From an uncultured Prevotellaceae bacterium (GTDB taxonomy: Bacteria; Bacteroidota; Bacteroidia; Bacteroidales; Muribaculaceae), in NCBI GenBank assembly GCA_946186575.1, contig CAMHNO010000001.1, positions 153,246 to 217,245 on the forward strand: 64,000 bases of DNA, written 5' to 3'. Below are positions 1 through 64,000 of the stretch, piece after piece. How positions within the stretch are numbered: position 1 is the stretch's first letter; every line of letters starts with the position of its first letter. Under the pieces are notes generated by a model that worked only from the letters and a program-made list of their open reading frames with translations, ran no database searches and was not told the origin of the DNA. The position numbers and the translations under genes are program-made.

Positions 1-1385
1 CGAGTGGCAGTCCAATAATATCCTGTTTGTCCAACTGAGAAAAATCTCATGTCATAGCGAAATCCAACCATAGGCAAGAAAATGGAATTGCCATTAGGCC
101 CAGTGACCAAGTAGCCTGGCAAGGTGCCTGGTTTGCTTATAAACTTCCAGGTGCATTTCTTTATCAACTCCTGAAAGTCGCTTTTCACCGGTAATCGCCA
201 TCGCCCGCCCCACAGAACATGGGCGGCATCAAACCGAGTGCCCTCGAAGCTTGCAGTCGAGTCTAAGGAGTGATTGCCATAGCAGTAGCCCGCAAGCACA
301 GTGCGCGGGTCTTTGTTGCCAGCGCCAATCATGGCCCCTGGTGCTGCGAGGCATGGACCACTTGCCCCAAGATTGAATGGTGCCCACAGCACGCTCAGTC
401 CAAGGTCAACAGCTTCGCTTTCAGGAATATTGTGGGGAAAGTTAATAGAACCCGGATTAGTAAGAAACACGGTAAAACCTTTCTCCACAACATTGACGGC
501 AGTAAGCGTGGTGTCTCTCGACAGGGCTATGCTGTCGCCAAGCGTCCAGCCTGGGATTTCAGTGTTTTGGTTAGCGGCAAGTTGTGTTGTTCCTGAATTG
601 TAGTTAAAGTTATATCCCCACAAAAATGCTGCGACACACAATGCGGCAACAGCAACAGCAATAAATGCCAGCATCTTGTTTCGATGACTGCTGGTCGCCG
701 TCTGACGCAGAGCTTCAAGCAGTTGGGATGCTCCAGCGTAGCGGTCTTCGGGATTAATACTCGTGGCTTTACTCACGACACTACCATATCGCTTGGGCAA
801 CTTCATGTCTTCCATGATTTTGCCAAGTGAGTAGATGTCGCTTCTGGCATCGGCGGTTTTATGCTTATCGAGCACTTCGAGAGCGACATAATGGGTAGTG
901 CCAGCTGCCCCCTTGAGCGAAGAATAGCTATCGGTGTCGCTAAGGCCGAAGTCTATAATTTTTACATGATAGCCATCACTGGTTATCATGATATTTGATG
1001 GCTTGAGGTCGCGATGTATTACTTGCATGTCATGGCAATGTGCCACAGCACGCAACAGCTCTTGCAGCGTGCTGAGTTTTTCTTTAGTGCTGTGCTGTTG
1101 TGTGAGCCATTGGCCGAGTGTAACGCCGTCGATCCACTCCTCAACTATGCAAAGCCCTATTGGGGCTACTCTCTCGATGCTCACCACGCCCACAATGCCC
1201 GGATGATGAAGACGCATGGCGATGTCAAATTCTTTGCTCAAGAGGTCGATATAAAGCCTATTGTTGGCAAACTGGGGCTTGAGCCCCTTGAGCAGCCATC
1301 GCTTGCCAAATCGCTCGCCGCATGCCAGCACGTTGAACGGGCTGGCTGTGTTAATGGGAGTGATATTTTGAATTTGCCTTTTCAA
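1..1385 (-). CDS. Membrane Ser/Thr protein kinase with extracytoplasmic FISUMP-like domain (partial, runs off left edge)
   Basis: The reading frame is open from about base 1385 to the window edge (about 461 codons), so the C-terminus is missing. Read directly, it holds a kinase domain with the catalytic loop IHRDLKPSN and an intact DFG followed by a recognisable activation segment (GTTHYVALEVLD), so it should be an active Hanks-type kinase. One transmembrane helix follows (about bases 595-670), then an outer domain beginning AVDLGLSVLWAPFNLG with a WGGRWRLP motif, matching the Fibrobacter-major-paralogue (FISUMP-like) domain common in Bacteroidetes surface proteins. No ATG lies in frame near the 5' end. 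A TTG at 1385, 11 nt after the upstream stop, fits best by alignment with the neighbouring paralogue. It is last in the uvrB-ygiQ-kinase operon. The target is unknown. Confidence 0.85.
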   Translation of the reverse strand, partial: MKRQIQNITPINTASPFNVLACGERFGKRWLLKGLKPQFANNRLYIDLLSKEFDIAMRLHHPGIVGVVSIERVAPIGLCIVEEWIDGVTLGQWLTQQHSTKEKLSTLQELLRAVAHCHDMQVIHRDLKPSNIMITSDGYHVKIIDFGLSDTDSYSSLKGAAGTTHYVALEVLDKHKTADARSDIYSLGKIMEDMKLPKRYGSVVSKATSINPEDRYAGASQLLEALRQTATSSHRNKMLAFIAVAVAALCVAAFLWGYNFNYNSGTTQLAANQNTEIPGWTLGDSIALSRDTTLTAVNVVEKGFTVFLTNPGSINFPHNIPESEAVDLGLSVLWAPFNLGASGPCLAAPGAMIGAGNKDPRTVLAGYCYGNHSLDSTASFEGTRFDAAHVLWGGRWRLPVKSDFQELIKKCTWKFISKPGTLPGYLVTGPNGNSIFLPMVGFRYDMRFFSVGQTGYYWTAT

Positions 1386-1396
1386 GTGTGGGATGT

Positions 1397-2842
1397 TTAT
1401 TGGTCTAAAACGGGTCGAATGGTCATTAGGCAGTTGACGGCATTGGTCTTGTCGCTGATGATTTTAGCCTCGTCAAAGAAAATATAATGCGCCATGCGCT
1501 TGCCATCAGGGGATGGGTTAGCAGTCCAGTAGTAACCATATCGGCCTATGTTCTGGTAGTTAATGCCATCGTCGCTCCACCCGGCAAGAGGCATAAAAAT
1601 GCTATTGCCATTAGTTCCCGTCACCACATAGCCCGCAGCACCATCACCAGCGTTGCGAAATTTCCAATCACATTTAGTGATTAGCTCGCTAAACTCCTCA
1701 AGGGTGGGCATGCGCCACTTGCCACCCCAACGCTCATGCACAAAATCAATGTCTGTTCCAGAGATTGGAGTGGTGGGCATTGAGCGTTCTTGGGGCCAGT
1801 AAGCGTCTATTTCACCCCATTTGGTCTTATCGGTGGTGTCGCCCCAGCAATAAAAACTTCCCACGAAGTTTACCGAGGGGTGGCTTGCTCCCATGTTCAT
1901 CTTAGCCCATTTCACGCTAAGCCCTAAGTCAACTGCCATTGTGTCGGGTATGTTTCCTGGTGTAATAGAGTCGAATGGCAAGTAGTATACGTCAGCAAGT
2001 GAGATAGTGGAAAATGTGACATTTGCACCAGGAACGATGCTGTCAACGACATAACCCTCAGGCAGTTTCTTACGCTCTTCTTGTTGCTTCCTTCCACCAA
2101 ATGTGAAAGCGGCTATCGCGGCCGCTATCACAACAATGGCTGCAACAGCAATGGCTATCCATCGCAGCGGCTGGCGAGTTTCGGCCTTGCCAAAGTCATC
2201 ATTAAGCTGCTCCATGGTCCCATATTTCCCATTCATGCAACGCTTTATAACGCTATTATATTTCTTGGGCAATTGCAGCAGCTTTAGAAGTCCTGCCAAA
2301 GCAATGATGTCGGCACGACTGCCCCCACTGGGCTGATTGGGCTCAAAGTCGATGAGTTTAACATTTGAGCCATTATGAGTGATTAGCACGTTGCTTGGCT
2401 TTAAGTTGCCGTGTGCAACACCCTTGCTTGCCGCATATCGCACTGCCTCGATTAGTTGCTTGGCAATGCCCAAGCGGGTTTCCAAGTTTGGCTGGCTCAC
2501 CAAAAAACTGTCGAGGCTCACTCCGTCAATCCACTCCTCGACTATGCACTGTCCTTGCAGTAACGGCACCCCTTGTTGAGTAATGACACGAGCAATATTG
2601 GGATGCCACATCATTATGACACGCGCAAACTCGCTATTTATCAATTCTTGGGCTTTCTCGGCGGGCGAAAATTGAGGATTGACACTTTTCACAATCCACC
2701 ACTGCCCAAACCTCCGAGCCCTGTGGATGCTGAGCCATGGTCGCTTGCAGGACAACGGTGTCATATCGGTGAACTGGCTTGCCAGCTCACCATCCATGTC
2801 CTCAAAAAAGCTCGAAGAGTTATATAAGTTGCTCTCTTGCAT
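1397..2842 (-). CDS. Membrane pseudokinase with FISUMP-like ectodomain
   Basis: This 481-residue paralogue of the next gene downstream has a kinase-like fold at about residues 36-215, one transmembrane helix at about 228-248, and an outer FISUMP-like domain (VDLGLSVKWAKMNMGAS, WGGKWRMP). The beta3 lysine (WIVKS, K52) is kept. The catalytic HRD is HGN at 144-146, so the proton-acceptor aspartate is lost, and DFG is DFE at 165-167. The activation loop is almost absent, with no APE-like motif. It should therefore not phosphorylate substrates, though it could bind nucleotide or act as an allosteric partner or decoy for the adjacent kinase. It starts 6 bases after ygiQ ends, so it is co-transcribed. 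The ligand of the outer domain is unknown. Confidence 0.85.
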   Translation of the reverse strand: MQESNLYNSSSFFEDMDGELASQFTDMTPLSCKRPWLSIHRARRFGQWWIVKSVNPQFSPAEKAQELINSEFARVIMMWHPNIARVITQQGVPLLQGQCIVEEWIDGVSLDSFLVSQPNLETRLGIAKQLIEAVRYAASKGVAHGNLKPSNVLITHNGSNVKLIDFEPNQPSGGSRADIIALAGLLKLLQLPKKYNSVIKRCMNGKYGTMEQLNDDFGKAETRQPLRWIAIAVAAIVVIAAAIAAFTFGGRKQQEERKKLPEGYVVDSIVPGANVTFSTISLADVYYLPFDSITPGNIPDTMAVDLGLSVKWAKMNMGASHPSVNFVGSFYCWGDTTDKTKWGEIDAYWPQERSMPTTPISGTDIDFVHERWGGKWRMPTLEEFSELITKCDWKFRNAGDGAAGYVVTGTNGNSIFMPLAGWSDDGINYQNIGRYGYYWTANPSPDGKRMAHYIFFDEAKIISDKTNAVNCLMTIRPVLDQ

Positions 2843-2848
2843 AGGGCA

Positions 2849-4739
2849 TTATTTCTTGTTTCGTTTTCGACGCAGCACTCCCCCATTGGAGTTTTTGCTG
2901 GCTGATGCCAAACCTGCCGCCGTGGGATATAGCTTGGCAATCAGGTCATGACGATGCATCTTCTTGAGCGACTTTATGATGTCGGCCTTGTACTGCTTGT
3001 CATACCAGAAGAAATATTTGCGCTGCGAGAGTTTTTCCTCCTTGCTGTGGGCGCAGTAAATGGGCTCGAGGGTGTAGGGGTGCAGGCCGGTGTAGAAAGC
3101 CTCGGTAGCCACGGTCATGGGCGTGGGCGTGAAGTCCTGCACTTGTTCCAGATGGAAATTCAGCTCTTTGGTCTGCGCGGCAAGTTCGGCCATGTCGGCA
3201 TCGGTACAGGCGGGATGCGACGATATAAAATATGGAATAAGCTGCTGGTTGAGGTGGTAACGCTCATTCACGCGGTCGAAGATGCGCTTGAACTGCCTGA
3301 ACAACTCAAACGACGGCTTGCGCATGACACGCAGCACCGCATCGCTTGTGTGCTCGGGAGCCACCTTCAAGCGCCCCGACACATGGAAGCGGATGAGCTC
3401 CTCAAGATATTGAGCATTGGCCTTGTCAACCTCGGAATCGCCACTGCGGTGCATCGACAAGTCATATCGCACACCGCTGCCAATGAACGATTTCTTAACC
3501 CCTGGCAGCGCATCGGCGCTGTGGTAGATGTCGAGCAGTGGCCTATGGTCGTTGTTAAGATTAGGACAAGGCTTGGGATGCAGGCACGACGGGCGGGTGC
3601 AGCGCTTGCAACGCTCCAAATCGCGGCCATGCATGGCATACATGTTGGCACTGGGGCCGCCCAGGTCGCTGATGTAGCCTTTGAAGTCCTCCATCTTGAC
3701 GACTTGCTTAACCTCGCGCATGATCGACTCCTTGCTACGCGAGGCGATAAACTTGCCCTGATGTGCGCTGATGGTGCAAAAGGCGCAGCCGCCGAAACAG
3801 CCACGATGCATGCACACCGAGTGGCGTATCATCTCGTAGGCCGGGATGTGCTTGCCGCGATAGCGGGGATGTGGCAGGCGCGTGTATGGCAAGTCGAACG
3901 AGGCATCGACCTGCTCAGTTGTCATGGGCGGATTCATGGGATTGACTTTAACAGCCACTTCGCCGGTAGCCTGCCACAGGGTGTGGCCATGCCAGCGATT
4001 GCTCTCAATCTCAATGTTGCGGAAGTTCTCGGCCTGGCAACGCTTGCTCTCTTGGCATTGCAAGAAGGAGTGAAGCACGATGTTCTCGTCATCATCACAG
4101 GCTGGTATCTCGCTCAATGGGCGGCGCACCACCGTCTGTGGGATAGAGGACAAGTCTTCAATCTTGGCACCAGCGCTCAATGCCTGGGCAATGGTCACTA
4201 TTGCGAGCTCACCCATGCCATAGGTGATGATATCGACTGGCGCACTCTGCATTATTGAGGGCATGAGTCGGTCTTGCCAGTAGTCGTAGTGCGACAGTCG
4301 CCTGAGCGATGCCTCGATGCCGCCAGCCACCACTGGCACGTCGGGGAATAGCTTTTTGAGGATTTCGCTATAGACAATGGTGGGATAGTCGGGGCGAGCA
4401 CCGGCACGCCCGCCAGGAGTGTAGGCATCATCGCTGCGGCGTCGGCGGTTGGCGGTGTAGTGGTTAACCATCGAGTCCATTGCTCCAGCCGAGATCCCAA
4501 AGAACAGCCTGGGCTTGCCCAGCTTCCTGAAGTCGCGCAGGTCGTCGCGCCAGTTGGGTTGCGGCACCACAGCCACATTGTAGCCGTGAGCCTCTAACGT
4601 GCGGCCAATCACTGCCGTGCCCATCGACGGGTGGTCGATATAGGCATCGCCCGTGAAGAGAATCACGTCGATGTGGTCCCACCCCAAGTGCTCAATCTCC
4701 TTGAGTGTGGTGGGCAACCATTGTCCATCGATATGTCGG

Positions 4740-4753
<14 letters not shown>
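2849..4753 (-). CDS. ygiQ: YgiQ family radical SAM protein (UPF0313)
   Basis: The 634-residue protein has the radical SAM cysteine triad CFGGCAFC (C319, C323, C326), which would bind a 4Fe-4S cluster and S-adenosylmethionine. Around it lie the long N-terminal and C-terminal regions typical of the YgiQ family. Further cysteines (RCKRCTRPSC, then CPNLN) lie beyond the triad. The biochemical role of the family is not established. Its ATG lies inside the end of uvrB (14-nt overlap), so the two are translationally coupled, and the pseudokinase gene follows after 6 bases. Length and motifs look complete. Confidence 0.95.
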
Positions 4754-6821
<2,068 letters not shown>

Positions 6822-6845
6822 TTACTATCTAAAATAATCTTGCCA

Positions 6846-6877
6846 CAAAAGTAGTGATTTTATTGATAATGTGCAAA
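6846..6877 (-). promoter_or_regulatory. Bacteroidetes-type promoter of uvrB operon
   Basis: On the minus strand a -33 TTTG (6874-6877) is followed after 20 bp by the -7 box TACTTTTG (6846-6853), matching the Bacteroides consensus TAnnTTTG. The start codon lies about 25 nt downstream. Confidence 0.75.
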
Positions 6878-6953
6878 CCGGCGGTTTACAATACTATTGC
6901 TCAGCATAGCTTCAAGCCCTGTTAATACTTTTTTACATCAAAAGATTAAGGAA

Positions 6954-6987
6954 GTTTATCGTTATAACATTTTTTTTTGTAAATTTG
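6954..6987 (+). promoter_or_regulatory. Probable promoter of serine palmitoyltransferase gene
   Basis: A -7 box TAAATTTG sits at 6980-6987, with a weak -33 (TTTA, 6954-6957) at about the expected distance. It lies 50 nt before the spt ATG and is divergent from the uvrB promoter. Confidence 0.6.
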
Positions 6988-7036
6988 CAAGCTGAAACAA
7001 TAGGTAATAAGAATTACTACCGCAATAAAAGATATT

Positions 7037-8224
7037 ATGAAGCTACTACAACAGAAGCTGGCAAGCTACACCGAGCCTCAAAAGGCCAAGGCAGCAGGCA
7101 TTTATCCTTATTTCCGCGCAATATCGAGCGAGCAAGACACCGAGGTCATCATCAATGGCAAGAAGGTGCTCATGTTCGGTTCTAATTGCTACTCGGGACT
7201 TGTTAATGACCCACGAGTGCGTGAGGCTGCTATTCAGGCTACTATGAAATATGGCACCGGTCTTGCTGGCTCGCCATTCCTCAATGGTACCCTCGACATC
7301 CACAAAGATCTTGAGAAGAAACTTGCGGCTTATGCTGGCAAAGAGGACGCAATGATCTACAGCACAGGTTTTGAGGTGAACCTCGGTGTTGTGTCGTGCC
7401 TCACGGGTCGTGAAGATTATATCCTGTGGGACGAGCAAGACCACGCCTCTATTATTGAGGGCAGGCGCCTGTCGTTTTCTCAGTCGCTCAAGTACAAGCA
7501 CAACGACATGGCATCGCTCGAGGCTCAGTTGCAGAAGTGCAAGCCCGACAAGGTGAAGCTCATCGTCACCGACGGTGTTTTCTCGATGGAGGGCGACGTG
7601 TGCAAGCTGCCCGACATCGTGGAGCTGGCTCGCAAGTACGATGCCAGTGTGATGGTCGACGAAGCTCATGGCATAGGTGTCTTTGGCAAGGGCGGCCGCG
7701 GTGTGTGTGACCACTTTGGGCTCACCGACGAAGTTGACCTGATTATGGGCACATTCAGCAAGTCGTTTGCTTCACTTGGAGGGTTCATCGCTACCGACGA
7801 GGTAATAACCAACTACCTGCGCCACCACAGCCGCAGCTACATCTTCACAGCAAGCATCACTCCTGCAGCAACTGCTGCCGTGAGTGCCGCTCTCGACATC
7901 ATGCTTGCCGAGCCTGAGCGCCAGGAGAAATTATGGGACAACACCCACTACGCTCTCGAGGGCTTTAGGGCAATGGGATGCGAGATAGGTCATACCGAGA
8001 CTCCTATCATTCCGCTGTTCATTCGCGACAACAACCTCACATTCCTCATCACCCGCGAGCTGCTCGACGAGGGCATCTTTGTTAATCCTGTGGTTTCACC
8101 TGCTGTAGCACCCAACGACACTCTCATTCGCTTCAGCCTGATGGCAACCCACACACGTGAGCAAGTGACCATTGCACTCGAGAAAATCCAAAAGGTGTTC
8201 CGCAGTCACAACCTAATTCCTTAA
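7037..8224 (+). CDS. spt: Serine palmitoyltransferase-like PLP-dependent acyltransferase
   Basis: This alpha-oxoamine synthase condenses an amino acid with an acyl-CoA. The 395-residue sequence closely matches the Bacteroides serine palmitoyltransferase that makes 3-ketosphinganine, the first step of sphingolipid synthesis. PLP-binding residues are visible: H136 in DHASI, D208/H211 in VDEAHG, and the Schiff-base lysine K242 in GTFSKS. Paralogues with the same fold (2-amino-3-ketobutyrate CoA ligase, 8-amino-7-oxononanoate synthase) are the main alternatives. No bio or threonine-degradation genes lie nearby to support those. The ATG at 7037 follows the TAAATTTG promoter, and a terminator follows the gene. 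Confidence 0.85.
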   Translation: MKLLQQKLASYTEPQKAKAAGIYPYFRAISSEQDTEVIINGKKVLMFGSNCYSGLVNDPRVREAAIQATMKYGTGLAGSPFLNGTLDIHKDLEKKLAAYAGKEDAMIYSTGFEVNLGVVSCLTGREDYILWDEQDHASIIEGRRLSFSQSLKYKHNDMASLEAQLQKCKPDKVKLIVTDGVFSMEGDVCKLPDIVELARKYDASVMVDEAHGIGVFGKGGRGVCDHFGLTDEVDLIMGTFSKSFASLGGFIATDEVITNYLRHHSRSYIFTASITPAATAAVSAALDIMLAEPERQEKLWDNTHYALEGFRAMGCEIGHTETPIIPLFIRDNNLTFLITRELLDEGIFVNPVVSPAVAPNDTLIRFSLMATHTREQVTIALEKIQKVFRSHNLIP

Positions 8225-8251
8225 TGCTTAACGCATAATGCACAATAATGA

Positions 8252-8280
8252 GGATGTGTCACAGGTGTCACATCCTTTTT
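8252..8280 (+). terminator. Intrinsic terminator after spt
   Basis: Inverted repeat GGATGTG...CACATCC (8252-8258 and 8269-8275) followed by TTTTTT. It ends a few bases before the tilS start. Confidence 0.8.
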
Positions 8281-8285
8281 TATAG

Positions 8286-9635
8286 ATGGAAAATCGATTT
8301 TTAAATAGGATAAAGACATTCATTGACAATGGTTCTTTGATTGATGCCTCGATGCCGGTACTGGTGACGATCAGCGGCGGTGCCGACTCGGTGGCACTGC
8401 TGCGTGTGCTGCTTGAGCTGGGCTACGATTGCCGTGCCGCCCACTGCAATTTCCACCTGCGCGGCGAGGAGAGCGATCGCGACGAGCATTTTGTGACCAA
8501 ACTCTGCAAGCACCTCGACGTGCCTTTGGCAATAAAGCATTTTGACGTGCCCAAGTGCATGAGCGAGCGTGGTGTGTCGATGGAGATGGCATGCCGCGAC
8601 CTGCGCTATGAGTGGTTCGCGCAACTGATTAAAGATAAAGACTGCGGCTGCATTGCTGTGGCACATCACAGCGACGACAACATTGAGACTTTCATGCTCA
8701 ACGCACTGCGCGGCACAGGCATCGCCGGACTCACGGGCATGAAGCCACGCAATGGCAATATTGTGCGTCCGCTGCTTTGCGTTTCTCGTCAAGACATCCT
8801 TGCCTGGCTGCAATGGTTGGGACAAGACTTTGTCACCGACAGCACCAATCTTGAGAACGATGCACTGCGCAACCGTCTGCGCAACCGGGTGCTGCCTGCT
8901 GTCTATGAAAACTTTGCCGGTGCTCATCAGTCACTGCTCAACACCATCGATAACATGCGCCAGTGCAACGATCTTTATCAAGAGGCCGTGGGTGTGATGC
9001 GCAACATCGTGAGCGATAGCTATGGCGACTCTTTAGTTGTCGACTTGGAGATCATCAACAGCTTTGACAACCGCATGATGTTGCTTTACGAAATTCTCAA
9101 ACCACTTGGTTTCAATGCATCTCAGTGCAGCAACATGCTTCACAGCGCAGTGGGCCGACACTTTGTCTCATCAAGTCATGTGGCAGTGATCAATCGCACT
9201 ACTATCGACGTATCGCCTTGCGACAGTACCGACAAGAGCGTTAATGTGATTAATCTGGATGAAGAAGAGATTGTCTCCCCCATACATCTCGAGATCAAGC
9301 ATGTCGGCGACACAAAGTTCTCACCCACCATGGTCGACGGCAAGCGCGTGGTAGCCTTCAGCAATGATATTTTACAGTGCTCCGAGGTGGTCTTGCGACA
9401 CTGGCGCGAGGGCGACCGTTTCAAACCATTTGGCATGAAAGGGAGCAAATTACTGAGCGACCTTTTCACTGATCTTAAACTCAACGAAAAAGAAAAAAAC
9501 GCTACTTGGATTCTGGAGGCCGATGGCGAAATACTGTGGGTGCTGGGCTATCGTGCAGCAAGCTCTTTTAAAGTTCCTTGCGATTCTACACAATACTTAA
9601 TAATTTCACTCGTTGATTTTGCGCCCCATCTCTAA
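8286..9635 (+). CDS. tilS: tRNA(Ile)-lysidine synthase
   Basis: TilS converts the wobble cytidine of tRNA-Ile (CAU) to lysidine with ATP and lysine, so the tRNA reads AUA as isoleucine. The N-terminal PP-loop motif SGGADS is at residues 30-35, and the ATPase domain contains HHSDDNIETFMLN. The C-terminal substrate-binding domain (LRHWREGDRFKPFGMKGSKLLSD...) is present, and the length of 449 is normal. Its 3' end overlaps the convergent thioredoxin-fold gene by 30 bp, so transcripts from the two could be antisense at their ends. Confidence 0.95.
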   Translation: MENRFLNRIKTFIDNGSLIDASMPVLVTISGGADSVALLRVLLELGYDCRAAHCNFHLRGEESDRDEHFVTKLCKHLDVPLAIKHFDVPKCMSERGVSMEMACRDLRYEWFAQLIKDKDCGCIAVAHHSDDNIETFMLNALRGTGIAGLTGMKPRNGNIVRPLLCVSRQDILAWLQWLGQDFVTDSTNLENDALRNRLRNRVLPAVYENFAGAHQSLLNTIDNMRQCNDLYQEAVGVMRNIVSDSYGDSLVVDLEIINSFDNRMMLLYEILKPLGFNASQCSNMLHSAVGRHFVSSSHVAVINRTTIDVSPCDSTDKSVNVINLDEEEIVSPIHLEIKHVGDTKFSPTMVDGKRVVAFSNDILQCSEVVLRHWREGDRFKPFGMKGSKLLSDLFTDLKLNEKEKNATWILEADGEILWVLGYRAASSFKVPCDSTQYLIISLVDFAPHL

Positions 9636-10466
9636 AACCCGAGGCGTAATCGACCACAACCACGTGTAATTCAGCATCTCATCGATGTCTTTAAAATTTT
9701 TGCCATCAAGATGTGTCAACACTCTTAACACACAGTTAAGGCTGGCCTCATTCTTGAGAATGACACGCTTGTCACGGTCAAGCAGGTAGAATAGCGGCAT
9801 AGTCATCAGGTCATAGGTGAGCTGGCCTTCAACTTGTTGCTCATAGTCCCAACCATTGATTAAGTAACAGGGAAAATTCTCCTGCTTCCATTCATCCACA
9901 TTGTCATAAGGATATATTCCAATCACAGTCAACACACTGTCGCTCACCATCTTTCTCAATGTGGTGCAGGTGTCAAGTCGCTGCTTGACTTTCTCACACG
10001 ACAGACACTCTGGGTCATTAAAATAGACAAGAGTGTAAGGCGTCGTTATGCTGCTCAACTGGTGCCTGGAGCCATCAAGGGTTTCATAATTGATGTCACC
10101 AGCCACTGTGCCTGGAGCATTTTTATTGACTATCTCAAGCAGGGCTTTGGGACGCATGCGCTCGTTTTCGTTCAAGCAAGAGGCAGTGGATGCATGTTGC
10201 ACCAGCACTTTGAAAAGTTCTTCGTTATGATAATCCCATGTGGGCTCCGATAGCATCTCCTCATATATAGAATACGTTTTCAGGTAAGCTTTGTTGCCTT
10301 GTTTGCATTTCTGGTCAAGCAGGCTTCTCAATGCCGACGATGACTCAAAACGGGGCATCACCATTATGCTTGCAAGAACATTAGGGTCGCCCTGTGCTCT
10401 CTGCTGGGCCACGGCTCCACATGCCACAACAAGGGGAGCAACAACAGCCAATATCACCTTTTTCAT
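9606..10466 (-). CDS. Exported thioredoxin-fold protein with CxxC (DUF5106-like)
   Basis: Starting at the ATG at 10466 gives 286 residues beginning MKKVILAVVAP, a signal sequence ending in VVAC or AVAQ. It could be a lipoprotein or a soluble periplasmic protein. The C-terminal half is a TlpA/AhpC-like thioredoxin fold with a redox pair CLSC in DPECLSCEKV and the cis-Pro region MTMPLFYLLD. The N-terminal half resembles the helical domain found before such folds in Bacteroides (DUF5106-like; assignment tentative). A longer frame upstream to 10574 is rejected because the -7 promoter box lies between the two starts. A role in periplasmic disulfide reduction is likely; partners are unknown. Confidence 0.75.
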   Translation of the reverse strand: MKKVILAVVAPLVVACGAVAQQRAQGDPNVLASIMVMPRFESSSALRSLLDQKCKQGNKAYLKTYSIYEEMLSEPTWDYHNEELFKVLVQHASTASCLNENERMRPKALLEIVNKNAPGTVAGDINYETLDGSRHQLSSITTPYTLVYFNDPECLSCEKVKQRLDTCTTLRKMVSDSVLTVIGIYPYDNVDEWKQENFPCYLINGWDYEQQVEGQLTYDLMTMPLFYLLDRDKRVILKNEASLNCVLRVLTHLDGKNFKDIDEMLNYTWLWSITPRVLEMGRKINE

Positions 10467-10491
10467 ATTGATTTTTTCAATTATCATGCTG

Positions 10492-10499
10492 CAAATATA
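10492..10499 (-). promoter_or_regulatory. -7 box of thioredoxin-fold gene
   Basis: TATATTTG on the minus strand, 26 nt before the ATG at 10466. No convincing -33 partner was seen. Confidence 0.5.
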
Positions 10500-10644
10500 C
10501 ACAAAGTTAATTAACCACCTAATTCCTTGCCTGCTAAAAAAATAAAAAAACGCACGGCACCTAACCCAAATCACGAGATTGGCAAGCTACAGCTCTTGCG
10601 CACCATCACCTGCGCTAATCTTTCGCTCTTTGAGCAAAAAATCT

Positions 10645-10676
10645 TTTGGTCATTTGTGATAGTTTTACTACCTTTG
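10645..10676 (+). promoter_or_regulatory. Promoter of fucose-isomerase-like gene
   Basis: TTTG at 10645-10648, 20-bp spacer, then TACCTTTG at 10669-10676: a close match to the Bacteroides consensus. The ATG is 43 nt further on. The stretch 10500-10644 between the divergent genes shows no gene or clear structure. Confidence 0.75.
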
Positions 10677-10719
10677 GACAATAATTTTTGACAACAGAAT
10701 CCTAACAATTATCATAGCT

Positions 10720-11916
10720 ATGACAACAGCAATCTATACACTCACTTCTCAACTGCACGACAAGGCAGCTGTAGATGCCGCAACTCAAGATTTTTTAGGA
10801 GGCTTGGGCATCGAGTATGAACTCATCGAAGGCAGCTTCAAAGACTATGGAGGTCATGACCTGGAGCTGATTTACGTTCGCACTGGCGGCACCGAGGGCA
10901 TTTTCCGTGACAAACTTCCACAATTGCTCAAGTATTCAAAGCAACCATTCTTTTTGCTCACATCGGGCAAGAGCAATTCGCTCGCGGCATCGATGGAAAT
11001 CTTGTCCTATCTGCGCCAGCAAGGACTCAAGGGCGAGATTCTGCACGGTAGCAACGAGTACATCAAGAGCCGCATTGGCACGCTGCAACAAGTGGGCAAA
11101 ACCATGCGCGAGCTCAATCGCTGCCGCCTGGGCGTGATAGGCGAGCCAAGCGACTGGCTCATCTCAAGCCAGGCAAAGTATCGCACCATCGAGGACACTT
11201 TAGGTGTGGAGATTGTGAATATCGACATGGACGAGCTACTCTTGCTCATCGACCGTATTCCTGCCGACATTGAGAGCGACTTAATTGAGAAAGCGCCAAA
11301 CAATAACATACGCCAGTCATTAGTCGGCGCCGAACGCATCTATGAGGCACTCAAGCTCATCGTCGAGGGCTACGACCTGCAGGGCTTCACCATACGCTGC
11401 TTCGACTTGCTCTCCAGCGTTAAGAACACTGGATGCATCGCACTTGCCAAGTTCAACGCTCAGGGCATAGTGGCAGGCTGCGAGGGCGACATCCCTGCCA
11501 TGCTATCGATGAAGATTGCACAAGCCGTCACCGGCAAGAGTGGCTTCCAGGCCAATCCCGCACGCATCAATCCCGAGACCGGCGAGATGCTATTTGCCCA
11601 CTGCACTATTCCATTTAACATGGTCGATCGTTTCGAACTCGACACACACTTCGAGTCGGGAATTGGCGTTGGCATCCGCGGGTTCATGCAGCCAGGCCCA
11701 GTCACCATCTTCAAGGTGAGCGGCGACCTCAAGCGCCATTTCGCTCAGGAAGGCATGCTTGTAGAGTGCCAAGGCAAGCCAGACTTGTGCCGCACACAAC
11801 AGGTGATTCAACTCTGCAACAAAGAGGCAGCACAATATTTCCTCACTAACCCTATAGGCAACCATCACATCATCATTCCAGGCCACCACAAGGCCGTCCT
11901 CGACGAGATACTGTAA
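10720..11916 (+). CDS. L-fucose/L-arabinose isomerase-like fold protein
   Basis: The 398-residue protein resembles the fucose/arabinose isomerase superfamily. It has an N-terminal Rossmann-like half (VRTGGTEGIFRDKLPQLL, then TSGKSNSLAASMEILSYL) and a C-terminal half with the family-like acidic motif GCEGDIPAMLSMKIA, a possible metal-site glutamate and aspartate. Family enzymes interconvert aldoses and ketoses. Here no sugar-utilisation genes (kinase, aldolase, transporter) are adjacent, and the protein is shorter than true FucI, so a different substrate is likely. It has its own consensus promoter. The decamer tandem array begins about 35 bp after its stop. Function is not assigned. Confidence 0.6.
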   Translation: MTTAIYTLTSQLHDKAAVDAATQDFLGGLGIEYELIEGSFKDYGGHDLELIYVRTGGTEGIFRDKLPQLLKYSKQPFFLLTSGKSNSLAASMEILSYLRQQGLKGEILHGSNEYIKSRIGTLQQVGKTMRELNRCRLGVIGEPSDWLISSQAKYRTIEDTLGVEIVNIDMDELLLLIDRIPADIESDLIEKAPNNNIRQSLVGAERIYEALKLIVEGYDLQGFTIRCFDLLSSVKNTGCIALAKFNAQGIVAGCEGDIPAMLSMKIAQAVTGKSGFQANPARINPETGEMLFAHCTIPFNMVDRFELDTHFESGIGVGIRGFMQPGPVTIFKVSGDLKRHFAQEGMLVECQGKPDLCRTQQVIQLCNKEAAQYFLTNPIGNHHIIIPGHHKAVLDEIL

Positions 11917-11950
11917 GAGATAATAGGAATTAATACACGATGTATAATTC

Positions 11951-12055
11951 CTATTTACTCATAGTTACTCATAGTTATTCATAGTTATTCATAGTTATTC
12001 ATAGTTATTCATAGTTATTCATAGTTACTCATAGTTACTCATAGTTATTCATAGT
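11951..12055 (+). repeat. Decamer tandem array (ATAGTTAYTC), nine perfect units
   Basis: Units of exactly 10 bp run from 11961 to 12050, varying only C/T at position 8. There is a degenerate unit at 11951-11960 and a partial one at 12051-12055. The array forms the leader of the exonuclease gene, and its last partial unit supplies the GTG start. Read on the other strand (TGARTAACTA) it is nearly the same as the array at 55.3 kb. Confidence 0.95.
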
Positions 12056-12545
12056 GAGAGACTTTGCTGCTATCGACTTTGAGACTGCCAACGGTGAGCG
12101 CTCCTCGGTGTGCTCCGTGGGTGTGGTGATTGTGCGTGATGGTAAAATCGTTGAATCGTTCTACTCGCTCATCCAGCCAGAGCCCAACTACTACAGCTAC
12201 TGGTGCCAGCGAGTGCATGGCCTCGGTCATGACGACACCGACAATGCGCCAATCTTCCCTGATGTGTGGGCACTCATTGAGCCCAAGATTTCAGGACTAC
12301 CACTTGTGGCACACAATGCACGCTTCGATGAAGGATGCCTCAAGGCGGTGTTCCGTGCCTATCAGATGGACTACCCCGACTATGTGTTTCTCGACACGCT
12401 GCGGGCATCTCGCCACATGCTGCGCCACCTACCCAACCATCAGCTCCAGACGGTGGCTGCTGCATGCGGCTATGAGCTTGAGAATCACCACAACGCTCTT
12501 GCCGATGCCAAAGCGTGTGCTTGCATTGCGTGCGAGCTATTGTGA
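12054..12545 (+). CDS. DnaQ-like 3'-5' exonuclease (DEDDh family)
   Basis: A 163-residue single-domain exonuclease. Exo I is visible as IDFET (D8, E10), Exo II as AHNARFDEGCL, and Exo III as HHNALADAKA with the DEDDh histidine and aspartate, so the active site is complete. Such proteins trim 3' ends of DNA or RNA (epsilon-like proofreading, RNase T or oligoribonuclease roles); the substrate cannot be told here. The start is the GTG at 12054: an in-frame TAG within the repeat lies four codons upstream, and the catalytic domain begins at once. Its leader is the decamer array, with no recognisable Shine-Dalgarno. A weak GC hairpin with TTTT (12565-12580) follows. Confidence 0.85.
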   Translation: MRDFAAIDFETANGERSSVCSVGVVIVRDGKIVESFYSLIQPEPNYYSYWCQRVHGLGHDDTDNAPIFPDVWALIEPKISGLPLVAHNARFDEGCLKAVFRAYQMDYPDYVFLDTLRASRHMLRHLPNHQLQTVAAACGYELENHHNALADAKACACIACELL

Positions 12546-12640
12546 CACAAATAGTGCCAAAATTGCCGACATCGGCTTTTAGCACATTTTTTGCACTTAG
12601 CACTTTTACAAGACGAAATAAAACAACATAACATAGCACA

Positions 12641-13906
12641 ATGAAACAGACCCCAGTATTGCTGCTCACGGGTTACCTGGGCAGCGGCAAGACCACATTA
12701 GTAAACCACATACTCACCAACGAGCAGAACATTAAGTTTGCCGTTATTGTCAACGACATTGGAGAAGTAAACATCGACGCAAGCCTCATCCAGAAAGGCG
12801 GCATTGTGGGGCAGAAGGACGAGAGCCTCGTTGCTCTCCAGAACGGATGCATCTGCTGCACCCTGAAGATGGACCTCATCGAACAACTCAACGACATCAT
12901 GAAGCTCGACCGCTTCGACTACATTGTCATCGAGGCAAGCGGCATCTGCGAGCCTGAGCCCATCGCACAAACCATCGTCTCTATCCCGAGTATGGGTCCT
13001 GAGTATATGGAGCATGGCATCCCTCGCCTCGACTGCATTGTCACAGTGGTCGATGCCCTGAGGATGCAGAGCGAGTTTGCCTGTGGCGACGATCTGCAGC
13101 GCAAAAACATTGGCGAGGATGACATCGAGAACCTGCTAATCCAGCAAATCGAGTTCTGCAATATGGTGCTCCTAAACAAAGCTTCAGAGGTGGAACCCGA
13201 CCAGCTCGAACGCATCCGCCACATCATTCATGCTCTGCAACCATCGGCACCTATCATCGAAACCGACTATGCCATGGTTGACCTCAATCAGATTATTAAC
13301 ACTGGCCTCTTCGACTACGAGCATGTGGCTGGCTCGGCTGGGTGGATTCGCGAGATTGAGCGCCCAGCCACCGAGCAAGAAGAAGCCGAGGCGCACCACC
13401 ATCACCACCATGACGAGGATCACGACGGACATCATGACCATCATCATCACGACCATGACGAAGATCATGACGAGCACGATGAGCATGGTCATCATCACCA
13501 TCACCACCACCATCATGATGAGGGCGAAGCCGAGGAATATGGAATCCAGACTTTTGTATACTACCGCCGTCCCGCCATTGACATTAACAAGTTCGACCGC
13601 TTTGTGGCCACAAAGTGGCCCAAGAACATAATCCGAGCTAAAGGGCTAATCTACTTCAGCAACAACCGCGACATGTCCTTCCTCTTTGAACAGGCAGGCG
13701 TGCAGAAGAAGCTCACACAGAGCGGGCTGTGGTTTGCAACAGCCCCCGAGGAAGAACTTCGCCGAATGGCAGAACAAAATCCATCCATTTTGCAAGACTG
13801 GGACGAGCACTACGGCGACCGAATGGTTAAACTCGTGTTCATTGGCCAGAACCTCGACCGCGAGCAACTAACCCGCGACCTCGACGCCTGCCTCGAAACC
13901 ACTTAA
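12641..13906 (+). CDS. CobW/COG0523 family GTPase, His-rich metallochaperone
   Basis: A G3E-family P-loop GTPase of 421 residues. It has Walker A GYLGSGKTT (11-19), the metal-binding GCICCTL motif (C70, C72, C73), and the C-terminal CobW domain (YRRPAIDINKFDRF). Between them, at about residues 252-293, lies a long His/Asp/Glu-rich stretch with runs of up to nine histidines. COG0523 proteins deliver Zn or another transition metal to client enzymes or support metal-limited growth; the His-rich arm is typical of Zn or Ni storage. No cobalamin genes are nearby, so a CobW role in B12 synthesis is unlikely. No consensus promoter or Zur-like site was recognised upstream. Confidence 0.85.
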   Translation: MKQTPVLLLTGYLGSGKTTLVNHILTNEQNIKFAVIVNDIGEVNIDASLIQKGGIVGQKDESLVALQNGCICCTLKMDLIEQLNDIMKLDRFDYIVIEASGICEPEPIAQTIVSIPSMGPEYMEHGIPRLDCIVTVVDALRMQSEFACGDDLQRKNIGEDDIENLLIQQIEFCNMVLLNKASEVEPDQLERIRHIIHALQPSAPIIETDYAMVDLNQIINTGLFDYEHVAGSAGWIREIERPATEQEEAEAHHHHHHDEDHDGHHDHHHHDHDEDHDEHDEHGHHHHHHHHHDEGEAEEYGIQTFVYYRRPAIDINKFDRFVATKWPKNIIRAKGLIYFSNNRDMSFLFEQAGVQKKLTQSGLWFATAPEEELRRMAEQNPSILQDWDEHYGDRMVKLVFIGQNLDREQLTRDLDACLETT

Positions 13907-13952
13907 CAAATGATTGGAGGAGCAAACCTTCATCGTACACATATAGAATAAT

Positions 13953-13992
13953 TGCCCTTAAAAGGAGATATTCCATTTGAGGGCATTTTTTC
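13953..13992. terminator. Terminator between convergent genes
   Basis: TGCCCTTAAA (13953-13962) pairs with TTTGAGGGCA (ending 13985) with one G-U pair, followed by T6. It serves the CobW-like gene; the reverse strand has only a short T-rich tail. Confidence 0.75.
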
Positions 13993-14016
13993 TTTGCAAA
14001 AACTTCTTTTCTCTCG

Positions 14017-16107
14017 CTAATAATCTCTTACAAGCTGATATAGTGCTTGGGCCTTGCTGTTGAATGGCTTGGGGATAAAGTTGCCTTGCGAAATCTTGTC
14101 CATAAGTTGCCCAATCTCAAAACTGCTTGCCATGTAAATAAGGTAGGTCTTTCCATTTAAGTAGTCAACAGTCCACGGAATTAAAGTGTAATTAGGCGAA
14201 AAGTCTGCATTGCTGCACTCCATGCGACTACCGTCGGTAAAAGTAAATATCATGCCAAATGTCCGGGTTGTTGTGGACCAGTCCCCGCTGGGATTCTCGG
14301 CAATAATCTTGTCAAGCGACCTCCAGTCAAGCGATTTTATTCTCGCTGCGGCTTCCATGTATCGCTTTGCCTGACTCTCATCAATGGCTTCAATCTTGAC
14401 CTTCGCGTCAAGCAAGTCTTTCAGCTCTTTAAGGTCCTGGGCTGTGATGATGGTGTCGCTGGGAGCTACAGGTGTCATTCTCGACATTTCAACAGCTTGA
14501 ACAAGTTTCTCCAAATCGCTTGATGCTATTGTTATATCGTGTGGAATGTTTAATACTTCCTTAGCCTTGCGACCAACTGTTGAATCTTTTTTCCATACAA
14601 ATTTATCACCATTTCGCTTGAACTGCGCATATTTACCATAGTAGTGGTTGCATCCCATGGTAACATAAAAAAACTCCACTTGCTTAATGGATTTGTGGGC
14701 AAAAAGCCGCTCGGGCCACTGATATGGTTTGACGGTTTTATTCTTGATGTCAACACTATATAGTGTTTTAGCCCTGTCGCTATCATAGATGCACAAAGTG
14801 CCATCGTCGGCAATAAAATTATTGGTATTTTTTATTCCTAATGGCATGTATCGATACCACTGCCCTGTGGATGGGTCCTGAGTTATCACGTCGTATTGAT
14901 CAACATAATATTCTCGACCGTTAACCAGCACTTGAGTGGGCAACGGGTAAACGTCTTTTATCACCAGTGGCGACTCGATAGGCACAGTTGAGAACATGTC
15001 AATTGCCCTTCCATTACCGTCAGCTCCTATCTCATACAGGGAGTGTTGATCGACTAAATAACACTTATCGCCCATGCTCTGGAAAGTGTCTTTCAATCTA
15101 TATTGATCAGGAATCTTATATTCCCCCTTAATGCTCATAGTCTTGTCAAGGAATTTGATTTTGTCACCCTTGATCAAAAGCGCCAAGTAACCGTCGCTGG
15201 TCACATCAAAGGTCAAGGCTTTGTCAATCATTTTCCAATCAATATTATCGCGCTTGCTCACAAAGACTTTGCCATATTGCGTAACAACATAGTAGTCGCC
15301 AAATATCCTCACGCGCTCAACCATAGCTTGCCCTGTGGCATCATTGCCAGCTTTGTATTGGTCACGAGGGGTTGCGAGGCGAGTGAAGCTCTTGCAGTTG
15401 TCGTGGGTAACATAAAGCAGATTGTCGGCTGTGCCAAAAATTCCCGTCACATCGTCGTCAAGGAAATAAAGGTCAGATATGCGCTTCTCCAAATCGCCAA
15501 ACTCTTCTATCTCACCATAGAGAGGAATATCTCGCCATGACTTGCCACAATCATCCGAATATCTAAGAACTGGGTCTATCATAGCCACCCATATCTTCCC
15601 TCGGCCATTGCCATACATTGCGTCAACCCATCCGCCAAAGATGTTTGACATCTCATTTAAAATGTTTCCTGTACTGGATGTGTCCACACTTATACTGGAC
15701 AACTTATTAAGTATTTCACTCTGTGTCATATTCTCACCTGGAGTGATATTCTGTAAAGTTCCATCGCCAGAACGGGCATACACTTTAATTCCACGATTTC
15801 CGCCAACAACCAGTGTGTCGTTGCCTGCCCAACAGGCATTGTCAAGCATATCATTTGAGAAAAACGAATCATTGCTGTTATTATAACACTTGGTCCATTC
15901 TTTTCCAAGTGCAGGACAAGTGTAACACCCCATTGTAGCGAGAGCCACATTTCCTGACGGAGATTTACACAACTTGATGCGACTGGACTGCAATATCACG
16001 CGAGCCCTCGTGTCAAGTTCTTGAGCCGAGGCACTGCCAATCACACTGCAGCACAACAATGACAGTGCCACAACAAACCGATAATAATTGCAAGTGATTG
16101 TTTTCAT
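14017..16107 (-). CDS. Secreted beta-propeller (BNR/YCF48-like) protein
   Basis: From the ATG at 16107 the product has 696 residues. An N-terminal signal peptide ends near GSASA. The N-terminal two thirds carry propeller-blade features: an Asp-box-like CGKSWRDIPLYG, ALGKEWTKCYN, TLVVGGNRGIKVY and repeated short beta strands. The C-terminal part (from about residue 500) is helical then beta, of unknown fold. Such sequences are common as secreted or outer-membrane-associated proteins in Bacteroidetes. No catalytic residues could be recognised. A -7 box TAAATTTG lies 26 nt upstream, which supports this start over one eight codons earlier. Function unknown. Confidence 0.7.
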   Translation of the reverse strand: MKTITCNYYRFVVALSLLCCSVIGSASAQELDTRARVILQSSRIKLCKSPSGNVALATMGCYTCPALGKEWTKCYNNSNDSFFSNDMLDNACWAGNDTLVVGGNRGIKVYARSGDGTLQNITPGENMTQSEILNKLSSISVDTSSTGNILNEMSNIFGGWVDAMYGNGRGKIWVAMIDPVLRYSDDCGKSWRDIPLYGEIEEFGDLEKRISDLYFLDDDVTGIFGTADNLLYVTHDNCKSFTRLATPRDQYKAGNDATGQAMVERVRIFGDYYVVTQYGKVFVSKRDNIDWKMIDKALTFDVTSDGYLALLIKGDKIKFLDKTMSIKGEYKIPDQYRLKDTFQSMGDKCYLVDQHSLYEIGADGNGRAIDMFSTVPIESPLVIKDVYPLPTQVLVNGREYYVDQYDVITQDPSTGQWYRYMPLGIKNTNNFIADDGTLCIYDSDRAKTLYSVDIKNKTVKPYQWPERLFAHKSIKQVEFFYVTMGCNHYYGKYAQFKRNGDKFVWKKDSTVGRKAKEVLNIPHDITIASSDLEKLVQAVEMSRMTPVAPSDTIITAQDLKELKDLLDAKVKIEAIDESQAKRYMEAAARIKSLDWRSLDKIIAENPSGDWSTTTRTFGMIFTFTDGSRMECSNADFSPNYTLIPWTVDYLNGKTYLIYMASSFEIGQLMDKISQGNFIPKPFNSKAQALYQLVRDY

Positions 16108-16132
16108 ATTGTAAATGTGATAGAAATTCACA

Positions 16133-16163
16133 CAAATTTATAAAACAAATTCCATAATGACAA
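16133..16163 (-). promoter_or_regulatory. Promoter of beta-propeller gene
   Basis: Minus-strand -7 box TAAATTTG (16133-16140) with a TTG (16161-16163) 20 bp upstream as a partial -33. Confidence 0.6.
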
Positions 16164-16276
16164 CTTTCCATGCCTGCTTTTTATTAATTTTAACAGCTCA
16201 TCAAGCAGCAACCTCAGCACGCGTTCATTATTTTTTAATAATGACCATCCCACTTGCAAAATATAGGAAAAACTTG

Positions 16277-16306
16277 TTGCCGGTAACGAAAAAAGCACTA
16301 TTTTTG
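16277..16306 (+). promoter_or_regulatory. Promoter of AlkZ-related gene
   Basis: TTG (16277-16279), 19 bp, then TATTTTTG (16299-16306). Transcription would begin near 16312, which fixes the ATG at 16328 as the start. Confidence 0.65.
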
Positions 16307-16327
16307 TCACAAGCAATTAAAAAAGAC

Positions 16328-17050
16328 ATGAGCGATTTTTCCAATTACGTTTTGAGCCGTCATGCCATGATTGACGCTCGCGGGCGGCGACATGAAATCC
16401 ATTCTTGCGACCAACTCATGGAGCTGATTCAGCACATGGGATTCTTGCCATTGCTCGAGGGCGGCATTCCTGGCTACTGCGCCGAGGGGGTGCTCGACGA
16501 TGACTGCCGCTTCACCAGGTTTGACGATGGCAGCTGGGTGTGGCCATTGTGGCAATGGAAAAGTGTCATTGTCACCGAGGGCAACTGTGTTTATGGAAAG
16601 TTTTTTGCAGGTAAAGCCGGTTTCATCTCACAAGAATGGTGGCCTCACTTCTACAACTGGCGCCGCAGTGTGCATCGACAGCCCGAGCCGGGCACCATCG
16701 AAGACACCATCCTGACCATTCTGCGCTCCAATGGCAGCATGATAGCACGCCAGTTGCGTGCCGCTTGTGGCTTCACTGGCTCGAAGATGCGCTCACGCTT
16801 CGACAGCTACATTGGCCGATTGCAAATGGAGTGTCGCATCGTGACTGAGGACTTCGTCTACCCTCGCGACAAGCACGGCAGGGAATACGGCTTCGGCTGG
16901 TCGCTGCTCACCACTCCCGAGCTGCTGCTCGGCACCGACGCTTGCCATTGCAACCTCACTCCTGAGCAATCTTACTCTAAGATGCTGAATCATCTCGCAG
17001 CCCTTCTGCCCGATGCAACCGAGACACAAATCGCCAAACTTTTAAAATAA
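16328..17050 (+). CDS. AlkZ-related winged-helix DNA-binding protein
   Basis: The 240-residue product (from ATG 16328, about 22 nt after the -7 box) resembles the AlkZ-related group of the winged-helix HTH_42 superfamily, whose named members AlkZ and AlkX unhook interstrand crosslinks. A winged-helix-like segment is visible at about residues 130-205 (GSMIARQLRAACGFTGSK, then RFDSYIGRLQMECRIV). It is much shorter than the roughly 370-400 residues of true AlkZ and lacks an obvious QxQ catalytic motif, so glycosylase activity is doubtful. A longer frame from 16157 is rejected because it starts upstream of the promoter. Confidence 0.6.
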   Translation: MSDFSNYVLSRHAMIDARGRRHEIHSCDQLMELIQHMGFLPLLEGGIPGYCAEGVLDDDCRFTRFDDGSWVWPLWQWKSVIVTEGNCVYGKFFAGKAGFISQEWWPHFYNWRRSVHRQPEPGTIEDTILTILRSNGSMIARQLRAACGFTGSKMRSRFDSYIGRLQMECRIVTEDFVYPRDKHGREYGFGWSLLTTPELLLGTDACHCNLTPEQSYSKMLNHLAALLPDATETQIAKLLK

Positions 17051-17125
17051 TCGCCATATCGTATTGTTCGTTGATTTTTTCAGTAAAAAATGATTCTTTT
17101 AAATTTTTGCTAAAGAATATTTTTG

Positions 17126-17133
17126 TACTTTTG
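17126..17133 (+). promoter_or_regulatory. -7 box of choice-of-anchor protein gene
   Basis: TACTTTTG at 17126-17133 gives a leader of about 95 nt before the ATG at 17236. Little structure was seen in the leader. Confidence 0.6.
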
Positions 17134-17235
17134 CAGCACCAAAACTTATCAATAAAATATACTACCCGAAAATGGACCTTTCGAGTTGTACATGAGAAAA
17201 CAGGTTCAATAAAACAACTATCAACCAACAACAAA

Positions 17236-18825
17236 ATGAAGAAACTTTTACTTATTGCGACAATGGCTGTTATGGCCATTGGGGCTTGGGCTCAAAGCGC
17301 AAGCGACTATGGTATTGTAATGGAGCAACCAGCTGGTGAGCTCAAGACCTATGACCGTGCCGGTTATGCCTATTACTACAGTGGCGAGTACATTCGTCGT
17401 GGTGCTCAGACCGGAACAATCGACATCGTCTTTGGCGAGAACAACAAGGTCTATTTCAAGCAACCTCTCTCGAAGCTCGAGATTAACTCTTGGATTGAGG
17501 GCACCCTGAGCGAGGATGGCAAGACCATCACCGTGCCAATGGGACAGAATGTTGCCTACGATGCCGAGGTTAACCAAGTTATCACTCTTGCTGTGCTCGA
17601 CTATGACGAGGATTACGAGGAGTTTGAAGTTCGCAACAATGTTCACGAGCTGCAATTCAGCGTTACCGACGAGAAAATTAGCCTTGTGGGCACTTCGACC
17701 TACGTTGTGTTTGGAGCAGTATATGCCGACAGCCGCGAATGGGCTGGATATGCCGACTACAACAGCGTCTACACCCCAACCACTCAAGCCGACGACGTTC
17801 TTGTTGAGCTTCCTGCCGGCGTGGAGACTCAGGTCTACACCTTCGAGGCCAACGGTTATGACGGCACCGAATTTAAGTACAACGTTAACGTGGGAGTCGA
17901 CAACAACGATGTTTACATCCAGGGACTCTTCAGCGACGTTCCACAATCGTGGATCAAGGGCACTCGCAATGGCAACACCGTTACCTTCGCTCAGGATCAG
18001 TACATTGGTCAAGTAGCAGGCAAGCCTAACTACATGGCTGGTGGTCAGACCAACGCCTCGGGCCAGAAGGACATCTGCGACTTTGTGCTCAACTACGACG
18101 AAGCAACCGACACCTACACTAACGTTACCGACTATCTGGTGCAGAACACCACTAAGGGTGTGATCTACTACGTGCAGGCATTCAGCAACATCGTCATCAC
18201 CCGCGACGAGAACGATGGTGCTTACACCATACCTTACAACGAGGGCTTCGACACTCAGGCTGCATTCAGCGAGTTCACCATTATCAATGCTAACAACGAC
18301 GGCAGCACCTGGACTTATGGCGGCTCCGTGAGCCAAAACGTGACCTACCAGTGGAACACCAACAATGCAGCCGACGATTGGTTGATTACTCCTCCCATCA
18401 TCATGGACAGCGACATCGAGTATGAACTTGGCATCGACGCCAAAGCTTCGGGCTATCCCGAGCGCTTTGAGATAATGATTGGTAGCGAGCCCACCATCGA
18501 GGCTATGACCACCACCATTATACCAGCAGTCGTGGTTGATGGCTATGAACTCACTCACCACACTGGCCGCTTCAGCGTGCCTGCAAGCAAAAACAGCGGT
18601 AAGTTCTACATTGGCATCCATGCCATCAGCGATGCCGACCAGTTTGTGCTTTCTCTCGACAACCTTAGCATTGTGGCTACCGGACCAAGCGCCATCAGCA
18701 ACATCAATGCCGACAAAGCTCAAGACAACAACTACTACGACCTCATGGGTCGCAAGTACGAAAGCCGCACCAACCTCCCCGCTGGCATCTACATCCACGC
18801 TGGCAAGAAGGTGATTGTGAAGTAA
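17236..18825 (+). CDS. Secreted choice-of-anchor J protein with C-terminal sorting-like tail
   Basis: From ATG 17236 the protein has 529 residues with a signal peptide (MKKLLLIATMAVMAIGAWAQ). The first half holds two related beta domains: one from YGIVMEQPAGELKTY and a second from VLVELPAGVETQVY. Both carry a SWI(E/K)GT element, suggesting a tandem duplication. The second half, from YNEGFDTQAAFSEF to LSLDNLSIV, matches the choice-of-anchor J (cleaved adhesin) fold. The tail YDLMGRKY...LPAGIYIHAGKKVIVK resembles the C-terminal motif of Bacteroidetes secreted proteins related to type IX sorting signals. It is probably extracellular or cell-surface attached. The ligand is unknown. A longer upstream frame is rejected because it starts before the promoter. 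Confidence 0.75.
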   Translation: MKKLLLIATMAVMAIGAWAQSASDYGIVMEQPAGELKTYDRAGYAYYYSGEYIRRGAQTGTIDIVFGENNKVYFKQPLSKLEINSWIEGTLSEDGKTITVPMGQNVAYDAEVNQVITLAVLDYDEDYEEFEVRNNVHELQFSVTDEKISLVGTSTYVVFGAVYADSREWAGYADYNSVYTPTTQADDVLVELPAGVETQVYTFEANGYDGTEFKYNVNVGVDNNDVYIQGLFSDVPQSWIKGTRNGNTVTFAQDQYIGQVAGKPNYMAGGQTNASGQKDICDFVLNYDEATDTYTNVTDYLVQNTTKGVIYYVQAFSNIVITRDENDGAYTIPYNEGFDTQAAFSEFTIINANNDGSTWTYGGSVSQNVTYQWNTNNAADDWLITPPIIMDSDIEYELGIDAKASGYPERFEIMIGSEPTIEAMTTTIIPAVVVDGYELTHHTGRFSVPASKNSGKFYIGIHAISDADQFVLSLDNLSIVATGPSAISNINADKAQDNNYYDLMGRKYESRTNLPAGIYIHAGKKVIVK

Positions 18826-18849
18826 ATATTCTCTTAAACTACAGCTTTA

Positions 18850-18890
18850 AAACAAGGGCGCAACCTATCAGTGAGGTCACGCCCTTGTTT
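18850..18890. terminator. Bidirectional terminator
   Basis: AAACAAGGGCG (18850-18860) pairs perfectly with CGCCCTTGTTT (18880-18890), flanked by T-rich and A-rich runs. It separates two convergent genes. Confidence 0.85.
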
Positions 18891-18909
18891 TTATTGTTTT
18901 AAATGGTGA

Positions 18910-19854
18910 TTATTTCATCAGCCAATGGGCTATGCGAGCCGAGCCGCGCTTGCCACTCACAATACGCTTGAACAGCCACGGCATCACACGCCTGTAGCTC
19001 CACTTGCGGTCCAGAACCGAGTAAGCCTTCTGTGCGGCAGGCTTGGCCAGCTCGGGATGACCCTCTCGCTGATAGTGAGCAGCAAGCACGAGCAAGCGGT
19101 AGTAGAGCAGGTCGTAATAGCGCTGCTTGTTCAGCAACGACGAGTTCTTGATGTCGAGCACCATGGTCCTGAGCGCAATCTCCCACTTGCCATGATTACT
19201 GCTGAAGTTGGTGCCAGTGATAGAGTCGGCACCACCATATATCACATCCACCCGCGGCTTGCCCTCAAGATATCCCACCACTGGCTTGGCCAGCAGCAGT
19301 CGCAAGCCAAATTCATAATCGTCCCACTGCAAGATGCTGTTGTTCCATTCAATGCCGGCTATGAAGTCGCGACGGGCACAGAAGGCTTGCGTGGCAAGCA
19401 CACTATGAAGAATGTGATTGGCAATAAGGTCTTTCTTGAAAATGGGCATCGCCTTCTTCTCGCCAATGTCGTTAACAAGATTGCGCCGTGTGATAACAAT
19501 GTCGACACGCTGTGCCGACGACTCAAATGCGTCTACATATTTCTGCACCAGCCGCCGCTCCATCAGGTCGTCGCTGTCGAAGAACATCAGGTATTCACCC
19601 GTGGCAAACTCCTTGCCCCTATTGCGCGCTGCACTGGCCGTGTGCTGCTTCTCTTGAGTTACTATCACCTCAAAGTCTGGAGCATTATTGTCAATCTTAA
19701 ACTGGTTGAGGACAACCAGCGAGTCGTCGGTCGAGAAATTGTCGACAAGGACGAGCTGCAGCGGCCTATAAGTCTGCTCAAGCACCGTCTTCAATGTGCG
19801 AGGAACAAGATTAGCGCGGTTATATACCGGTATTACTATTGACACTGTTTTCAT
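18910..19854 (-). CDS. Glycosyltransferase family 2
   Basis: A 314-residue GT-A glycosyltransferase beginning MKTVSIVIPVYNRANLV. The nucleotide-sugar site is visible as DNFSTDDS and the metal-binding DxD as FFDSDDLMERR. A C-terminal helical region follows. It likely adds a sugar from a UDP- or GDP-sugar to a surface glycan at the cytoplasmic face. It faces the plus-strand glycan genes across overlapping promoters. The ATG at 19854 is the only sensible start, yet the -7 box ends only 9 nt upstream, so its mRNA would have almost no leader. Confidence 0.85.
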   Translation of the reverse strand: MKTVSIVIPVYNRANLVPRTLKTVLEQTYRPLQLVLVDNFSTDDSLVVLNQFKIDNNAPDFEVIVTQEKQHTASAARNRGKEFATGEYLMFFDSDDLMERRLVQKYVDAFESSAQRVDIVITRRNLVNDIGEKKAMPIFKKDLIANHILHSVLATQAFCARRDFIAGIEWNNSILQWDDYEFGLRLLLAKPVVGYLEGKPRVDVIYGGADSITGTNFSSNHGKWEIALRTMVLDIKNSSLLNKQRYYDLLYYRLLVLAAHYQREGHPELAKPAAQKAYSVLDRKWSYRRVMPWLFKRIVSGKRGSARIAHWLMK

Positions 19855-19862
19855 AATGACTC

Positions 19863-19910
19863 CAAAGTTAGATATTTTCTTGGTAATAATCAAAAAAAAC
19901 AATAATTTTG
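19863..19910. promoter_or_regulatory. Overlapping face-to-face divergent promoters
   Basis: Minus strand: TTTG (19891-19894), 20 bp, TAACTTTG (19863-19870). Plus strand: TTG (19880-19882), 20 bp, TAATTTTG (19903-19910). The two promoters interleave within 48 bp, so polymerase bound to one would cover the other. Confidence 0.75.
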
Positions 19911-19938
19911 CATCGGTTAAAGTAAAAAACAACAAACA

Positions 19939-21075
19939 ATGAAGATACTCTTCGCCGGTGACGCAAGCAACATGCACAACTGCCTGGCCCAAGCCTTAAG
20001 AGACTTGGGGCACACGGCAGTCGTCGCCAGCAATGGATCGCACTGGATGAACACACATCGCGACATCGACCTCAAGCGAGGGCCCGGCAAAGTGGGGGCT
20101 GTGAAATATGTGCTCAAGCTCATGCAGTCGCTAAAGCTCATGCGCGACTTCGACGTGGTGGAAACCTGCGGACAGGTGTTCTTCGACCTCAAGCCACCTA
20201 AGGTGAGGTGGGCATTTGACTGGCTCAAGCGCCATAACAAGCTCATGCTATTAGGTGCCATTGGCACCGACTATGTATATTTCACCACATGTCACGATGG
20301 CAAGACCTATCGCTACAGCGACTATATGGTGGGCGACAAGCCATCACCATTTGTGCTATCGCAGGAGTACATCGACAAGCGCGAGGCACTATGGGGCGCG
20401 CCATTCATGCAGCGGCACAGCGACTACTTGCTTCAGCGCTACGATGGGGCAATATCGTGCCTGTGGGAATACCAGGCATGCTATGAGCCAATCTTCGGCG
20501 ACCGCATCACATGTGCTGGCCTGCCCATCGACACAGCCAGCGTCGACCCCATAGTCCTCAACCATGAGCCCAAGAAAGTGAAGCTCTTCATAGGCATACA
20601 GCGCGACCGCAACATCCTAAAGGGCACCGACCTGCTGCTCGAGGCTGCAAGGCGCACAGTCGACCGCTACCCCAACCTGTGCGAGCTCACCGTGGTCGAG
20701 AGTGTGCCCTACGAGGAATATGTGCAGCTGCTCAGCAGCTCTCACGTTCTGCTCGACCAGCTCTACTCCTACACGCCCGCCACCAATGCTCTGCTGGCGA
20801 TGGCCCGTGGCCTCGTGGCCGTGAGTGGGGCTGAGCCCGAGTTTTACGAACTCATCAATGAGCACGACAACCAGCCCATTATCAACGTGAGTCCGCTTAT
20901 AGAAGGCGACATCGACGCCAAACTCGACTGGTTGGTTCACAACAAGCATCTGCTGCCCGACCTGAGTCGTCGCAGCCGCGAGTTCGTAGTTAAGCACAAC
21001 GACTCGCACGTGGTGGCCCGCCGCCATCTGGAATTTTGCGAGCGATTGCTTAACCAAAAAAATTACAAGAACTGA
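19939..21075 (+). CDS. Glycosyltransferase, GT4-like (GT-B fold)
   Basis: The 378-residue protein opens with MKILFAGDASNMHNCLAQAL, a typical GT-B N-terminal Rossmann start. The C-terminal half (FIGIQRDRNILKGTDLLLEAA, then PATNALLAMARGLVAVSGAEPEFYELI) has the donor-binding domain pattern of GT4 enzymes, including the glutamate-rich EPEFYE region. It probably transfers a sugar to a surface polysaccharide or lipooligosaccharide core. It starts an operon with the next GT2 gene after 7 bases. Donor and acceptor cannot be told from sequence. Confidence 0.8.
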   Translation: MKILFAGDASNMHNCLAQALRDLGHTAVVASNGSHWMNTHRDIDLKRGPGKVGAVKYVLKLMQSLKLMRDFDVVETCGQVFFDLKPPKVRWAFDWLKRHNKLMLLGAIGTDYVYFTTCHDGKTYRYSDYMVGDKPSPFVLSQEYIDKREALWGAPFMQRHSDYLLQRYDGAISCLWEYQACYEPIFGDRITCAGLPIDTASVDPIVLNHEPKKVKLFIGIQRDRNILKGTDLLLEAARRTVDRYPNLCELTVVESVPYEEYVQLLSSSHVLLDQLYSYTPATNALLAMARGLVAVSGAEPEFYELINEHDNQPIINVSPLIEGDIDAKLDWLVHNKHLLPDLSRRSREFVVKHNDSHVVARRHLEFCERLLNQKNYKN

Positions 21076-21082
21076 ATAACCA

Positions 21083-21910
21083 ATGACACTACAATTACTC
21101 ATATCGACCCTTGATGATGGAATCAACCGCGTGGCTGCAATGCTGCTGCCACAGCATGAGGGCTTGGAATACCTCATCTCGTGGCAACACACCGATGGCA
21201 AGGAGCTTGATGTGCCACATGAGCTGCAGCGCGATGACGTGCTCGTGCATCACCTTGCTGGACGGGGATTGAGCCGCAATCGCAACAACTGCATTGAGCA
21301 CGCCACTGCCGACGTGTGCTTGATTGCCGACGACGACTGCCGCTACACCATTGAGCAGTTGCAGGCCGTCATCGACACATTCAAAGCCCATCCCCAGGTC
21401 GACATCGCCACATTCCAGTACTCGGGCGAAGGCGACACTAAGTGTTATCCTCAGTGCGAGGCCGACCTGCAAACATTTCCCAAGGGCTACTATGTGTCGT
21501 CGATAGAGATTGCATTCAGGCGAACCAGCGTGCAACATCGGGTGTGGTTCAACGAAAACTTTGGGCTTGGCACCGAGCCTTTTCACTGTGGCGAGGAGCA
21601 CCTCTTTATTCAGGATGCTCTGGCAACGGGCCTCAAATGCCACTACTACCCCATCGCCATTGTTCACGACCAGCAACCACTTGAGTTCCTGAACCGCTCG
21701 GTCGACATTGGCACACTGATGGCTCATGGAGCCGACCTGCAGATTTTTCACCGCGGCACCAAGCACCTGCGCGCCTTGCTCAAGGCCTGGCGCCTGCATC
21801 GCAACGAGAATGTGCCTTTCTTCTATGGCCTACGCCACATCTTTAGTGGCATCAATCACATGAAACGCAACCCTGAGATTCTGAAAAATAAACGCAAAAC
21901 GACGCAATAA
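21083..21910 (+). CDS. Glycosyltransferase family 2-like
   Basis: A 275-residue GT-A-like transferase. The acceptor loop GRGLSRNRNNCIEHATADVCLIADDDC shows the DxD-like DDD motif, and CGEEHLFIQDAL resembles the catalytic-base segment of the family. The N-terminal strand is less canonical than the other GT2s here (MTLQLLISTLDDGI), a variant seen where the family works on lipooligosaccharide or glycoprotein cores. It is co-transcribed with the GT4-like gene upstream. Specificity is unknown. Confidence 0.75.
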   Translation: MTLQLLISTLDDGINRVAAMLLPQHEGLEYLISWQHTDGKELDVPHELQRDDVLVHHLAGRGLSRNRNNCIEHATADVCLIADDDCRYTIEQLQAVIDTFKAHPQVDIATFQYSGEGDTKCYPQCEADLQTFPKGYYVSSIEIAFRRTSVQHRVWFNENFGLGTEPFHCGEEHLFIQDALATGLKCHYYPIAIVHDQQPLEFLNRSVDIGTLMAHGADLQIFHRGTKHLRALLKAWRLHRNENVPFFYGLRHIFSGINHMKRNPEILKNKRKTTQ

Positions 21911-21924
21911 ACACAAATATTGAC

Positions 21925-21932
21925 TAACTTTG
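21925..21932 (+). promoter_or_regulatory. -7 box of PIG-L gene
   Basis: TAACTTTG, 20 nt before the ATG at 21953, suggests an internal promoter within the glycan cluster. No -33 was identified. Confidence 0.5.
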
Positions 21933-21952
21933 CAGGAAATATATTTACACTA

Positions 21953-22609
21953 ATGGAAAATCAACGCAAAACAATAATGGTCATTGCACCGCATGCCGAC
22001 GACGAAGTGCTGGGATGCGGCGGCTACCTGCTGCACCAAGTGAAAGCTGGCGCACGTGTTGTGGTTATACTCGGGACAATAGGCGGCGTGAACCAGCGTC
22101 AGGACTTTGACATGCGTCTGGCCGAAGCAACACTGGTGAACAAGCGCATGGGCGCGGAATTGTTCTATCTGTTCAAGAACAAGGACGCCATGCTCGACAC
22201 CGTGCCCTCGCTCGAGATAACTGCCAAGCTCGACGAGTACATCGAGCAATACCGCCCCGACGAGATATTCATCAACTATCGCAGCCGGCACCAAGACCAC
22301 ATCAAGATATATGATTGTGCAATGGCTGCAATGCGCTTGAAGGAAGGCTACATGCCCAAACTGATAGCCCTCTATGAGTATCCCTTTGTGAGCGACGGTC
22401 TCGACATCGTGCGCGGTGGCAAGATTTATCACGACATCACCGACAACATCGATGAGAAGGTTGCCCTTTTCAACCTATATGCAAGTCAAGTCAAAGCAGC
22501 ACCTTCACCACTCAACGAGAGCGGCATCAAGTCGCTCGCCTCTATCAGAGGCATTGAGTGCGGCATGAAGTACGCCGAGATGTTCTACGTCCAAAAGATG
22601 CTGATATGA
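21953..22609 (+). CDS. PIG-L family N-acetylglucosamine-type deacetylase
   Basis: PIG-L enzymes remove N-acetyl groups from GlcNAc-containing glycans or lipids using a zinc ion. The 218-residue product carries the signature IAPHADDEVLGCGG, with the zinc ligand histidine and paired aspartates, and a later NYRSRHQDHIKIYD with the third histidine. The ATG at 21953 is chosen because the -7 box lies between it and an earlier in-frame start. In this cluster it most likely trims a sugar on a glycan built by the neighbouring glycosyltransferases. Its stop overlaps the next start (ATGA). Confidence 0.85.
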   Translation: MENQRKTIMVIAPHADDEVLGCGGYLLHQVKAGARVVVILGTIGGVNQRQDFDMRLAEATLVNKRMGAELFYLFKNKDAMLDTVPSLEITAKLDEYIEQYRPDEIFINYRSRHQDHIKIYDCAMAAMRLKEGYMPKLIALYEYPFVSDGLDIVRGGKIYHDITDNIDEKVALFNLYASQVKAAPSPLNESGIKSLASIRGIECGMKYAEMFYVQKMLI

Positions 22610-23307
22610 AAGTCGTGACCATACATCAGCCAGAGCACCTGTCCTACCTGGGATTCTTCCACAAGGTGTCGATGAGCGACATGCTGGTGCTGCTCGACAA
22701 CGTGCAGTACGAGAAGAACTACTTCCAAAACCGTAACAGGATTTATACATCTAATGGCGTGCGCTACATTACAGTTCCCGTCAACGACACCACTCAGCCC
22801 ATTGCCAACACAATGATTGCAAGTGAGTTCTTCACACGTGTGTGCCGCAAAAACGTGGCAACGATAATCGATGCTTACTCCCGAGCACCCTACTGGAACG
22901 ACTATGGCAATGATTTCTTGCAGATATACCAGTGTGGCGACCACTCATTGTCATCATACAACGAGAAACTGCTGCGTTTCATCCTTAATGCATTGAACTT
23001 AAACGTTGAAATCGTGCATGCCACTGACCTCAACGTAGGCGGCCAGAAAACCCAACTGCTGATGAACATCCTTCATGCGGTGGGAGCTCAGAAGTACATT
23101 GCCGGCAAGAGCGGCAAGGACTACATGGACATGAGCTTGGTAGATATCCCCGTTGAATTTCAAGACTTCACTCATCCTGTCTATACCCAGTGGGGCAAAG
23201 ACCACTTCGAGCCCTACATGTCGGTTATCGACGCGCTTTTCAACGTAGGGCCTCAAATCATTGACATCATCAATAGCGCTAACAAGCGTAAGCGCAGTCG
23301 ACAATAA
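22606..23307 (+). CDS. WbqC-like family protein
   Basis: The 233-residue protein begins MKVVTIHQPEHLSYLGFFHK, a strong WbqC-family signature, with QYEKNYFQNRNRI a little later. The family is found in O-antigen and other glycan clusters and its biochemical role is not settled; a role in amino-sugar modification has been suggested from context. It is coupled to the PIG-L gene by a 4-nt ATGA overlap, so the two proteins likely act on the same glycan. An earlier in-frame start inside PIG-L is less likely. Confidence 0.85.
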   Translation: MKVVTIHQPEHLSYLGFFHKVSMSDMLVLLDNVQYEKNYFQNRNRIYTSNGVRYITVPVNDTTQPIANTMIASEFFTRVCRKNVATIIDAYSRAPYWNDYGNDFLQIYQCGDHSLSSYNEKLLRFILNALNLNVEIVHATDLNVGGQKTQLLMNILHAVGAQKYIAGKSGKDYMDMSLVDIPVEFQDFTHPVYTQWGKDHFEPYMSVIDALFNVGPQIIDIINSANKRKRSRQ

Positions 23308-23330
23308 TTATCTTTCTCCCCACAAAAAAC

Positions 23331-23368
23331 GACTCAAGTTCCACCTAATCTTCAGTGAAACTTGAGTC
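23331..23368. terminator. Terminator between convergent genes
   Basis: GACTCAAGTT (23331-23340) and AACTTGAGTC (23359-23368) form a perfect 10-bp stem, with A-rich sequence before and T-rich sequence after. Confidence 0.75.
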
Positions 23369-23394
23369 ATTTATTATGGGAATATTGCTATCTA

Positions 23395-24489
23395 TCACAT
23401 ATATTTAGCAACAACGGCATCAAGTTGCTCTATGTTCTCGACTCGTTCCACAATCTCACCATTACGCCCAATGATGAAGATGGCTGGCACCGAGCCCACA
23501 GCATAGGCACTGGCATAAGTTGAATTCTCACCATTAGTATCACGCATCACAATCCATGGCAACGAGGCAGCGGCTTGCATCCACTGAGCCTCATTCTCGT
23601 CGAGCGACACTTGGAAGATTTCCAGTCCACGCGACTTGTACTTACTGTAGACATCGTTGAGCAACTTGTTGAGCGACGGCGAGAACGTCTGGCTATACAT
23701 CGTGAAGTTCAAGATCACTACATTGCCATGCGAGGCCACCTCCTGCAAACTCTGCATCTTGCCCTTTTTGTCCTGAAGCTTAATTTCGATGAGCGATGCT
23801 TGAGTTGCCACAATGGTGTCGCGCGGAGCCGAGGCATTGGTACTGCGCCGCTGCGCCAGTGCCATCTTGAATGTCTCGACCATAAAGTCGCGGCGGGGGT
23901 CGTTGGGACGGAAGTTGTCGAAGGCATTGGTCACAGCGCCAATTATCTTGAAGTCGGTCTTGTCGAGCGGGTCATAGAGAGGCCTACCGGCCACCTGTTT
24001 ATTTACGAAGTAGTAGGACACTATGCCTGCGGGATCCTTGGCAATAGCCCGGTTCAGCCCATCCTTCCACTGCTTGAAAGCAGGGCTGGCGAGGTCGCCC
24101 GAGCGCGCAAACTTATTGAGCTGCTTATCATACTTAGCCATCATCTCGGCATTCTTACTTCCCGAAAGATTGTAATCTTCATCAAATTTCTTGATAGATG
24201 TCTCAATCTTGATTTGGTCGATGCTATCGATGGGGAAATAGATGCTCTTGTCGCGATAGGTCAAGCGATAAATGTTAGGGTACTGCGGAGCCTCCTCTGC
24301 CATCGAAAATCCATCACCACTTGTAACAGTGCTATCAATCAAGAGCCATTTGCCATTGATGCTTGCCTCAAGAAAGAGAGTTGCTGTGTCGCCAGCACCT
24401 TTAACATTGCCAGCAACCTTAAACTTGTTGCCCGTGCATGAGCACATCAAAGCCACGAGAGCAACAGCAATAAACGTTAATTTCTTCAT
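23395..24489 (-). CDS. DUF4369/thioredoxin-fold lipoprotein lacking redox cysteines
   Basis: From ATG 24489 the product has 364 residues. It begins with a lipoprotein signal (ALMCSC). An N-terminal DUF4369-like beta domain (FKVAGNVKGAGDTATLFLEA) is followed by a helical stretch and a C-terminal AhpC/TlpA thioredoxin fold (GNVVILNFTMYSQTFSPSLN, cis-Pro near GSVPAIFII). The position that normally carries WCxxC reads MYSQTF, so there are no catalytic cysteines. It may be a structural or binding version of the fold. It is probably anchored in the periplasm or outer membrane. It has a TACTTTTG -7 box just upstream. Confidence 0.8.
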   Translation of the reverse strand: MKKLTFIAVALVALMCSCTGNKFKVAGNVKGAGDTATLFLEASINGKWLLIDSTVTSGDGFSMAEEAPQYPNIYRLTYRDKSIYFPIDSIDQIKIETSIKKFDEDYNLSGSKNAEMMAKYDKQLNKFARSGDLASPAFKQWKDGLNRAIAKDPAGIVSYYFVNKQVAGRPLYDPLDKTDFKIIGAVTNAFDNFRPNDPRRDFMVETFKMALAQRRSTNASAPRDTIVATQASLIEIKLQDKKGKMQSLQEVASHGNVVILNFTMYSQTFSPSLNKLLNDVYSKYKSRGLEIFQVSLDENEAQWMQAAASLPWIVMRDTNGENSTYASAYAVGSVPAIFIIGRNGEIVERVENIEQLDAVVAKYM

Positions 24490-24510
24490 ATTGTGCAATA
24501 ATATTTTTTA

Positions 24511-24518
24511 CAAAAGTA
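24511..24518 (-). promoter_or_regulatory. -7 box of DUF4369 lipoprotein gene
   Basis: Minus-strand TACTTTTG, 22 nt before the ATG. No clear -33. Confidence 0.5.
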
Positions 24519-24559
24519 CACATTTATTTTATAACGACCGATTACTTTTCAGCAAAAAG

Positions 24560-25249
24560 TCACAATACCAGGCCCACACCCACGGTTAGCGGGGTGAACG
24601 AGGGGCCATATTGCTCCTTGATCACATGACACGGACTGTAGCGCACATAGCAACCAATTCCGCGCCACTTGAGACCACCCATAATATCTACCGTGACTGG
24701 CACCTGGTGGATGCCTGTGCGTGACTCCTTAAATTTCTCACCATCGAGCTTATACTGCGTGAGCACCGAAGCTCTGACGTTGAAGTTAACGACAGGTCCT
24801 GCAAAGATGTCCACCTTGTCGAAAAGCCGCTGCTTGAACAATAGTGGCATGGTGAGCGAAAATACCTTCACCCGCGACAGGCGCGAAGTGGCACCATCGG
24901 GATAAGCACCTATGGTCAGAGTTTTGCCGTCGTCAATGAATCGCTTGTCGCTATTGAGGCGATAGTTGCGCCAGTCAATACCCAGACCCATGGTTATGCG
25001 CTGTCCATGACCTGTGTTGTACAACGCCCCTATCACGCTGAGCCAGCCAATGTCGATGCTGCGGCCCATAGTGTTATCAATTCCCAAAGCATCGTTCCAC
25101 CCCACTACAAATCCGCCAGTGTAGATGTTCCAGCCCACAGCTTCGGTAAAGAGTGGAGACCAGTCGACCTGGATGTACTCATCTTTGTTCTTGCCCATAG
25201 CATTAACAGCAAGTAGCACACCTATTGTTATAATTAAGAACTTTTTCAT
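24560..25249 (-). CDS. Small outer-membrane beta-barrel-like protein
   Basis: The 229-residue protein starts MKKFLIITIGVLLAVNAMG (signal peptide) and shows alternating hydrophobic strands with many Gly/Tyr/Trp residues (TGGFVVGWNDALGI, ITMGLGIDWRNYRL, VDIFAGPVVNFNVRA). It ends in LTVGVGLVL, with the short hydrophobic C-terminal strand typical of outer-membrane barrels. No function can be assigned. The ATG at 25249 lies only 6 nt from the end of a strong promoter box, so the mRNA would be practically leaderless. A longer frame to 25312 would start upstream of that promoter. Confidence 0.65.
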   Translation of the reverse strand: MKKFLIITIGVLLAVNAMGKNKDEYIQVDWSPLFTEAVGWNIYTGGFVVGWNDALGIDNTMGRSIDIGWLSVIGALYNTGHGQRITMGLGIDWRNYRLNSDKRFIDDGKTLTIGAYPDGATSRLSRVKVFSLTMPLLFKQRLFDKVDIFAGPVVNFNVRASVLTQYKLDGEKFKESRTGIHQVPVTVDIMGGLKWRGIGCYVRYSPCHVIKEQYGPSFTPLTVGVGLVL

Positions 25250-25254
25250 GGCCA

Positions 25255-25286
25255 CAAAATTAGTGATAGTCGAGAGAAAAACCAAA
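25255..25286 (-). promoter_or_regulatory. Strong promoter giving a leaderless mRNA
   Basis: Minus strand: TTTG (25283-25286), 20 bp, TAATTTTG (25255-25262). The predicted start of transcription (about 25250) falls on the ATG itself. Confidence 0.75.
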
Positions 25287-25386
25287 GCTTGCTTTGAGTT
25301 TTTCCGAGGCACTGCCTAATTTATTCAAAATTAGTGCAAGTCGAGAGAAATAAAAATCCAAAAACAAGTTTTTTGATTTTTATTTC
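25255..25386 (-). repeat. Tandem duplicated promoter-hairpin element, about 71 bp period
   Basis: Two copies of a module start at 25255 and 25326. Each has, read on the plus strand, CAAAATTAGTG, a 3-base variable patch, GTCGAGAGAAA, then an inverted repeat. Copy 1 has GAAAAACCAAAGC/GCTTTGAGTTTTTC (25276-25304). Copy 2 has perfect 12-bp arms GAAATAAAAATC (25347-25358) and GATTTTTATTTC (25375-25386). Each contains a minus-strand TAATTTTG. The hairpin sequences differ while the pairing is kept, which points to selection on structure. This belongs to the 424-bp gap 25250-25673. Confidence 0.8.
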
Positions 25387-25434
25387 AGAAAAGCCGTCAT
25401 ATTTATCCAGCAAAGTGAATTAAATACTAAAAAA

Positions 25435-25506
25435 ACTATAGAAACCATGATAACTATAGGAACTATGATAACTATAGGTACTATAGAAACTATAATAACT
25501 ATTGCA
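25435..25506 (+). repeat. 9-bp tandem array with ACTAT core
   Basis: Eight degenerate 9-bp units run from ACTATAGAA (25435) through ACTATGATA, ACTATAGGT and similar, each beginning ACTAT or ACCAT. It lies upstream of the TetR operator and shares the ACTAT core with the decamer arrays at 12.0 and 55.3 kb. Confidence 0.85.
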
Positions 25507-25530
25507 CTAAAATTAACAAGAAAAAGAATA

Positions 25531-25615
25531 TTAACAATTTTGTTAGACTTTTCTTGCATATTTTAGATAAAAGTACTTATTTTGCAGCATGATTTTTATT
25601 AACAAGATTGTTAAT
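25531..25615 (+). promoter_or_regulatory. Candidate TetR operator pair and promoter
   Basis: A perfect palindrome ATTAACAA-GA-TTGTTAAT lies at 25598-25615. A shorter copy TAACAA-TT-TTGTTA lies at 25532-25545, with centres 68 bp apart. Between them is a near-consensus -7 box TTATTTTG (25577-25584), so the strong copy lies just after the predicted transcription start. This is the usual place for a TetR self-repression site. Confidence 0.65.
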
Positions 25616-25673
25616 ACCCCAGAAAAACATAATCAACATATTATTTATCAAGCACTTAAAGCACTTCACAGGT

Positions 25674-26303
25674 ATGACAAAACATCAAAAAAATAAAGAA
25701 CAGGCAATACTTGCTGCCGCCAAAGAAGAGTTTCTTGAGAAGGGCTACGATGGGGCTCGCACCACGTCGATAGCTCAAGCCGCCGGCGTGACCCATGCCA
25801 TGCTTCACTACTACTTCAAGACCAAAGATCAGTTATTTGAGCGCATCTTCATGGAGACAATAGGAGTTCTTGGCCAAGGCATTATTGAGGTGTTCACACA
25901 GAACAGCAAGCCTTTCAAGGAACGCATGCAAGAAGCCCTTGAGCTTCACTTCAACGCGCTAAAAGCCAATCCTCGCCTGCCGCTGTTCATGATAAGAGAA
26001 ATAGCTTCTCGCCCCGAGCGTTTCACAATTATAAAGAATGTAGTGGGCACATTTGCGGGCAGCCTTCTGAACACCATGCAGCACGACATAGATCAGGCAT
26101 GCGAGAGCGGCGAGATAATTGCCATCGACGCTCCAACCCTTCTGCTCGACATGCTATCGCTAAACGTGTTCCCATTCATCGTCAAACCTGTTTTTGAGAC
26201 TGCTACCGGTCTCAATCTCGATGTCGAGAGCACATTCTGGGAGCAACGCATGCGAGAAAACATAGAAATAATAATGCGACGACTAACACCACACAAGCAA
26301 TGA
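25674..26303 (+). CDS. TetR/AcrR family transcriptional regulator
   Basis: The 209-residue repressor (ATG 25674) has a TetR helix-turn-helix at about residues 8-54 (AILAAAKEEFLEKGYDG, then TSIAQAAGVTHAMLHYYFKTKDQLF). A variable ligand-binding C-terminal domain follows. It is the first gene of the efflux operon; its stop overlaps the tolC start (ATGA). It should repress its own operon until an inducing compound binds. The palindromes upstream are the probable operators. An earlier in-frame start at 25608 lies inside the operator and is not used here. Confidence 0.9.
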   Translation: MTKHQKNKEQAILAAAKEEFLEKGYDGARTTSIAQAAGVTHAMLHYYFKTKDQLFERIFMETIGVLGQGIIEVFTQNSKPFKERMQEALELHFNALKANPRLPLFMIREIASRPERFTIIKNVVGTFAGSLLNTMQHDIDQACESGEIIAIDAPTLLLDMLSLNVFPFIVKPVFETATGLNLDVESTFWEQRMRENIEIIMRRLTPHKQ

Positions 26304-27580
26304 AACGAATATTCACCCTCATCACAAGCATTGTAATGCTCATGACGGCCCAGGCACAAGTCACCCTCGAGCAGTGCCAGCAGCTTGCCAGAGAGAACTA
26401 CCCGCTCATCAGGCAATATGGCCTTATCGAGCAGAGTAGCAGGTACACACTTGACAACCTGAAGCACTCATGGCTGCCACAAGTGAACATGAGCGCTCAA
26501 GCCACCTATCAAAATCAAACCCCTGACTTCCCAGAACAGATGAAGGCGATGATCACTGCTGGCGGCATTGAGATGAAAGGCATCGCCAAAGACCAATACC
26601 GCATCCAGCTCGATGTGAGCCAGAAAATATATGACGGAGGCAAGGCAAGCAGCGAGCAAGCCATCACTCGGGCTCAAGACCAGGAGCAGCGCGCACAGAC
26701 CGACGTTGACCTCTACAGCCTGAACATGCGTGTGTGTGACCTCTTCTTTGGCGTGCTGTTGATGGACGAGCGCATAAAGCAAACCCAGCAGACCCTTGCA
26801 ATGCTCAATGGCAACCTCGACAAGCTGCAGTCGCACGTGCGAGGCGGCATTGCCACGAGTGCCGATGAAAGCCAGTTGCGAGCCGAGATCATGAGCGTGC
26901 AACAAAACAAGACCAACATGGAGTGGAACCGCAACAGCTACCGTCACATGCTCGAAATACTCACTGGCCGCTCACTCGAGGGTGAGGAGCTGGTAAAACC
27001 TGATGCAATAGAGCCCACAAACCTCGAGAACAACAGGCCCGAGCTGAGGCTCATCGACGCGCGCATTCACACTCTTCAAGCCCAAGAAAAAGCCGTCAAT
27101 GCACAGGTGTTGCCAGTAATCAGCGCATTTGGGCAAGCGTTCTATGGCTATCCAGGCTACAACTCCTTTGAAAACATGACAAGCCGCAAGTGGTCGCTCA
27201 ACGCCATGGTGGGTTTGCGAGCCACATGGAGCCTGAGCAGCCTATACGACCGCAAGAACAACCTGAACCGACTCAGCACTCAGCGTGAACAAGCCCAGCT
27301 GCAACGTGAGGTGTTCATTGTGAATAACAGCCTTGAGGCAAGCCGCAACAATGATGAGATAGCACGGCTGCGCGAACTCATCAAGAGCGATGCAACCATA
27401 GTGAGCCTGCGCCGCGACGTGCGACTTGCCGAGGAGTCGAAACTGCGCAATGGAGTGATCGACATTCACCGCCTTGTGGAACGCATCACCGACGAAGATA
27501 ATGCTGTGCAGCAGCAAATCATTCATAGCATCGAATTACTTAAAACAATATATGACTTAAAAAACACCATTAACCAATGA
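26300..27580 (+). CDS. TolC family outer membrane efflux protein
   Basis: The 426-residue product has a signal peptide (MKRIFTLITSIVMLMTAQAQ) and the two-fold repeated TolC layout of long coiled-coil helices (MRVCDLFFGVLLMDERIKQT, EARNNDEIARLRELI-type stretches) with beta strands (SAQATYQNQTPDF, MVGLRATWSL). It should form the outer-membrane channel for the ABC pump encoded downstream. It is coupled by 4-nt overlaps to tetR before and the membrane-fusion gene after. Confidence 0.9.
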   Translation: MKRIFTLITSIVMLMTAQAQVTLEQCQQLARENYPLIRQYGLIEQSSRYTLDNLKHSWLPQVNMSAQATYQNQTPDFPEQMKAMITAGGIEMKGIAKDQYRIQLDVSQKIYDGGKASSEQAITRAQDQEQRAQTDVDLYSLNMRVCDLFFGVLLMDERIKQTQQTLAMLNGNLDKLQSHVRGGIATSADESQLRAEIMSVQQNKTNMEWNRNSYRHMLEILTGRSLEGEELVKPDAIEPTNLENNRPELRLIDARIHTLQAQEKAVNAQVLPVISAFGQAFYGYPGYNSFENMTSRKWSLNAMVGLRATWSLSSLYDRKNNLNRLSTQREQAQLQREVFIVNNSLEASRNNDEIARLRELIKSDATIVSLRRDVRLAEESKLRNGVIDIHRLVERITDEDNAVQQQIIHSIELLKTIYDLKNTINQ

Positions 27581-28635
27581 AAAAGATAATTTTCCTATTA
27601 GCTATCGTTGCGGCGACAACTGCATGCACCAACGACAAAGACTGGGATGCCACAGGCACATTCGAGGCCACCGAGGTAGTGGTCTCGGCCGAAGTTGCGG
27701 GTGAGATCATGGCATTTAACATCGAGGAAGGGCAGACGGTCGAAGCCGGCAAACAACTGGGCTACCTCGACATGACTCAACTTGAGCTGCAGAAGTCGCA
27801 ATTCGACGCCAACAAAGACAACCTGAGTGCCACTCGTTCACAACTCGATGCCAGCAAAGAGCAAATGAGCAGCAACAAACTGCAAATCGATGCCACCCAC
27901 AGCGCCACCACCAGCCACGTGCTTGACCTTGAGAAGCAAGTAGCGAGCATCAAGCAGCAAATCGCCAACCTCAAGAAAGAGAAAGCTCGCTTCACAGCAA
28001 TGCTCAAAGACAATGCAGCATCGCAAAAGCAAGTTGACGACATCACCTATCAGATTCTCGTGCTCGAGAAGCAACTTACCGCCACACAAGACCAAATCAG
28101 CTCAAACAACCAGAGCTTCAGCCAGCAGGGACAAGGCTATATTGCCCAGAAGCAGGGCGTGGAGGCCCAAATCAAGGGGGTGGAGGCCCAGCAGAAGGGC
28201 ATCGACGCTCAGCAACGTGGTATCGAAGCACAAAAATCAATTGTCGACAAGCAGCTTCAGAACTCGATTATCATGTCGCCTGTGAATGGCACCATATTGA
28301 CAAAATATGCCCAGTTAGGCGAGTATGCAACCATTGGCAAACCATTATTCAAGGTTGCCGACCTGAGCGTGGTGTACCTGCGCGCCTATTTCACCAGCGA
28401 CCAACTTGCCGATATCAAAGTGGGGCAACAGGTGAAAGTGATAGCCGACTATGGCGGTGGCAAAACTCGCAACTACAAAGGCAAGATAACGTGGATCTCG
28501 AGCGAAAGCGAGTTTACTCCCAAGAGCATCCAGACTAAAGACACCCGTGCCAATCTGGTGTATGCCGTAAAAATCGCAGTCAAGAACGATGGCTATCTGA
28601 AACTCGGTCTAACTGGCAACGTAAAACTTAAATAA
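27577..28635 (+). CDS. HlyD/EmrA-type periplasmic adaptor (membrane fusion protein)
   Basis: A 352-residue adaptor linking the inner-membrane pump to TolC. The N-terminus is a signal or lipoprotein sequence (MKKIIFLLAIVAATTAC). Then comes a split biotinyl-lipoyl domain (VSAEVAGEIMAFNIEEGQTV and SIIMSPVNGTILTKYAQLGEY), a long Gln/Lys-rich coiled coil from about 70 to 225 with local repeats (EAQIKGVEAQQKGIDAQQ), and a C-terminal beta-barrel domain. The layout matches YbhG-type adaptors that partner ABC-2 exporters. Confidence 0.9.
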   Translation: MKKIIFLLAIVAATTACTNDKDWDATGTFEATEVVVSAEVAGEIMAFNIEEGQTVEAGKQLGYLDMTQLELQKSQFDANKDNLSATRSQLDASKEQMSSNKLQIDATHSATTSHVLDLEKQVASIKQQIANLKKEKARFTAMLKDNAASQKQVDDITYQILVLEKQLTATQDQISSNNQSFSQQGQGYIAQKQGVEAQIKGVEAQQKGIDAQQRGIEAQKSIVDKQLQNSIIMSPVNGTILTKYAQLGEYATIGKPLFKVADLSVVYLRAYFTSDQLADIKVGQQVKVIADYGGGKTRNYKGKITWISSESEFTPKSIQTKDTRANLVYAVKIAVKNDGYLKLGLTGNVKLK

Positions 28636-28645
28636 AAAAAGCATC

Positions 28646-29569
28646 ATGTCAACCACCACACTTGCCATTGAGGTAAACGGCGTGAGCAAGAGCTATGGCT
28701 CAATCAAGGCTCTCGACAAGGTGTCGCTCTGCGTTGAAAGGGGCGAGCTATTTGGCCTCATAGGACCCGACGGAGCTGGAAAAACCACCTTGTTCAAGAT
28801 ACTGGTAACCCTTCTCAATGCCGACGAAGGCACTGCCCACGTCGACGGTCTTGATGTGGTGAAAGACTACAAGCAGATTCGAGCACGCGTGGGCTACATG
28901 CCTGGCAAATTCTCGCTCTACCCCGACCTCACTATCGAAGAAAACATGGAATTCTTTGCCACTCTCTTTGGCGTGACAGTAGAGCAGAATTACGACATGG
29001 TAGCACCCATCTACAAGCAGATCGAGCCCTTCAAGAATCGTCGCGCCGGCCGTCTCTCGGGCGGAATGAAACAAAAACTTGCGCTGAGCTGCGCCTTGAT
29101 TCACAGACCATCGGTTCTCTTTCTCGACGAACCCACGACGGGAGTCGACGCCGTGTCGCGCAGCGAGTTCTGGGACATGCTCTACAGCCTCAAGCAACAA
29201 GGATTATCGATAATGGTGTCAACGCCCTACATGGACGAGGCGAGCCGTTGCGACCGCATTGCCTTGTGCAACAGTGGCAAAGTGCTCGACATCGATTCTC
29301 CCGAACACATGGTTGAGAAGTTTGGCTCACCACTCTATGCCATCAAGTCGAGCAACATGTTCGGCCTTCTCAAAGATTTGCGATCGTTTGACTATGTTGC
29401 CAACTGCTACACCGCTGGAGAGTATCACCACTTGCTGGCAGGCAATGGCTTCGATGCCCGGCAACTTGTGTCGGACCTCGAGAACAGAGGTCATACCAAC
29501 GTTGAGTTAAAGGGAATAGTTCCCGACATAGAAGACGTGTTCATCAAACTATTGAGCAATGAAGACTAA
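28646..29569 (+). CDS. ABC transporter ATPase 1 (YbhF N-half-like), no H-loop histidine
   Basis: A 307-residue nucleotide-binding domain with Walker A GPDGAGKTT (40-48), canonical signature LSGGM (137-141), and Walker B VLFLDEP (D161, E162). The switch-loop histidine is missing: the motif reads VSTPYMDEA with Pro at 194, where the partner ATPase has TTHYMDEA. In E. coli-type YbhF the two halves are fused in one polypeptide; here they are separate genes overlapping by 11 nt. Its last ~100 residues form an extension after the ATPase core. Confidence 0.9.
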   Translation: MSTTTLAIEVNGVSKSYGSIKALDKVSLCVERGELFGLIGPDGAGKTTLFKILVTLLNADEGTAHVDGLDVVKDYKQIRARVGYMPGKFSLYPDLTIEENMEFFATLFGVTVEQNYDMVAPIYKQIEPFKNRRAGRLSGGMKQKLALSCALIHRPSVLFLDEPTTGVDAVSRSEFWDMLYSLKQQGLSIMVSTPYMDEASRCDRIALCNSGKVLDIDSPEHMVEKFGSPLYAIKSSNMFGLLKDLRSFDYVANCYTAGEYHHLLAGNGFDARQLVSDLENRGHTNVELKGIVPDIEDVFIKLLSNED

Positions 29570-30317
29570 CGACAACAAGCAGCAACTCATAATTCAAGTG
29601 CAAAACTTGACCAAGCAGTTTGGGGCGTTCACCGCAGTCGACCACATCAGCTTCGACGTCAAACGGGGTGAGATATTTGGATTTTTAGGCGCCAATGGCG
29701 CTGGCAAGACCACTGCAATGCGCATGCTCTGCGGCTTGAGCTATCCCACCAGTGGCAGCGGCTCAGTTGCTGGTTTCGACGTGGTGAAAGAAGGCGAAAA
29801 AATCAAGCGCCACATTGGTTACATGAGCCAGCGATTCTCGCTCTATGACGACCTTACGGTGCAGGAAAACATGGAGCTATTTGGTGGCATCTATGGGGTC
29901 AAAAGTAGTGAACTAAGACACAGAGCCACAAGCATGCTCACGAGACTCGACTTCCTGAGCGAAAAAGACACTCTTGTGGGGTCGCTGCCGCTGGGCTGGA
30001 AGCAGAAGCTTGCTTTTGTGGTAGCCACGATTCATCGGCCCGAGATAGTGTTTCTCGACGAACCCACGGGCGGTGTCGATCCCATCACCCGCCGTCAATT
30101 CTGGGAAATGATTTATGAGGCATCGAGCGAGGGAACCACCATCTTTGTCACCACCCACTACATGGACGAGGCCGAGTACTGCAACCGCATCTCGATGATG
30201 GTAGATGGCAAAATCAAAGCCCTCGATACCCCTGGCAATCTAAAAAAGAAATACGCTGCGGCGTCGATGGACGAAGTGTTCCGCACCCTTGCCCGTGGCG
30301 CCCAGCGAGGAGACTGA
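29559..30317 (+). CDS. ABC transporter ATPase 2 (YbhF C-half-like), variant signature
   Basis: A 252-residue nucleotide-binding domain with Walker A GANGAGKTT (44-52), Walker B IVFLDEP (D167, E168) and an intact switch histidine H200 in TTHYMDEA. The signature is degenerate: LPLGWKQ (143-149) in place of LSGGxxQ. This complements the first ATPase, so a heterodimer would have one full ATP site (this Walker A/B/H200 with LSGGM of partner 1) and one defective site. It is translationally coupled to ATPase 1. Confidence 0.9.
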   Translation: MKTNDNKQQLIIQVQNLTKQFGAFTAVDHISFDVKRGEIFGFLGANGAGKTTAMRMLCGLSYPTSGSGSVAGFDVVKEGEKIKRHIGYMSQRFSLYDDLTVQENMELFGGIYGVKSSELRHRATSMLTRLDFLSEKDTLVGSLPLGWKQKLAFVVATIHRPEIVFLDEPTGGVDPITRRQFWEMIYEASSEGTTIFVTTHYMDEAEYCNRISMMVDGKIKALDTPGNLKKKYAAASMDEVFRTLARGAQRGD

Positions 30318-30382
30318 ATTAATGCACATTATTCACAATCAACTCATAATTCTGAACCGACAACTCTGAACCGACGATTCAA

Positions 30383-31477
30383 ATGAAAGGTTTTTCAAAA
30401 TTTGTAAAAAAAGAAACGCTGCACATCTTGCGCGACAGCCGAACGATGCTCATAGCACTGTTGATGCCTGTGGTGCAGATACTGCTGTTCGGGTTTGCCA
30501 TCTCTACCGAGGTTAACAATGTGAATGTGGCAGTTGTTGTACCCAAGTGGGACGAAGAGATAAGACAAAGCGTCAACAAGTTGTCGTCAAACCCATATAT
30601 CACCTATAAGGGTGTCATCACCGAGCATGACATTGACCAGCAACTGCGCTCAGGCAAGGTGGATGCAATCGTAGTGTTTGCACACGACTTTGACCGTCTC
30701 ATGGCGCAATGGAAGCAAAACGGCAACGGCAAAGCTGCCATGCAGTTAATCATGGATGCATCCAACACAATAACTGCTCAGGCAGGAGCTGGATACCTCA
30801 ACAACATCCTCGCAGGAGATCTCATGCAAAGCAACAGCTTGGTTGAGACTCACATGCTTTTCAATCCACAAATGAAGAGTGCCTTCAACTTCGTGCCAGG
30901 CATCATGGGCATGATATTCATTCTCATTTGTGCTATGCTCACGTCGGTGTCGATAGTCAGGGAGAAAGAAACCGGCACCATGGATGTACTACTGGTCTCG
31001 CCAGTGCGCCCACTGAGCATCATTTTTGCCAAAATGGTGCCCTACTTTGCCCTGTCGTGCATCAACCTCACCACAATACTGCTGCTCGCACGATTTGTGC
31101 TGGGTATTCCCATGAGCGGCAACTTAGGCAGCATCATAACGGTGTCGCTCGTTTATCTGCTGCTCTCTTTGGCATTAGGGCTGCTCATTTCAACTGTTGC
31201 CAAGAAGCAGATTGTGGCATTGCTCATCTCGGCTGCAGTGATGCTCATGCCCATCGTTATGCTCTCGGGCATGATGTTTCCTGTCGAGAACATGCCCGAT
31301 GTGCTCAAGCCAGTCTCGGCAATAGTGCCAGCGCGATGGTACATCGATGCCATGCGCAAGCTCCTAATTCAAGGTGCATCGTTCAACCTCATTCTCAAAG
31401 ACTTTCTCATCCTTGTAGGAATGACCCTGGCTCTGCTTGCATTAGCATTAAAGAATTTCAAAGACAAATTAGAATAA
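30383..31477 (+). CDS. ABC-2 type permease 1 (YbhS/YbhR-like)
   Basis: A 364-residue membrane subunit. One N-terminal membrane helix (MLIALLMPVVQILLFGFAIS) is followed by a large periplasmic domain of about 150 residues and five C-terminal helices. The conserved REKETGTMDVLLVSP motif is at about 195. Length and layout match the ABC2_membrane_3 exporters that pair with YbhF-type ATPases. It starts 65 nt after ATPase 2, within the same operon. With permease 2 it should form the inner-membrane pore; the exported substrate is unknown. Confidence 0.9.
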   Translation: MKGFSKFVKKETLHILRDSRTMLIALLMPVVQILLFGFAISTEVNNVNVAVVVPKWDEEIRQSVNKLSSNPYITYKGVITEHDIDQQLRSGKVDAIVVFAHDFDRLMAQWKQNGNGKAAMQLIMDASNTITAQAGAGYLNNILAGDLMQSNSLVETHMLFNPQMKSAFNFVPGIMGMIFILICAMLTSVSIVREKETGTMDVLLVSPVRPLSIIFAKMVPYFALSCINLTTILLLARFVLGIPMSGNLGSIITVSLVYLLLSLALGLLISTVAKKQIVALLISAAVMLMPIVMLSGMMFPVENMPDVLKPVSAIVPARWYIDAMRKLLIQGASFNLILKDFLILVGMTLALLALALKNFKDKLE

Positions 31478-31483
31478 ACTACC

Positions 31484-32587
31484 ATGCCTGCTCTGAAAGT
31501 ACTGCTAAAAAAAGAGTTACTGCAATTCAAGCGCAACTCATTCCTGCCCAGGCTCGTGGTGGCTTTTCCCATCATGATAATGCTCATCATTCCTTGGGTT
31601 ACGACAATGGACGTGCGCCACGTGAGTGTGAGCGTAGTCGACAACGATCACTCACAGCTCTCACACCGCATCATCAGCAAAATCAACGCCAGCGACTACC
31701 TTACGCTTCATAGTGTTACTGGCAGCTTCGACCTCTCATTCAAAAGCCTGGAACACGGCGATGTGGATGCCATTCTCGAGATTCCCGCCGACTATGAGAA
31801 ATCGTTCGTCACTGGCTCTGCCAAGAAAGTGAGCATCAGCGCCAACAGCGTTAATGCCACCAAAGGCAGCCTGGGTTCGCAGTATCTTGCACAAACCCTT
31901 GCTGCCAGCGTCAAGGAGATGCGTGCAAGCCTCTCGCCAACACAGGTGGGCGACCTCGTGCTGATTCAGAACCGCTACAACCCCACGCTGGAATACCGCA
32001 ACTTCATGATTCCTGCCATTCTCGTAATTCTCATTATCATAATCACTGGTTTCTTGCCAGCGCTGAACTTGGTGGGCGAGAAAGAAGCTGGCACCATCGA
32101 GCAAATCAACGTCACGCCTGTGAGTCGTTTCACTTTCACCCTCGCCAAGCTCATCGTCTACTGGGTGGCGGGGCTCATAGTCATCTCCATTGCACTGGTA
32201 GTCGCCTGGCTGGTCTATGGACTCACGTCGGTGGGCAGCCTGCTCACCATCTATGCAGGAGCTTTACTCTTCATCCTTGTGATTTCGGGTTTTGGACTGA
32301 TAGCATCTAACATTTCGTCGACCATGCAGCAGGCAGTCTTCTTTATGTTCTTCTTAGTGATGGTATTCATGCTAATGAGCGGCCTGCTCACCCCCATCGA
32401 GTCGATGCCAAAGTGGGCGCAATATGCAACCTACGTGCTTCCACCACGATACTTTATCTCCATTATGCGCTCGGTTTTCCTGAAAGGTGCCACCTTCTAC
32501 GATATGCGCTTCAACTTCCTTGCCCTCGCCATCCTTGCTGTGGTGATGAACCTGGGCGCCGCAATCACCTATCGCAAACGCTCATAG
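31484..32587 (+). CDS. ABC-2 type permease 2 (YbhS/YbhR-like)
   Basis: A 367-residue paralogue of the gene 6 nt upstream, with the same layout: one N-terminal helix (LVVAFPIMIMLIIPWVTTMD), a periplasmic domain, the motif GEKEAGTIEQINVTPVSRF and five C-terminal helices. The two permeases probably form a heterodimer. It is the last gene of the tetR-tolC-hlyD-ABC operon. No terminator hairpin was recognised in the 100 bp downstream. Confidence 0.9.
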   Translation: MPALKVLLKKELLQFKRNSFLPRLVVAFPIMIMLIIPWVTTMDVRHVSVSVVDNDHSQLSHRIISKINASDYLTLHSVTGSFDLSFKSLEHGDVDAILEIPADYEKSFVTGSAKKVSISANSVNATKGSLGSQYLAQTLAASVKEMRASLSPTQVGDLVLIQNRYNPTLEYRNFMIPAILVILIIIITGFLPALNLVGEKEAGTIEQINVTPVSRFTFTLAKLIVYWVAGLIVISIALVVAWLVYGLTSVGSLLTIYAGALLFILVISGFGLIASNISSTMQQAVFFMFFLVMVFMLMSGLLTPIESMPKWAQYATYVLPPRYFISIMRSVFLKGATFYDMRFNFLALAILAVVMNLGAAITYRKRS

Positions 32588-32632
32588 CCTATGGTCAAGC
32601 TGCTGACCACTAATTGACCCTATTGCTGCAAA

Positions 32633-32664
32633 TTTGCATAATTTGGGCAATGGTTGTACCTTTG
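32633..32664 (+). promoter_or_regulatory. Promoter of HAD gene
   Basis: TTTG (32633-32636), 20 bp, TACCTTTG (32657-32664): consensus match, 23 nt before the ATG. Confidence 0.75.
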
Positions 32665-32687
32665 CAACGTAAAAATCAGCAACTGAT

Positions 32688-33332
32688 ATGGTCAATAAAA
32701 AAACTATAAAAGGTGTGCTCTTCGACCTTGACGGGGTGTTGATCGACACCGAGGGCACTTACACGCAGTTCTGGGAGGCAGTGGATCGCCGCTTTCCAAC
32801 TGGCGTGGAGGGCTTTGCACAGGTGATTAAGGGATCGAACCTGCACAACATCCTGCACACCTATTTCCCCACCGAGCAGCTGCGCGCGCAGGTGACCGAG
32901 ATGCTCGACGACTTCCAGCGCGACATGCAGTACAACTACTTTCCTGGTGCCATCCACCTGCTCGAGGAGCTCAAAGCAGCTGGCATCGCCTGCTGTATTG
33001 TTACCAGCAGCGACAGCAGAAAGATGGACTCATTATACAGCCAGCATCCTGACTTCACAAGCCATTTTGATGCCATCGTCACCGGCAACATGGTGAGCGA
33101 GCCCAAGCCCTCGCCCGAATGTTTCCTGCTTGGAGCCAAGATGCTGGGCATCAACATCAAGGACTGCGTGGTGATTGAAGACTCCATCAACGGCCTGAAG
33201 GCTGCATGGGCAAGCGGCGCACACGTGATAGGGCTGTGCACCACATGCCCTAAAGATGCCATCGCGCCTCATTGTCATGCCACCGCACACGAGATAGGCG
33301 ACCTAAGCGCACAATCAATTTTAACACTATAG
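32688..33332 (+). CDS. HAD family phosphatase, beta-phosphoglucomutase-like
   Basis: A 214-residue HAD hydrolase with motif I FDLDGVLIDTEG (nucleophile and acid aspartates), motif II VTSSDSRK, motif III with KPSPE, and motif IV VVIEDSINGLKAAWASG. The alpha-helical C1 cap between motifs I and II is present, as in beta-phosphoglucomutase and sugar-phosphate phosphatases. Physiological substrate unknown. A small lipoprotein gene follows 5 bases after the stop, in the same transcript. Confidence 0.9.
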   Translation: MVNKKTIKGVLFDLDGVLIDTEGTYTQFWEAVDRRFPTGVEGFAQVIKGSNLHNILHTYFPTEQLRAQVTEMLDDFQRDMQYNYFPGAIHLLEELKAAGIACCIVTSSDSRKMDSLYSQHPDFTSHFDAIVTGNMVSEPKPSPECFLLGAKMLGINIKDCVVIEDSINGLKAAWASGAHVIGLCTTCPKDAIAPHCHATAHEIGDLSAQSILTL

Positions 33333-33337
33333 CTCAA

Positions 33338-33826
33338 ATGAAACTTAAAACATTATCGTGCATAGCAATCCTCGCAGGCGTTGCTATAGCCATCATGGCA
33401 TGCACAAGCAAGGCAAGCAAGAGTGCCAATCCCGAGACACACAATCAAGAACAACAGAAAGCGACAGTAATCGACGACAAAGACGAAATGACCTTCCTGC
33501 ACTCTTTTCTCGACAACTATCTAAAACTCAGTGGCAAAGAAGCACAGGACCTGGCACGCGCACATCTGAGTCAAGATTTCTATAGCGATTATCTTGAGAA
33601 ATGCACCAATCAGGACAATGCCATCGACCTAATCTTCGAAACTGCTCCTGGCGACAAGGTGGAAAAGATCGACTCAATAGGCAAGGGCATTGAACAACCA
33701 AGCAGTTTCATAGTCTACGTGCAAGTGATGGGCTCCGACAAGAAAGTCTATGCCATGCAGTACGACATGGATGTTATTAACCAAGATGGGAAGTTCAAGC
33801 TCAACGACAGCCAGATGAACGATTAA
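33338..33826 (+). CDS. Small lipoprotein of unknown function (DUF3828-like)
   Basis: The 162-residue product (ATG 33338) has a lipoprotein signal (VAIAIMAC). A compact alpha/beta domain follows (FLHSFLDNYLKLSGKEAQDL, then ending QYDMDVINQDGKFKLNDSQMND), vaguely like DUF3828 or NTF2-like modules. Such proteins are frequent in Bacteroidales and their function is not known. It is co-transcribed with the HAD phosphatase. An earlier in-frame start within the HAD gene is not favoured because the signal peptide begins at 33338. Confidence 0.7.
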   Translation: MKLKTLSCIAILAGVAIAIMACTSKASKSANPETHNQEQQKATVIDDKDEMTFLHSFLDNYLKLSGKEAQDLARAHLSQDFYSDYLEKCTNQDNAIDLIFETAPGDKVEKIDSIGKGIEQPSSFIVYVQVMGSDKKVYAMQYDMDVINQDGKFKLNDSQMND

Positions 33827-33894
33827 TACCACTCTCAGAGCAAATTTTAAGGGAAATCATGAAACCACTCATAGGTGGATGGCCACAGCTAAAT

Positions 33895-33925
33895 TTTGCG
33901 ATTTGGCCAAAATGTGTTATCTTTG
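33895..33925 (+). promoter_or_regulatory. Promoter of alanine symporter gene
   Basis: TTTG (33895-33898), 19 bp, TATCTTTG (33918-33925), 33 nt before the ATG at 33959. Confidence 0.7.
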
Positions 33926-33958
33926 CATTTTAATCTACTATGCTATTATTTTTGTCCC

Positions 33959-35389
33959 ATGAATTTATTAGAACTAACCAAAACCATTAGCGACTACGTG
34001 TGGGGATGGCCCATGATAATTCTATTATTAGGTACTCACATTTTCCTCACTTTAAGACTAAAGGTGCCACAACGCAAGATATTCACAGCCATAAAGCTGT
34101 CGGTTTCTAAAGACAAGGACTCTACTGGCGACGTGAGTCAGTTTGCGGCTCTCGCAACTTCGCTGGCCGCAACCATTGGCACCGGCAATATCATTGGCGT
34201 GGCAACGGCTGTATCGCTGGGCGGTCCCGGCGCAGTGCTATGGTGCTGGCTCACTGGCATTTTTGGCATCGCCACTAAGTATAGCGAAGGCCTGTTAGCC
34301 ATCAAATACCGCGTGAAGACCAGCAAGGGCACCATGCTGGGTGGTCCCATGTATGCCCTGGAGCGAGGATTAGGACAAAAATGGCTCGCCGTGCTTTTCT
34401 GCATCTTCACAGCTATAGCGGCTTTTGGAATAGGCAACAGCGTTCAAGCCAACGCCATCAGCGAGAACTTCATCATGCTGCTTAACGACAGCGACACTGT
34501 GGCAAACGTCACAGCATGGCTCAACGACGCCTTGGACACCGGCTTTGAGCCGAGGTTATATCTGAGTATTCTAATGGGTATTATAGTAATGGCGTTAGTG
34601 GGTGTGGTAATCATAGGTGGCGTTAAAAGCATAGGAAGAATATGCTCGGCACTTGTGCCATTCATGGCTATCCTCTATGTGCTGGGATGCTTGTACATCC
34701 TGTGCATCAACTATCAGTATCTGTGGCAAGCCATCTGCATGATTTGCAGCGAGGCCTTCTCTATGAAAGCGGGAATAGGAGGTGCCGCGGGCACTGCCAT
34801 CATGATGGGAGCACGCTATGGCATTGCTCGAGGCCTGTTCAGCAACGAGTCTGGTATGGGTTCGGCACCCATCGTCGCTGCTGCAGCACGCACCAAGAAT
34901 CCGGTGCGCCAGGCACTCGTTAGCTCAACTGGTACATTCTGGGACACAGTGGTTGTGTGCGCCATGACCGGCCTGGTTCTCACTACAAGCATCATCGCCT
35001 ATCCTGAAATCAACTTCCACGATGGCGGTCTTCTAACCAAGAAAGCCTTTGGCATGATACCCTATGTGGGAACGCCCATACTCACCTTTGGAATCCTTAC
35101 CTTCGCTTTCTCCACAATCCTGGGATGGAGCTACTATGGCGAGCGAGCTATCGAATACATTGCCGGCAAGCGATGCATCGGCTTCTACCGCATTGCTTGG
35201 CTCATTGTGTGTTTCACTGGATGCGTGATGAGCCTGGGAGTGGTGTGGAACATCGCCGACATCATGAATGCCCTCATGGCAATCCCCAACCTTGTGGCTC
35301 TGCTGCTGCTCTCGCCAGTGATAGCGCGAGAGACCAATCATTACCTGTGGAAAGGCAACCTCGACAAGGAAGACCCAAGCATACAGTAA
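33959..35389 (+). CDS. Sodium:alanine symporter (AGCS family)
   Basis: The 476-residue membrane protein has about ten to eleven helices and the AGCS signatures QFAALATSLAATIGTGNIIG near residue 60 and SNESGMGSAPIVAAAA in the middle. It should import alanine or glycine with sodium. ATG 33959 follows the promoter by 33 nt; a longer frame starting at 33896 overlaps the promoter and is rejected. It is monocistronic as far as can be seen, with no clear terminator before the CHAT gene. Confidence 0.92.
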   Translation: MNLLELTKTISDYVWGWPMIILLLGTHIFLTLRLKVPQRKIFTAIKLSVSKDKDSTGDVSQFAALATSLAATIGTGNIIGVATAVSLGGPGAVLWCWLTGIFGIATKYSEGLLAIKYRVKTSKGTMLGGPMYALERGLGQKWLAVLFCIFTAIAAFGIGNSVQANAISENFIMLLNDSDTVANVTAWLNDALDTGFEPRLYLSILMGIIVMALVGVVIIGGVKSIGRICSALVPFMAILYVLGCLYILCINYQYLWQAICMICSEAFSMKAGIGGAAGTAIMMGARYGIARGLFSNESGMGSAPIVAAAARTKNPVRQALVSSTGTFWDTVVVCAMTGLVLTTSIIAYPEINFHDGGLLTKKAFGMIPYVGTPILTFGILTFAFSTILGWSYYGERAIEYIAGKRCIGFYRIAWLIVCFTGCVMSLGVVWNIADIMNALMAIPNLVALLLLSPVIARETNHYLWKGNLDKEDPSIQ

Positions 35390-35443
35390 AACCATCTTCA
35401 CAGCTCATAACCACTACCCAACCCCAAAAAAAAACAAATCAAT

Positions 35444-37348
35444 ATGCCGCTTAGCTCAACGTTGCTTCACGCCGCAAAAAAGTGCTTTCTCGCCATCACC
35501 ACGATGTGCATAGCGCTGATGATGCCTGCTGGCGTCCAAGCTCAGTCTAACGTCAAGGAGCGCGCTCAGGCATTCTTTGGCGACAATGTACAGCAATATG
35601 CCACTTCACTCTCAATACTTGCCGTGATGAACTACAAGCTGGGCAAGTATAGCGATGCACTTGCGCTGCAACAGCAAGCAGTAGACCTGAGCGGGATGAA
35701 CGGCATGAACATGACCATCCTGGGAATGTTCTACCACAAGGTGGGCGACGACAACACTGCCGTCGAAATTCTCAATGAAGCTGAGCAACTCTACAATCAA
35801 GAAATCCCTGTGCCTGCCAATGCCCTCGATGTGCTCACAATCTACTATGCTCCCGCAAGCGACATAGAGCACACCAACCGCTTTATCGAGACAGCCGTCA
35901 ACCAGCTCAAGGGGTTCATCATGACAACTGTCACGAGCGAGACTGTCGATGCCGAACGCAAGCGATTCTGGCTCAGATTTGAGCAAGTGTTCAACTCCCT
36001 GCTGCTTCAGTGGGAATACCAGCTCGGCGACAATGCCAACACGGTACTGCTCTATGACAACACGGCACTCTTTGCCAAGGGGCTGATGCTAAACGTGGAA
36101 AACAGCGTGAAGGTTCACGACCAGTCGCGGCTCACCATGAGCTGGACCGACGTTAAAGCTGCACTGGGCAAGGACGACATCGCCATCGAGTTTGTCACTT
36201 TTCCCGTAGGAGGCGACAGCACAATGTATGCTGCTCTGACATTGAAGCACGACAGCCCCAAGCCACGTTTCATACCCCTCTTTGAGCAGAGCCAATTGCA
36301 GGACATTAAAGACACCGAATACTATGTGAACAACCGCATCTCACAGCTGGTATGGGAGCCTCTCAAGGAGGAGTTGAGCGGCACAGGCCGCATCTATTTC
36401 TCGCCCGTGGGAGCGTTGCACAACATTGCCATCGAGCACGTGCCATCGGCAGTAACGGCCGGGAAGCTCCTGCACCGTCTCTCTTCGACTCGTGAAATTG
36501 CAATGCGCAATCATGACAAGAAGCTCAACCATTTCTTGCTCTATGGGGGATTGACCTACGACGTTGCCACCGACACCCTGCTGGCGCACAACAAAAGGAA
36601 CGGCTACAACCAGGGCTCAAGCATGATGGCACAGCGAGCCGAGTTCTGGCGCGACGGCCGTGCCTACTTTGGTCCGCTTGAAGGCAGCCTCAAGGAGGTC
36701 GACACCATCCAGATGATATTGAGCGACAAGGATGTCACCAAGCTAACCGAGCGAGACGGCACCGAAGAATCGTTCATTGCCCTCAGCCGCAGCAACGTGC
36801 AGGTGATACATCTTGCCACACATGGCAAGTTCATTTCACGGCAGGAAGCCATGAGCGAACTCACCCGGCAGAACTACAGGTTCATAATGCTCGATTCGCT
36901 CGAAAGCTCACTGCTGACCGAGGACCAAGACCTCACACGCTCGTTCATTGTGATGAGCGGCGGACAGAAGTTGTGCAACATGGAGAGCATTCCGGCCGAA
37001 CTCGAGGACGGCATGCTCACTGCTCAAGAAATCTCGCGACTGCATTTCAGCGACCTGCAGTTAGTGGTGATGAGCGCTTGCGAGACCGCACTGGGCGACA
37101 TCAACAGCGAGGGAGTGATGGGGCTGCAGCGGGGGTTCAAGAAGGCTGGCGCTCATACCCTGATTATGAGCCTGTGGAAAGTGGACGATGATGCCACCAG
37201 CGTGCTCATGACGGCATTCTACCGCAACCTCTCTCAAGGCATGAGCATTGCCACGGCTTTTGAAAAAGCCCGAGCGAGCCTGCGCGGCATCGAAAAGTAT
37301 TCCAACTATAAATACTGGGCTCCGTTTATCCTGCTCGACGCAATTTAA
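35444..37348 (+). CDS. Exported CHAT-domain caspase-like protein with TPR repeats
   Basis: A 634-residue protein. It has a signal peptide ending ALMMPAGVQAQ, two TPR-like helical repeats at about residues 50-120 (YKLGKYSDALALQQQAVDLS, then FYHKVGDDNTAVEILNEAEQL), a linker, and a C-terminal CHAT protease domain at about 280-634. The catalytic pair is visible: His460 in VIHLATHGKF and Cys546 in VMSACETALGD. CHAT proteases cut specific protein targets; several act in immunity or programmed death. This one carries a signal peptide, so it would act in the periplasm or outside. It is followed 5 bases later by a 5'-nucleotidase gene. Its substrate is unknown. Confidence 0.85.
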   Translation: MPLSSTLLHAAKKCFLAITTMCIALMMPAGVQAQSNVKERAQAFFGDNVQQYATSLSILAVMNYKLGKYSDALALQQQAVDLSGMNGMNMTILGMFYHKVGDDNTAVEILNEAEQLYNQEIPVPANALDVLTIYYAPASDIEHTNRFIETAVNQLKGFIMTTVTSETVDAERKRFWLRFEQVFNSLLLQWEYQLGDNANTVLLYDNTALFAKGLMLNVENSVKVHDQSRLTMSWTDVKAALGKDDIAIEFVTFPVGGDSTMYAALTLKHDSPKPRFIPLFEQSQLQDIKDTEYYVNNRISQLVWEPLKEELSGTGRIYFSPVGALHNIAIEHVPSAVTAGKLLHRLSSTREIAMRNHDKKLNHFLLYGGLTYDVATDTLLAHNKRNGYNQGSSMMAQRAEFWRDGRAYFGPLEGSLKEVDTIQMILSDKDVTKLTERDGTEESFIALSRSNVQVIHLATHGKFISRQEAMSELTRQNYRFIMLDSLESSLLTEDQDLTRSFIVMSGGQKLCNMESIPAELEDGMLTAQEISRLHFSDLQLVVMSACETALGDINSEGVMGLQRGFKKAGAHTLIMSLWKVDDDATSVLMTAFYRNLSQGMSIATAFEKARASLRGIEKYSNYKYWAPFILLDAI

Positions 37349-37352
37349 CATC

Positions 37353-38819
37353 ATGACAACAAAGCTTTTACACATCATCCTAACAGCCATAGTAGCCACG
37401 ATGGCAGCCTCGCCCATCCAGGCCGAACACCTGATTGTTCTTGCCACAAACGACACCCACAGCCAGATAGAGCCATACGAAAATGACAACCTTGGAGGGA
37501 TACTGCGCCGAAGGGCTTTCTTTGATCACATGCGAGCCAACAACAAAAACGTGCTTATTGTAGATGCCGGCGATGCTGTGTTTGGAAACATGTATTACTC
37601 AATCTTTAAGGGGGAAGTCGAATACAAGCTACTCGATTCGTTAGGCTATGACATCAGCATCCTGGGCAATCATGACTTTGACAACGGAATTGACAACCTT
37701 GCAATGCATTATAAAAACACCCATGTCACAAAGCTCAGTGCAAATTACGACTTTACCGGCACTGCCATGGAGGGAGTGATGCGACCTTACACAATCAAGA
37801 AGTATGGCAACAAGAGGGTGGGAATCTTCGGTCTAAACATCAATCCATCAGGCTGGATTAACCCCAACAATTATGACGGAATGAGATATTTGCCAAGCAG
37901 CCATGTGGCCGACTCCATTGCGCGGCACCTTAAGACGGTGGAAAAGGTTGACTTCACCATCATGGTATCGAACCTTGGTTATTTTTCTGAAGCTATGGGA
38001 AAGCCGTGCGACACAACCATTGCAGCGCAATCACATTACATCGACATGATAATTGGCGGCCACACTCACACCATGATAAAACCTAACCAAGGCGAGGATC
38101 AAGTGAAGAATGCCGACGGCAAACTTGTCACGATTGGTCAAAATGGCAAGTACGGAAAATACATTGGAGTCTACGATATCGACCTCGACAACATGACGGT
38201 AAGATATGATCAAGTGGCCATGAACAGCGATTGGGACAACCAATCACAATACTCTGCTATGAACGCATGGCTCAATAAGTATAGAGTGATAATCAAGATC
38301 CAAGAGCTCATGCCTGTGGGCTATCTGTCGGATTATTTCCCGTCAGATGACGACTATGCCGCCTGGCTGTTAAACGCTCAATTAGAAATTGCCCGAGATG
38401 TTTTCGCGATTGACAACGTGACTATATCTATTTATAATCGTGGAGGAATACGCAGAGACCTGCCACAAGGGTTCTTGACTTGGTCGCAGCTTACAACTGC
38501 ATTCCCTTTCAAAAACAAAATTGTAATCGCAGAAGTTGACGGAAAAAAATTGAAGGAAGTGATTGAAAACATCAACATCAAGCAAGCACTCGCCCACCCA
38601 TATTTGATAAACCAAACACCTGAGACCCAAAACATTAAAAATATCGACGAAAAGAAAAAGTACCGCATAGTCACAATAGATTACTTGGCGAACGGAGGCA
38701 GCTACATGACCAACATCAGCGACTATATCATTTTCGAAGACAACATCGCCAATAGCGAACGCTTGATTGAATATTTCATCAAAAACACCATTGCCAACAA
38801 AATTGTGAAAACACAATAA
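37353..38819 (+). CDS. Exported 5'-nucleotidase/metallophosphatase family protein
   Basis: From ATG 37353 the product has 488 residues. A signal peptide ends near ASPIQA. The N-terminal metallophosphatase domain has LATNDTHSQIEP, AGDAVFG, LGNHDFDNG and IGGHTHTM, giving the usual two-metal ligands. A C-terminal 5'-nucleotidase domain (SIYNRGGIRRDLPQG, then LTTAFPFKNKIVIAEV) is also present, so both halves are in one protein. It probably hydrolyses periplasmic nucleotides. Codon choice is more AT-rich toward the 3' end. It is cotranscribed with the CHAT protease gene. Confidence 0.9.
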   Translation: MTTKLLHIILTAIVATMAASPIQAEHLIVLATNDTHSQIEPYENDNLGGILRRRAFFDHMRANNKNVLIVDAGDAVFGNMYYSIFKGEVEYKLLDSLGYDISILGNHDFDNGIDNLAMHYKNTHVTKLSANYDFTGTAMEGVMRPYTIKKYGNKRVGIFGLNINPSGWINPNNYDGMRYLPSSHVADSIARHLKTVEKVDFTIMVSNLGYFSEAMGKPCDTTIAAQSHYIDMIIGGHTHTMIKPNQGEDQVKNADGKLVTIGQNGKYGKYIGVYDIDLDNMTVRYDQVAMNSDWDNQSQYSAMNAWLNKYRVIIKIQELMPVGYLSDYFPSDDDYAAWLLNAQLEIARDVFAIDNVTISIYNRGGIRRDLPQGFLTWSQLTTAFPFKNKIVIAEVDGKKLKEVIENINIKQALAHPYLINQTPETQNIKNIDEKKKYRIVTIDYLANGGSYMTNISDYIIFEDNIANSERLIEYFIKNTIANKIVKTQ

Positions 38820-38850
38820 ACCAGACGTTCCCTCTCAGACGAAGGCGCAT

Positions 38851-38890
38851 TGTAGGGGCAGAACATGCTCTGTCCATTAGCGCAACAACT
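38851..38890. repeat. REP-like palindromic element, upstream copy
   Basis: TGTAGGGGCAGAACATGCTC followed by TGTCCATTAG: a shorter copy of the palindromic unit duplicated after mreB. It is about 240 bp before mreB. The rest of 38820-39091 holds promoter-like boxes and nothing else recognised. Confidence 0.85.
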
Positions 38891-38962
38891 CTAATCACTA
38901 CCCAAAGTTGTTAAAAAAAATAATTCTCGCTTTTTTCTTGACAAATTAATTTATTTGTTGCT

Positions 38963-38980
38963 TAATTTTGCCTAATTTTG
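38963..38980 (+). promoter_or_regulatory. Two adjacent -7 boxes upstream of mreB
   Basis: TAATTTTG occurs twice, at 38963-38970 and 38973-38980, 10 bp apart. The leader to the mreB ATG would be about 105 nt. A TTTG at 38954 is too close to be an ordinary -33. Confidence 0.55.
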
Positions 38981-39091
38981 CACTCTGAATATAGTGTAGT
39001 GTAACCATGATGATGCGAGCATTGTATGTAAGATTATGAAAATCAAACTTATAGCAAATGCACATCACTAAAAATGATAAAGATATAAGAC

Positions 39092-40111
39092 ATGGGATTA
39101 TTCTCATTTACTCAAGAAATCGCTGTTGACTTAGGAACAGCCAACACAATTATTATCCACAACGACAAGATAGTAATTGACGAGCCATCTGTAGTGGCAC
39201 TCGACACCAAGACCCAGAAACTCATGGCCGTGGGCGAGACAGCCCGCGAAATGCGTGGTAAGGTTCACGAGGGCATCAAGACCGTGCGCCCACTGCGCGA
39301 CGGAGTGATTGCCGACTTCAACGCCGCCGAGCTCATGATTCGAGGCATGATCAAGAAGGTGAGCCAGAAGAACCACTGGTTCTCGCCATCGCTGCGCATG
39401 GTGGTGTGCATCCCATCGGGCTCCACCGAGGTTGAGATTCGTGCCGTGCGCGACTCCAGCGAGCATGCCGGCGGCCGCGACGTGTACATGATTTACGAAC
39501 CCATGGCAGCAGCATTGGGAATTGGCATCGACGTGCTCGCTCCTGAAGGCAACATGATTGTCGACATAGGCGGTGGCACGACCGAAATTGCTGTAATCTC
39601 GCTGGGCGGCATCGTGAGCAACAAGAGCATCCGCATCGCTGGCGACGACCTCACCGAGGACATTCGCGAGCACATGCGTCGAGCCCACAACGTGAAGGTG
39701 GGCGAGCGCACCGCCGAGCTCATCAAAATTCACGTGGGATCGGCACTGACCGAACTCGACTCACCACCCGACGACTTCATCGTGCATGGCCCTAACCAGA
39801 TGACTGCCCTGCCCATGGAGGTGCCAGTATCTTATCAAGAAATTAGCCACTGCATCGAGAAATCAATCTCAAAGATTGAGGCAGCAGTGCTCAGCGCTCT
39901 CGAGCAAACCCCGCCCGAGCTCTACAGCGACATCGTGAAGAACGGTGTGTATCTTGCTGGTGGTGGCGCCTTGCTGCGTGGCCTGGACCGTCGCCTGACC
40001 GACAAGATTGGTATTCCGTTCCACGTGGCCGAAGATCCCTTGCATGCTGTTGCTAAGGGTACTGGCGTGGCACTGAAGAACATCAAGCGATTCAAGTTCT
40101 TGAAACGCTAA
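39092..40111 (+). CDS. mreB: Rod-shape-determining protein MreB
   Basis: Bacterial actin that forms filaments under the inner membrane and guides the wall-elongation machinery. The 339 residues show the actin-fold nucleotide motifs VDLGTANT (phosphate 1), VDIGGGTTEIAVISLGG (phosphate 2) and LAGGGALLRGLD (adenosine region). It leads the cell-shape operon, but mreC follows only after a 236-bp gap with duplicated REP-like palindromes. The mRNA may be processed or attenuated there. Confidence 0.98.
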   Translation: MGLFSFTQEIAVDLGTANTIIIHNDKIVIDEPSVVALDTKTQKLMAVGETAREMRGKVHEGIKTVRPLRDGVIADFNAAELMIRGMIKKVSQKNHWFSPSLRMVVCIPSGSTEVEIRAVRDSSEHAGGRDVYMIYEPMAAALGIGIDVLAPEGNMIVDIGGGTTEIAVISLGGIVSNKSIRIAGDDLTEDIREHMRRAHNVKVGERTAELIKIHVGSALTELDSPPDDFIVHGPNQMTALPMEVPVSYQEISHCIEKSISKIEAAVLSALEQTPPELYSDIVKNGVYLAGGGALLRGLDRRLTDKIGIPFHVAEDPLHAVAKGTGVALKNIKRFKFLKR

Positions 40112-40137
40112 CGGCCGTAGCAAGAGCCACAGCACAT

Positions 40138-40341
40138 TGTAGGGCAGAGCATGCTCTGTCCATTAGAGCACAAGCTCGCGCAGCAAAGCCTGTCTCTCCT
40201 GTCTAAAATAGACATTAAGTACAGGAGCAACAAGAACACTCTGTAGGAACAGAGCATGCTCTGTCCATTAGAGCGCAAGCTCGCGCAGCAAAGCCTGCCT
40301 CTCCTGTCAAAAAACAGACATGATGCACAAGAGCAGCAAGA
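40138..40341. repeat. Tandem REP-like palindromic repeat, two copies of 104 bp
   Basis: Copies begin at TGTAGG 40138 and 40242, a period of 104 bp. Each has a near-palindrome around CAGAGCATGCTCTG, then GAGCnCAAGCTCGCGCAGCAAAGCCTG. Copy A has an inverted repeat CTCCTGT...ACAGGAG. A shorter third copy lies upstream of mreB at 38851. No transposase or terminal repeats accompany them. Confidence 0.9.
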
Positions 40342-40347
40342 GAAATA

Positions 40348-41223
40348 ATGAACAACCTAATCAACTTCTTCATAAGAAACAGTTCGTGGTTCATCTTCGC
40401 ATTCTATGTGATTTTGAGCCTTGTGCTGCTTTTTGGCTCCAACCCCTACCAGCAGAGCGTGTATCTGACCTCGGCCAACGGCACAGTCTCGACAATCTCT
40501 AAGGGAGTGAACAGTGCGAGCAACTATTTCAATCTTAAAGAGATAAACGAAGACCTACACTTGCAGAACGCAAGTCAAAAAGCCGAGATTCTCGCCCTCA
40601 AGCAGCAGCTCAACGAGCTCGAGCTCAAATATGGGGCCAAGCCAGGTGAGCAGGTCAGCGGCAAGGGCAACTACACCTTCATCTCGGCACATGTGATTAG
40701 CAACAGCGTTGTGAACCCCAACAACTACATCACCATCGACCGTGGCAGTGCCGACGGCATTGAGCCCTACATGGGCGTGATGGACATGAACGGAGTGGTG
40801 GGCATTGTAGATGCCGTCAACACCCACTCGGCTCGCGTGATGTCGGTTTTGCACAAAGACACCAAGATCACCTGCGAGCTCAAGGGGAACGGAAACTTTG
40901 GACTATTAGTGTGGGACGGCAAGACCACCGATCATGCCATTCTCAAAGACCTGCCCAAGGTCGACGACTACCACGTGGGCGACACAGTGGTCACCAGTAG
41001 CAGCTCGTTGAGCTTCCCGCCGGGCTTCATGGTGGGAGTGGTAGAGCGCATTTCACCCACTACCAAGAAAGACAGCTTCATGACACTTATCGTGCGACTG
41101 TCGTGCAAGATCACTCACCTGAGCAACGTTCACGTGATAAAGAACAACATGAAAGACGAGCTCAAGCAGCTTGAGTCGAGCGACGCCACAACCCTGAAAG
41201 AGGAAGGAGGAGTGAAACGATGA
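40348..41223 (+). CDS. mreC: Rod-shape-determining protein MreC
   Basis: A 291-residue single-pass membrane protein that links MreB to the periplasmic wall enzymes. An N-terminal helix (SSWFIFAFYVILSLVLLFG) is followed by a coiled coil (about 60-95, LQNASQKAEILALKQQLNEL) and a periplasmic beta-rich domain with VISNSVVNPNNYITIDRG and GVVGIVDAV. It overlaps mreD by 4 nt. The start lies just after the repeat block. Confidence 0.95.
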   Translation: MNNLINFFIRNSSWFIFAFYVILSLVLLFGSNPYQQSVYLTSANGTVSTISKGVNSASNYFNLKEINEDLHLQNASQKAEILALKQQLNELELKYGAKPGEQVSGKGNYTFISAHVISNSVVNPNNYITIDRGSADGIEPYMGVMDMNGVVGIVDAVNTHSARVMSVLHKDTKITCELKGNGNFGLLVWDGKTTDHAILKDLPKVDDYHVGDTVVTSSSSLSFPPGFMVGVVERISPTTKKDSFMTLIVRLSCKITHLSNVHVIKNNMKDELKQLESSDATTLKEEGGVKR

Positions 41224-41738
41224 AAAACACTCTGTTCCATTTCCTTATTCTCTTTGTGGCACTGCTCGTGGCTCAAATCATCTGCAGCAAGATTATACTC
41301 TTTGGCGTGGCAATGCCAGTGATCTACATATACCTGATTTTGCGCTTGCCCACAAATTATTCCATCAATTGGACGCTCACCATAGCATTCCTCTTTGGCC
41401 TATTTGTCGACATGTTCAACAACACCCAGGGCATGAACGCCCTGGCGTGCACAGTGATGACAATGTGCCGCCGACCCATCTTCAACCTCTTCATCCTCAA
41501 GGACGACGAGGACAACGACCCCGTCCCATCGATGGACTCACTTGGCATTACCAACTATCTGAAGTACATGGCAAGCCTCGTGACTATTTACTGCATTGTG
41601 CTGTTCTTCACTCAAGCCTTCACGTTGCACAACTTTGGTCTCACACTAATGCGCATCGTTGCAAGCAGTGTGCTATCTATATTATTGATTTTTGGTATCG
41701 ACAGTTTAGTGAGCACCGAAAGTGAGAAAAGATTATAA
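41220..41738 (+). CDS. mreD: Rod-shape-determining protein MreD
   Basis: A 172-residue integral membrane protein with about five helices, in the conserved place between mreC and the PBP2 gene. It is the inner-membrane partner of MreC. Sequence motifs are weak, as usual for this family, so the call rests on length, hydrophobicity and position. Its start overlaps mreC (ATGA), and its last 17 nt overlap the GTG start of mrdA. Confidence 0.92.
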   Translation: MKNTLFHFLILFVALLVAQIICSKIILFGVAMPVIYIYLILRLPTNYSINWTLTIAFLFGLFVDMFNNTQGMNALACTVMTMCRRPIFNLFILKDDEDNDPVPSMDSLGITNYLKYMASLVTIYCIVLFFTQAFTLHNFGLTLMRIVASSVLSILLIFGIDSLVSTESEKRL

Positions 41739-43752
41739 CTTAGAAAAGAGAAAATTTGTTATAGGCGGCTTCATTGTCGTCGTTGTCGTCATCTACCTGT
41801 GGAAACTTTTTGACCTGCAGATTGCCGACGACAAGTATCGCGAAATAGCAGTGAGCAACGCACGCTCAACCAAGGTCACACATCCCTCGCGCGGACAAAT
41901 CTACGACCGCAACGGCAAGCTTGTGGTCTACAACGAGCCTGCCTACGACCTCGTGCTCGTGCCCAAAGACGTGCATGAGTTCGACACCACCACCATGTGC
42001 AAGATTCTACAGCTCAAGCGAGAAGACTTCGACTTGTTGTGGAAGAACATGAGCGACCCCAAGAAGAACAAGAACTACAGCGCCACCACGGCTCAACCAC
42101 TTGTCCAGAACCTCGACTCCATTACCTATGGTCGACTGCAAGAGATATTGTATCGATTCCCAGGATTCGACATATCACAGCGAATCATCAGGCGCTACAA
42201 CTATGTGGCTGCAGCCAACATCTTAGGCGACATACGCGAGGTTAATGCCGAAGACATTGAACGCGACTCCGACAACTATTACATGCCAGGCGACTTCACT
42301 GGCGACCTGGGCATAGAGAAGAGCTACGAGAAATACCTGCGAGGAGTGAAAGGCAAGGAGATTCTCATACGCGACGCAACGGGCAAAATCATGGGCCGAT
42401 ACAACGACGGAAAGGACGATGTGGCACCCATTGCCGGCAAAGACCTGCAAATGAGCATCGACATCGACCTCCAACTCTTCGGCGAGAAACTCATGCGAGG
42501 CAAGAGAGGCGCCATTGTCGCTATCGAGCCCAAGACTGGAGAGGTGCTGGCACTGGTCACAAGCCCCACCTACGACCCATCACTGCTTGTGGGCAAGGAT
42601 CGAGGCAAGAACTACTCCAGACTCGTTTCCGACCCGAGCAAGCCACTCTTTGACCGCGCAATCATGGCTGCCTATCCGCCAGGCTCGACCTTCAAGCCCA
42701 CCCAAGGCTTGATTTTCAAGCAAGAGGGCATCATCGACAACAACACCTCCTATCCCTGCACCGGCGGCTATGTCAACAAGGGTCTGAAAATAGGTTGTCA
42801 TGGTCATGGTTCACCCATTTCGTTGCAACCGGCCATTGCCACCTCGTGCAACGGCTACTTCTGCTGGGGTCTTTACTACATGCTCAACAACAAGAAGTAT
42901 GGCGGCTTGGAGAAATCGTTCACCGTGTGGAAGGACTACATGGTCTCAATGGGCTATGGCTACAAGCTCAACATCGACCTGCCGGGCGAGAGCCGAGGAT
43001 TCATTCCTAATTACCAGTTCTACAACAAGATGATAGGCAAAGACAAGTGGGGAGCCAATTCAATCATCTCCATTGCCATAGGCCAGGGCGAAATCATGTC
43101 AACGCCATTGCAAATCGCCAACCTGAGCGCCACCATCGCCAACCGCGGTTACTACATCACACCACATGTGGTTAAGCAAATCAGAGATGTGGGCATCTCC
43201 AAGACCTTCACCGAGCAACACCACACAAAAATCAATCCTGCCTATTACAACGACATTGCCGGTGGCATGCGCATGGCAGTTGTGGGCGGCACATGTAAGG
43301 GAGCCAACCTTCCCGGACTTGACGTGTGTGGCAAGACCGGAACCGTGCAGAACCCTCATGGTCGCGACCACTCGGTGTTCATGGGATTTGCGCCTAAAGA
43401 CGACCCAAAGATTGCAATTTGCGTCTACGTTGAGAATGCTGGTTTCGGAGCACAAGTAGCGGTGCCATTGGGTGCCATGGTGCTTGAGCGATACTTGCGA
43501 GGCGCCAGCGAAGAGATTGAGAGCCGCGCTACCAAGTGGAGCGACAGTTGGCTCGAGGATGCCGCCACAGTAGTCGAACAAGATCAAGAAGAGCTCAACA
43601 CCGGCAAGCGCGACACCATCCCGTCGAAGTCCACAGCCAGTGCCAAGCACGGCGGCGACGACAACCTGCCCGCCACACAGTGGCCACAGGAGAAAGCAAT
43701 TCTTTCATCACCCACAAGATTCATGAGCAGAGATGGCATATTCAAGGGATAA
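41722..43752 (+). CDS. mrdA: Penicillin-binding protein 2 (elongasome transpeptidase)
   Basis: The DD-transpeptidase of the rod complex. The 676-residue product has one N-terminal helix (VIGGFIVVVVVIYLWKLFDL), the dimerisation domain (RGQIYDRNGKLV), and the penicillin-binding motifs: SxxK in PPGSTFKPTQ, SxN in TSCNGYF and KTG in CGKTGTVQNP. The start is a GTG inside mreD. A C-terminal extension rich in Asp/Glu/Ser follows the catalytic domain. It overlaps rodA by 20 nt. Confidence 0.95.
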   Translation: MRKDYNLEKRKFVIGGFIVVVVVIYLWKLFDLQIADDKYREIAVSNARSTKVTHPSRGQIYDRNGKLVVYNEPAYDLVLVPKDVHEFDTTTMCKILQLKREDFDLLWKNMSDPKKNKNYSATTAQPLVQNLDSITYGRLQEILYRFPGFDISQRIIRRYNYVAAANILGDIREVNAEDIERDSDNYYMPGDFTGDLGIEKSYEKYLRGVKGKEILIRDATGKIMGRYNDGKDDVAPIAGKDLQMSIDIDLQLFGEKLMRGKRGAIVAIEPKTGEVLALVTSPTYDPSLLVGKDRGKNYSRLVSDPSKPLFDRAIMAAYPPGSTFKPTQGLIFKQEGIIDNNTSYPCTGGYVNKGLKIGCHGHGSPISLQPAIATSCNGYFCWGLYYMLNNKKYGGLEKSFTVWKDYMVSMGYGYKLNIDLPGESRGFIPNYQFYNKMIGKDKWGANSIISIAIGQGEIMSTPLQIANLSATIANRGYYITPHVVKQIRDVGISKTFTEQHHTKINPAYYNDIAGGMRMAVVGGTCKGANLPGLDVCGKTGTVQNPHGRDHSVFMGFAPKDDPKIAICVYVENAGFGAQVAVPLGAMVLERYLRGASEEIESRATKWSDSWLEDAATVVEQDQEELNTGKRDTIPSKSTASAKHGGDDNLPATQWPQEKAILSSPTRFMSRDGIFKG

Positions 43753-45220
43753 CAATAATAACAACAACGAGAGCAATCGTCTGCTTGCAGCAGTCGACTG
43801 GTTCACTGTTTTGATCTACATCGTGCTGGTGATTGCTGGCGCGTTCAGCATCTATGCAGCCACCACATCGAGCACGAGCCAGACGAGCATGTTCGACCTC
43901 GACACCTTTGCAGGTAAGCAAATCATGTGGATAGGACTTTCCTTCGCTATCGGATTCTCGCTCTTGCTCATCGACCGCAGGCTATATGAAGCCTATGCCT
44001 ACCCCATCTATGCGATAATGATTATAGTGCTGATAGTCACAATCTTTGTCTCTCCAAACATCAAGGGGTCACACTCTTGGCTCAAGTTTGGAGCTTTCAG
44101 CATTCAGCCTGCCGAGTTTGCTAAGACAGCGACCGCCCTTGCTCTTGCCAAGCTCTTCAGCACCTATGGCTTCCAGCTCAAGGGCTGGCGCACCTATATT
44201 GTGCCAGTGGGCATCATTCTGCTGCCAGTGTTGTGCATCCTGCTTGAGCGCGAAACGGGGTCGGCACTGGTCTACTTCTCACTGATTTTTGTGCTCTATC
44301 GCGAAGGCATGAACGGCTTTGTGCTATTTGCCACACTATGCGCCGTAACCTATTTTGTGCTTGTACTAAAGTTTGCCGGCACTCTCATCATGGGTATTCC
44401 ATTAGGCAACTTCATTGTGCTCACGTGCATCATGGTCTTTATCGTGCTCATGTTGCTGGTTTATTGCCGCTCGCTCATCCTGGGGCGCAACGTGACCATA
44501 GGCTACATTGTGTGTGCGCTGCTTGCTTGGGGGCTCTCGGCAATGGGAGTGCACATCAATGGCTACGCGTTTTTCTTCACCGTCATCCCCCTGTCGATTA
44601 TCTACCTGCTCATAGGCATGTTCCGCGACGACCTTAACAAGGTGCTAACCACAGTGATTTTTGCCGTGGTTTCGATAATCTTCATGTTCTCGGTTAACAT
44701 CGTCTTTAACCATGTGCTTGCGCCGCACCAGCAAAACCGCATCAACATTGCCCTGGGCATTGAGGAAGACCTCAAGGGCAAGGGATATAACGTCAATCAG
44801 TCGAAAATTGCCATTGGCTCAGGCGGAGTCACAGGCAAGGGATTCCTCCAGGGCACACAGACTAAGCTCAACTATGTGCCAGAGCAGCACACCGACTTTA
44901 TTTTCTGCACCATAGGCGAGGAGCAGGGCTTCGTGGGCACCACAGCCGTGCTGCTGCTGTTCTTGACATTGATACTGCGAGTGATAGCTATTGCCGAGCG
45001 GCAGCACACCACCTTCGGACGAGTCTATGCCTATTGTGTTGCGTCGATACTCATCTTCCATCTGACGATAAACATAGGCATGGTGATAGGGCTTGTGCCG
45101 GTGATAGGCATACCACTACCCTTCTTCTCCTACGGCGGATCGTCGCTGTGGGGATTCACCATCCTCCTGTTCATCCTGCTGCGCATCGACGCCGTCCGCA
45201 CCGAGTACGGCACCTGGTGA
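43733..45220 (+). CDS. rodA: Rod-shape peptidoglycan glycosyltransferase RodA
   Basis: A SEDS-family polymerase that extends glycan strands with PBP2. The 495 residues form about ten helices and contain the SEDS motifs KGSHSWLKFG, IQPAEFAKTA, TDFIFCTIGEEQGFVG and the final LPFFSYGGSSLWG. It is a little longer than E. coli RodA because of added hydrophobic segments in the middle, common in Bacteroidetes. Last gene of the mre operon; it converges on dinB with 21 bp between their ends. Confidence 0.95.
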   Translation: MAYSRDNNNNNNESNRLLAAVDWFTVLIYIVLVIAGAFSIYAATTSSTSQTSMFDLDTFAGKQIMWIGLSFAIGFSLLLIDRRLYEAYAYPIYAIMIIVLIVTIFVSPNIKGSHSWLKFGAFSIQPAEFAKTATALALAKLFSTYGFQLKGWRTYIVPVGIILLPVLCILLERETGSALVYFSLIFVLYREGMNGFVLFATLCAVTYFVLVLKFAGTLIMGIPLGNFIVLTCIMVFIVLMLLVYCRSLILGRNVTIGYIVCALLAWGLSAMGVHINGYAFFFTVIPLSIIYLLIGMFRDDLNKVLTTVIFAVVSIIFMFSVNIVFNHVLAPHQQNRINIALGIEEDLKGKGYNVNQSKIAIGSGGVTGKGFLQGTQTKLNYVPEQHTDFIFCTIGEEQGFVGTTAVLLLFLTLILRVIAIAERQHTTFGRVYAYCVASILIFHLTINIGMVIGLVPVIGIPLPFFSYGGSSLWGFTILLFILLRIDAVRTEYGTW

Positions 45221-45241
45221 TAAAAAGAAAAAGCCAATCTG

Positions 45242-46335
45242 TCATACCTTAAATTCCTTGAATGGAATTTCAAGTTCAACCCACTGACTATGTGTGGGGT
45301 GGTCATCATGTGTAATAGTGCGAGAAACCGAGAGGCCCAGAAGGCGAATGGGATTCTCGCTGTAATCCACCTGCTCAAGCAGATGCTCGGCAAGAGGTAC
45401 AATTTGCTGGCTGGTGCGCAACACTTGATTCTGAGTGATTGAACGTGTTATTTGGCGAAAATCGTGGAATTTCACCTTCAGGGTGAGAGTGCGACCCTCA
45501 AAATTGTTCTTCTCAAGCCGCCTGACAAGTTCGGCGGCTGCTATGGCTAATTGCTGCATCACGTCATGAGCACTGCTTATGTCATGCTCAAATGTGCGCT
45601 CACATCCCACCGATTTCCTCTCCCATTCCACCACAACAGGGCGATGGTCGATGCCACGTGCGAAATTATAAAACACGGGCCCCATCTTGCCAAAAACCTG
45701 CGTGAGATGATTGAGCGAGACCGCTCTCAAGTCGGTGCCTGTGTAAACACCCATACTGTGCATGGTCTGGGCTGTCTTGGGGCCCACGAGCCAGAATTTC
45801 TCGATGCGCAGCTTGTCGATGAATTCTTGAGCTCGGCTGGGGTGAATGGTGCACAAGCCGTCGGGTTTGCGCTGGTCGCTTGCAATCTTGGCAAGGAACT
45901 TGTTATAGCTCACACCTGCCGAGGCAGTAAGGTGCAAGTGGTCTTTGATTTTTGCTTTTATCTCACGGGCATGTCTACTGCCAGTTCAATGCCTTTCTTG
46001 TTATGGGTCACATCAAGGAATGCCTCGTCAAGCGAAATAGGCTCGACAAGGTCGGTATACTCATGAAAGATGGCATGCATCTGTCGCGACACTTCTTTAT
46101 AAACCTGATAACGCCCAGGCAACACAATGAGACCAGGGCACAGACGCTTGGCTACGCGCATCGACATGGCGCTGTGCACCCCCCACGGGCGCGCCTCGTA
46201 GCTCGCCGTTGCCACCACGCCACGGTCGCTATCGCCACCCACCGCAATGGGTTTGCCTCGCAGCTCAGGATTGTCGCGCTGCTCCACCGAGGCAAAAAAG
46301 GCATCCATGTCGATGTGTATTATCTTGCGCTCCAC
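45242..46335 (-). pseudogene. dinB: DNA polymerase IV, broken by a one-base frameshift
   Basis: Pol IV is a Y-family polymerase for translesion synthesis. The first part (46335 to 45958) has the catalytic [14 protein letters not shown] and [10 protein letters not shown]; it then ends at a TAA. The second part (45937 onward, in another frame) continues exactly where the family does: HLTASAGVSYNKFLAKIASD, then KPDGLCTIHP, the helix-hairpin-helix WLVGPKTAQTM and the little-finger domain. Around 45967-45972 the minus strand reads GACATGCCCGTGAG where one further base (GACATGGCCCGTGAG-like) would restore a single frame. Both parts are otherwise unbroken, so the deletion is recent or is a sequencing or assembly error. 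If real, the polymerase is lost. Confidence 0.85.
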
Positions 46336-46366
46336 TAATGCCTTCGGCTAATTAATGCTATGGAAA

Positions 46367-47746
46367 TTATTGTTCAACTATGTTTACAAACTCCTTCCAT
46401 TGCGGCGCCGCCTTGTAATGCTGGGCTGTTCCAGCCGGCACATATAGTGTGCAGGCTTTTTTGTCAATTTCGTCAAAAACGTCCTTTCCCATAGCGACAC
46501 CACTCACGTCCTGAATCAAGCTTGTAATAGAAGTCACATCATCAAGTCCCTTGAAAGCCCATGCGTCGATGGCCTTAACTGCGCTTCCTATGGTGACGGC
46601 CTTGATATGATCGTCGTGCAAAAATGCGCCATAGCCAATGCGAGTGACCGAGTTGCCTATCTCCACCGTGAGCAAGCTGTCGCATCCGCAGAAGGCACGC
46701 TCATTAATTGTAGTCACCGAATTAGAGATAACAAGATGCCTGATACTCGTGCAATAGAAAAACGCCTGGCCGCCAATGCTTGTCACCGACGTGGGAATGG
46801 TCACCTGCTCCATGTTGCGGCATCCAGCAAATGCCTGGGCACCGATGCCAGTGACCGACTGTGGAATCACCGATGTTTCAAAACCCGCCACCAGTGTGTT
46901 GGTTGCCGTCTCGATGATGGCATTACAGTTTTGGCGAGAATCATATTTTTTATTGCCAGGCTCAACATTCACAGTTGCGAGCTTGCCGCAGTTGCTAAAA
47001 GCACCATCACCTATTTTGGTCACGCTGGCTGGTATCGACAGCTGCTCCATGCTCCCGCATTCGTAGAATGCTCTATCCCCTATCGTCCTGAGCGATGCAG
47101 GCAAGCTGATGGTTTTCAAACTTGTGCAGATGCTGAATGCCCCGTCGCCAATGGTTTCCACGCCCTTTCCCAGTGTCACAGTCTCCATCCATCGGCAGGC
47201 GCTGAATGCCCCCTCACCTATTGTCTTGACCGACCCTGGGATGTCTATACTCTTCAGATAGCAATTGTTGAAAGCTCTCTTGCCTATGCTTTTGACCTTA
47301 GCTGGGATTATCACTTCCCTGACAGCGCTCTCGGCAAACATGTTTTCGCTGATGGCCGTGAGATCGGGCGGAAGCATTACTTTTTCCAGTCTTGAACAAT
47401 AGGCAAAAGCCTCACGTCCAACATTCTTCACTGTCCTGGGGATAACAACCATCTGTAGTTCAGTGTTGCAGCTAAAGGCATAGTCATCAATGGCAGTGAC
47501 TTTATAGCTCTTGCCTTCATGCTCCACTTTCTCGGGGATGCCAACGTGTCCTATGTAGCCCTTGAAAGTGGGAGCCGGGGCATCGTGAGCAAACATGATT
47601 AGGCGTTCATAGGTCATGGTCACGCTTTTCCCATCATCGTTGATGTTATAGCACAATCCACCCTCTTTGAAATCGTAGCACCACGCCGCTTGTGGCATAA
47701 TTGCCGTTATAAGCAACAGCAGTAGCAGTTTTGATGAAAGCTTCAT
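46367..47746 (-). CDS. BspA-type leucine-rich repeat surface protein
   Basis: The 459 residues begin with a signal peptide (LLLLLLITAIMPQAAWC). About thirteen LRR_5 units of roughly 23 residues follow, each with an IG-x-x-AF-x-C core and an IP-x-SV end (for example GEGAFSACRWMETVTL). Such repeats form a curved beta-solenoid and in Bacteroidales are carried by secreted or surface adhesin-like proteins. The short C-terminal tail (ACTLYVPAGTAQHYKAAPQW) is the usual cap. No sorting domain or lipobox was recognised. A terminator separates it from the alpha-2-macroglobulin gene upstream, so it is its own transcript. Confidence 0.85.
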   Translation of the reverse strand: MKLSSKLLLLLLITAIMPQAAWCYDFKEGGLCYNINDDGKSVTMTYERLIMFAHDAPAPTFKGYIGHVGIPEKVEHEGKSYKVTAIDDYAFSCNTELQMVVIPRTVKNVGREAFAYCSRLEKVMLPPDLTAISENMFAESAVREVIIPAKVKSIGKRAFNNCYLKSIDIPGSVKTIGEGAFSACRWMETVTLGKGVETIGDGAFSICTSLKTISLPASLRTIGDRAFYECGSMEQLSIPASVTKIGDGAFSNCGKLATVNVEPGNKKYDSRQNCNAIIETATNTLVAGFETSVIPQSVTGIGAQAFAGCRNMEQVTIPTSVTSIGGQAFFYCTSIRHLVISNSVTTINERAFCGCDSLLTVEIGNSVTRIGYGAFLHDDHIKAVTIGSAVKAIDAWAFKGLDDVTSITSLIQDVSGVAMGKDVFDEIDKKACTLYVPAGTAQHYKAAPQWKEFVNIVEQ

Positions 47747-47779
47747 AGCAAGACAATTTTAGTTAATAACAAAAAAACT

Positions 47780-47817
47780 GGTTGATAAAAAAGCACCGAA
47801 GTGCTTTTTTATCAACC
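47780..47817 (-). terminator. Strong terminator after alpha-2-macroglobulin gene
   Basis: A perfect 17-bp stem GGTTGATAAAAAAGCAC (47780-47796) and its complement (47801-47817), tetraloop CGAA on the plus strand, followed on the minus strand by AGTTTTTTTG. Confidence 0.9.
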
Positions 47818-47827
47818 ATAATTCAGC

Positions 47828-50800
47828 TCAAGGCTCGACAGTGACTACCGAGCCAGCACTGTGGGCAGTGACCTGTGGTGCATACTGGCACTGAGCAGTG
47901 GCAATTCCCACACTATACTGTCCAGGCGCTGTAACATAGACGTCGTAGCTAATCACATGCGTGCCCTTGTTCAGACTGGTGAAGAAAATGTTGGTCTCAC
48001 TATCCTTAATCTCAAGATAGTAGTAGCTGCCATCGGCATAGCGAGAGCCCGAGAGCCTGTCGACGGGCTCGAAGCACGCTCCACGCTCGTCCTTTACTGT
48101 CACGAAGTCGAGATCCTTGGCATTCTTTATGATGGTGCGCACCTGAATCTTGTCGCCCACCTTGAAGCTGTCGACGCGGCGCAGCGAGCCATCGGTGTTG
48201 TAAGCATAGAATTCCTTGTGAATCGAAAGGTCGTAGATGCTCACCTCCTGAATTGCGTCCATCGATGCCTTGAACTGGCTGTAGACGGCGCCCCATGCAG
48301 GGCTGGCACCATTGCGCTCAATGTTGAGCGTGGCCAGCGAGGTTGCCGGAATCTCCTTGCGGCAGTATCCCAAGAAGCTGTCCATCTTGTCAAAGAGCAA
48401 TGGGGTGCCATCAATTGTGATTGTGGGCGCACTGTTGCGCTCGAGCCACTTGCTGCCTGTGGCGAGCAAGCTATAGACCGCATCGGCGGCAAGGCTACTC
48501 GAGCCCCAGTCGTTGGTCTGCTTCATCAGTAGCATCCACTTGCGCACCTGGTCAATCTCTGGAGTGCGTGCATCCACCTCGTTCATTGCTTGAAGGATGG
48601 TAGCAGTCACAGCCACCTTGTCGAAATATCGCCACCCCGACTGCACGTTGTCCCAGTACATGCCCGTCTGGGGCTTGGTGATTGAGAATTGACGAATTGA
48701 CTCGATGATGTCTTTAGCCACCTTCTGGTAACCATTGCGGTTGAGCGTGACGGCATAGAATGCCTTGTTGCCCAAGTCGGTGCCCTTCCAGTCTTTAGTC
48801 ATAGCCTTGAGGCAATTCTTTATCATCTTGGAGTTCTCGGCTCCCACAGTCACCTCGGGGAACATGGTACGCACATACACATAGTCGCTAAATCCGCTGT
48901 GATTGTTCTTGTTATGCTTTAGTTGCTCTTTATAGATGCGCAGGTATTCCTTGTCAAAGTAGCCCAAAGCACTCTTCACCATCTTGCTGATGCGGCTGTC
49001 GTCCTTGAGGTAGCCCAACTGGCGCAGTTCGCCTATGAGCTCGAGCACGGTGTGAGTGGTGTAGATCGAAGACTCGCACCCTGGGTAACAATACCATGGG
49101 AAGCCGCCATCGGGCATTTGCAGTTTTTCGAGTGCCGAGACTATGCGCTCATATTCCTGAGCCATTATTTTCTCGTCGAAGAGCTCATTGAGTCGTGACA
49201 TGCGCAGCGACTGCTTGTCGGCCTCACGCACCCAAGGCGAAGCCAGCAGGGTGCCTATCTTGAGGTCGCTGTTGCGCGCGAGCATCGACACCAAGCTTGA
49301 GTCTTGCTCGTTCTGTTTCCAGTAGTCTACAGCCTCTTTGATGTTGGGCTGCGACTGAGCAATGCCTTTTGCAAGCGTCTGAGCAAAGAGGCTGTGAGCC
49401 AGCGAGGTGGCGATGTTGTAGTTATCGCTGAAAATGGTGGGCAGCGCCTGAACACAGTACCACACGGGATTGTCGCAGTATTCCAAGGTTACGCGAGCGT
49501 CCTGAGCAAACTGTGGCAGTTGAGTCGTGAACGAAGGCGAGGCGGCATCGATGTAGAACGGCATGGTTTCAATCACTGGCGAGATAGCCGGCAACACAGG
49601 AACCATCACCTGCTCGCCATCGCCAAAGTTGCCCGTCGCGGCCTTAACACGGAAACCCACGAATGGAATTGTGTCGGGCACATTCCAGTCAATCTTGAGT
49701 GTATTTGTTCCGTTAGCAGCAATAGTCTCGTTGAACGCGCGGCGCTCTATCACCTCGTCGGTGCGAGGATTAAAGAGCTCGATGATTGCGTCGCAAGCGA
49801 GGACTTCGCCAGTAGAATTCTGCAAGCTTGCCGCAAGCTGAGCCTTGTCGCCCTGGCGCAGGAAGCGTGGCAGGCTCGACTTGACCATCACGGGCTTGTT
49901 TGTGAGCACCTCACGCTTGAGCTTGTCGGTATTGAGCAAGTGGTTATAGGCCAGAGCCTGCATTATCCATGTGGTATTGAAGTTGGGAGCGTCAAACTCA
50001 AGACTCACGTTGCCCTGAGCATCGCTCACAAGCATAGGCCGCCACAGAGCCACCTTAACGTCGGACTCACGCAGTTGAACCTTCTCAAGAGCCTCTTCAT
50101 TAACTTGAGCTTGTCCTGTGGCAACGGCCACCTCTTGGAGAGCAAAACCATCATCCATAGTATCCTCGGCTATTGCAGCTGAGTTGCTTCTGGCGGCAGC
50201 TTTCATCATGGGAGTCGGCATTGGAGCACCGTCCATGTCGGCAACAGCCATCGACTCATATAGCATAGGCGCACCGCCCATCATGTAGTTTCGATAACCG
50301 ACTTCAAAGAATGGCACGTCGTAGGTGTTGAACTCTGGTATCGAGGCTGTGTTAGTTCGCAGATTGTCGTGACTCCACGACGTTCCATTGCCAACGGAAC
50401 CCGTGAGCGAATTATAACTGAATACACTAACATTTTTGCCAAAGAGTCGTGGCATAAACGACCATGTGTTGTCGCTAATGTCGTTTAGTGCCTTATCCAT
50501 CATTTCGAGAACCATGGCTCCTGGCTGGGGCTTGTCGTTCTCGTCGAGCAGAGTGAACGACCACTTCTCTTGAGAGCCAGAGATGAGCTTGTCGCGGAAA
50601 CTGTTGACCTTAACTTTGAGTGCGTGTGCCTTGACATTGCTGTGCAGGCGCACACTCTTACTGTAGACTTGGCTATGGGCAACGCTATAGAACTTAACGT
50701 CGAGATAACCACCAGGATTGTCGGGTAGCGTGATGGCAAAATCGTTGATGCCTTGCTTCATGGTCATCCATCCTTGCTTCTCCACCTTATCTCGCGACGA

Positions 50801-53377
50801 TGCTATATAGTAGACGTAAGCCTCGGGCAGGGAATTTCCTATGAGAACATGACCCACGTTCTTCTCGTCAACACTGTTTCCATCGGTGGGCAGCCACAAT
50901 GGGCAGTCCACCACAGGACTTGTCTTGTCGCCCTTGCGATATAGGTTCAAGGCGCAAGTTGTAGTCTCGCTCTCGCCTAAAATGTTCACAGTCACTACAT
51001 AGGGCCCCGACGGGAGTTTTGACAGATCAACCACGGGATTCTCGCTGTTGATATTGCCCGAGGCCACCACTCTCTTGTCTTTGTCTTCCACCTTGTAATA
51101 ACATTCCACGCCTTTCTCGTTCTCGTCGGTGGTGTTGAATGTAAGAGGCAGCTTTAGTGGAGCCACGTTGTTGTAGTCCATAGAACTTGCAAGCTCCACA
51201 CCACGCCTGCTTCCCACTATGAAGCAGTGTTTTGCCTCTTGGCTCTCGCCTGCTTCGTTTGTACACTGAGCCTCAAGCACATAGTTATAATGGCAATACT
51301 TCTCAGCATTCTCCTTAAAGGCCGATGGGGGCAGTTCTATGCTAAACTCACCATTAGAGTCGGTTGTGAGCACACTGTCCATAATGTTCTCGCCTCGACT
51401 TGTGGACCATCGCCACCACCAGCTCCACTGGTTGCGGTAAAGGTTGAGTTTGACTTGGGCATTGGGCACTGGCACGCCACTATAGGTCTGTGCCTTACCA
51501 GTTATTTTCACTGGCTGGTTGCGTGTGAACACCTGCCTGGTGTCGCCAAACGAGAGAGTGAACGTTGGAGCCTTATACTCACTCACGTTCACATAGTGAG
51601 TGGCTAAGTTATCGTTCATGCGCTCTCCTGTGTAAAACGAGAGACTGAAACGACCGTTCAAGCGGTCGGTGGGAATAGTCATCTCACCTTCCACGCGGCC
51701 CCATGCGTCGCTCTCGGTCTCGACAGTGTCCACCGGCTGCCAGTTGGGGTCTCGCAACACCACGCGCACCTTTTTGCCATCGACAGGTGCCATAGCCTCG
51801 GCGGTGACAATGTGCAGTATAGCAACAAATTTCATGGTCTCGCCAGGGCGATAGATGCTCAGATCGGTAAACACACGCGCACTTGTGTTGCTCTCTTGCT
51901 CATTTTCACGGAATGGGTAGATCGTTGATGTTGGACCATATTTGTCGTCGCCACGCCATGCTTTAACACTGTAATAATAGTAGTCGCTCCTATCGTCAGG
52001 CAACAGGGCACTACCGTCTTTGTCGGTCTGAGCCTCGCTGCGCACTTTGGTACGGCCGTTAACATGACTCAAGATGTCGAGGTTCACACCGTGCTGGGGT
52101 GCTCCACTGCGAGTGTCGACGGTGAACACGCGGTCGGGAAATCCCACTCCACCAGCGTTGAACATTGTCAGGTCGTGAACAACCGTAGGGCTTGGATAAC
52201 GAACGTTTTGTTCAATGATTTCTTTTCCCTCGTTGTTGACAAACGAGCTTACCAGCAAATATTTTCCCCACGGCAGTGGAGGTAGCGACTGTTTTATATT
52301 GTCGTTGAACGGAACCACCCCAGGGCAATGCAGCCTGTGAGTGCGCACCAGCTCCAGGTCACCCAGATTATAATTTTGGGCAGCGCCATTGTCAATTTTC
52401 TCGAGAAGGGCATCTGGGAAGCGATAAACCCGCACCTCCATGTCGTTCACATTGTGGAAATAGGCAGCTAAGGTGATTGAGTCGGAGCTGCTCAGATGGC
52501 TGTTGTTCACAATGCGGGCACTCTGGCTCTCGGCACTGTAAATTCTGTTCTGCACCGCCGCAGTGTAGTAGCCGTTGGGGAAACGGTTAACATATTCCCT
52601 GTAGTCGGCATAATACTTTGTTGACGATTCCGCCAGTAGCAGCAAGGCGCTGTGCTCGTTGTCCTTGTACTTGACATACTCTTTGTAGTAATCATCAATG
52701 GCATCGGTCTCGGTCACCGCATACATCCACTCTGGCGTGCCCACCTCGCATGAGCCCACCCAGCGCTTGTTCAGTTCATCAACCTCAGCATCATTGCCCA
52801 CCAGAGCGGCACAGTGCACACACAGCGCCTGGAACAATGTGGGCACATAGGTGGCACCCATCTCATCGCCGCCCACAAATAGCTTGCTATAGCTTTCTAT
52901 CGGGCATTGCTTCAAGGCTTGTTCTTCGGCAAGCGAGGCATTCACCAGCTCCAGGATTTTCGCGTTCATCTGTGCCCGGTCCCACTCGGTGTAGTCTTCT
53001 GGCAGGGGTTCGTCTTTGGGATTCTCCCTGCCACGCAGCACATAGCTGTCGCAATACGATTTAAAAACCGATGCTTCCACAAAGTTGAGCAGAGCCTTGA
53101 AGTCGACCCTCTTCTCCTTCTTCTTCACTTGTTCTATCTGGTCGATTATGGTATCCATCGCCTCCTGGCTCACTTGACTCTTAGCCAACGAGAAGCGCAC
53201 CAGAGCGTCCACCATCATCTGCCCGTCACCACTCTTCTGAGCCTTTTTCAGCTGGGCAAGCGCGTCCTTGCTCACCTGTTGCGGATAGTCAAAGTCGGGC
53301 TCGTCTTGAGCATTAACATTTATCGAAAAAAATCCCATCATAACCAGGATTAAGAGTTTTAAAATAAATTTATGCAT
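47828..53377 (-). CDS. Bacterial alpha-2-macroglobulin family protein without thioester
   Basis: A 1849-residue exported protein (signal peptide MHKFILKLLILVMMGFFSINVNAQ). Macroglobulin-like beta domains occupy the first two thirds (VFTDLSIYRPGETMKFVAIL, then VKVALWRPMLVSDAQGNVSL at the A2M core region). The last third is a helical thioester-domain fold (PDGGFPWYCYPGCESSIYTT, LGYFDKEYLRIYK) and a receptor-binding-like end. The CxEQ thioester is absent: that region reads FSDNYNIATSLAHSLF. Such proteins trap or sense proteases in the periplasm or act as structural relatives. No PBP1C gene, the common partner, is adjacent. No promoter box was found in the AT-rich leader. Confidence 0.9.
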   Translation of the reverse strand: MHKFILKLLILVMMGFFSINVNAQDEPDFDYPQQVSKDALAQLKKAQKSGDGQMMVDALVRFSLAKSQVSQEAMDTIIDQIEQVKKKEKRVDFKALLNFVEASVFKSYCDSYVLRGRENPKDEPLPEDYTEWDRAQMNAKILELVNASLAEEQALKQCPIESYSKLFVGGDEMGATYVPTLFQALCVHCAALVGNDAEVDELNKRWVGSCEVGTPEWMYAVTETDAIDDYYKEYVKYKDNEHSALLLLAESSTKYYADYREYVNRFPNGYYTAAVQNRIYSAESQSARIVNNSHLSSSDSITLAAYFHNVNDMEVRVYRFPDALLEKIDNGAAQNYNLGDLELVRTHRLHCPGVVPFNDNIKQSLPPLPWGKYLLVSSFVNNEGKEIIEQNVRYPSPTVVHDLTMFNAGGVGFPDRVFTVDTRSGAPQHGVNLDILSHVNGRTKVRSEAQTDKDGSALLPDDRSDYYYYSVKAWRGDDKYGPTSTIYPFRENEQESNTSARVFTDLSIYRPGETMKFVAILHIVTAEAMAPVDGKKVRVVLRDPNWQPVDTVETESDAWGRVEGEMTIPTDRLNGRFSLSFYTGERMNDNLATHYVNVSEYKAPTFTLSFGDTRQVFTRNQPVKITGKAQTYSGVPVPNAQVKLNLYRNQWSWWWRWSTSRGENIMDSVLTTDSNGEFSIELPPSAFKENAEKYCHYNYVLEAQCTNEAGESQEAKHCFIVGSRRGVELASSMDYNNVAPLKLPLTFNTTDENEKGVECYYKVEDKDKRVVASGNINSENPVVDLSKLPSGPYVVTVNILGESETTTCALNLYRKGDKTSPVVDCPLWLPTDGNSVDEKNVGHVLIGNSLPEAYVYYIASSRDKVEKQGWMTMKQGINDFAITLPDNPGGYLDVKFYSVAHSQVYSKSVRLHSNVKAHALKVKVNSFRDKLISGSQEKWSFTLLDENDKPQPGAMVLEMMDKALNDISDNTWSFMPRLFGKNVSVFSYNSLTGSVGNGTSWSHDNLRTNTASIPEFNTYDVPFFEVGYRNYMMGGAPMLYESMAVADMDGAPMPTPMMKAAARSNSAAIAEDTMDDGFALQEVAVATGQAQVNEEALEKVQLRESDVKVALWRPMLVSDAQGNVSLEFDAPNFNTTWIMQALAYNHLLNTDKLKREVLTNKPVMVKSSLPRFLRQGDKAQLAASLQNSTGEVLACDAIIELFNPRTDEVIERRAFNETIAANGTNTLKIDWNVPDTIPFVGFRVKAATGNFGDGEQVMVPVLPAISPVIETMPFYIDAASPSFTTQLPQFAQDARVTLEYCDNPVWYCVQALPTIFSDNYNIATSLAHSLFAQTLAKGIAQSQPNIKEAVDYWKQNEQDSSLVSMLARNSDLKIGTLLASPWVREADKQSLRMSRLNELFDEKIMAQEYERIVSALEKLQMPDGGFPWYCYPGCESSIYTTHTVLELIGELRQLGYLKDDSRISKMVKSALGYFDKEYLRIYKEQLKHNKNNHSGFSDYVYVRTMFPEVTVGAENSKMIKNCLKAMTKDWKGTDLGNKAFYAVTLNRNGYQKVAKDIIESIRQFSITKPQTGMYWDNVQSGWRYFDKVAVTATILQAMNEVDARTPEIDQVRKWMLLMKQTNDWGSSSLAADAVYSLLATGSKWLERNSAPTITIDGTPLLFDKMDSFLGYCRKEIPATSLATLNIERNGASPAWGAVYSQFKASMDAIQEVSIYDLSIHKEFYAYNTDGSLRRVDSFKVGDKIQVRTIIKNAKDLDFVTVKDERGACFEPVDRLSGSRYADGSYYYLEIKDSETNIFFTSLNKGTHVISYDVYVTAPGQYSVGIATAQCQYAPQVTAHSAGSVVTVEP

Positions 53378-53568
53378 ACATTTATATTTTTACAGATTTA
53401 TATATAATATAACGTTAAATTTTATAGTTTATTTTACATATATGTGTGACTATATTAAATCATAAAAGTTTAAGGCACTTTACGATCCTGCACCCTTTTG
53501 ATCAAGAACAAATTGCACTAAGGCATCGCAATGTTAATATCTTGTTAATAAAACCGAGCGGCAAATGT

Positions 53569-53598
53569 TTTGCACCCCGCTCAGTTCATTTAACTTTG
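53569..53598 (+). promoter_or_regulatory. Promoter of dnaB
   Basis: TTTG (53569-53572), 18 bp, TAACTTTG (53591-53598), 42 nt before the ATG. The rest of the 53378-53568 gap is AT-rich with no other feature seen. Confidence 0.7.
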
Positions 53599-53639
53599 CA
53601 GACGCAAAAAAACAACAAACTTAAAGCACATCCAAAATC

Positions 53640-55247
53640 ATGGAATTTGAAACCGGCAAGACATCAAGCAATCGCAACTATAACCGCAGAAAACCGCAAC
53701 ACGAGAGCCAGGTCATGAGCGAGCTGGGGAAAACCCAGCCGCAGGACATTGCCATAGAGGAAGCCGTGCTCGGAGCACTAATGCTCGAGAAGGATGCTTA
53801 CTCAATCGTGAGCGACCTGCTCACGCCAGAGTGCTTCTATGACCGAGCCAATCAGCTCATCTACGAGGCCATCGTGGCACTGGGTGTGAAACAGCGCCCC
53901 ATCGACATGCTCACCGTCACCGAGCAACTCAGGCTCAACGGCACTCTCGACGACGCTGGCGGACCAGTGCGCATCTCTGAGCTCACTGGTAGAGTGTCGA
54001 GTGCTGCCAACATTGAGTACCATGCCCGCATCGTGGCCCAGAAATATCTCGCTCGCGAGCTCATCAGTTTCAGCTCCAACATCTCCACTCTCGCCTTCGA
54101 CGACTCAATCGACGTCTACGACCTCATGCAGGAAGCAGAGGGCAAGCTCTTTGACCTGTCGAAGAACACTCTAAAGCGCGATGTGGTGCAAATCGACCCA
54201 GTCATCACCGAGGCCATCAACAAAATCCAAGATGCAAGTAAACGCAAGAGCGGACTGAGCGGACTGGGCACAGGCTATACCGAGCTCGACAAGGTCACCT
54301 CGGGATGGCAAAACAGCGACCTCATCATCATTGCCGCTCGTCCGGCAATGGGTAAAACGGCTCTTGTGCTCTCCATGGCCAAGAACATGGCTGTCGACTA
54401 CAACACCCCCATTGCCATCTTCTCGCTTGAGATGTCTAACATTCAGCTGGTCAATCGCCTTATCAGCAACGTATGCGAAATCAGAGGTGAGCAAATCAAG
54501 AGCGGACAACTCTCAGATCAAGAGTGGGACGTGCTCATGTCCAGAGTGAAGAGACTATACTCATCGCCCATCTACGTCGACGACACACCATCACTCTCAA
54601 TCTTCGAACTCAGAACAAAGGCCAGACGCCTGGTAAGGGAACATGGGGTGAAAATGATTATCATCGACTACCTGCAGCTCATGAATGCCACTGGCATGAA
54701 GTTTGGCAGCCGTGAGCAGGAGGTGAGCACCATCTCACGATCGCTCAAGCAACTCGCCAAGGAGCTCGACATACCCATCATTGCCCTGTCGCAGCTCAAC
54801 CGAAGCGTCGAGCAGCGAGGCGACGACAAGAGGGGCAAGCGGCCACAATTGAGCGACCTGCGCGAGAGTGGAGCCATTGAGCAAGATGCCGACATCGTGT
54901 GCTTTATCCATCGCCCAGAGTATTACACTAAGTCGAGTGAGGACAGCGAGGGCAACGACATTCGCGGCCTTGCCGAATTTATCATAGCAAAACACCGCAG
55001 TGGCTCGGTGGGAACCATAAAGATGAAGTTCATCTCAAAATTTGCACGCTTCGACAACTGGGACGACACTATCGACTCGCCCAACGCCCCAACCGAGCAA
55101 ATCTATGCCTCACGCATGAACGATGACAACAACCTCACAAGCGCATTGCCCTACGACAACGTGCCACCACCAGCAGCTGCCGACATGCCACCCATGCCCA
55201 ACGTCGACTTCCAGCGCGACAGCAACGAGGAGGCTCCTCCATTCTGA
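53640..55247 (+). CDS. dnaB: Replicative DNA helicase DnaB
   Basis: The hexameric helicase of the replication fork. The 535-residue protein has the N-terminal primase-binding domain (IAIEEAVLGALMLEKDAYSIVSD) and a RecA-like ATPase core with Walker A RPAMGKTAL, Walker B IIIDYLQLM, and the arginine-rich QLSDLRESGAIEQDAD segment. A low-complexity acidic and proline-rich tail (PPPAAADMPPMPN) follows. The 25-residue basic N-terminal extension before DIAIEEA is not in most relatives; a shorter start at Met26 of the protein is possible. Confidence 0.97.
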   Translation: MEFETGKTSSNRNYNRRKPQHESQVMSELGKTQPQDIAIEEAVLGALMLEKDAYSIVSDLLTPECFYDRANQLIYEAIVALGVKQRPIDMLTVTEQLRLNGTLDDAGGPVRISELTGRVSSAANIEYHARIVAQKYLARELISFSSNISTLAFDDSIDVYDLMQEAEGKLFDLSKNTLKRDVVQIDPVITEAINKIQDASKRKSGLSGLGTGYTELDKVTSGWQNSDLIIIAARPAMGKTALVLSMAKNMAVDYNTPIAIFSLEMSNIQLVNRLISNVCEIRGEQIKSGQLSDQEWDVLMSRVKRLYSSPIYVDDTPSLSIFELRTKARRLVREHGVKMIIIDYLQLMNATGMKFGSREQEVSTISRSLKQLAKELDIPIIALSQLNRSVEQRGDDKRGKRPQLSDLRESGAIEQDADIVCFIHRPEYYTKSSEDSEGNDIRGLAEFIIAKHRSGSVGTIKMKFISKFARFDNWDDTIDSPNAPTEQIYASRMNDDNNLTSALPYDNVPPPAAADMPPMPNVDFQRDSNEEAPPF

Positions 55248-55270
55248 TTGTAGGGAGGGCGATGTGGATA

Positions 55271-55375
55271 GGAGTGACTATGAATGACTATGAGTGGCTA
55301 TGAGTGACTATGAATGGCTATGAGTGACTATGAATGGCTATGAGTGACTATGAATGGCTATGAGTGGCTATGAGT
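55271..55375 (+). repeat. Decamer tandem array (TGARTGRCTA), ten units
   Basis: Ten 10-bp units from 55271 to 55370 plus a partial one, between the converging ends of dnaB and radC. Units vary only as A/G at two positions. The complement of the array at 11951-12055 reads TGARTAACTA, so the two arrays belong to one family in opposite orientation. Confidence 0.95.
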
Positions 55376-55395
55376 GGTGCTTTGTGCATTTTTTT

Positions 55396-56127
55396 CTACA
55401 GCTTGCCCTCGGCCTGATAGCTGTAGTAATTGCCACGACACACTATGATGTGGTCGTCAAGAGGGATGCCAACCGCATCGCAGGCACGCCTCACACGCTG
55501 CGTGAGAGCATCGTCCTGCACGCTTGGTCGTGGGTTGTTACTCGGGTGGTTGTGAGCCATAATGATGCTGCTGGCAAGGTGAGTGATGGCATGCTTGAGG
55601 ATGATTTTCTCGTCGCCCACAGTTGCCGACGTGCCACCCTTGCTCACCAAAACCCTTGCCTTGACATGCTTGGCACGGTCGAGCATCAAGAGCCACAACT
55701 CCTCATGATCTTTGTCAATCATGAAAGGCCTTAAATAATGATAAGCGATGTTGGCATCAAGAATTTGAGTGTCATCGTCAAACTCCTCGCCCTGAAAGCG
55801 CCGCGAAATCTCGATTGCCGCAAGCATTTGCAATGCCTTCACCTCGCCCACACCGCGATACATTGCCGCCAAGTCGTTATAGTTCAGGCGGGCAATCTTT
55901 GAAATCTTGTTATCGTAGTCATTTAGCAAGCGCTGGCACAAGTCCACTACGTTCTCACCACGGCTGCCGCTGCCAATGATGATGGCAAAAAGCTCGGCAG
56001 GCGACAGCGACGAGAATCCATATTTCATTGCCTTCTCACGCGGGCGGTCGTCGAGCGAGGTGTTGAGTTTCAGCGCCCTCGACTTGTGTTCTTGCCGCTC
56101 TTCGGCAGCTACGTCAGTTTCTTTCAT
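55396..56127 (-). CDS. radC: RadC family JAB/MPN domain protein
   Basis: Starting at ATG 56127 (2 nt after the glycosyltransferase stop) gives 243 residues. An N-terminal helix-hairpin-helix-like part (LSPAELFAIIIGSG, GVGEVKALQMLAAIEI) precedes a C-terminal JAB metal-binding domain with HNHPSNNPRPSVQDD, matching the JAMM motif of RadC proteins. The family was named for repair but its function is uncertain. It shares a transcript with the upstream membrane glycosyltransferase. Confidence 0.93.
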   Translation of the reverse strand: MKETDVAAEERQEHKSRALKLNTSLDDRPREKAMKYGFSSLSPAELFAIIIGSGSRGENVVDLCQRLLNDYDNKISKIARLNYNDLAAMYRGVGEVKALQMLAAIEISRRFQGEEFDDDTQILDANIAYHYLRPFMIDKDHEELWLLMLDRAKHVKARVLVSKGGTSATVGDEKIILKHAITHLASSIIMAHNHPSNNPRPSVQDDALTQRVRRACDAVGIPLDDHIIVCRGNYYSYQAEGKL

Positions 56128-56129
56128 AA

Positions 56130-57128
56130 TCACTTGCCCTTGCGCATTGCTATTTCCTCGTTGATGTCACGACCGTGACCTAACAATATCTTCCACACAA
56201 ACGCCTTGATAAATCCCACTCCATAAGCACCAAGCTGCACAAAACTCGACACAATGGCTATAGAGGCAATCTTTATGCTTTTGGTCTTGACAAGCGCGCT
56301 CAGCCACAACATTACCACATAGAGAACCAGAGGCAATATTGCCCACCAGCGCCAGAACAGCGCCAATAGTATCAGCACCAGGCAGCCCAGCACAAACACC
56401 GCCGGCAGGCAGTGAACGAGCTTCAACGAGTCGGGATAAAGAAGTTTGAGGGTGATGCGCGACATTCCAAACACATAGGTCTGGCGGGCAAACTTCTTCA
56501 AGTCTACCCTGCGCTTGTGATAGACATAAGCGTCACGAATCAAGCGAATGGAAAAGCCGGCTTGACGCACTCGCGTGCTCATGTCGATATCCTCGCTGAA
56601 CATCTCGCGGAAGCCGCCCACCTTCTCCCACACCTGTCGCGAGTAGCCCATGTTGAACGAGCGCGGCACAAATTTCTCGAGCTGCACCTTTCCGCCACGG
56701 ATTCCGCCTGTGGTCAAGAACGATGTCATCGAGAAGTTGATGGCCTTCTGCACGTCGGTAAAATCGTCGCTGGCAGCATCTGGGCCGCCAAAGCAGTCAA
56801 CATAGCTTTTCTCGAGCTCAGCCTTGAGCGTCGCGAAATAATCCTTGGGGATAACGCAATCGCTGTCGAAGAAAACAAAATACTCCCCGCTGGCGCGCTC
56901 CAAGCCGTAGTTGCGCGCTATGCTGCGACCCTCGTTCGACTTGTAATAGTAATGAATGTCGATATCGTTCTCATATTTCTTCGCCTGTTCCTCGCATCTC
57001 ACTGTGGAGCCATCCTCCACAAGCATCAGCTCAAAATCCTTGCAAGTCTGCTCCTTGAGACTGCGCAACAGGTCCTCTACCTCGGCAGGGCGATTATAGA
57101 CCGGTACTATGATTGAAAAATAAGGCAT
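56130..57128 (-). CDS. Membrane glycosyltransferase family 2
   Basis: The 332-residue protein starts MPYFSIIVPVYNRPAEVEDLL. It has the GT2 nucleotide-sugar site VEDGST, the metal-binding FFDSDCVIP, and acceptor-region residues FGGPDAASDDF and EDIDMSTRVRQAGF. C-terminal helices follow (LPAVFVLGCLVLILLALFW and others), placing it in the inner membrane. It is close to synthases that build lipid-linked glycans. Partners are unknown. It is followed by radC in the same transcript and driven by a consensus promoter. Confidence 0.88.
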   Translation of the reverse strand: MPYFSIIVPVYNRPAEVEDLLRSLKEQTCKDFELMLVEDGSTVRCEEQAKKYENDIDIHYYYKSNEGRSIARNYGLERASGEYFVFFDSDCVIPKDYFATLKAELEKSYVDCFGGPDAASDDFTDVQKAINFSMTSFLTTGGIRGGKVQLEKFVPRSFNMGYSRQVWEKVGGFREMFSEDIDMSTRVRQAGFSIRLIRDAYVYHKRRVDLKKFARQTYVFGMSRITLKLLYPDSLKLVHCLPAVFVLGCLVLILLALFWRWWAILPLVLYVVMLWLSALVKTKSIKIASIAIVSSFVQLGAYGVGFIKAFVWKILLGHGRDINEEIAMRKGK

Positions 57129-57156
57129 GAGATTTCTTTATTATGTGATTATTTTG

Positions 57157-57188
57157 CAAAGTTAACCAAACTCCATGAAAATGCCAAA
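57157..57188 (-). promoter_or_regulatory. Promoter of glycosyltransferase-radC transcript
   Basis: Minus strand: TTTG (57185-57188), 20 bp, TAACTTTG (57157-57164), 29 nt before the ATG. Confidence 0.75.
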
Positions 57189-57198
57189 TAAAAAAAGA

Positions 57199-57231
57199 GA
57201 TGACCCAATGCAGTCACTGCGTCGAGTCATC
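57199..57231 (-). terminator. Terminator of gpmI
   Basis: GATGAC...GTCATC arms with an inner GCAGT/ACTGC stem, followed on the minus strand by CTTTTTTTATTTGG. It directly precedes the next promoter. Confidence 0.75.
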
Positions 57232-57305
57232 ATAGTAAAACGAGTATATGAAATGAAAAAAATGTGTTGTTTTCGATTTCGTTTCTTGTTTTAATATTTC
57301 TTACT

Positions 57306-58829
57306 TCATTTGCTCTTTCTGATAAGTCCTGTGCCGGTCATCTGCGAAGGCTGTTCAAGGCCCATAATCTGGAGTATTGACGGAGCCACATCGGCCAGGC
57401 GGCCGTCAGCAACACAAGCATCCCTGTTGTCCGAGACATAGATGAATGGCACGGGATTCAGGGAGTGGGCAGTGTTGGGGGTGCCGTCCTCGTTGATGGC
57501 ATGGTCGCAGTTGCCATGATCGGCAATGATAATCACCTCGTAGCCAGCAGCCTTGGCGGCCTCAACGGTGGAGCGCACACAATCGTCGATAGTAACAACA
57601 GCCTTCACGATAGCTTCATAAACTCCTGTGTGACCCACCATGTCGCCATTGGCATAGTTCACCACGATAAAGTCATACTTTTGCTCGCCTATTGCCGCAA
57701 CCAAACGGTCTCTCACCTCGGGAGCACTCATCTCAGGCTTGAGATCATAGGTCGCAACTTTGGGCGATGGCACCAATATCCTGTCCTCACCCTCAAACGG
57801 TTCTTCGCGACCACCATTGAAGAAGAATGTCACGTGGGCATATTTTTCGGTCTCGGCAATGTGCAACTGCTTCTTGCCGCAGCTCGAGAGATACTCGGCA
57901 AGAGTGTTGTCGACATTCTCCTTCTTGAAAATCACATGCACACCAGTGAACGATGCGTCGTATGGGGTCATGCAATAATATTGAAGGCCTGGTATGGTAG
58001 TCATTCCCTGCTCGGGCATGTCTTGCTGAGTGAGCACGATGGTGAGCTCCTTGGCACGGTCGTTGCGATAGTTAAAGAAAATCACAACGTCGCCTTCCTT
58101 GATGCGGCCATCCACTTCACTGTTCACAATGGGCTTGATAAACTCATCGGTAACGCCCTCGTCATAGCTCTCCTGAATGGCTTGCACCATGTTGGAGCTC
58201 TTGCGGCCCACACCGTGCACGAGCTGGTCGTAGGCAAGGCGAATGCGCTCCCAACGCTTGTCGCGGTCCATGGCATAGTAGCGACCTGTCACCGTAGCCA
58301 CCACACCGGCGCTTTTTGCGCAATGCTCTTGGAGTTGAGCCACAAAGCCCTTGCCGCTCTCGGGATCGGTGTCACGGCCATCCATAAAGCAATGGATGAA
58401 AACATCTTTCAGGTCATACTGCTTGGCTATGTCACACAATGCAAACAAGTGCTCAAGCGAGCTGTGCACGCCACCGTTGCTGGTCAGCCCCATGAAATGG
58501 ATGGCCTTGCCAGTTTGCTTAGCATAGGCGTATGCACTCTTTATCTCGGGATTCTCAAGTATCGACCCATCGGCAATAGCTTTATTAATCTTCACAAGGT
58601 CTTGATACACCACTCGCCCACCGCCAATGTTGAGGTGGCCCACCTCGCTGTTGCCCATCTGTCCGTCGGGCAAGCCCACGTTCTCGCCGCTGGCTTGAAG
58701 CTGGCTGTGTGGATATTTGTCGATAAGCGAGTCCCAATAGGGAGTAGGAGTAGAGAAGATGGCATCGCTCTTGCTGCGGTCGCCAATTCCCCACCCGTCA
58801 AGAATCATTAATAAAGCTTTATTACTCAT
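57306..58829 (-). CDS. gpmI: 2,3-bisphosphoglycerate-independent phosphoglycerate mutase
   Basis: Glycolytic enzyme interconverting 3- and 2-phosphoglycerate with two manganese ions. The 507-residue protein has the metal and nucleophile start ILDGWGIGD and [14 protein letters not shown] (nucleophile Ser61), [12 protein letters not shown], and the C-terminal alkaline-phosphatase-like metal site [13 protein letters not shown]. Length is normal. It is monocistronic between its own promoter and terminator; its mRNA appears to begin with a stem-loop. Confidence 0.97.
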
Positions 58830-58871
58830 TTACTTAAATCTAACCTTTTGAATTTCGTCACAGTTTGTGTT

Positions 58872-58890
58872 CCCCAAAAAACCTTTGGGG
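58872..58890 (-). promoter_or_regulatory. 5'-terminal stem-loop of gpmI mRNA
   Basis: CCCCAAA (58872-58878) and TTTGGGG (58884-58890) form a 7-bp stem. The -7 box ends at 58895 (minus), so transcription should start near 58890, right at the stem. A stem at the very 5' end can protect mRNA from decay. Confidence 0.65.
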
Positions 58891-58894
58891 ACTG

Positions 58895-58925
58895 CAAATA
58901 TACTGCATTTTCGGCTCATTACAAA
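58895..58925 (-). promoter_or_regulatory. Promoter of gpmI
   Basis: Minus strand: TTTG (58922-58925), 19 bp, TATATTTG (58895-58902). The 58830-59150 gap otherwise holds only hairpins, including AATCAAGGA/TCCTTGATT at 59111-59138 after the next gene; no coding sequence was recognised there. Confidence 0.75.
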
Positions 58926-59110
58926 ATTATAACAACAATTTTTTGTAACGCGATTCACGATTGAAGGTTTAACATGAGCAAGGCACCAACAAAACTACCG
59001 CAATCACATGGCCCATAGCAGCACATCTGGCACAGACGCACAATGAGCAGCGCCCCCCTGCATGAGCTGCTCGGGGCGTCGCCACATTGCCATCAAAGTG
59101 CCGTGTTCTT

Positions 59111-59138
59111 AATCAAGGAGCTCGGTTGGTCCTTGATT
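59111..59138 (-). terminator. Hairpin after the 71-residue gene
   Basis: AATCAAGGA (59111-59119) and TCCTTGATT (59130-59138) form a perfect 9-bp stem, 12 bp after the stop of the small gene on the minus strand. No T-run follows, so it may be a weak terminator or a processing site. Confidence 0.45.
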
Positions 59139-59150
59139 CTCAAACCCGGA

Positions 59151-59366
59151 TCATTTCTTCTCGGGAGTGTCTTTCTTAGTGAGCTTGTCGGTCAAGAAGT
59201 CTACGGCGCTGTCAACCACCTGCTCAACCTTGGGGTCGAGAGAGTCGGGAGCAATCTTCTGTCCAATCTCAGTGGCTTTTTTCTTGATTTCCTCAGGGTT
59301 CTTGAGCACTTCACCTGCTTTGTCCTGAATAAAATCTTTAGCTTGATCCAAAAGTCCTTCGGCCAT
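59151..59366 (-). CDS. Small helical protein of unknown function (71 residues)
   Basis: The short protein MAEGLLDQAKDFIQDKAGEV... is charged and amphipathic, predicted all helix, with repeated ten-residue-like spacing of Lys/Glu and Asp (KNPEEIKKKATEIGQ, DSAVDFLTDKLTKK). It has no signal peptide, no cysteines and no membrane helix. It vaguely recalls small stress-related helical proteins but no family can be named. The frame is complete with good start context, and the hairpins on both sides suggest an independent transcript. Confidence 0.6.
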   Translation of the reverse strand: MAEGLLDQAKDFIQDKAGEVLKNPEEIKKKATEIGQKIAPDSLDPKVEQVVDSAVDFLTDKLTKKDTPEKK

Positions 59367-59408
59367 AATATTACATTTTAAAAGTTAGTAAATAAGTTAT
59401 TATTTCAA

Positions 59409-59437
59409 CTGGTCAAGTCCTAATGAAGCTCGACCAG
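59409..59437 (-). other. Hairpin after the lipoprotein gene
   Basis: CTGGTC (59409-59414) and GACCAG (59432-59437) form a 6-bp stem in the 88-bp gap between two small minus-strand genes. It has no clear T-run on the minus strand, so a terminator role is uncertain. Confidence 0.35.
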
Positions 59438-59454
59438 ACATTTTTCAAATGCTA

Positions 59455-59949
59455 TTATTTCTTCAGCTTGCTGAAGGCATCGCTGGTAGCATGGAACAGC
59501 GACTTCTGAGTCTCGCTTAGCTTGCCTTCTTTCTCGAGCTGTGCAATCTGCGCCTGCAGGTCTTGGCAGCGCTTTAACGCGGCATCATCAATCTTGCCGC
59601 TCTTCGACGACGGTATCAGCGCAACAAACGCCTCGTTATACTGCTTCAAGAGCTTATCGGTCTCGGTTTCGGCGTGGGGTTTAACTTTTGGTTGCTCAAG
59701 GTTCTGCTTGCCATCGGGCAGGGTCCCTGTCCTCAGATTGGGAGTCTGAGGATTCTCGATCTGCCCCTGTGGTTGCATTTTGTCGGCAGCGGCATTGGCT
59801 GGATTAGTAGCCTGGCCGTCACCACCCTTGTTCTCCACACTCTCGTTGCCGGGCGCAGCGCCCGATGCCTTATCACCGTTACCGCTGCCAGAGCATGCCG
59901 TCGACATGAGCGTGAGCGACACCAGTGATGCAAAAATCAGTTTCTTCAT
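59455..59949 (-). CDS. Small lipoprotein of unknown function
   Basis: From ATG 59949 the product has 164 residues with a clear lipoprotein signal (LTLMSTAC). A low-complexity Gly/Asn/Gln/Pro linker follows (GNGDKASGAAPGNESVENKG), then a helical C-terminal domain (TDKLLKQYNEAFVAL, then LQAQIAQLEKEGK, a short coiled coil). It should be anchored to a membrane with the helical domain free. No family recognised. A consensus promoter with a 30-nt leader supports the start; a longer frame to 60054 would begin before the promoter. Confidence 0.75.
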   Translation of the reverse strand: MKKLIFASLVSLTLMSTACSGSGNGDKASGAAPGNESVENKGGDGQATNPANAAADKMQPQGQIENPQTPNLRTGTLPDGKQNLEQPKVKPHAETETDKLLKQYNEAFVALIPSSKSGKIDDAALKRCQDLQAQIAQLEKEGKLSETQKSLFHATSDAFSKLKK

Positions 59950-59978
59950 TGCTATAACAGTTTTATAGTTTCTGGTTT

Positions 59979-60009
59979 CAAATTTAGACATTTTTTTGAT
60001 AACTGCAAA
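59979..60009 (-). promoter_or_regulatory. Promoter of small lipoprotein gene
   Basis: Minus strand: TTTG (60006-60009), 19 bp, TAAATTTG (59979-59986). Confidence 0.7.
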
Positions 60010-60040
60010 AAAAACGTCGCAAAAGGCACAAAAAAAACCA

Positions 60041-60077
60041 AAAAACCGCGGCAAGTCAAGCTGACTGCCACGGTTTT
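60041..60077 (-). terminator. Terminator of rplS
   Basis: AAAAACCGCGGCA (60041-60053) pairs with TGCCACGGTTTTT (60065-60077) with one mismatch. The minus strand continues GGTTTTTTGGTTTTTTTTG. Confidence 0.85.
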
Positions 60078-60112
60078 TGATTCTTCTAATCGCCGATGCG
60101 ATGCACCCTCAA

Positions 60113-60478
60113 TTATTGTGCATCCTTCTTAACGAAGCGGCGCTCCTTGATGCGAGCCTTCTTACCGGTGAGACCACGCAGGTAGTAAAGCTTAGCGCGA
60201 CGCACGCGACCATACTTGTTGATAACGATGTTGTCGATGAATGGAGATTCCATTGGGAAAATACGCTCAACGCCAATGCCGTCGCTGTTCTTGCGCACTG
60301 TGAAACGCTTCTTCACGCCCTCGCCGTTGATCTTGATAACAACGCCACGATACTGCTGAATACGCTCTTTGTTTCCCTCTTTAATGCGGTAAGCTACTGT
60401 GATGGTGTCGCCAGGAAGAAAGCTGGGCAACTCTTTGCCGGTAGCAAACGCTTGTTCTGCAACTTTAATTAAGTCCAT
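60113..60478 (-). CDS. rplS: 50S ribosomal protein L19
   Basis: The 121-residue protein from ATG 60478 (MDLIKVAEQAFATG) matches L19: GDTITVAYRIKEGNKERIQQYRGVVI, FTVRKNSDGIGVERIFP and the basic end GKKARIKERRFVKK. L19 sits at the interface of the two ribosomal subunits. A longer frame to 60610 would read through the promoter and the structured leader and is rejected. It stands alone here rather than in the rpsP-trmD-rplS operon common in other bacteria. Confidence 0.97.
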   Translation of the reverse strand: MDLIKVAEQAFATGKELPSFLPGDTITVAYRIKEGNKERIQQYRGVVIKINGEGVKKRFTVRKNSDGIGVERIFPMESPFIDNIVINKYGRVRRAKLYYLRGLTGKKARIKERRFVKKDAQ

Positions 60479-60511
60479 TGTAAATTGTGTAAAAACGTTT
60501 TTATTCAACTC

Positions 60512-60574
60512 TTCGCAATATTCACAAGCCACTCTAATAGGTTCACACCTAAACTTCTTGCCAGAGATTGCGAA
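60512..60574 (-). promoter_or_regulatory. Structured leader of rplS, candidate ribosomal-protein autoregulation site
   Basis: The outer stem TTCGCAAT (60512-60519) with ATTGCGAA (60567-60574) is 8 bp and perfect. Inside it lies TAGGT-TCAC-ACCTA (60538-60551). The outer stem closes almost at the predicted mRNA 5' end, and the gene begins 34 nt after its 3' arm. Such folded leaders in ribosomal-protein genes often bind the protein itself. Confidence 0.6.
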
Positions 60575-60582
60575 AAGCGGTG

Positions 60583-60613
60583 CAAAGGTACTACAAATTT
60601 CTTTGACCACAAA
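60583..60613 (-). promoter_or_regulatory. Promoter of rplS
   Basis: Minus strand: TTTG (60610-60613), 19 bp, TACCTTTG (60583-60590). Confidence 0.75.
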
Positions 60614-60667
60614 GAAGTTTGCTCTTTTTTTCTGATTTTTTCTTTAATTGACGAGTGTTTTTTTGCC

Positions 60668-61135
60668 CTATTTGAGTTCCAACAGGTACTCGACAAACTC
60701 CCTCACTGCCCCATCACCGCCATTCCTGGAGCATTGATAGTGGGCAATCTCTTTCACCTGGCGGCATGAGTCGGCGGGGCATCCCACCAAGCCGCAATGC
60801 TCCATGCACACGATGTCGAGCACGTCGTCGCCAATATAGGCCACATTCTCCCTCTTGCAGTCATACTTCTGCATTAGCTGCAACAGCGTCTCGAGTTTGT
60901 CGTGCTTGCCCTGATGCAGTTCGGTGATGTGAAGCTCACGAGCGCGGTTCTCAACGATGCTCGATGTCCTGCCAGTGATAATGGCTGGCACAATGCCGTT
61001 GGCAGGCAGCATCTCGTTTATGGCATAGCCATCCTTAATGTCAAACGACTTGAACAGCTCTCCATCAGGCCCCATGTTAATCTTGCCGTCGGTGAGCGTG
61101 CCGTCAACGTCCATTACAAGCAGCTTGATGTTCAT
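60668..61135 (-). CDS. kdsC: 3-deoxy-D-manno-octulosonate 8-phosphate phosphatase (KdsC-type HAD)
   Basis: KdsC removes phosphate from Kdo-8-phosphate, the third step toward Kdo in lipopolysaccharide. The 155-residue capless HAD protein has motif I MDVDGTLTDG, motif II ITGRTS, and motif III/IV with GKHDKLETL and YIGDDVLDIVCM. These features and the size match KdsC. ATG 61135 is chosen: it lies 4 nt after the previous stop, while a GTG at 61150 would overlap the epimerase gene by 11 nt. It ends the kdsA operon. Confidence 0.9.
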   Translation of the reverse strand: MNIKLLVMDVDGTLTDGKINMGPDGELFKSFDIKDGYAINEMLPANGIVPAIITGRTSSIVENRARELHITELHQGKHDKLETLLQLMQKYDCKRENVAYIGDDVLDIVCMEHCGLVGCPADSCRQVKEIAHYQCSRNGGDGAVREFVEYLLELK

Positions 61136-61139
61136 GGCT

Positions 61140-61793
61140 TTATTCTCCACATTCTTTCTTTATGTAGTTGATAATATCGCGATAGGTACCCAGGTGCCCA
61201 AAGAGCGACGAGGTGCCAAGCACAAAGCCGTCCACGCCCTGCTTGCCCCAGCGCTTCATGCGCTCAACGGTGCAAGCCCCATCCATGATAATCTCAAGGT
61301 TGTACTTGTCCTTGAGTTCGAGCAGCTGGCCTATTTTCTCCTCTACATAGGGCAGATAGATGTGCCCTGCATTACCTGGCTTGACGCCCATGAGCAGCAC
61401 ATTATCCACCAGGTCGTAATACTCGGTGAGGCTCTCGATTGTGGTCTCGGGATTAATCACGATGCCAGGTTTGCGGCCCTCTTTTCTTATCTTCTTTATC
61501 ACCTGCATGGGGTGGCTGTCGCTGTCGGGGTGAAAATACATGATGTCGACACCAGCGTCGGCAAACATTTTGATATACCGGCTTGGCTCCATGATCATCA
61601 TGTGAAGCTCTGTCACTAACGAGGTGTTGCGGCACACCGATTTCACATCGCCTAAGCCCATGGCAAAGTTGGGCACATATCGCCCGTCCATCACATCAAG
61701 ATGGAGGCGTGTAGCTCCAGCAGCCTCAAGGGCAAAGGTCTCGGCCTTGAGGTTGTCGAAGTTGGCACACATTAACGAAGGTGAATATATCAT
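61140..61793 (-). CDS. Ribulose-phosphate 3-epimerase family protein
   Basis: The 217-residue TIM barrel has the family signatures SPSLMCANFDNL, HLDVMDGRYVPNFAMG, ELHMMIMEP, GVKPGNAG and a C-terminal phosphate site DGFVLGTSSLFG. Family enzymes interconvert pentulose or hexulose phosphates using a metal and two aspartates. The motif MDGACTVERMK departs from the common DGGV-type segment of Rpe, so it may be an allulose-6-phosphate epimerase or a related enzyme rather than the housekeeping one. It is coupled by a 4-nt overlap to manA. Confidence 0.85.
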   Translation of the reverse strand: MIYSPSLMCANFDNLKAETFALEAAGATRLHLDVMDGRYVPNFAMGLGDVKSVCRNTSLVTELHMMIMEPSRYIKMFADAGVDIMYFHPDSDSHPMQVIKKIRKEGRKPGIVINPETTIESLTEYYDLVDNVLLMGVKPGNAGHIYLPYVEEKIGQLLELKDKYNLEIIMDGACTVERMKRWGKQGVDGFVLGTSSLFGHLGTYRDIINYIKKECGE

Positions 61794-62692
61794 AAGTTGT
61801 CTTCTATTATTTTTGACACGAAAGCCAGCTGCACATCATGCGTGGGCAGCTTCTCACCGGGCCACAGCATCACTGTGGAACCAGGAGGCACAGCCATGCC
61901 GTCGCAGCTTAGCCTTCCATCTACTAACGTGAAACACTCTATCATGTTGCTCTCGTTAGCGTAAAAATCTATGTTTTTGATGAGTTTTGTGCTATAGGTC
62001 TTCTCCACTATCTCTCCGCCGGCATAACTCTTGACGCTCGACTTGAGGCCGAGGTCGAGGGCGCTGGTGGCCTTCGCCACATGGAGCTCACGCTTGCGTC
62101 CCTGGGCATCGGTGCGGTCGTAGTCGTAGAAGCGGTAGGTGAAATCGCTGCCCTCCTCAATCTCAAACACCAGGCTGCCGGCTGTGATGGCATGCAAGGT
62201 ACCAGGCTCCACAAACACATAGTCGCCCTGCCCAACCGCCAGCTCGTCGGCCATTGCCATGAATTGTCCTTTGCTTATCATCTCGTCCTGCTGAGCCTTG
62301 TCGCGGCAGGTGCAGCCGTTGATGATGCTGCCCGAGGTGGGAGCGTCGATAAAGTACCACGACTCACGCTTGCCGTGCGACATGTGTTCGAGCTGGTTCG
62401 CCATATGGTCGTTGGGGTGAACCTGTATGCTCAGGTTCTCTTGGGCCTCGGTCAGTGCCAGCGTGAGCGGGAAATACTCGCAACGAGCCATCCCGTAGTC
62501 GGCCTTGAAGAGTGGGAACACATCGTTGAGGCAACGTCCACGCCACTCGCCGTTGAGAATCTCGTTCGACACGCCCTCACGGCAATACAGTGAGTACAGG
62601 TGCCCAATGTGGTCGCCTTCAACTCCGGTGCGGCTTGCTATCTTGGGGCCACCCCAAATTGTGTTGTGCACTATTCTCTTGAGTATAAGCAT
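61790..62692 (-). CDS. manA: Class I mannose-6-phosphate isomerase-like protein
   Basis: The 300-residue cupin protein has the zinc-binding LSIQVHPND, the GKRESWYFIDA segment, VEPGTLHAI and the FTYRFYDYDR motif of type I phosphomannose isomerases. It would interconvert fructose-6-phosphate and mannose-6-phosphate for GDP-mannose and surface glycans. It is shorter than E. coli ManA (about 390) and closer to the 300-residue Bacillus-type enzymes. It starts 2 nt after the kdsA stop and overlaps the epimerase gene by 4 nt, so all are one transcript. Confidence 0.9.
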   Translation of the reverse strand: MLILKRIVHNTIWGGPKIASRTGVEGDHIGHLYSLYCREGVSNEILNGEWRGRCLNDVFPLFKADYGMARCEYFPLTLALTEAQENLSIQVHPNDHMANQLEHMSHGKRESWYFIDAPTSGSIINGCTCRDKAQQDEMISKGQFMAMADELAVGQGDYVFVEPGTLHAITAGSLVFEIEEGSDFTYRFYDYDRTDAQGRKRELHVAKATSALDLGLKSSVKSYAGGEIVEKTYSTKLIKNIDFYANESNMIECFTLVDGRLSCDGMAVPPGSTVMLWPGEKLPTHDVQLAFVSKIIEDNL

Positions 62693-62693
62693 C

Positions 62694-63485
62694 TCACAGG
62701 GTTGTAATTTCTCTAATCTTCATTATCTGGTCGAGCAACGTGTCGAGCTGGTCAAGGGGCAGCATGCAGCTGCCATCGCACAGGGCACTTGCCGGATTGT
62801 TGTGAATCTCCATGAACAGTCCCGAGAGCACACCGGTTGCCACAGCAGCCTTGGCAAGATAAGGCACATACTCGCTCTTGCCGCTGTTGCCATAGTTGAA
62901 CCCGCCACCACTAATCTGCACACTGTGGGTGGCATCAAAGATTACTGGATAGCCCAGCCGTGCAAGCCTAACAAGTCCAGCCATATCGACCACGAGATTG
63001 TTATAACCAAAGCAGTTTCCACGTTCACAAAGCATGAAGTTCCTGCAACCGAAATATTCCATCTTGCTTACCACATTGCCCATCTCCTCGGGGCTCGAGA
63101 ACTGTGCCTTCTTGATGTTTACCATCTTACCAGTCCTGGCTGCAGCGTGAAGCAAGTCGGTCTGCCGGCACAAGAATGCTGGTATCTGAATGATATCGGC
63201 AACTTCAGCCACAGGCTCTGCTTGACTTGGCTCATGAATGTCGGTAACAATCTTCACGCCCACCTCGTCCTTTGCTTTCCTGAGGATGCGCAAGCCTTCT
63301 CCCATACCAGGCCCACGATAATTAGTTGCCTTAGTACGGTTAGCTTTATCCCACGAAGCTTTGAAATAAAAGTCAATATCATATTTGCTGGCAATGTCCC
63401 TAAGTGCCTGAGCCAGAAGCATCACATTCTCCTCACTTTCAATCACACAAGGGCCGGCAAGCAATTTGAACTTATTGTCAATCAT
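62694..63485 (-). CDS. kdsA: 3-deoxy-8-phosphooctulonate synthase
   Basis: KdsA condenses phosphoenolpyruvate with arabinose-5-phosphate to give Kdo-8-phosphate for the lipopolysaccharide inner core. The 263-residue TIM barrel has LLAGPCVIES, FKASWDKANRT, VTDIHEP, QIPAFLCRQTDLL and FDATHSVQ, the usual substrate-binding set. The leading Cys of AGPC and His/Asp/Glu positions suggest a metal-dependent form; confirm by alignment. It starts the operon kdsA-manA-rpe-kdsC. Arabinose-5-phosphate isomerase (kdsD) is not in the window. Confidence 0.96.
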   Translation of the reverse strand: MIDNKFKLLAGPCVIESEENVMLLAQALRDIASKYDIDFYFKASWDKANRTKATNYRGPGMGEGLRILRKAKDEVGVKIVTDIHEPSQAEPVAEVADIIQIPAFLCRQTDLLHAAARTGKMVNIKKAQFSSPEEMGNVVSKMEYFGCRNFMLCERGNCFGYNNLVVDMAGLVRLARLGYPVIFDATHSVQISGGGFNYGNSGKSEYVPYLAKAAVATGVLSGLFMEIHNNPASALCDGSCMLPLDQLDTLLDQIMKIREITTL

Positions 63486-63519
63486 AAGATGGATTTCAGT
63501 TTATTACGTTTAAAGCAGG

Positions 63520-63527
63520 CAAATTTA
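63520..63527 (-). promoter_or_regulatory. -7 box of kdsA operon
   Basis: Minus-strand TAAATTTG, 35 nt before the ATG; no convincing -33 was found. Confidence 0.5.
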
Positions 63528-63599
63528 ATAATAATTAATGATAATAGCACTATTTCTCCCCCTTTTTTTGAGTTAGGCAATGTCAATTCTTATTAAAAC

Positions 63600-63633
63600 T
63601 CAAGTGCCGCGGGGTATTCCCTGCGGCACTTGA
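63600..63633 (-). terminator. Terminator of the right-edge gene
   Basis: TCAAGTGCCGC (63600-63610) pairs with GCGGCACTTGA (63623-63633), with further GGG/CCC pairing inside. On the minus strand AGTTTTAATAAG follows. Confidence 0.85.
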
Positions 63634-63662
63634 ATGGGTCTTATCTTAATATTTTATTCTTT

Positions 63663-64000
63663 TTAGTTTCCTAAAAGTATGTTGTAAATTACTGTAACGT
63701 CGGCGCTGGTGATATAGCCGTCGCCATCTACGTCGCATGTGTCAAGGAAGGTCTCATCGCCGTTAAGCAGGTAGTTGTAAAGGCAAGTTACGTCGGCACT
63801 ATTCACGTAGCCGTCACGGTTCACGTCACCCACTGCATAGCCTTCACCTTCGAGGACAACAGTCTTGGCCTTGCTCCAGGGGCTCCAGGTGTCATCAGTG
63901 TAATGGGCCTTCACACGGAAGAAGAAGGTGCCACCGGCAGTCAAGTTCCTGACAGTGTAGAACTTGTCGGGGGTAATACCGGTAATCAAGCGATAATCGG
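63663..64000 (-). CDS. Secreted FN3 and dockerin-like protein, C-terminal end (partial)
   Basis: The open frame continues past the right edge (codons for DYRLITG precede the first possible TTG start), so only the last ~111 residues are seen. A fibronectin type III domain end is visible (TVRNLTAGGTFFFRVKAHYTDDTWSPWSKAKTV-like pattern). Two Ca-binding repeats follow, VGDVNRDGYVNSADVT and CDVDGDGYITSADVT, matching a dockerin type I or related EF-hand pair at the C-terminus. The protein is probably exported. Whether it binds cohesins or serves as a secretion or surface-attachment tail cannot be said. Confidence 0.75.
   Translation of the reverse strand, partial: DYRLITGITPDKFYTVRNLTAGGTFFFRVKAHYTDDTWSPWSKAKTVVLEGEGYAVGDVNRDGYVNSADVTCLYNYLLNGDETFLDTCDVDGDGYITSADVTVIYNILLGN

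Follow-up and report, generated by a model that had tools for sequence, protein, structure and literature searches.

Why would a bacterium keep a kinase that has lost its catalytic residues directly beside a related kinase that has retained them, and what could the first do for the second? Bacterial pseudokinases are so far mostly families of unassigned function. The window analyzed here, a stretch of 64,000 nucleotides from an uncultured member of the Bacteroidales, raises this question at its very beginning, where two adjacent genes on the same strand encode membrane proteins of a common design. The genomes examined here yield the active partner, a sister with all catalytic residues, a relative built as a single chain, and a protein that may act downstream, and the reason why the dead kinase is kept, together with its role for the living one, is testable in a small cytoplasmic system.

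Anatomy of the two chains

Each of the two proteins combines a kinase domain, a single strong hydrophobic helix C-terminal to it, and an outer domain (Table 1), and the open reading frames (ORFs), Pfam matches, and hydropathy bear out the common layout proposed in the sequence-only reading. The Pfam Pkinase model (PF00069) matches the upstream chain with 42.4 bits and the downstream chain with 107.3 bits, both above the curated cut-off of 31.7, and the two kinase domains are 34% identical. Although motif placement locates K52 and E71 in the upstream chain, its HRD aspartate is replaced, which brings it under the definition of a pseudokinase (loss of at least one of the β3 Lys, HRD Asp, and DFG Asp). 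In the alignment, approximately 10 residues separate its DFE from the αF aspartate, compared with 32-35 residues from DFG to the same position in catalytically complete kinases, confirming the earlier description of a chain with HGN, DFE, and almost no activation loop. Judged from its residues, this chain has probably lost activity and would be incapable of the usual phosphotransfer.

The downstream gene is cut by the window edge; its complete ORF (520 aa, L009:7069-8631) ends 178 bases beyond the window and begins at a putative TTG codon separated by 11 nt from the pseudokinase stop. Within the group to which the window belongs, an in-frame ATG start is absent from the kinase in 7 of 8 genomes. 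Motif placement and alignment agree with the earlier claim that HRD and DFG are intact in this chain: its K, E, HRD, N, and DFG are all present, APE reads ALE, and the activation segment is full-length (35 residues). Its best NCBIfam match, PknB_PASTA_kin (NF033483), covers the kinase domain only and scores 121.6 bits against a cut-off of 450, and PASTA repeats gave no match in the chain, which places it outside the PknB PASTA kinases of that model. The ORF directly upstream of the pseudokinase, which we take to encode a YgiQ-like radical SAM protein, was not found adjoining the pair in the relatives that were read and is hence not counted as part of the unit.

Table 1. Positions of the paired kinase genes, their motifs, and the neighboring ORF in the window
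Feature	Positions	Strand	Remarks
Upstream chain, pseudokinase: an N-terminal serine motif, a degenerate kinase domain, a single membrane helix, and a FISUMP-like ectodomain	1397..2842	-	481 aa, ATG start
N-terminal motif YNSSSFFE, residues 7-14	2801..2824	-	Corresponds to the S-G-hydrophobic motif in stand-alone kinases; the active partner lacks it
Catalytic loop HGNLKPSN: HRD replaced by HGN (residues 144-146), Asn151 retained	2390..2413	-	
DFE (residues 165-167) replacing DFG, with activation-segment remnant as far as the αF aspartate D178	2309..2353	-	
Sole membrane helix of the pseudokinase, about residues 227-248	2099..2164	-	Hydropathy
FISUMP-like ectodomain of the pseudokinase, about residues 290-481	1397..1975	-	Profile matches
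Downstream chain, active kinase, 461 of 520 aa within the window	3..1385	-	Open at the window edge
Intact HRDLKPSN through DFGLSD of the active kinase	936..1016	-	
Sole membrane helix of the active kinase	612..671	-	Hydropathy
ORF directly upstream of the pseudokinase, 6 nt gap	2849..4753	-	ORF list

The outer domains of the pair are 41% identical across 182 aligned residues. That of the pseudokinase scores 20.5 bits with Fib_succ_major (PF09603; curated cut-off 33.9) and 15.0 bits with TIGR02145 (cut-off 41.65), both below the curated cut-offs, and is therefore termed FISUMP-like only, whereas the outer part of the full downstream protein matches Lcl_C alone, weakly. Among 26 related proteins at an E-value of 0.001, Fib_succ_major matched one and Lcl_C eight, and a Pkinase match at E 0.001 or better was present in all 26 members of alignment A3. 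The FISUMP-like label given from the letters is thus fair, but its support is weak. Within the window's group, the pseudokinase ectodomain is 68-75% identical to that of the window and the partner's 48-60% (6 of 7 other genomes compared), which suggests that the pseudokinase ectodomain is most likely the more constrained of the two.

Distribution and history of the pair

Within the genus, 101 genomes were screened with a profile built from three pseudokinase domains, and the matching loci were then read. A pseudokinase followed by an adjacent, co-oriented active kinase was found in at least 13 of the 101 genomes (G000, G001, G015, G028, G065, G072, G078, G084, G092, G096, G100, G110, and G112; a run of N interrupts a pair gene in G028), a lower bound, like the other counts, because many of the genomes are incomplete. 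The recurrence that the sequence-only reading had proposed to look for is thus present, and in 13 of 101 genomes it places the arrangement beyond chance. A full-length profile of the active partner scores 775-858 bits in exactly these 13 genomes and at most 433 bits elsewhere, the next-best genomes being G090, G087, and G089. Among the high-scoring matches in the 101 genomes, no intact lone pseudokinase was found: the copy in G094 ends at a contig edge after 105 aa, and the sole loner, in G033, is a copy of 336 aa that is cut short within the membrane helix and has neither outer domain nor partner. G089 and G090 carry a catalytically complete upstream member (HCD, DFG, APE) that is likewise paired; in G090 an in-frame stop beyond the kinase domain splits this gene. 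In G087, at a contig edge, the downstream member is preceded by no more than the end of an upstream outer domain. Degenerate copies standing alone, or upstream copies with the usual catalytic residues, had been named as observations that would speak against a functional pair. Both kinds exist, yet the only lone copy is truncated and the complete copies are paired and sister to the pseudokinases, so that these cases refine rather than overturn the first interpretation. That interpretation is supported in part: conserved pairing, an inactive upstream and an active downstream chain, the common layout, purifying selection, and co-divergence bear it out, whereas the heterodimer and the common ligand class that it put forward stay putative.

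Across the order, the best match outside the window's own genome among 393 genomes (that genome included) scores 148.7 bits at locus L178, which reads HQD and DFG; the nine best outside loci were read. Pair-bearing named records are uncultured Bacteroidales labelled Prevotellaceae, Muribaculaceae, or Porphyromonadaceae, several of them labelled ruminant forestomach. A mobile origin was considered and rejected, with 4 records in the phage collection and 10 in the plasmid collection giving only partial matches, all less than 60% identical and short of 80% coverage of the protein. PADLOC returned many matches to kinase models (PD-T4-6, MADS6, and others), which look generic with respect to a defense-system reading.

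Catalytic residues were compared in an alignment of 92 family ORFs, comprising 59 stand-alone members, 16 downstream partners, 14 pseudokinases, 2 complete upstream members, and 1 fragment; ORF starts were assigned mechanically, and L122 and a few others are over-extended N-terminally. The HRD aspartate and the activation segment are missing in all 14 pseudokinases long enough to judge, with the letters HGN/DFE in eight, HGN/AFG in two, HGH/NFD in two, HCN/AFR in one, and HGH/GMT in one. The HGN/DFE changes read in the window are thus not universal: 8 of the 14 pseudokinases have them, and the other six bear different letters. The window protein and seven others retain the β3 Lys, αC Glu, catalytic-loop Asn, and the Asp of DFG; in the remaining six, the β3 Lys is replaced by T in five (the sixth is not judgeable) and the DFG Asp by N, A, or G in all. 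All 59 stand-alone members, which were chosen by similarity to the pseudokinase profile with generic kinases dropped by score and thus do not represent every kinase of the genus, keep the Lys, the HRD Asp (HLD in two), the Asn, and the DFG Asp (with DFS, DMG, and DLG variants). Degenerate members of the set are confined to the upstream position of pairs and the broken copy in G033. The pseudokinase evolves under purifying selection, with dN/dS of its kinase domain at 0.06-0.21 in 9 of 10 comparisons, those that were computable (5/5 and 4/5), although the comparisons overlap and are not independent, and some dS values exceed 1 and are rough.

Phylogenetic trees, computed without trait columns and with the G028 pseudokinase left out, group the pseudokinases with the complete upstream members (SH-aLRT 99; 99/98 in a smaller set of 42 rows). 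The pseudokinases form a single group (support 91; 82/68 in the smaller set) with the complete upstream members of G089 and G090 as its sister group, and their partners also form a single group (95; 85/82). Since these sisters are complete and paired, pairing probably preceded the loss of catalysis: the upstream kinases were probably still working when they came to be paired, and became catalytically inactive later. HCD, HCN (in G100), and HGN/HGH look like successive steps, tentatively in this order, and the series HRD, HCD, HCN, HGN offers a way to follow how catalysis is lost in a kinase that is paired. The pseudokinase clade covers two deep lineages that share the activation-segment deletion, and the trees of the pseudokinase, the kinase, and the neighboring TL protein (described below) divide the pair genomes into the same two groups. 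Those active partners that belong to the complete pairs fall apart from the others in the best trees, but a constraint that unites them with the others is not rejected (AU p 0.26 and 0.143). A local tandem duplication just before degeneration was rejected: constraining the pseudokinases to group with their own partners to the exclusion of the complete pairs (42 of 90 tree rows; groups named after the first tree had been seen) cost 23.5 log-likelihood units (AU p 0.0043). A single duplication from which all pairs descend was not rejected (AU p 0.26, 0.267, and 0.143). G112 is a recombinant that joins a G001-type pseudokinase domain to a G092-type kinase, which indicates that the two chains are not strictly co-adapted at the species level.

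Motifs divided between the chains and the TL neighbor

Stand-alone members of the family carry an S-G-hydrophobic tail motif in an acidic setting, approximately 30 residues N-terminal to the kinase core (55 of 59, against 6.8 expected from shuffling). By alignment, the N-terminal Ser is conserved in 59/59 stand-alone members, 13/13 pseudokinases, and 2/2 complete upstream members, whereas the alignment is gapped here in 12 of the 13 active partners. Cys202 follows the same pattern (59/59, 13/13, and 2/2, versus 0/13 active partners), and the downstream members of the complete pairs likewise lack the tail. In the pseudokinases, the motif takes the form S-S/G/D-F-F/Y. Two of the 16 active partners were matched by a regular expression for the motif (SSP in L122 and SEV in L126), which was judged spurious from where the matches lie, and two of the 14 pseudokinases escaped it, one interrupted by a gap and one reading SGSDF. 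The tail is thus kept by the pseudokinase and absent from its active partner, so that catalysis and tail reside in different chains. A single chain in G076 unites tail motif, catalytic residues, membrane helix, and ectodomain, with a TL gene adjacent.

TL is a protein of approximately 190 aa that adjoins the family kinases. Its linkage was assessed in 17 genomes chosen for holding the pair or its remnants, in which 61 of 106 kinase matches were kept (all those of at least 108 bits and, at 90.7 and 85.2 bits, two truncated members of pairs; the remainder, reaching 94.1 bits, were set aside as generic), giving 45 units with a pair counted as one. A TL gene lies within 7 kb of 40 of the 45 units; the five exceptions are the lone copy in G033, the complete pairs of G089 and G090, and two units in G096. 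Conversely, 40 of 47 TL genes lie near a family kinase, and seven have none nearby. The genome of the window has four TL genes for four units, every pair (13/13) has one TL gene on the opposite strand within 7 kb, and TL stands beside the kinase in eight of the best nine loci read at the order level. In the tree of TL, the sequences beside the pairs form two groups that do not have a sister relationship. No convincing match to TL was found in Pfam, NCBIfam, or PHROGs, phosphopeptide-binding families included; PADLOC gave one weak match (Csx3, E 0.0073), the best PDB match has an E-value of 0.061, and the N-terminal half was matched only within TL-sized ORFs (6 genomes). Its pattern alone would allow a guess at a helix-turn-helix plus a barrel. 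The linkage of kinase and TL points to a signaling family of gut and rumen Bacteroidales that is unnamed in the libraries used.

A proposed two-chain receptor kinase and its alternatives

The pair behaves as one unit toward TL, its two chains show complementary losses, and neither was found intact alone in the genus, which together argue for an obligate two-chain membrane Ser/Thr receptor kinase, a reading that we hold at slightly better than even odds (about 0.55). Both chains would span the inner membrane once, with the related FISUMP-like domains outside. The downstream chain would provide catalysis, and the upstream chain would contribute the N-terminal serine tail that its partner has lost; it would most likely also provide the more constrained ectodomain and a dimer surface for allosteric control. 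A ligand or envelope signal may alter the ectodomain dimer, whereupon the pseudokinase would turn the active kinase on or off; the latter could then phosphorylate a target in trans, perhaps the acidic serine tail of the pseudokinase, and the signal might be passed to TL as a dedicated partner protein. Against the obligate two-chain reading, linkage alone can yield co-inheritance of neighboring genes, and the complete pairs without TL, the TL genes with no family kinase nearby, the separate placement of the active partners of the complete pairs, the recombination in G112, the stop in G090, and the non-sister TL groups also weigh on that side. Tentatively, at somewhat below even odds, the history may be that of a kinase split by reciprocal loss into obligate chains, one holding catalysis and the other the serine tail and the better-conserved sensor, with a complete sister of the dead chain surviving in related species and the whole belonging to an unnamed "SG-motif membrane kinase + TL protein" family across Bacteroidales.

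An unlikely but still arguable alternative is that the pseudokinase serves mainly as a substrate, its phosphorylated acidic serine tail recruiting TL or another protein with no need for allostery. The invariance of the N-terminal Ser outside the active partners and the enrichment of the acidic S-G-hydrophobic motif in stand-alone members fit this account, and a precedent exists in MviN, which recruits FhaA once phosphorylated by PknB (PMC12599244). However, the motif also occurs in active stand-alone kinases and may therefore be a docking or autoregulatory element, and TL resembles no phosphopeptide-binding family convincingly. It is more doubtful that the pseudokinase is an inhibitory decoy, dampening the active kinase through non-productive dimers or ligand capture. 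The same layout and related ectodomain would suit a decoy, as would an excess of pseudokinase, with which the scarcity of ATG starts in the partner is compatible, but a pure decoy leaves unexplained why the active chain has lost the N-terminal motif and Cys202 and why the partner clade was found in no genome without the pseudokinase.

SelO and SidJ are pseudokinases that use ATP for another transfer. A comparable alternative catalysis is very improbable here: the window protein and seven others do keep the residues concerned, but these nucleotide-binding residues are mostly lost in the other group, five of whose six members are paired in the same way, which argues against a conserved activity of this kind. 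Ordinary decay of a tandem copy into a pseudogene, for which the broken remnant in G033 and the divergent catalytic letters might speak, is scarcely credible given the low dN/dS, the deletion common to two deep lineages, and the highly conserved ectodomain.

Among known systems, one close comparison to the proposed two-chain receptor kinase is the actinobacterial pseudokinase MviN (ActPs3), a membrane protein with degraded motifs and a hallmark activation-loop deletion; according to a 2025 review of bacterial pseudokinases, which covers ActPs1-3, GLW, CP1, DYD, DLHK, EssB/YukC, SidJ, and SelO (PMC12599244), it is a membrane Ser/Thr-type pseudokinase that works with an active kinase, as the window protein may do. 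MviN, however, is a peptidoglycan-synthesis membrane protein rather than a paralogous neighbor of PknB, the operon given for it in that text lists no kinase, aromatic residues fill its ATP pocket, and a FISUMP-like domain is not described there (PMC12599244). Under the definition of ActPs3 in the same text, the window protein shares the activation-loop deletion and, with many members, the membrane helix after the kinase domain, but its retained β3 Lys and DFG Asp depart from complete degradation of the catalytic motifs (PMC12599244). EssB/YukC of Firmicutes is also a membrane pseudokinase with an attenuated activation loop and a scaffold role, but it acts in type VII secretion, and a paired paralogous kinase is not described for it in the available text (PMC12599244), in which a term search found no mention of "Bacteroid", "pair", or "FISUMP". 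In the open-access literature, covered in part by titles and abstract openings, no description of such a bacterial kinase-pseudokinase pair was found; the open-access literature likewise yielded no paper on the FISUMP domain, with a kinase or alone, or on Hanks-type kinases in Bacteroides.

PknB-type receptor Ser/Thr kinases share the cytoplasmic kinase, single membrane helix, and outer sensor, whereas the window family has no PASTA match and instead combines a FISUMP-like outer domain, an N-terminal serine tail, and a TL partner. Animal JAK resembles the pair in bearing HGN in a pseudokinase (JH2) placed ahead of an active kinase (JH1), but it is a single polypeptide and a tyrosine kinase with other domains. 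Residues 85-171 of the pseudokinase searched alone gave 7t6f_A, presumably JAK1 JH2, as the top PDB match (E 1.2e-6 for the whole sequence, 0.0033 for the HGN-bearing stretch), with a chain named JAK1 (4l00_A) lower in the same list, whereas the bacterial kinase 7mxj_A ranks first in the full-length search. The likeness falls within generic kinase matches, and because the bacterial sister proteins carry HCD, the HGN of the window protein is most simply regarded as convergent with that of JAK.

Junction and composition of the kinase pair

Of the eight genomes in the window's group, seven offer no in-frame ATG for the downstream active kinase between the last upstream stop and its core, leaving TTG or CTG as the sole candidate starts. 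This absence of ATG may lower translation of the downstream kinase relative to the pseudokinase. The pair of genome G112 (locus L119) is a recombination mosaic of two types, being G001-like over about its first 600 bases and G092-like over much of the remainder.

Features at and around the kinase units
Feature	Location	Strand	Remark
Pair junction	window, about 1385-1397		between pseudokinase and downstream kinase
Repeat, 82-bp unit x 3.6	L009:6718-7010		just beyond window edge
Two more uncharacterised proteins (roughly 275 aa and 312 aa)	L049:1377-3831, L050:7868-9690
585-aa protein	L013:6723-8480	-	window genome, contig C35
Tandem pair of kinase matches, additional	G096:C29:98425-100818

Neighbouring genes and repeat

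At the window's own locus, the active kinase and TL, the protein of about 190 aa found near 40 of 45 family kinase units in 17 chosen genomes, converge, and their ends flank the 82-bp repeat. The two uncharacterised proteins recur near pairs in several genomes.

Further kinase-like genes

No TL lies near the additional tandem kinase matches of genome G096. In the window genome, the 585-aa protein carries an N-terminal degenerate kinase domain (HRD to HNN, DFG to TGF), and, judged by sequence, its C-terminal part looks like an AAA+ ATPase. On the same basis, an adjoining gene is Hsp70-like; a family kinase and TL are also neighbours.
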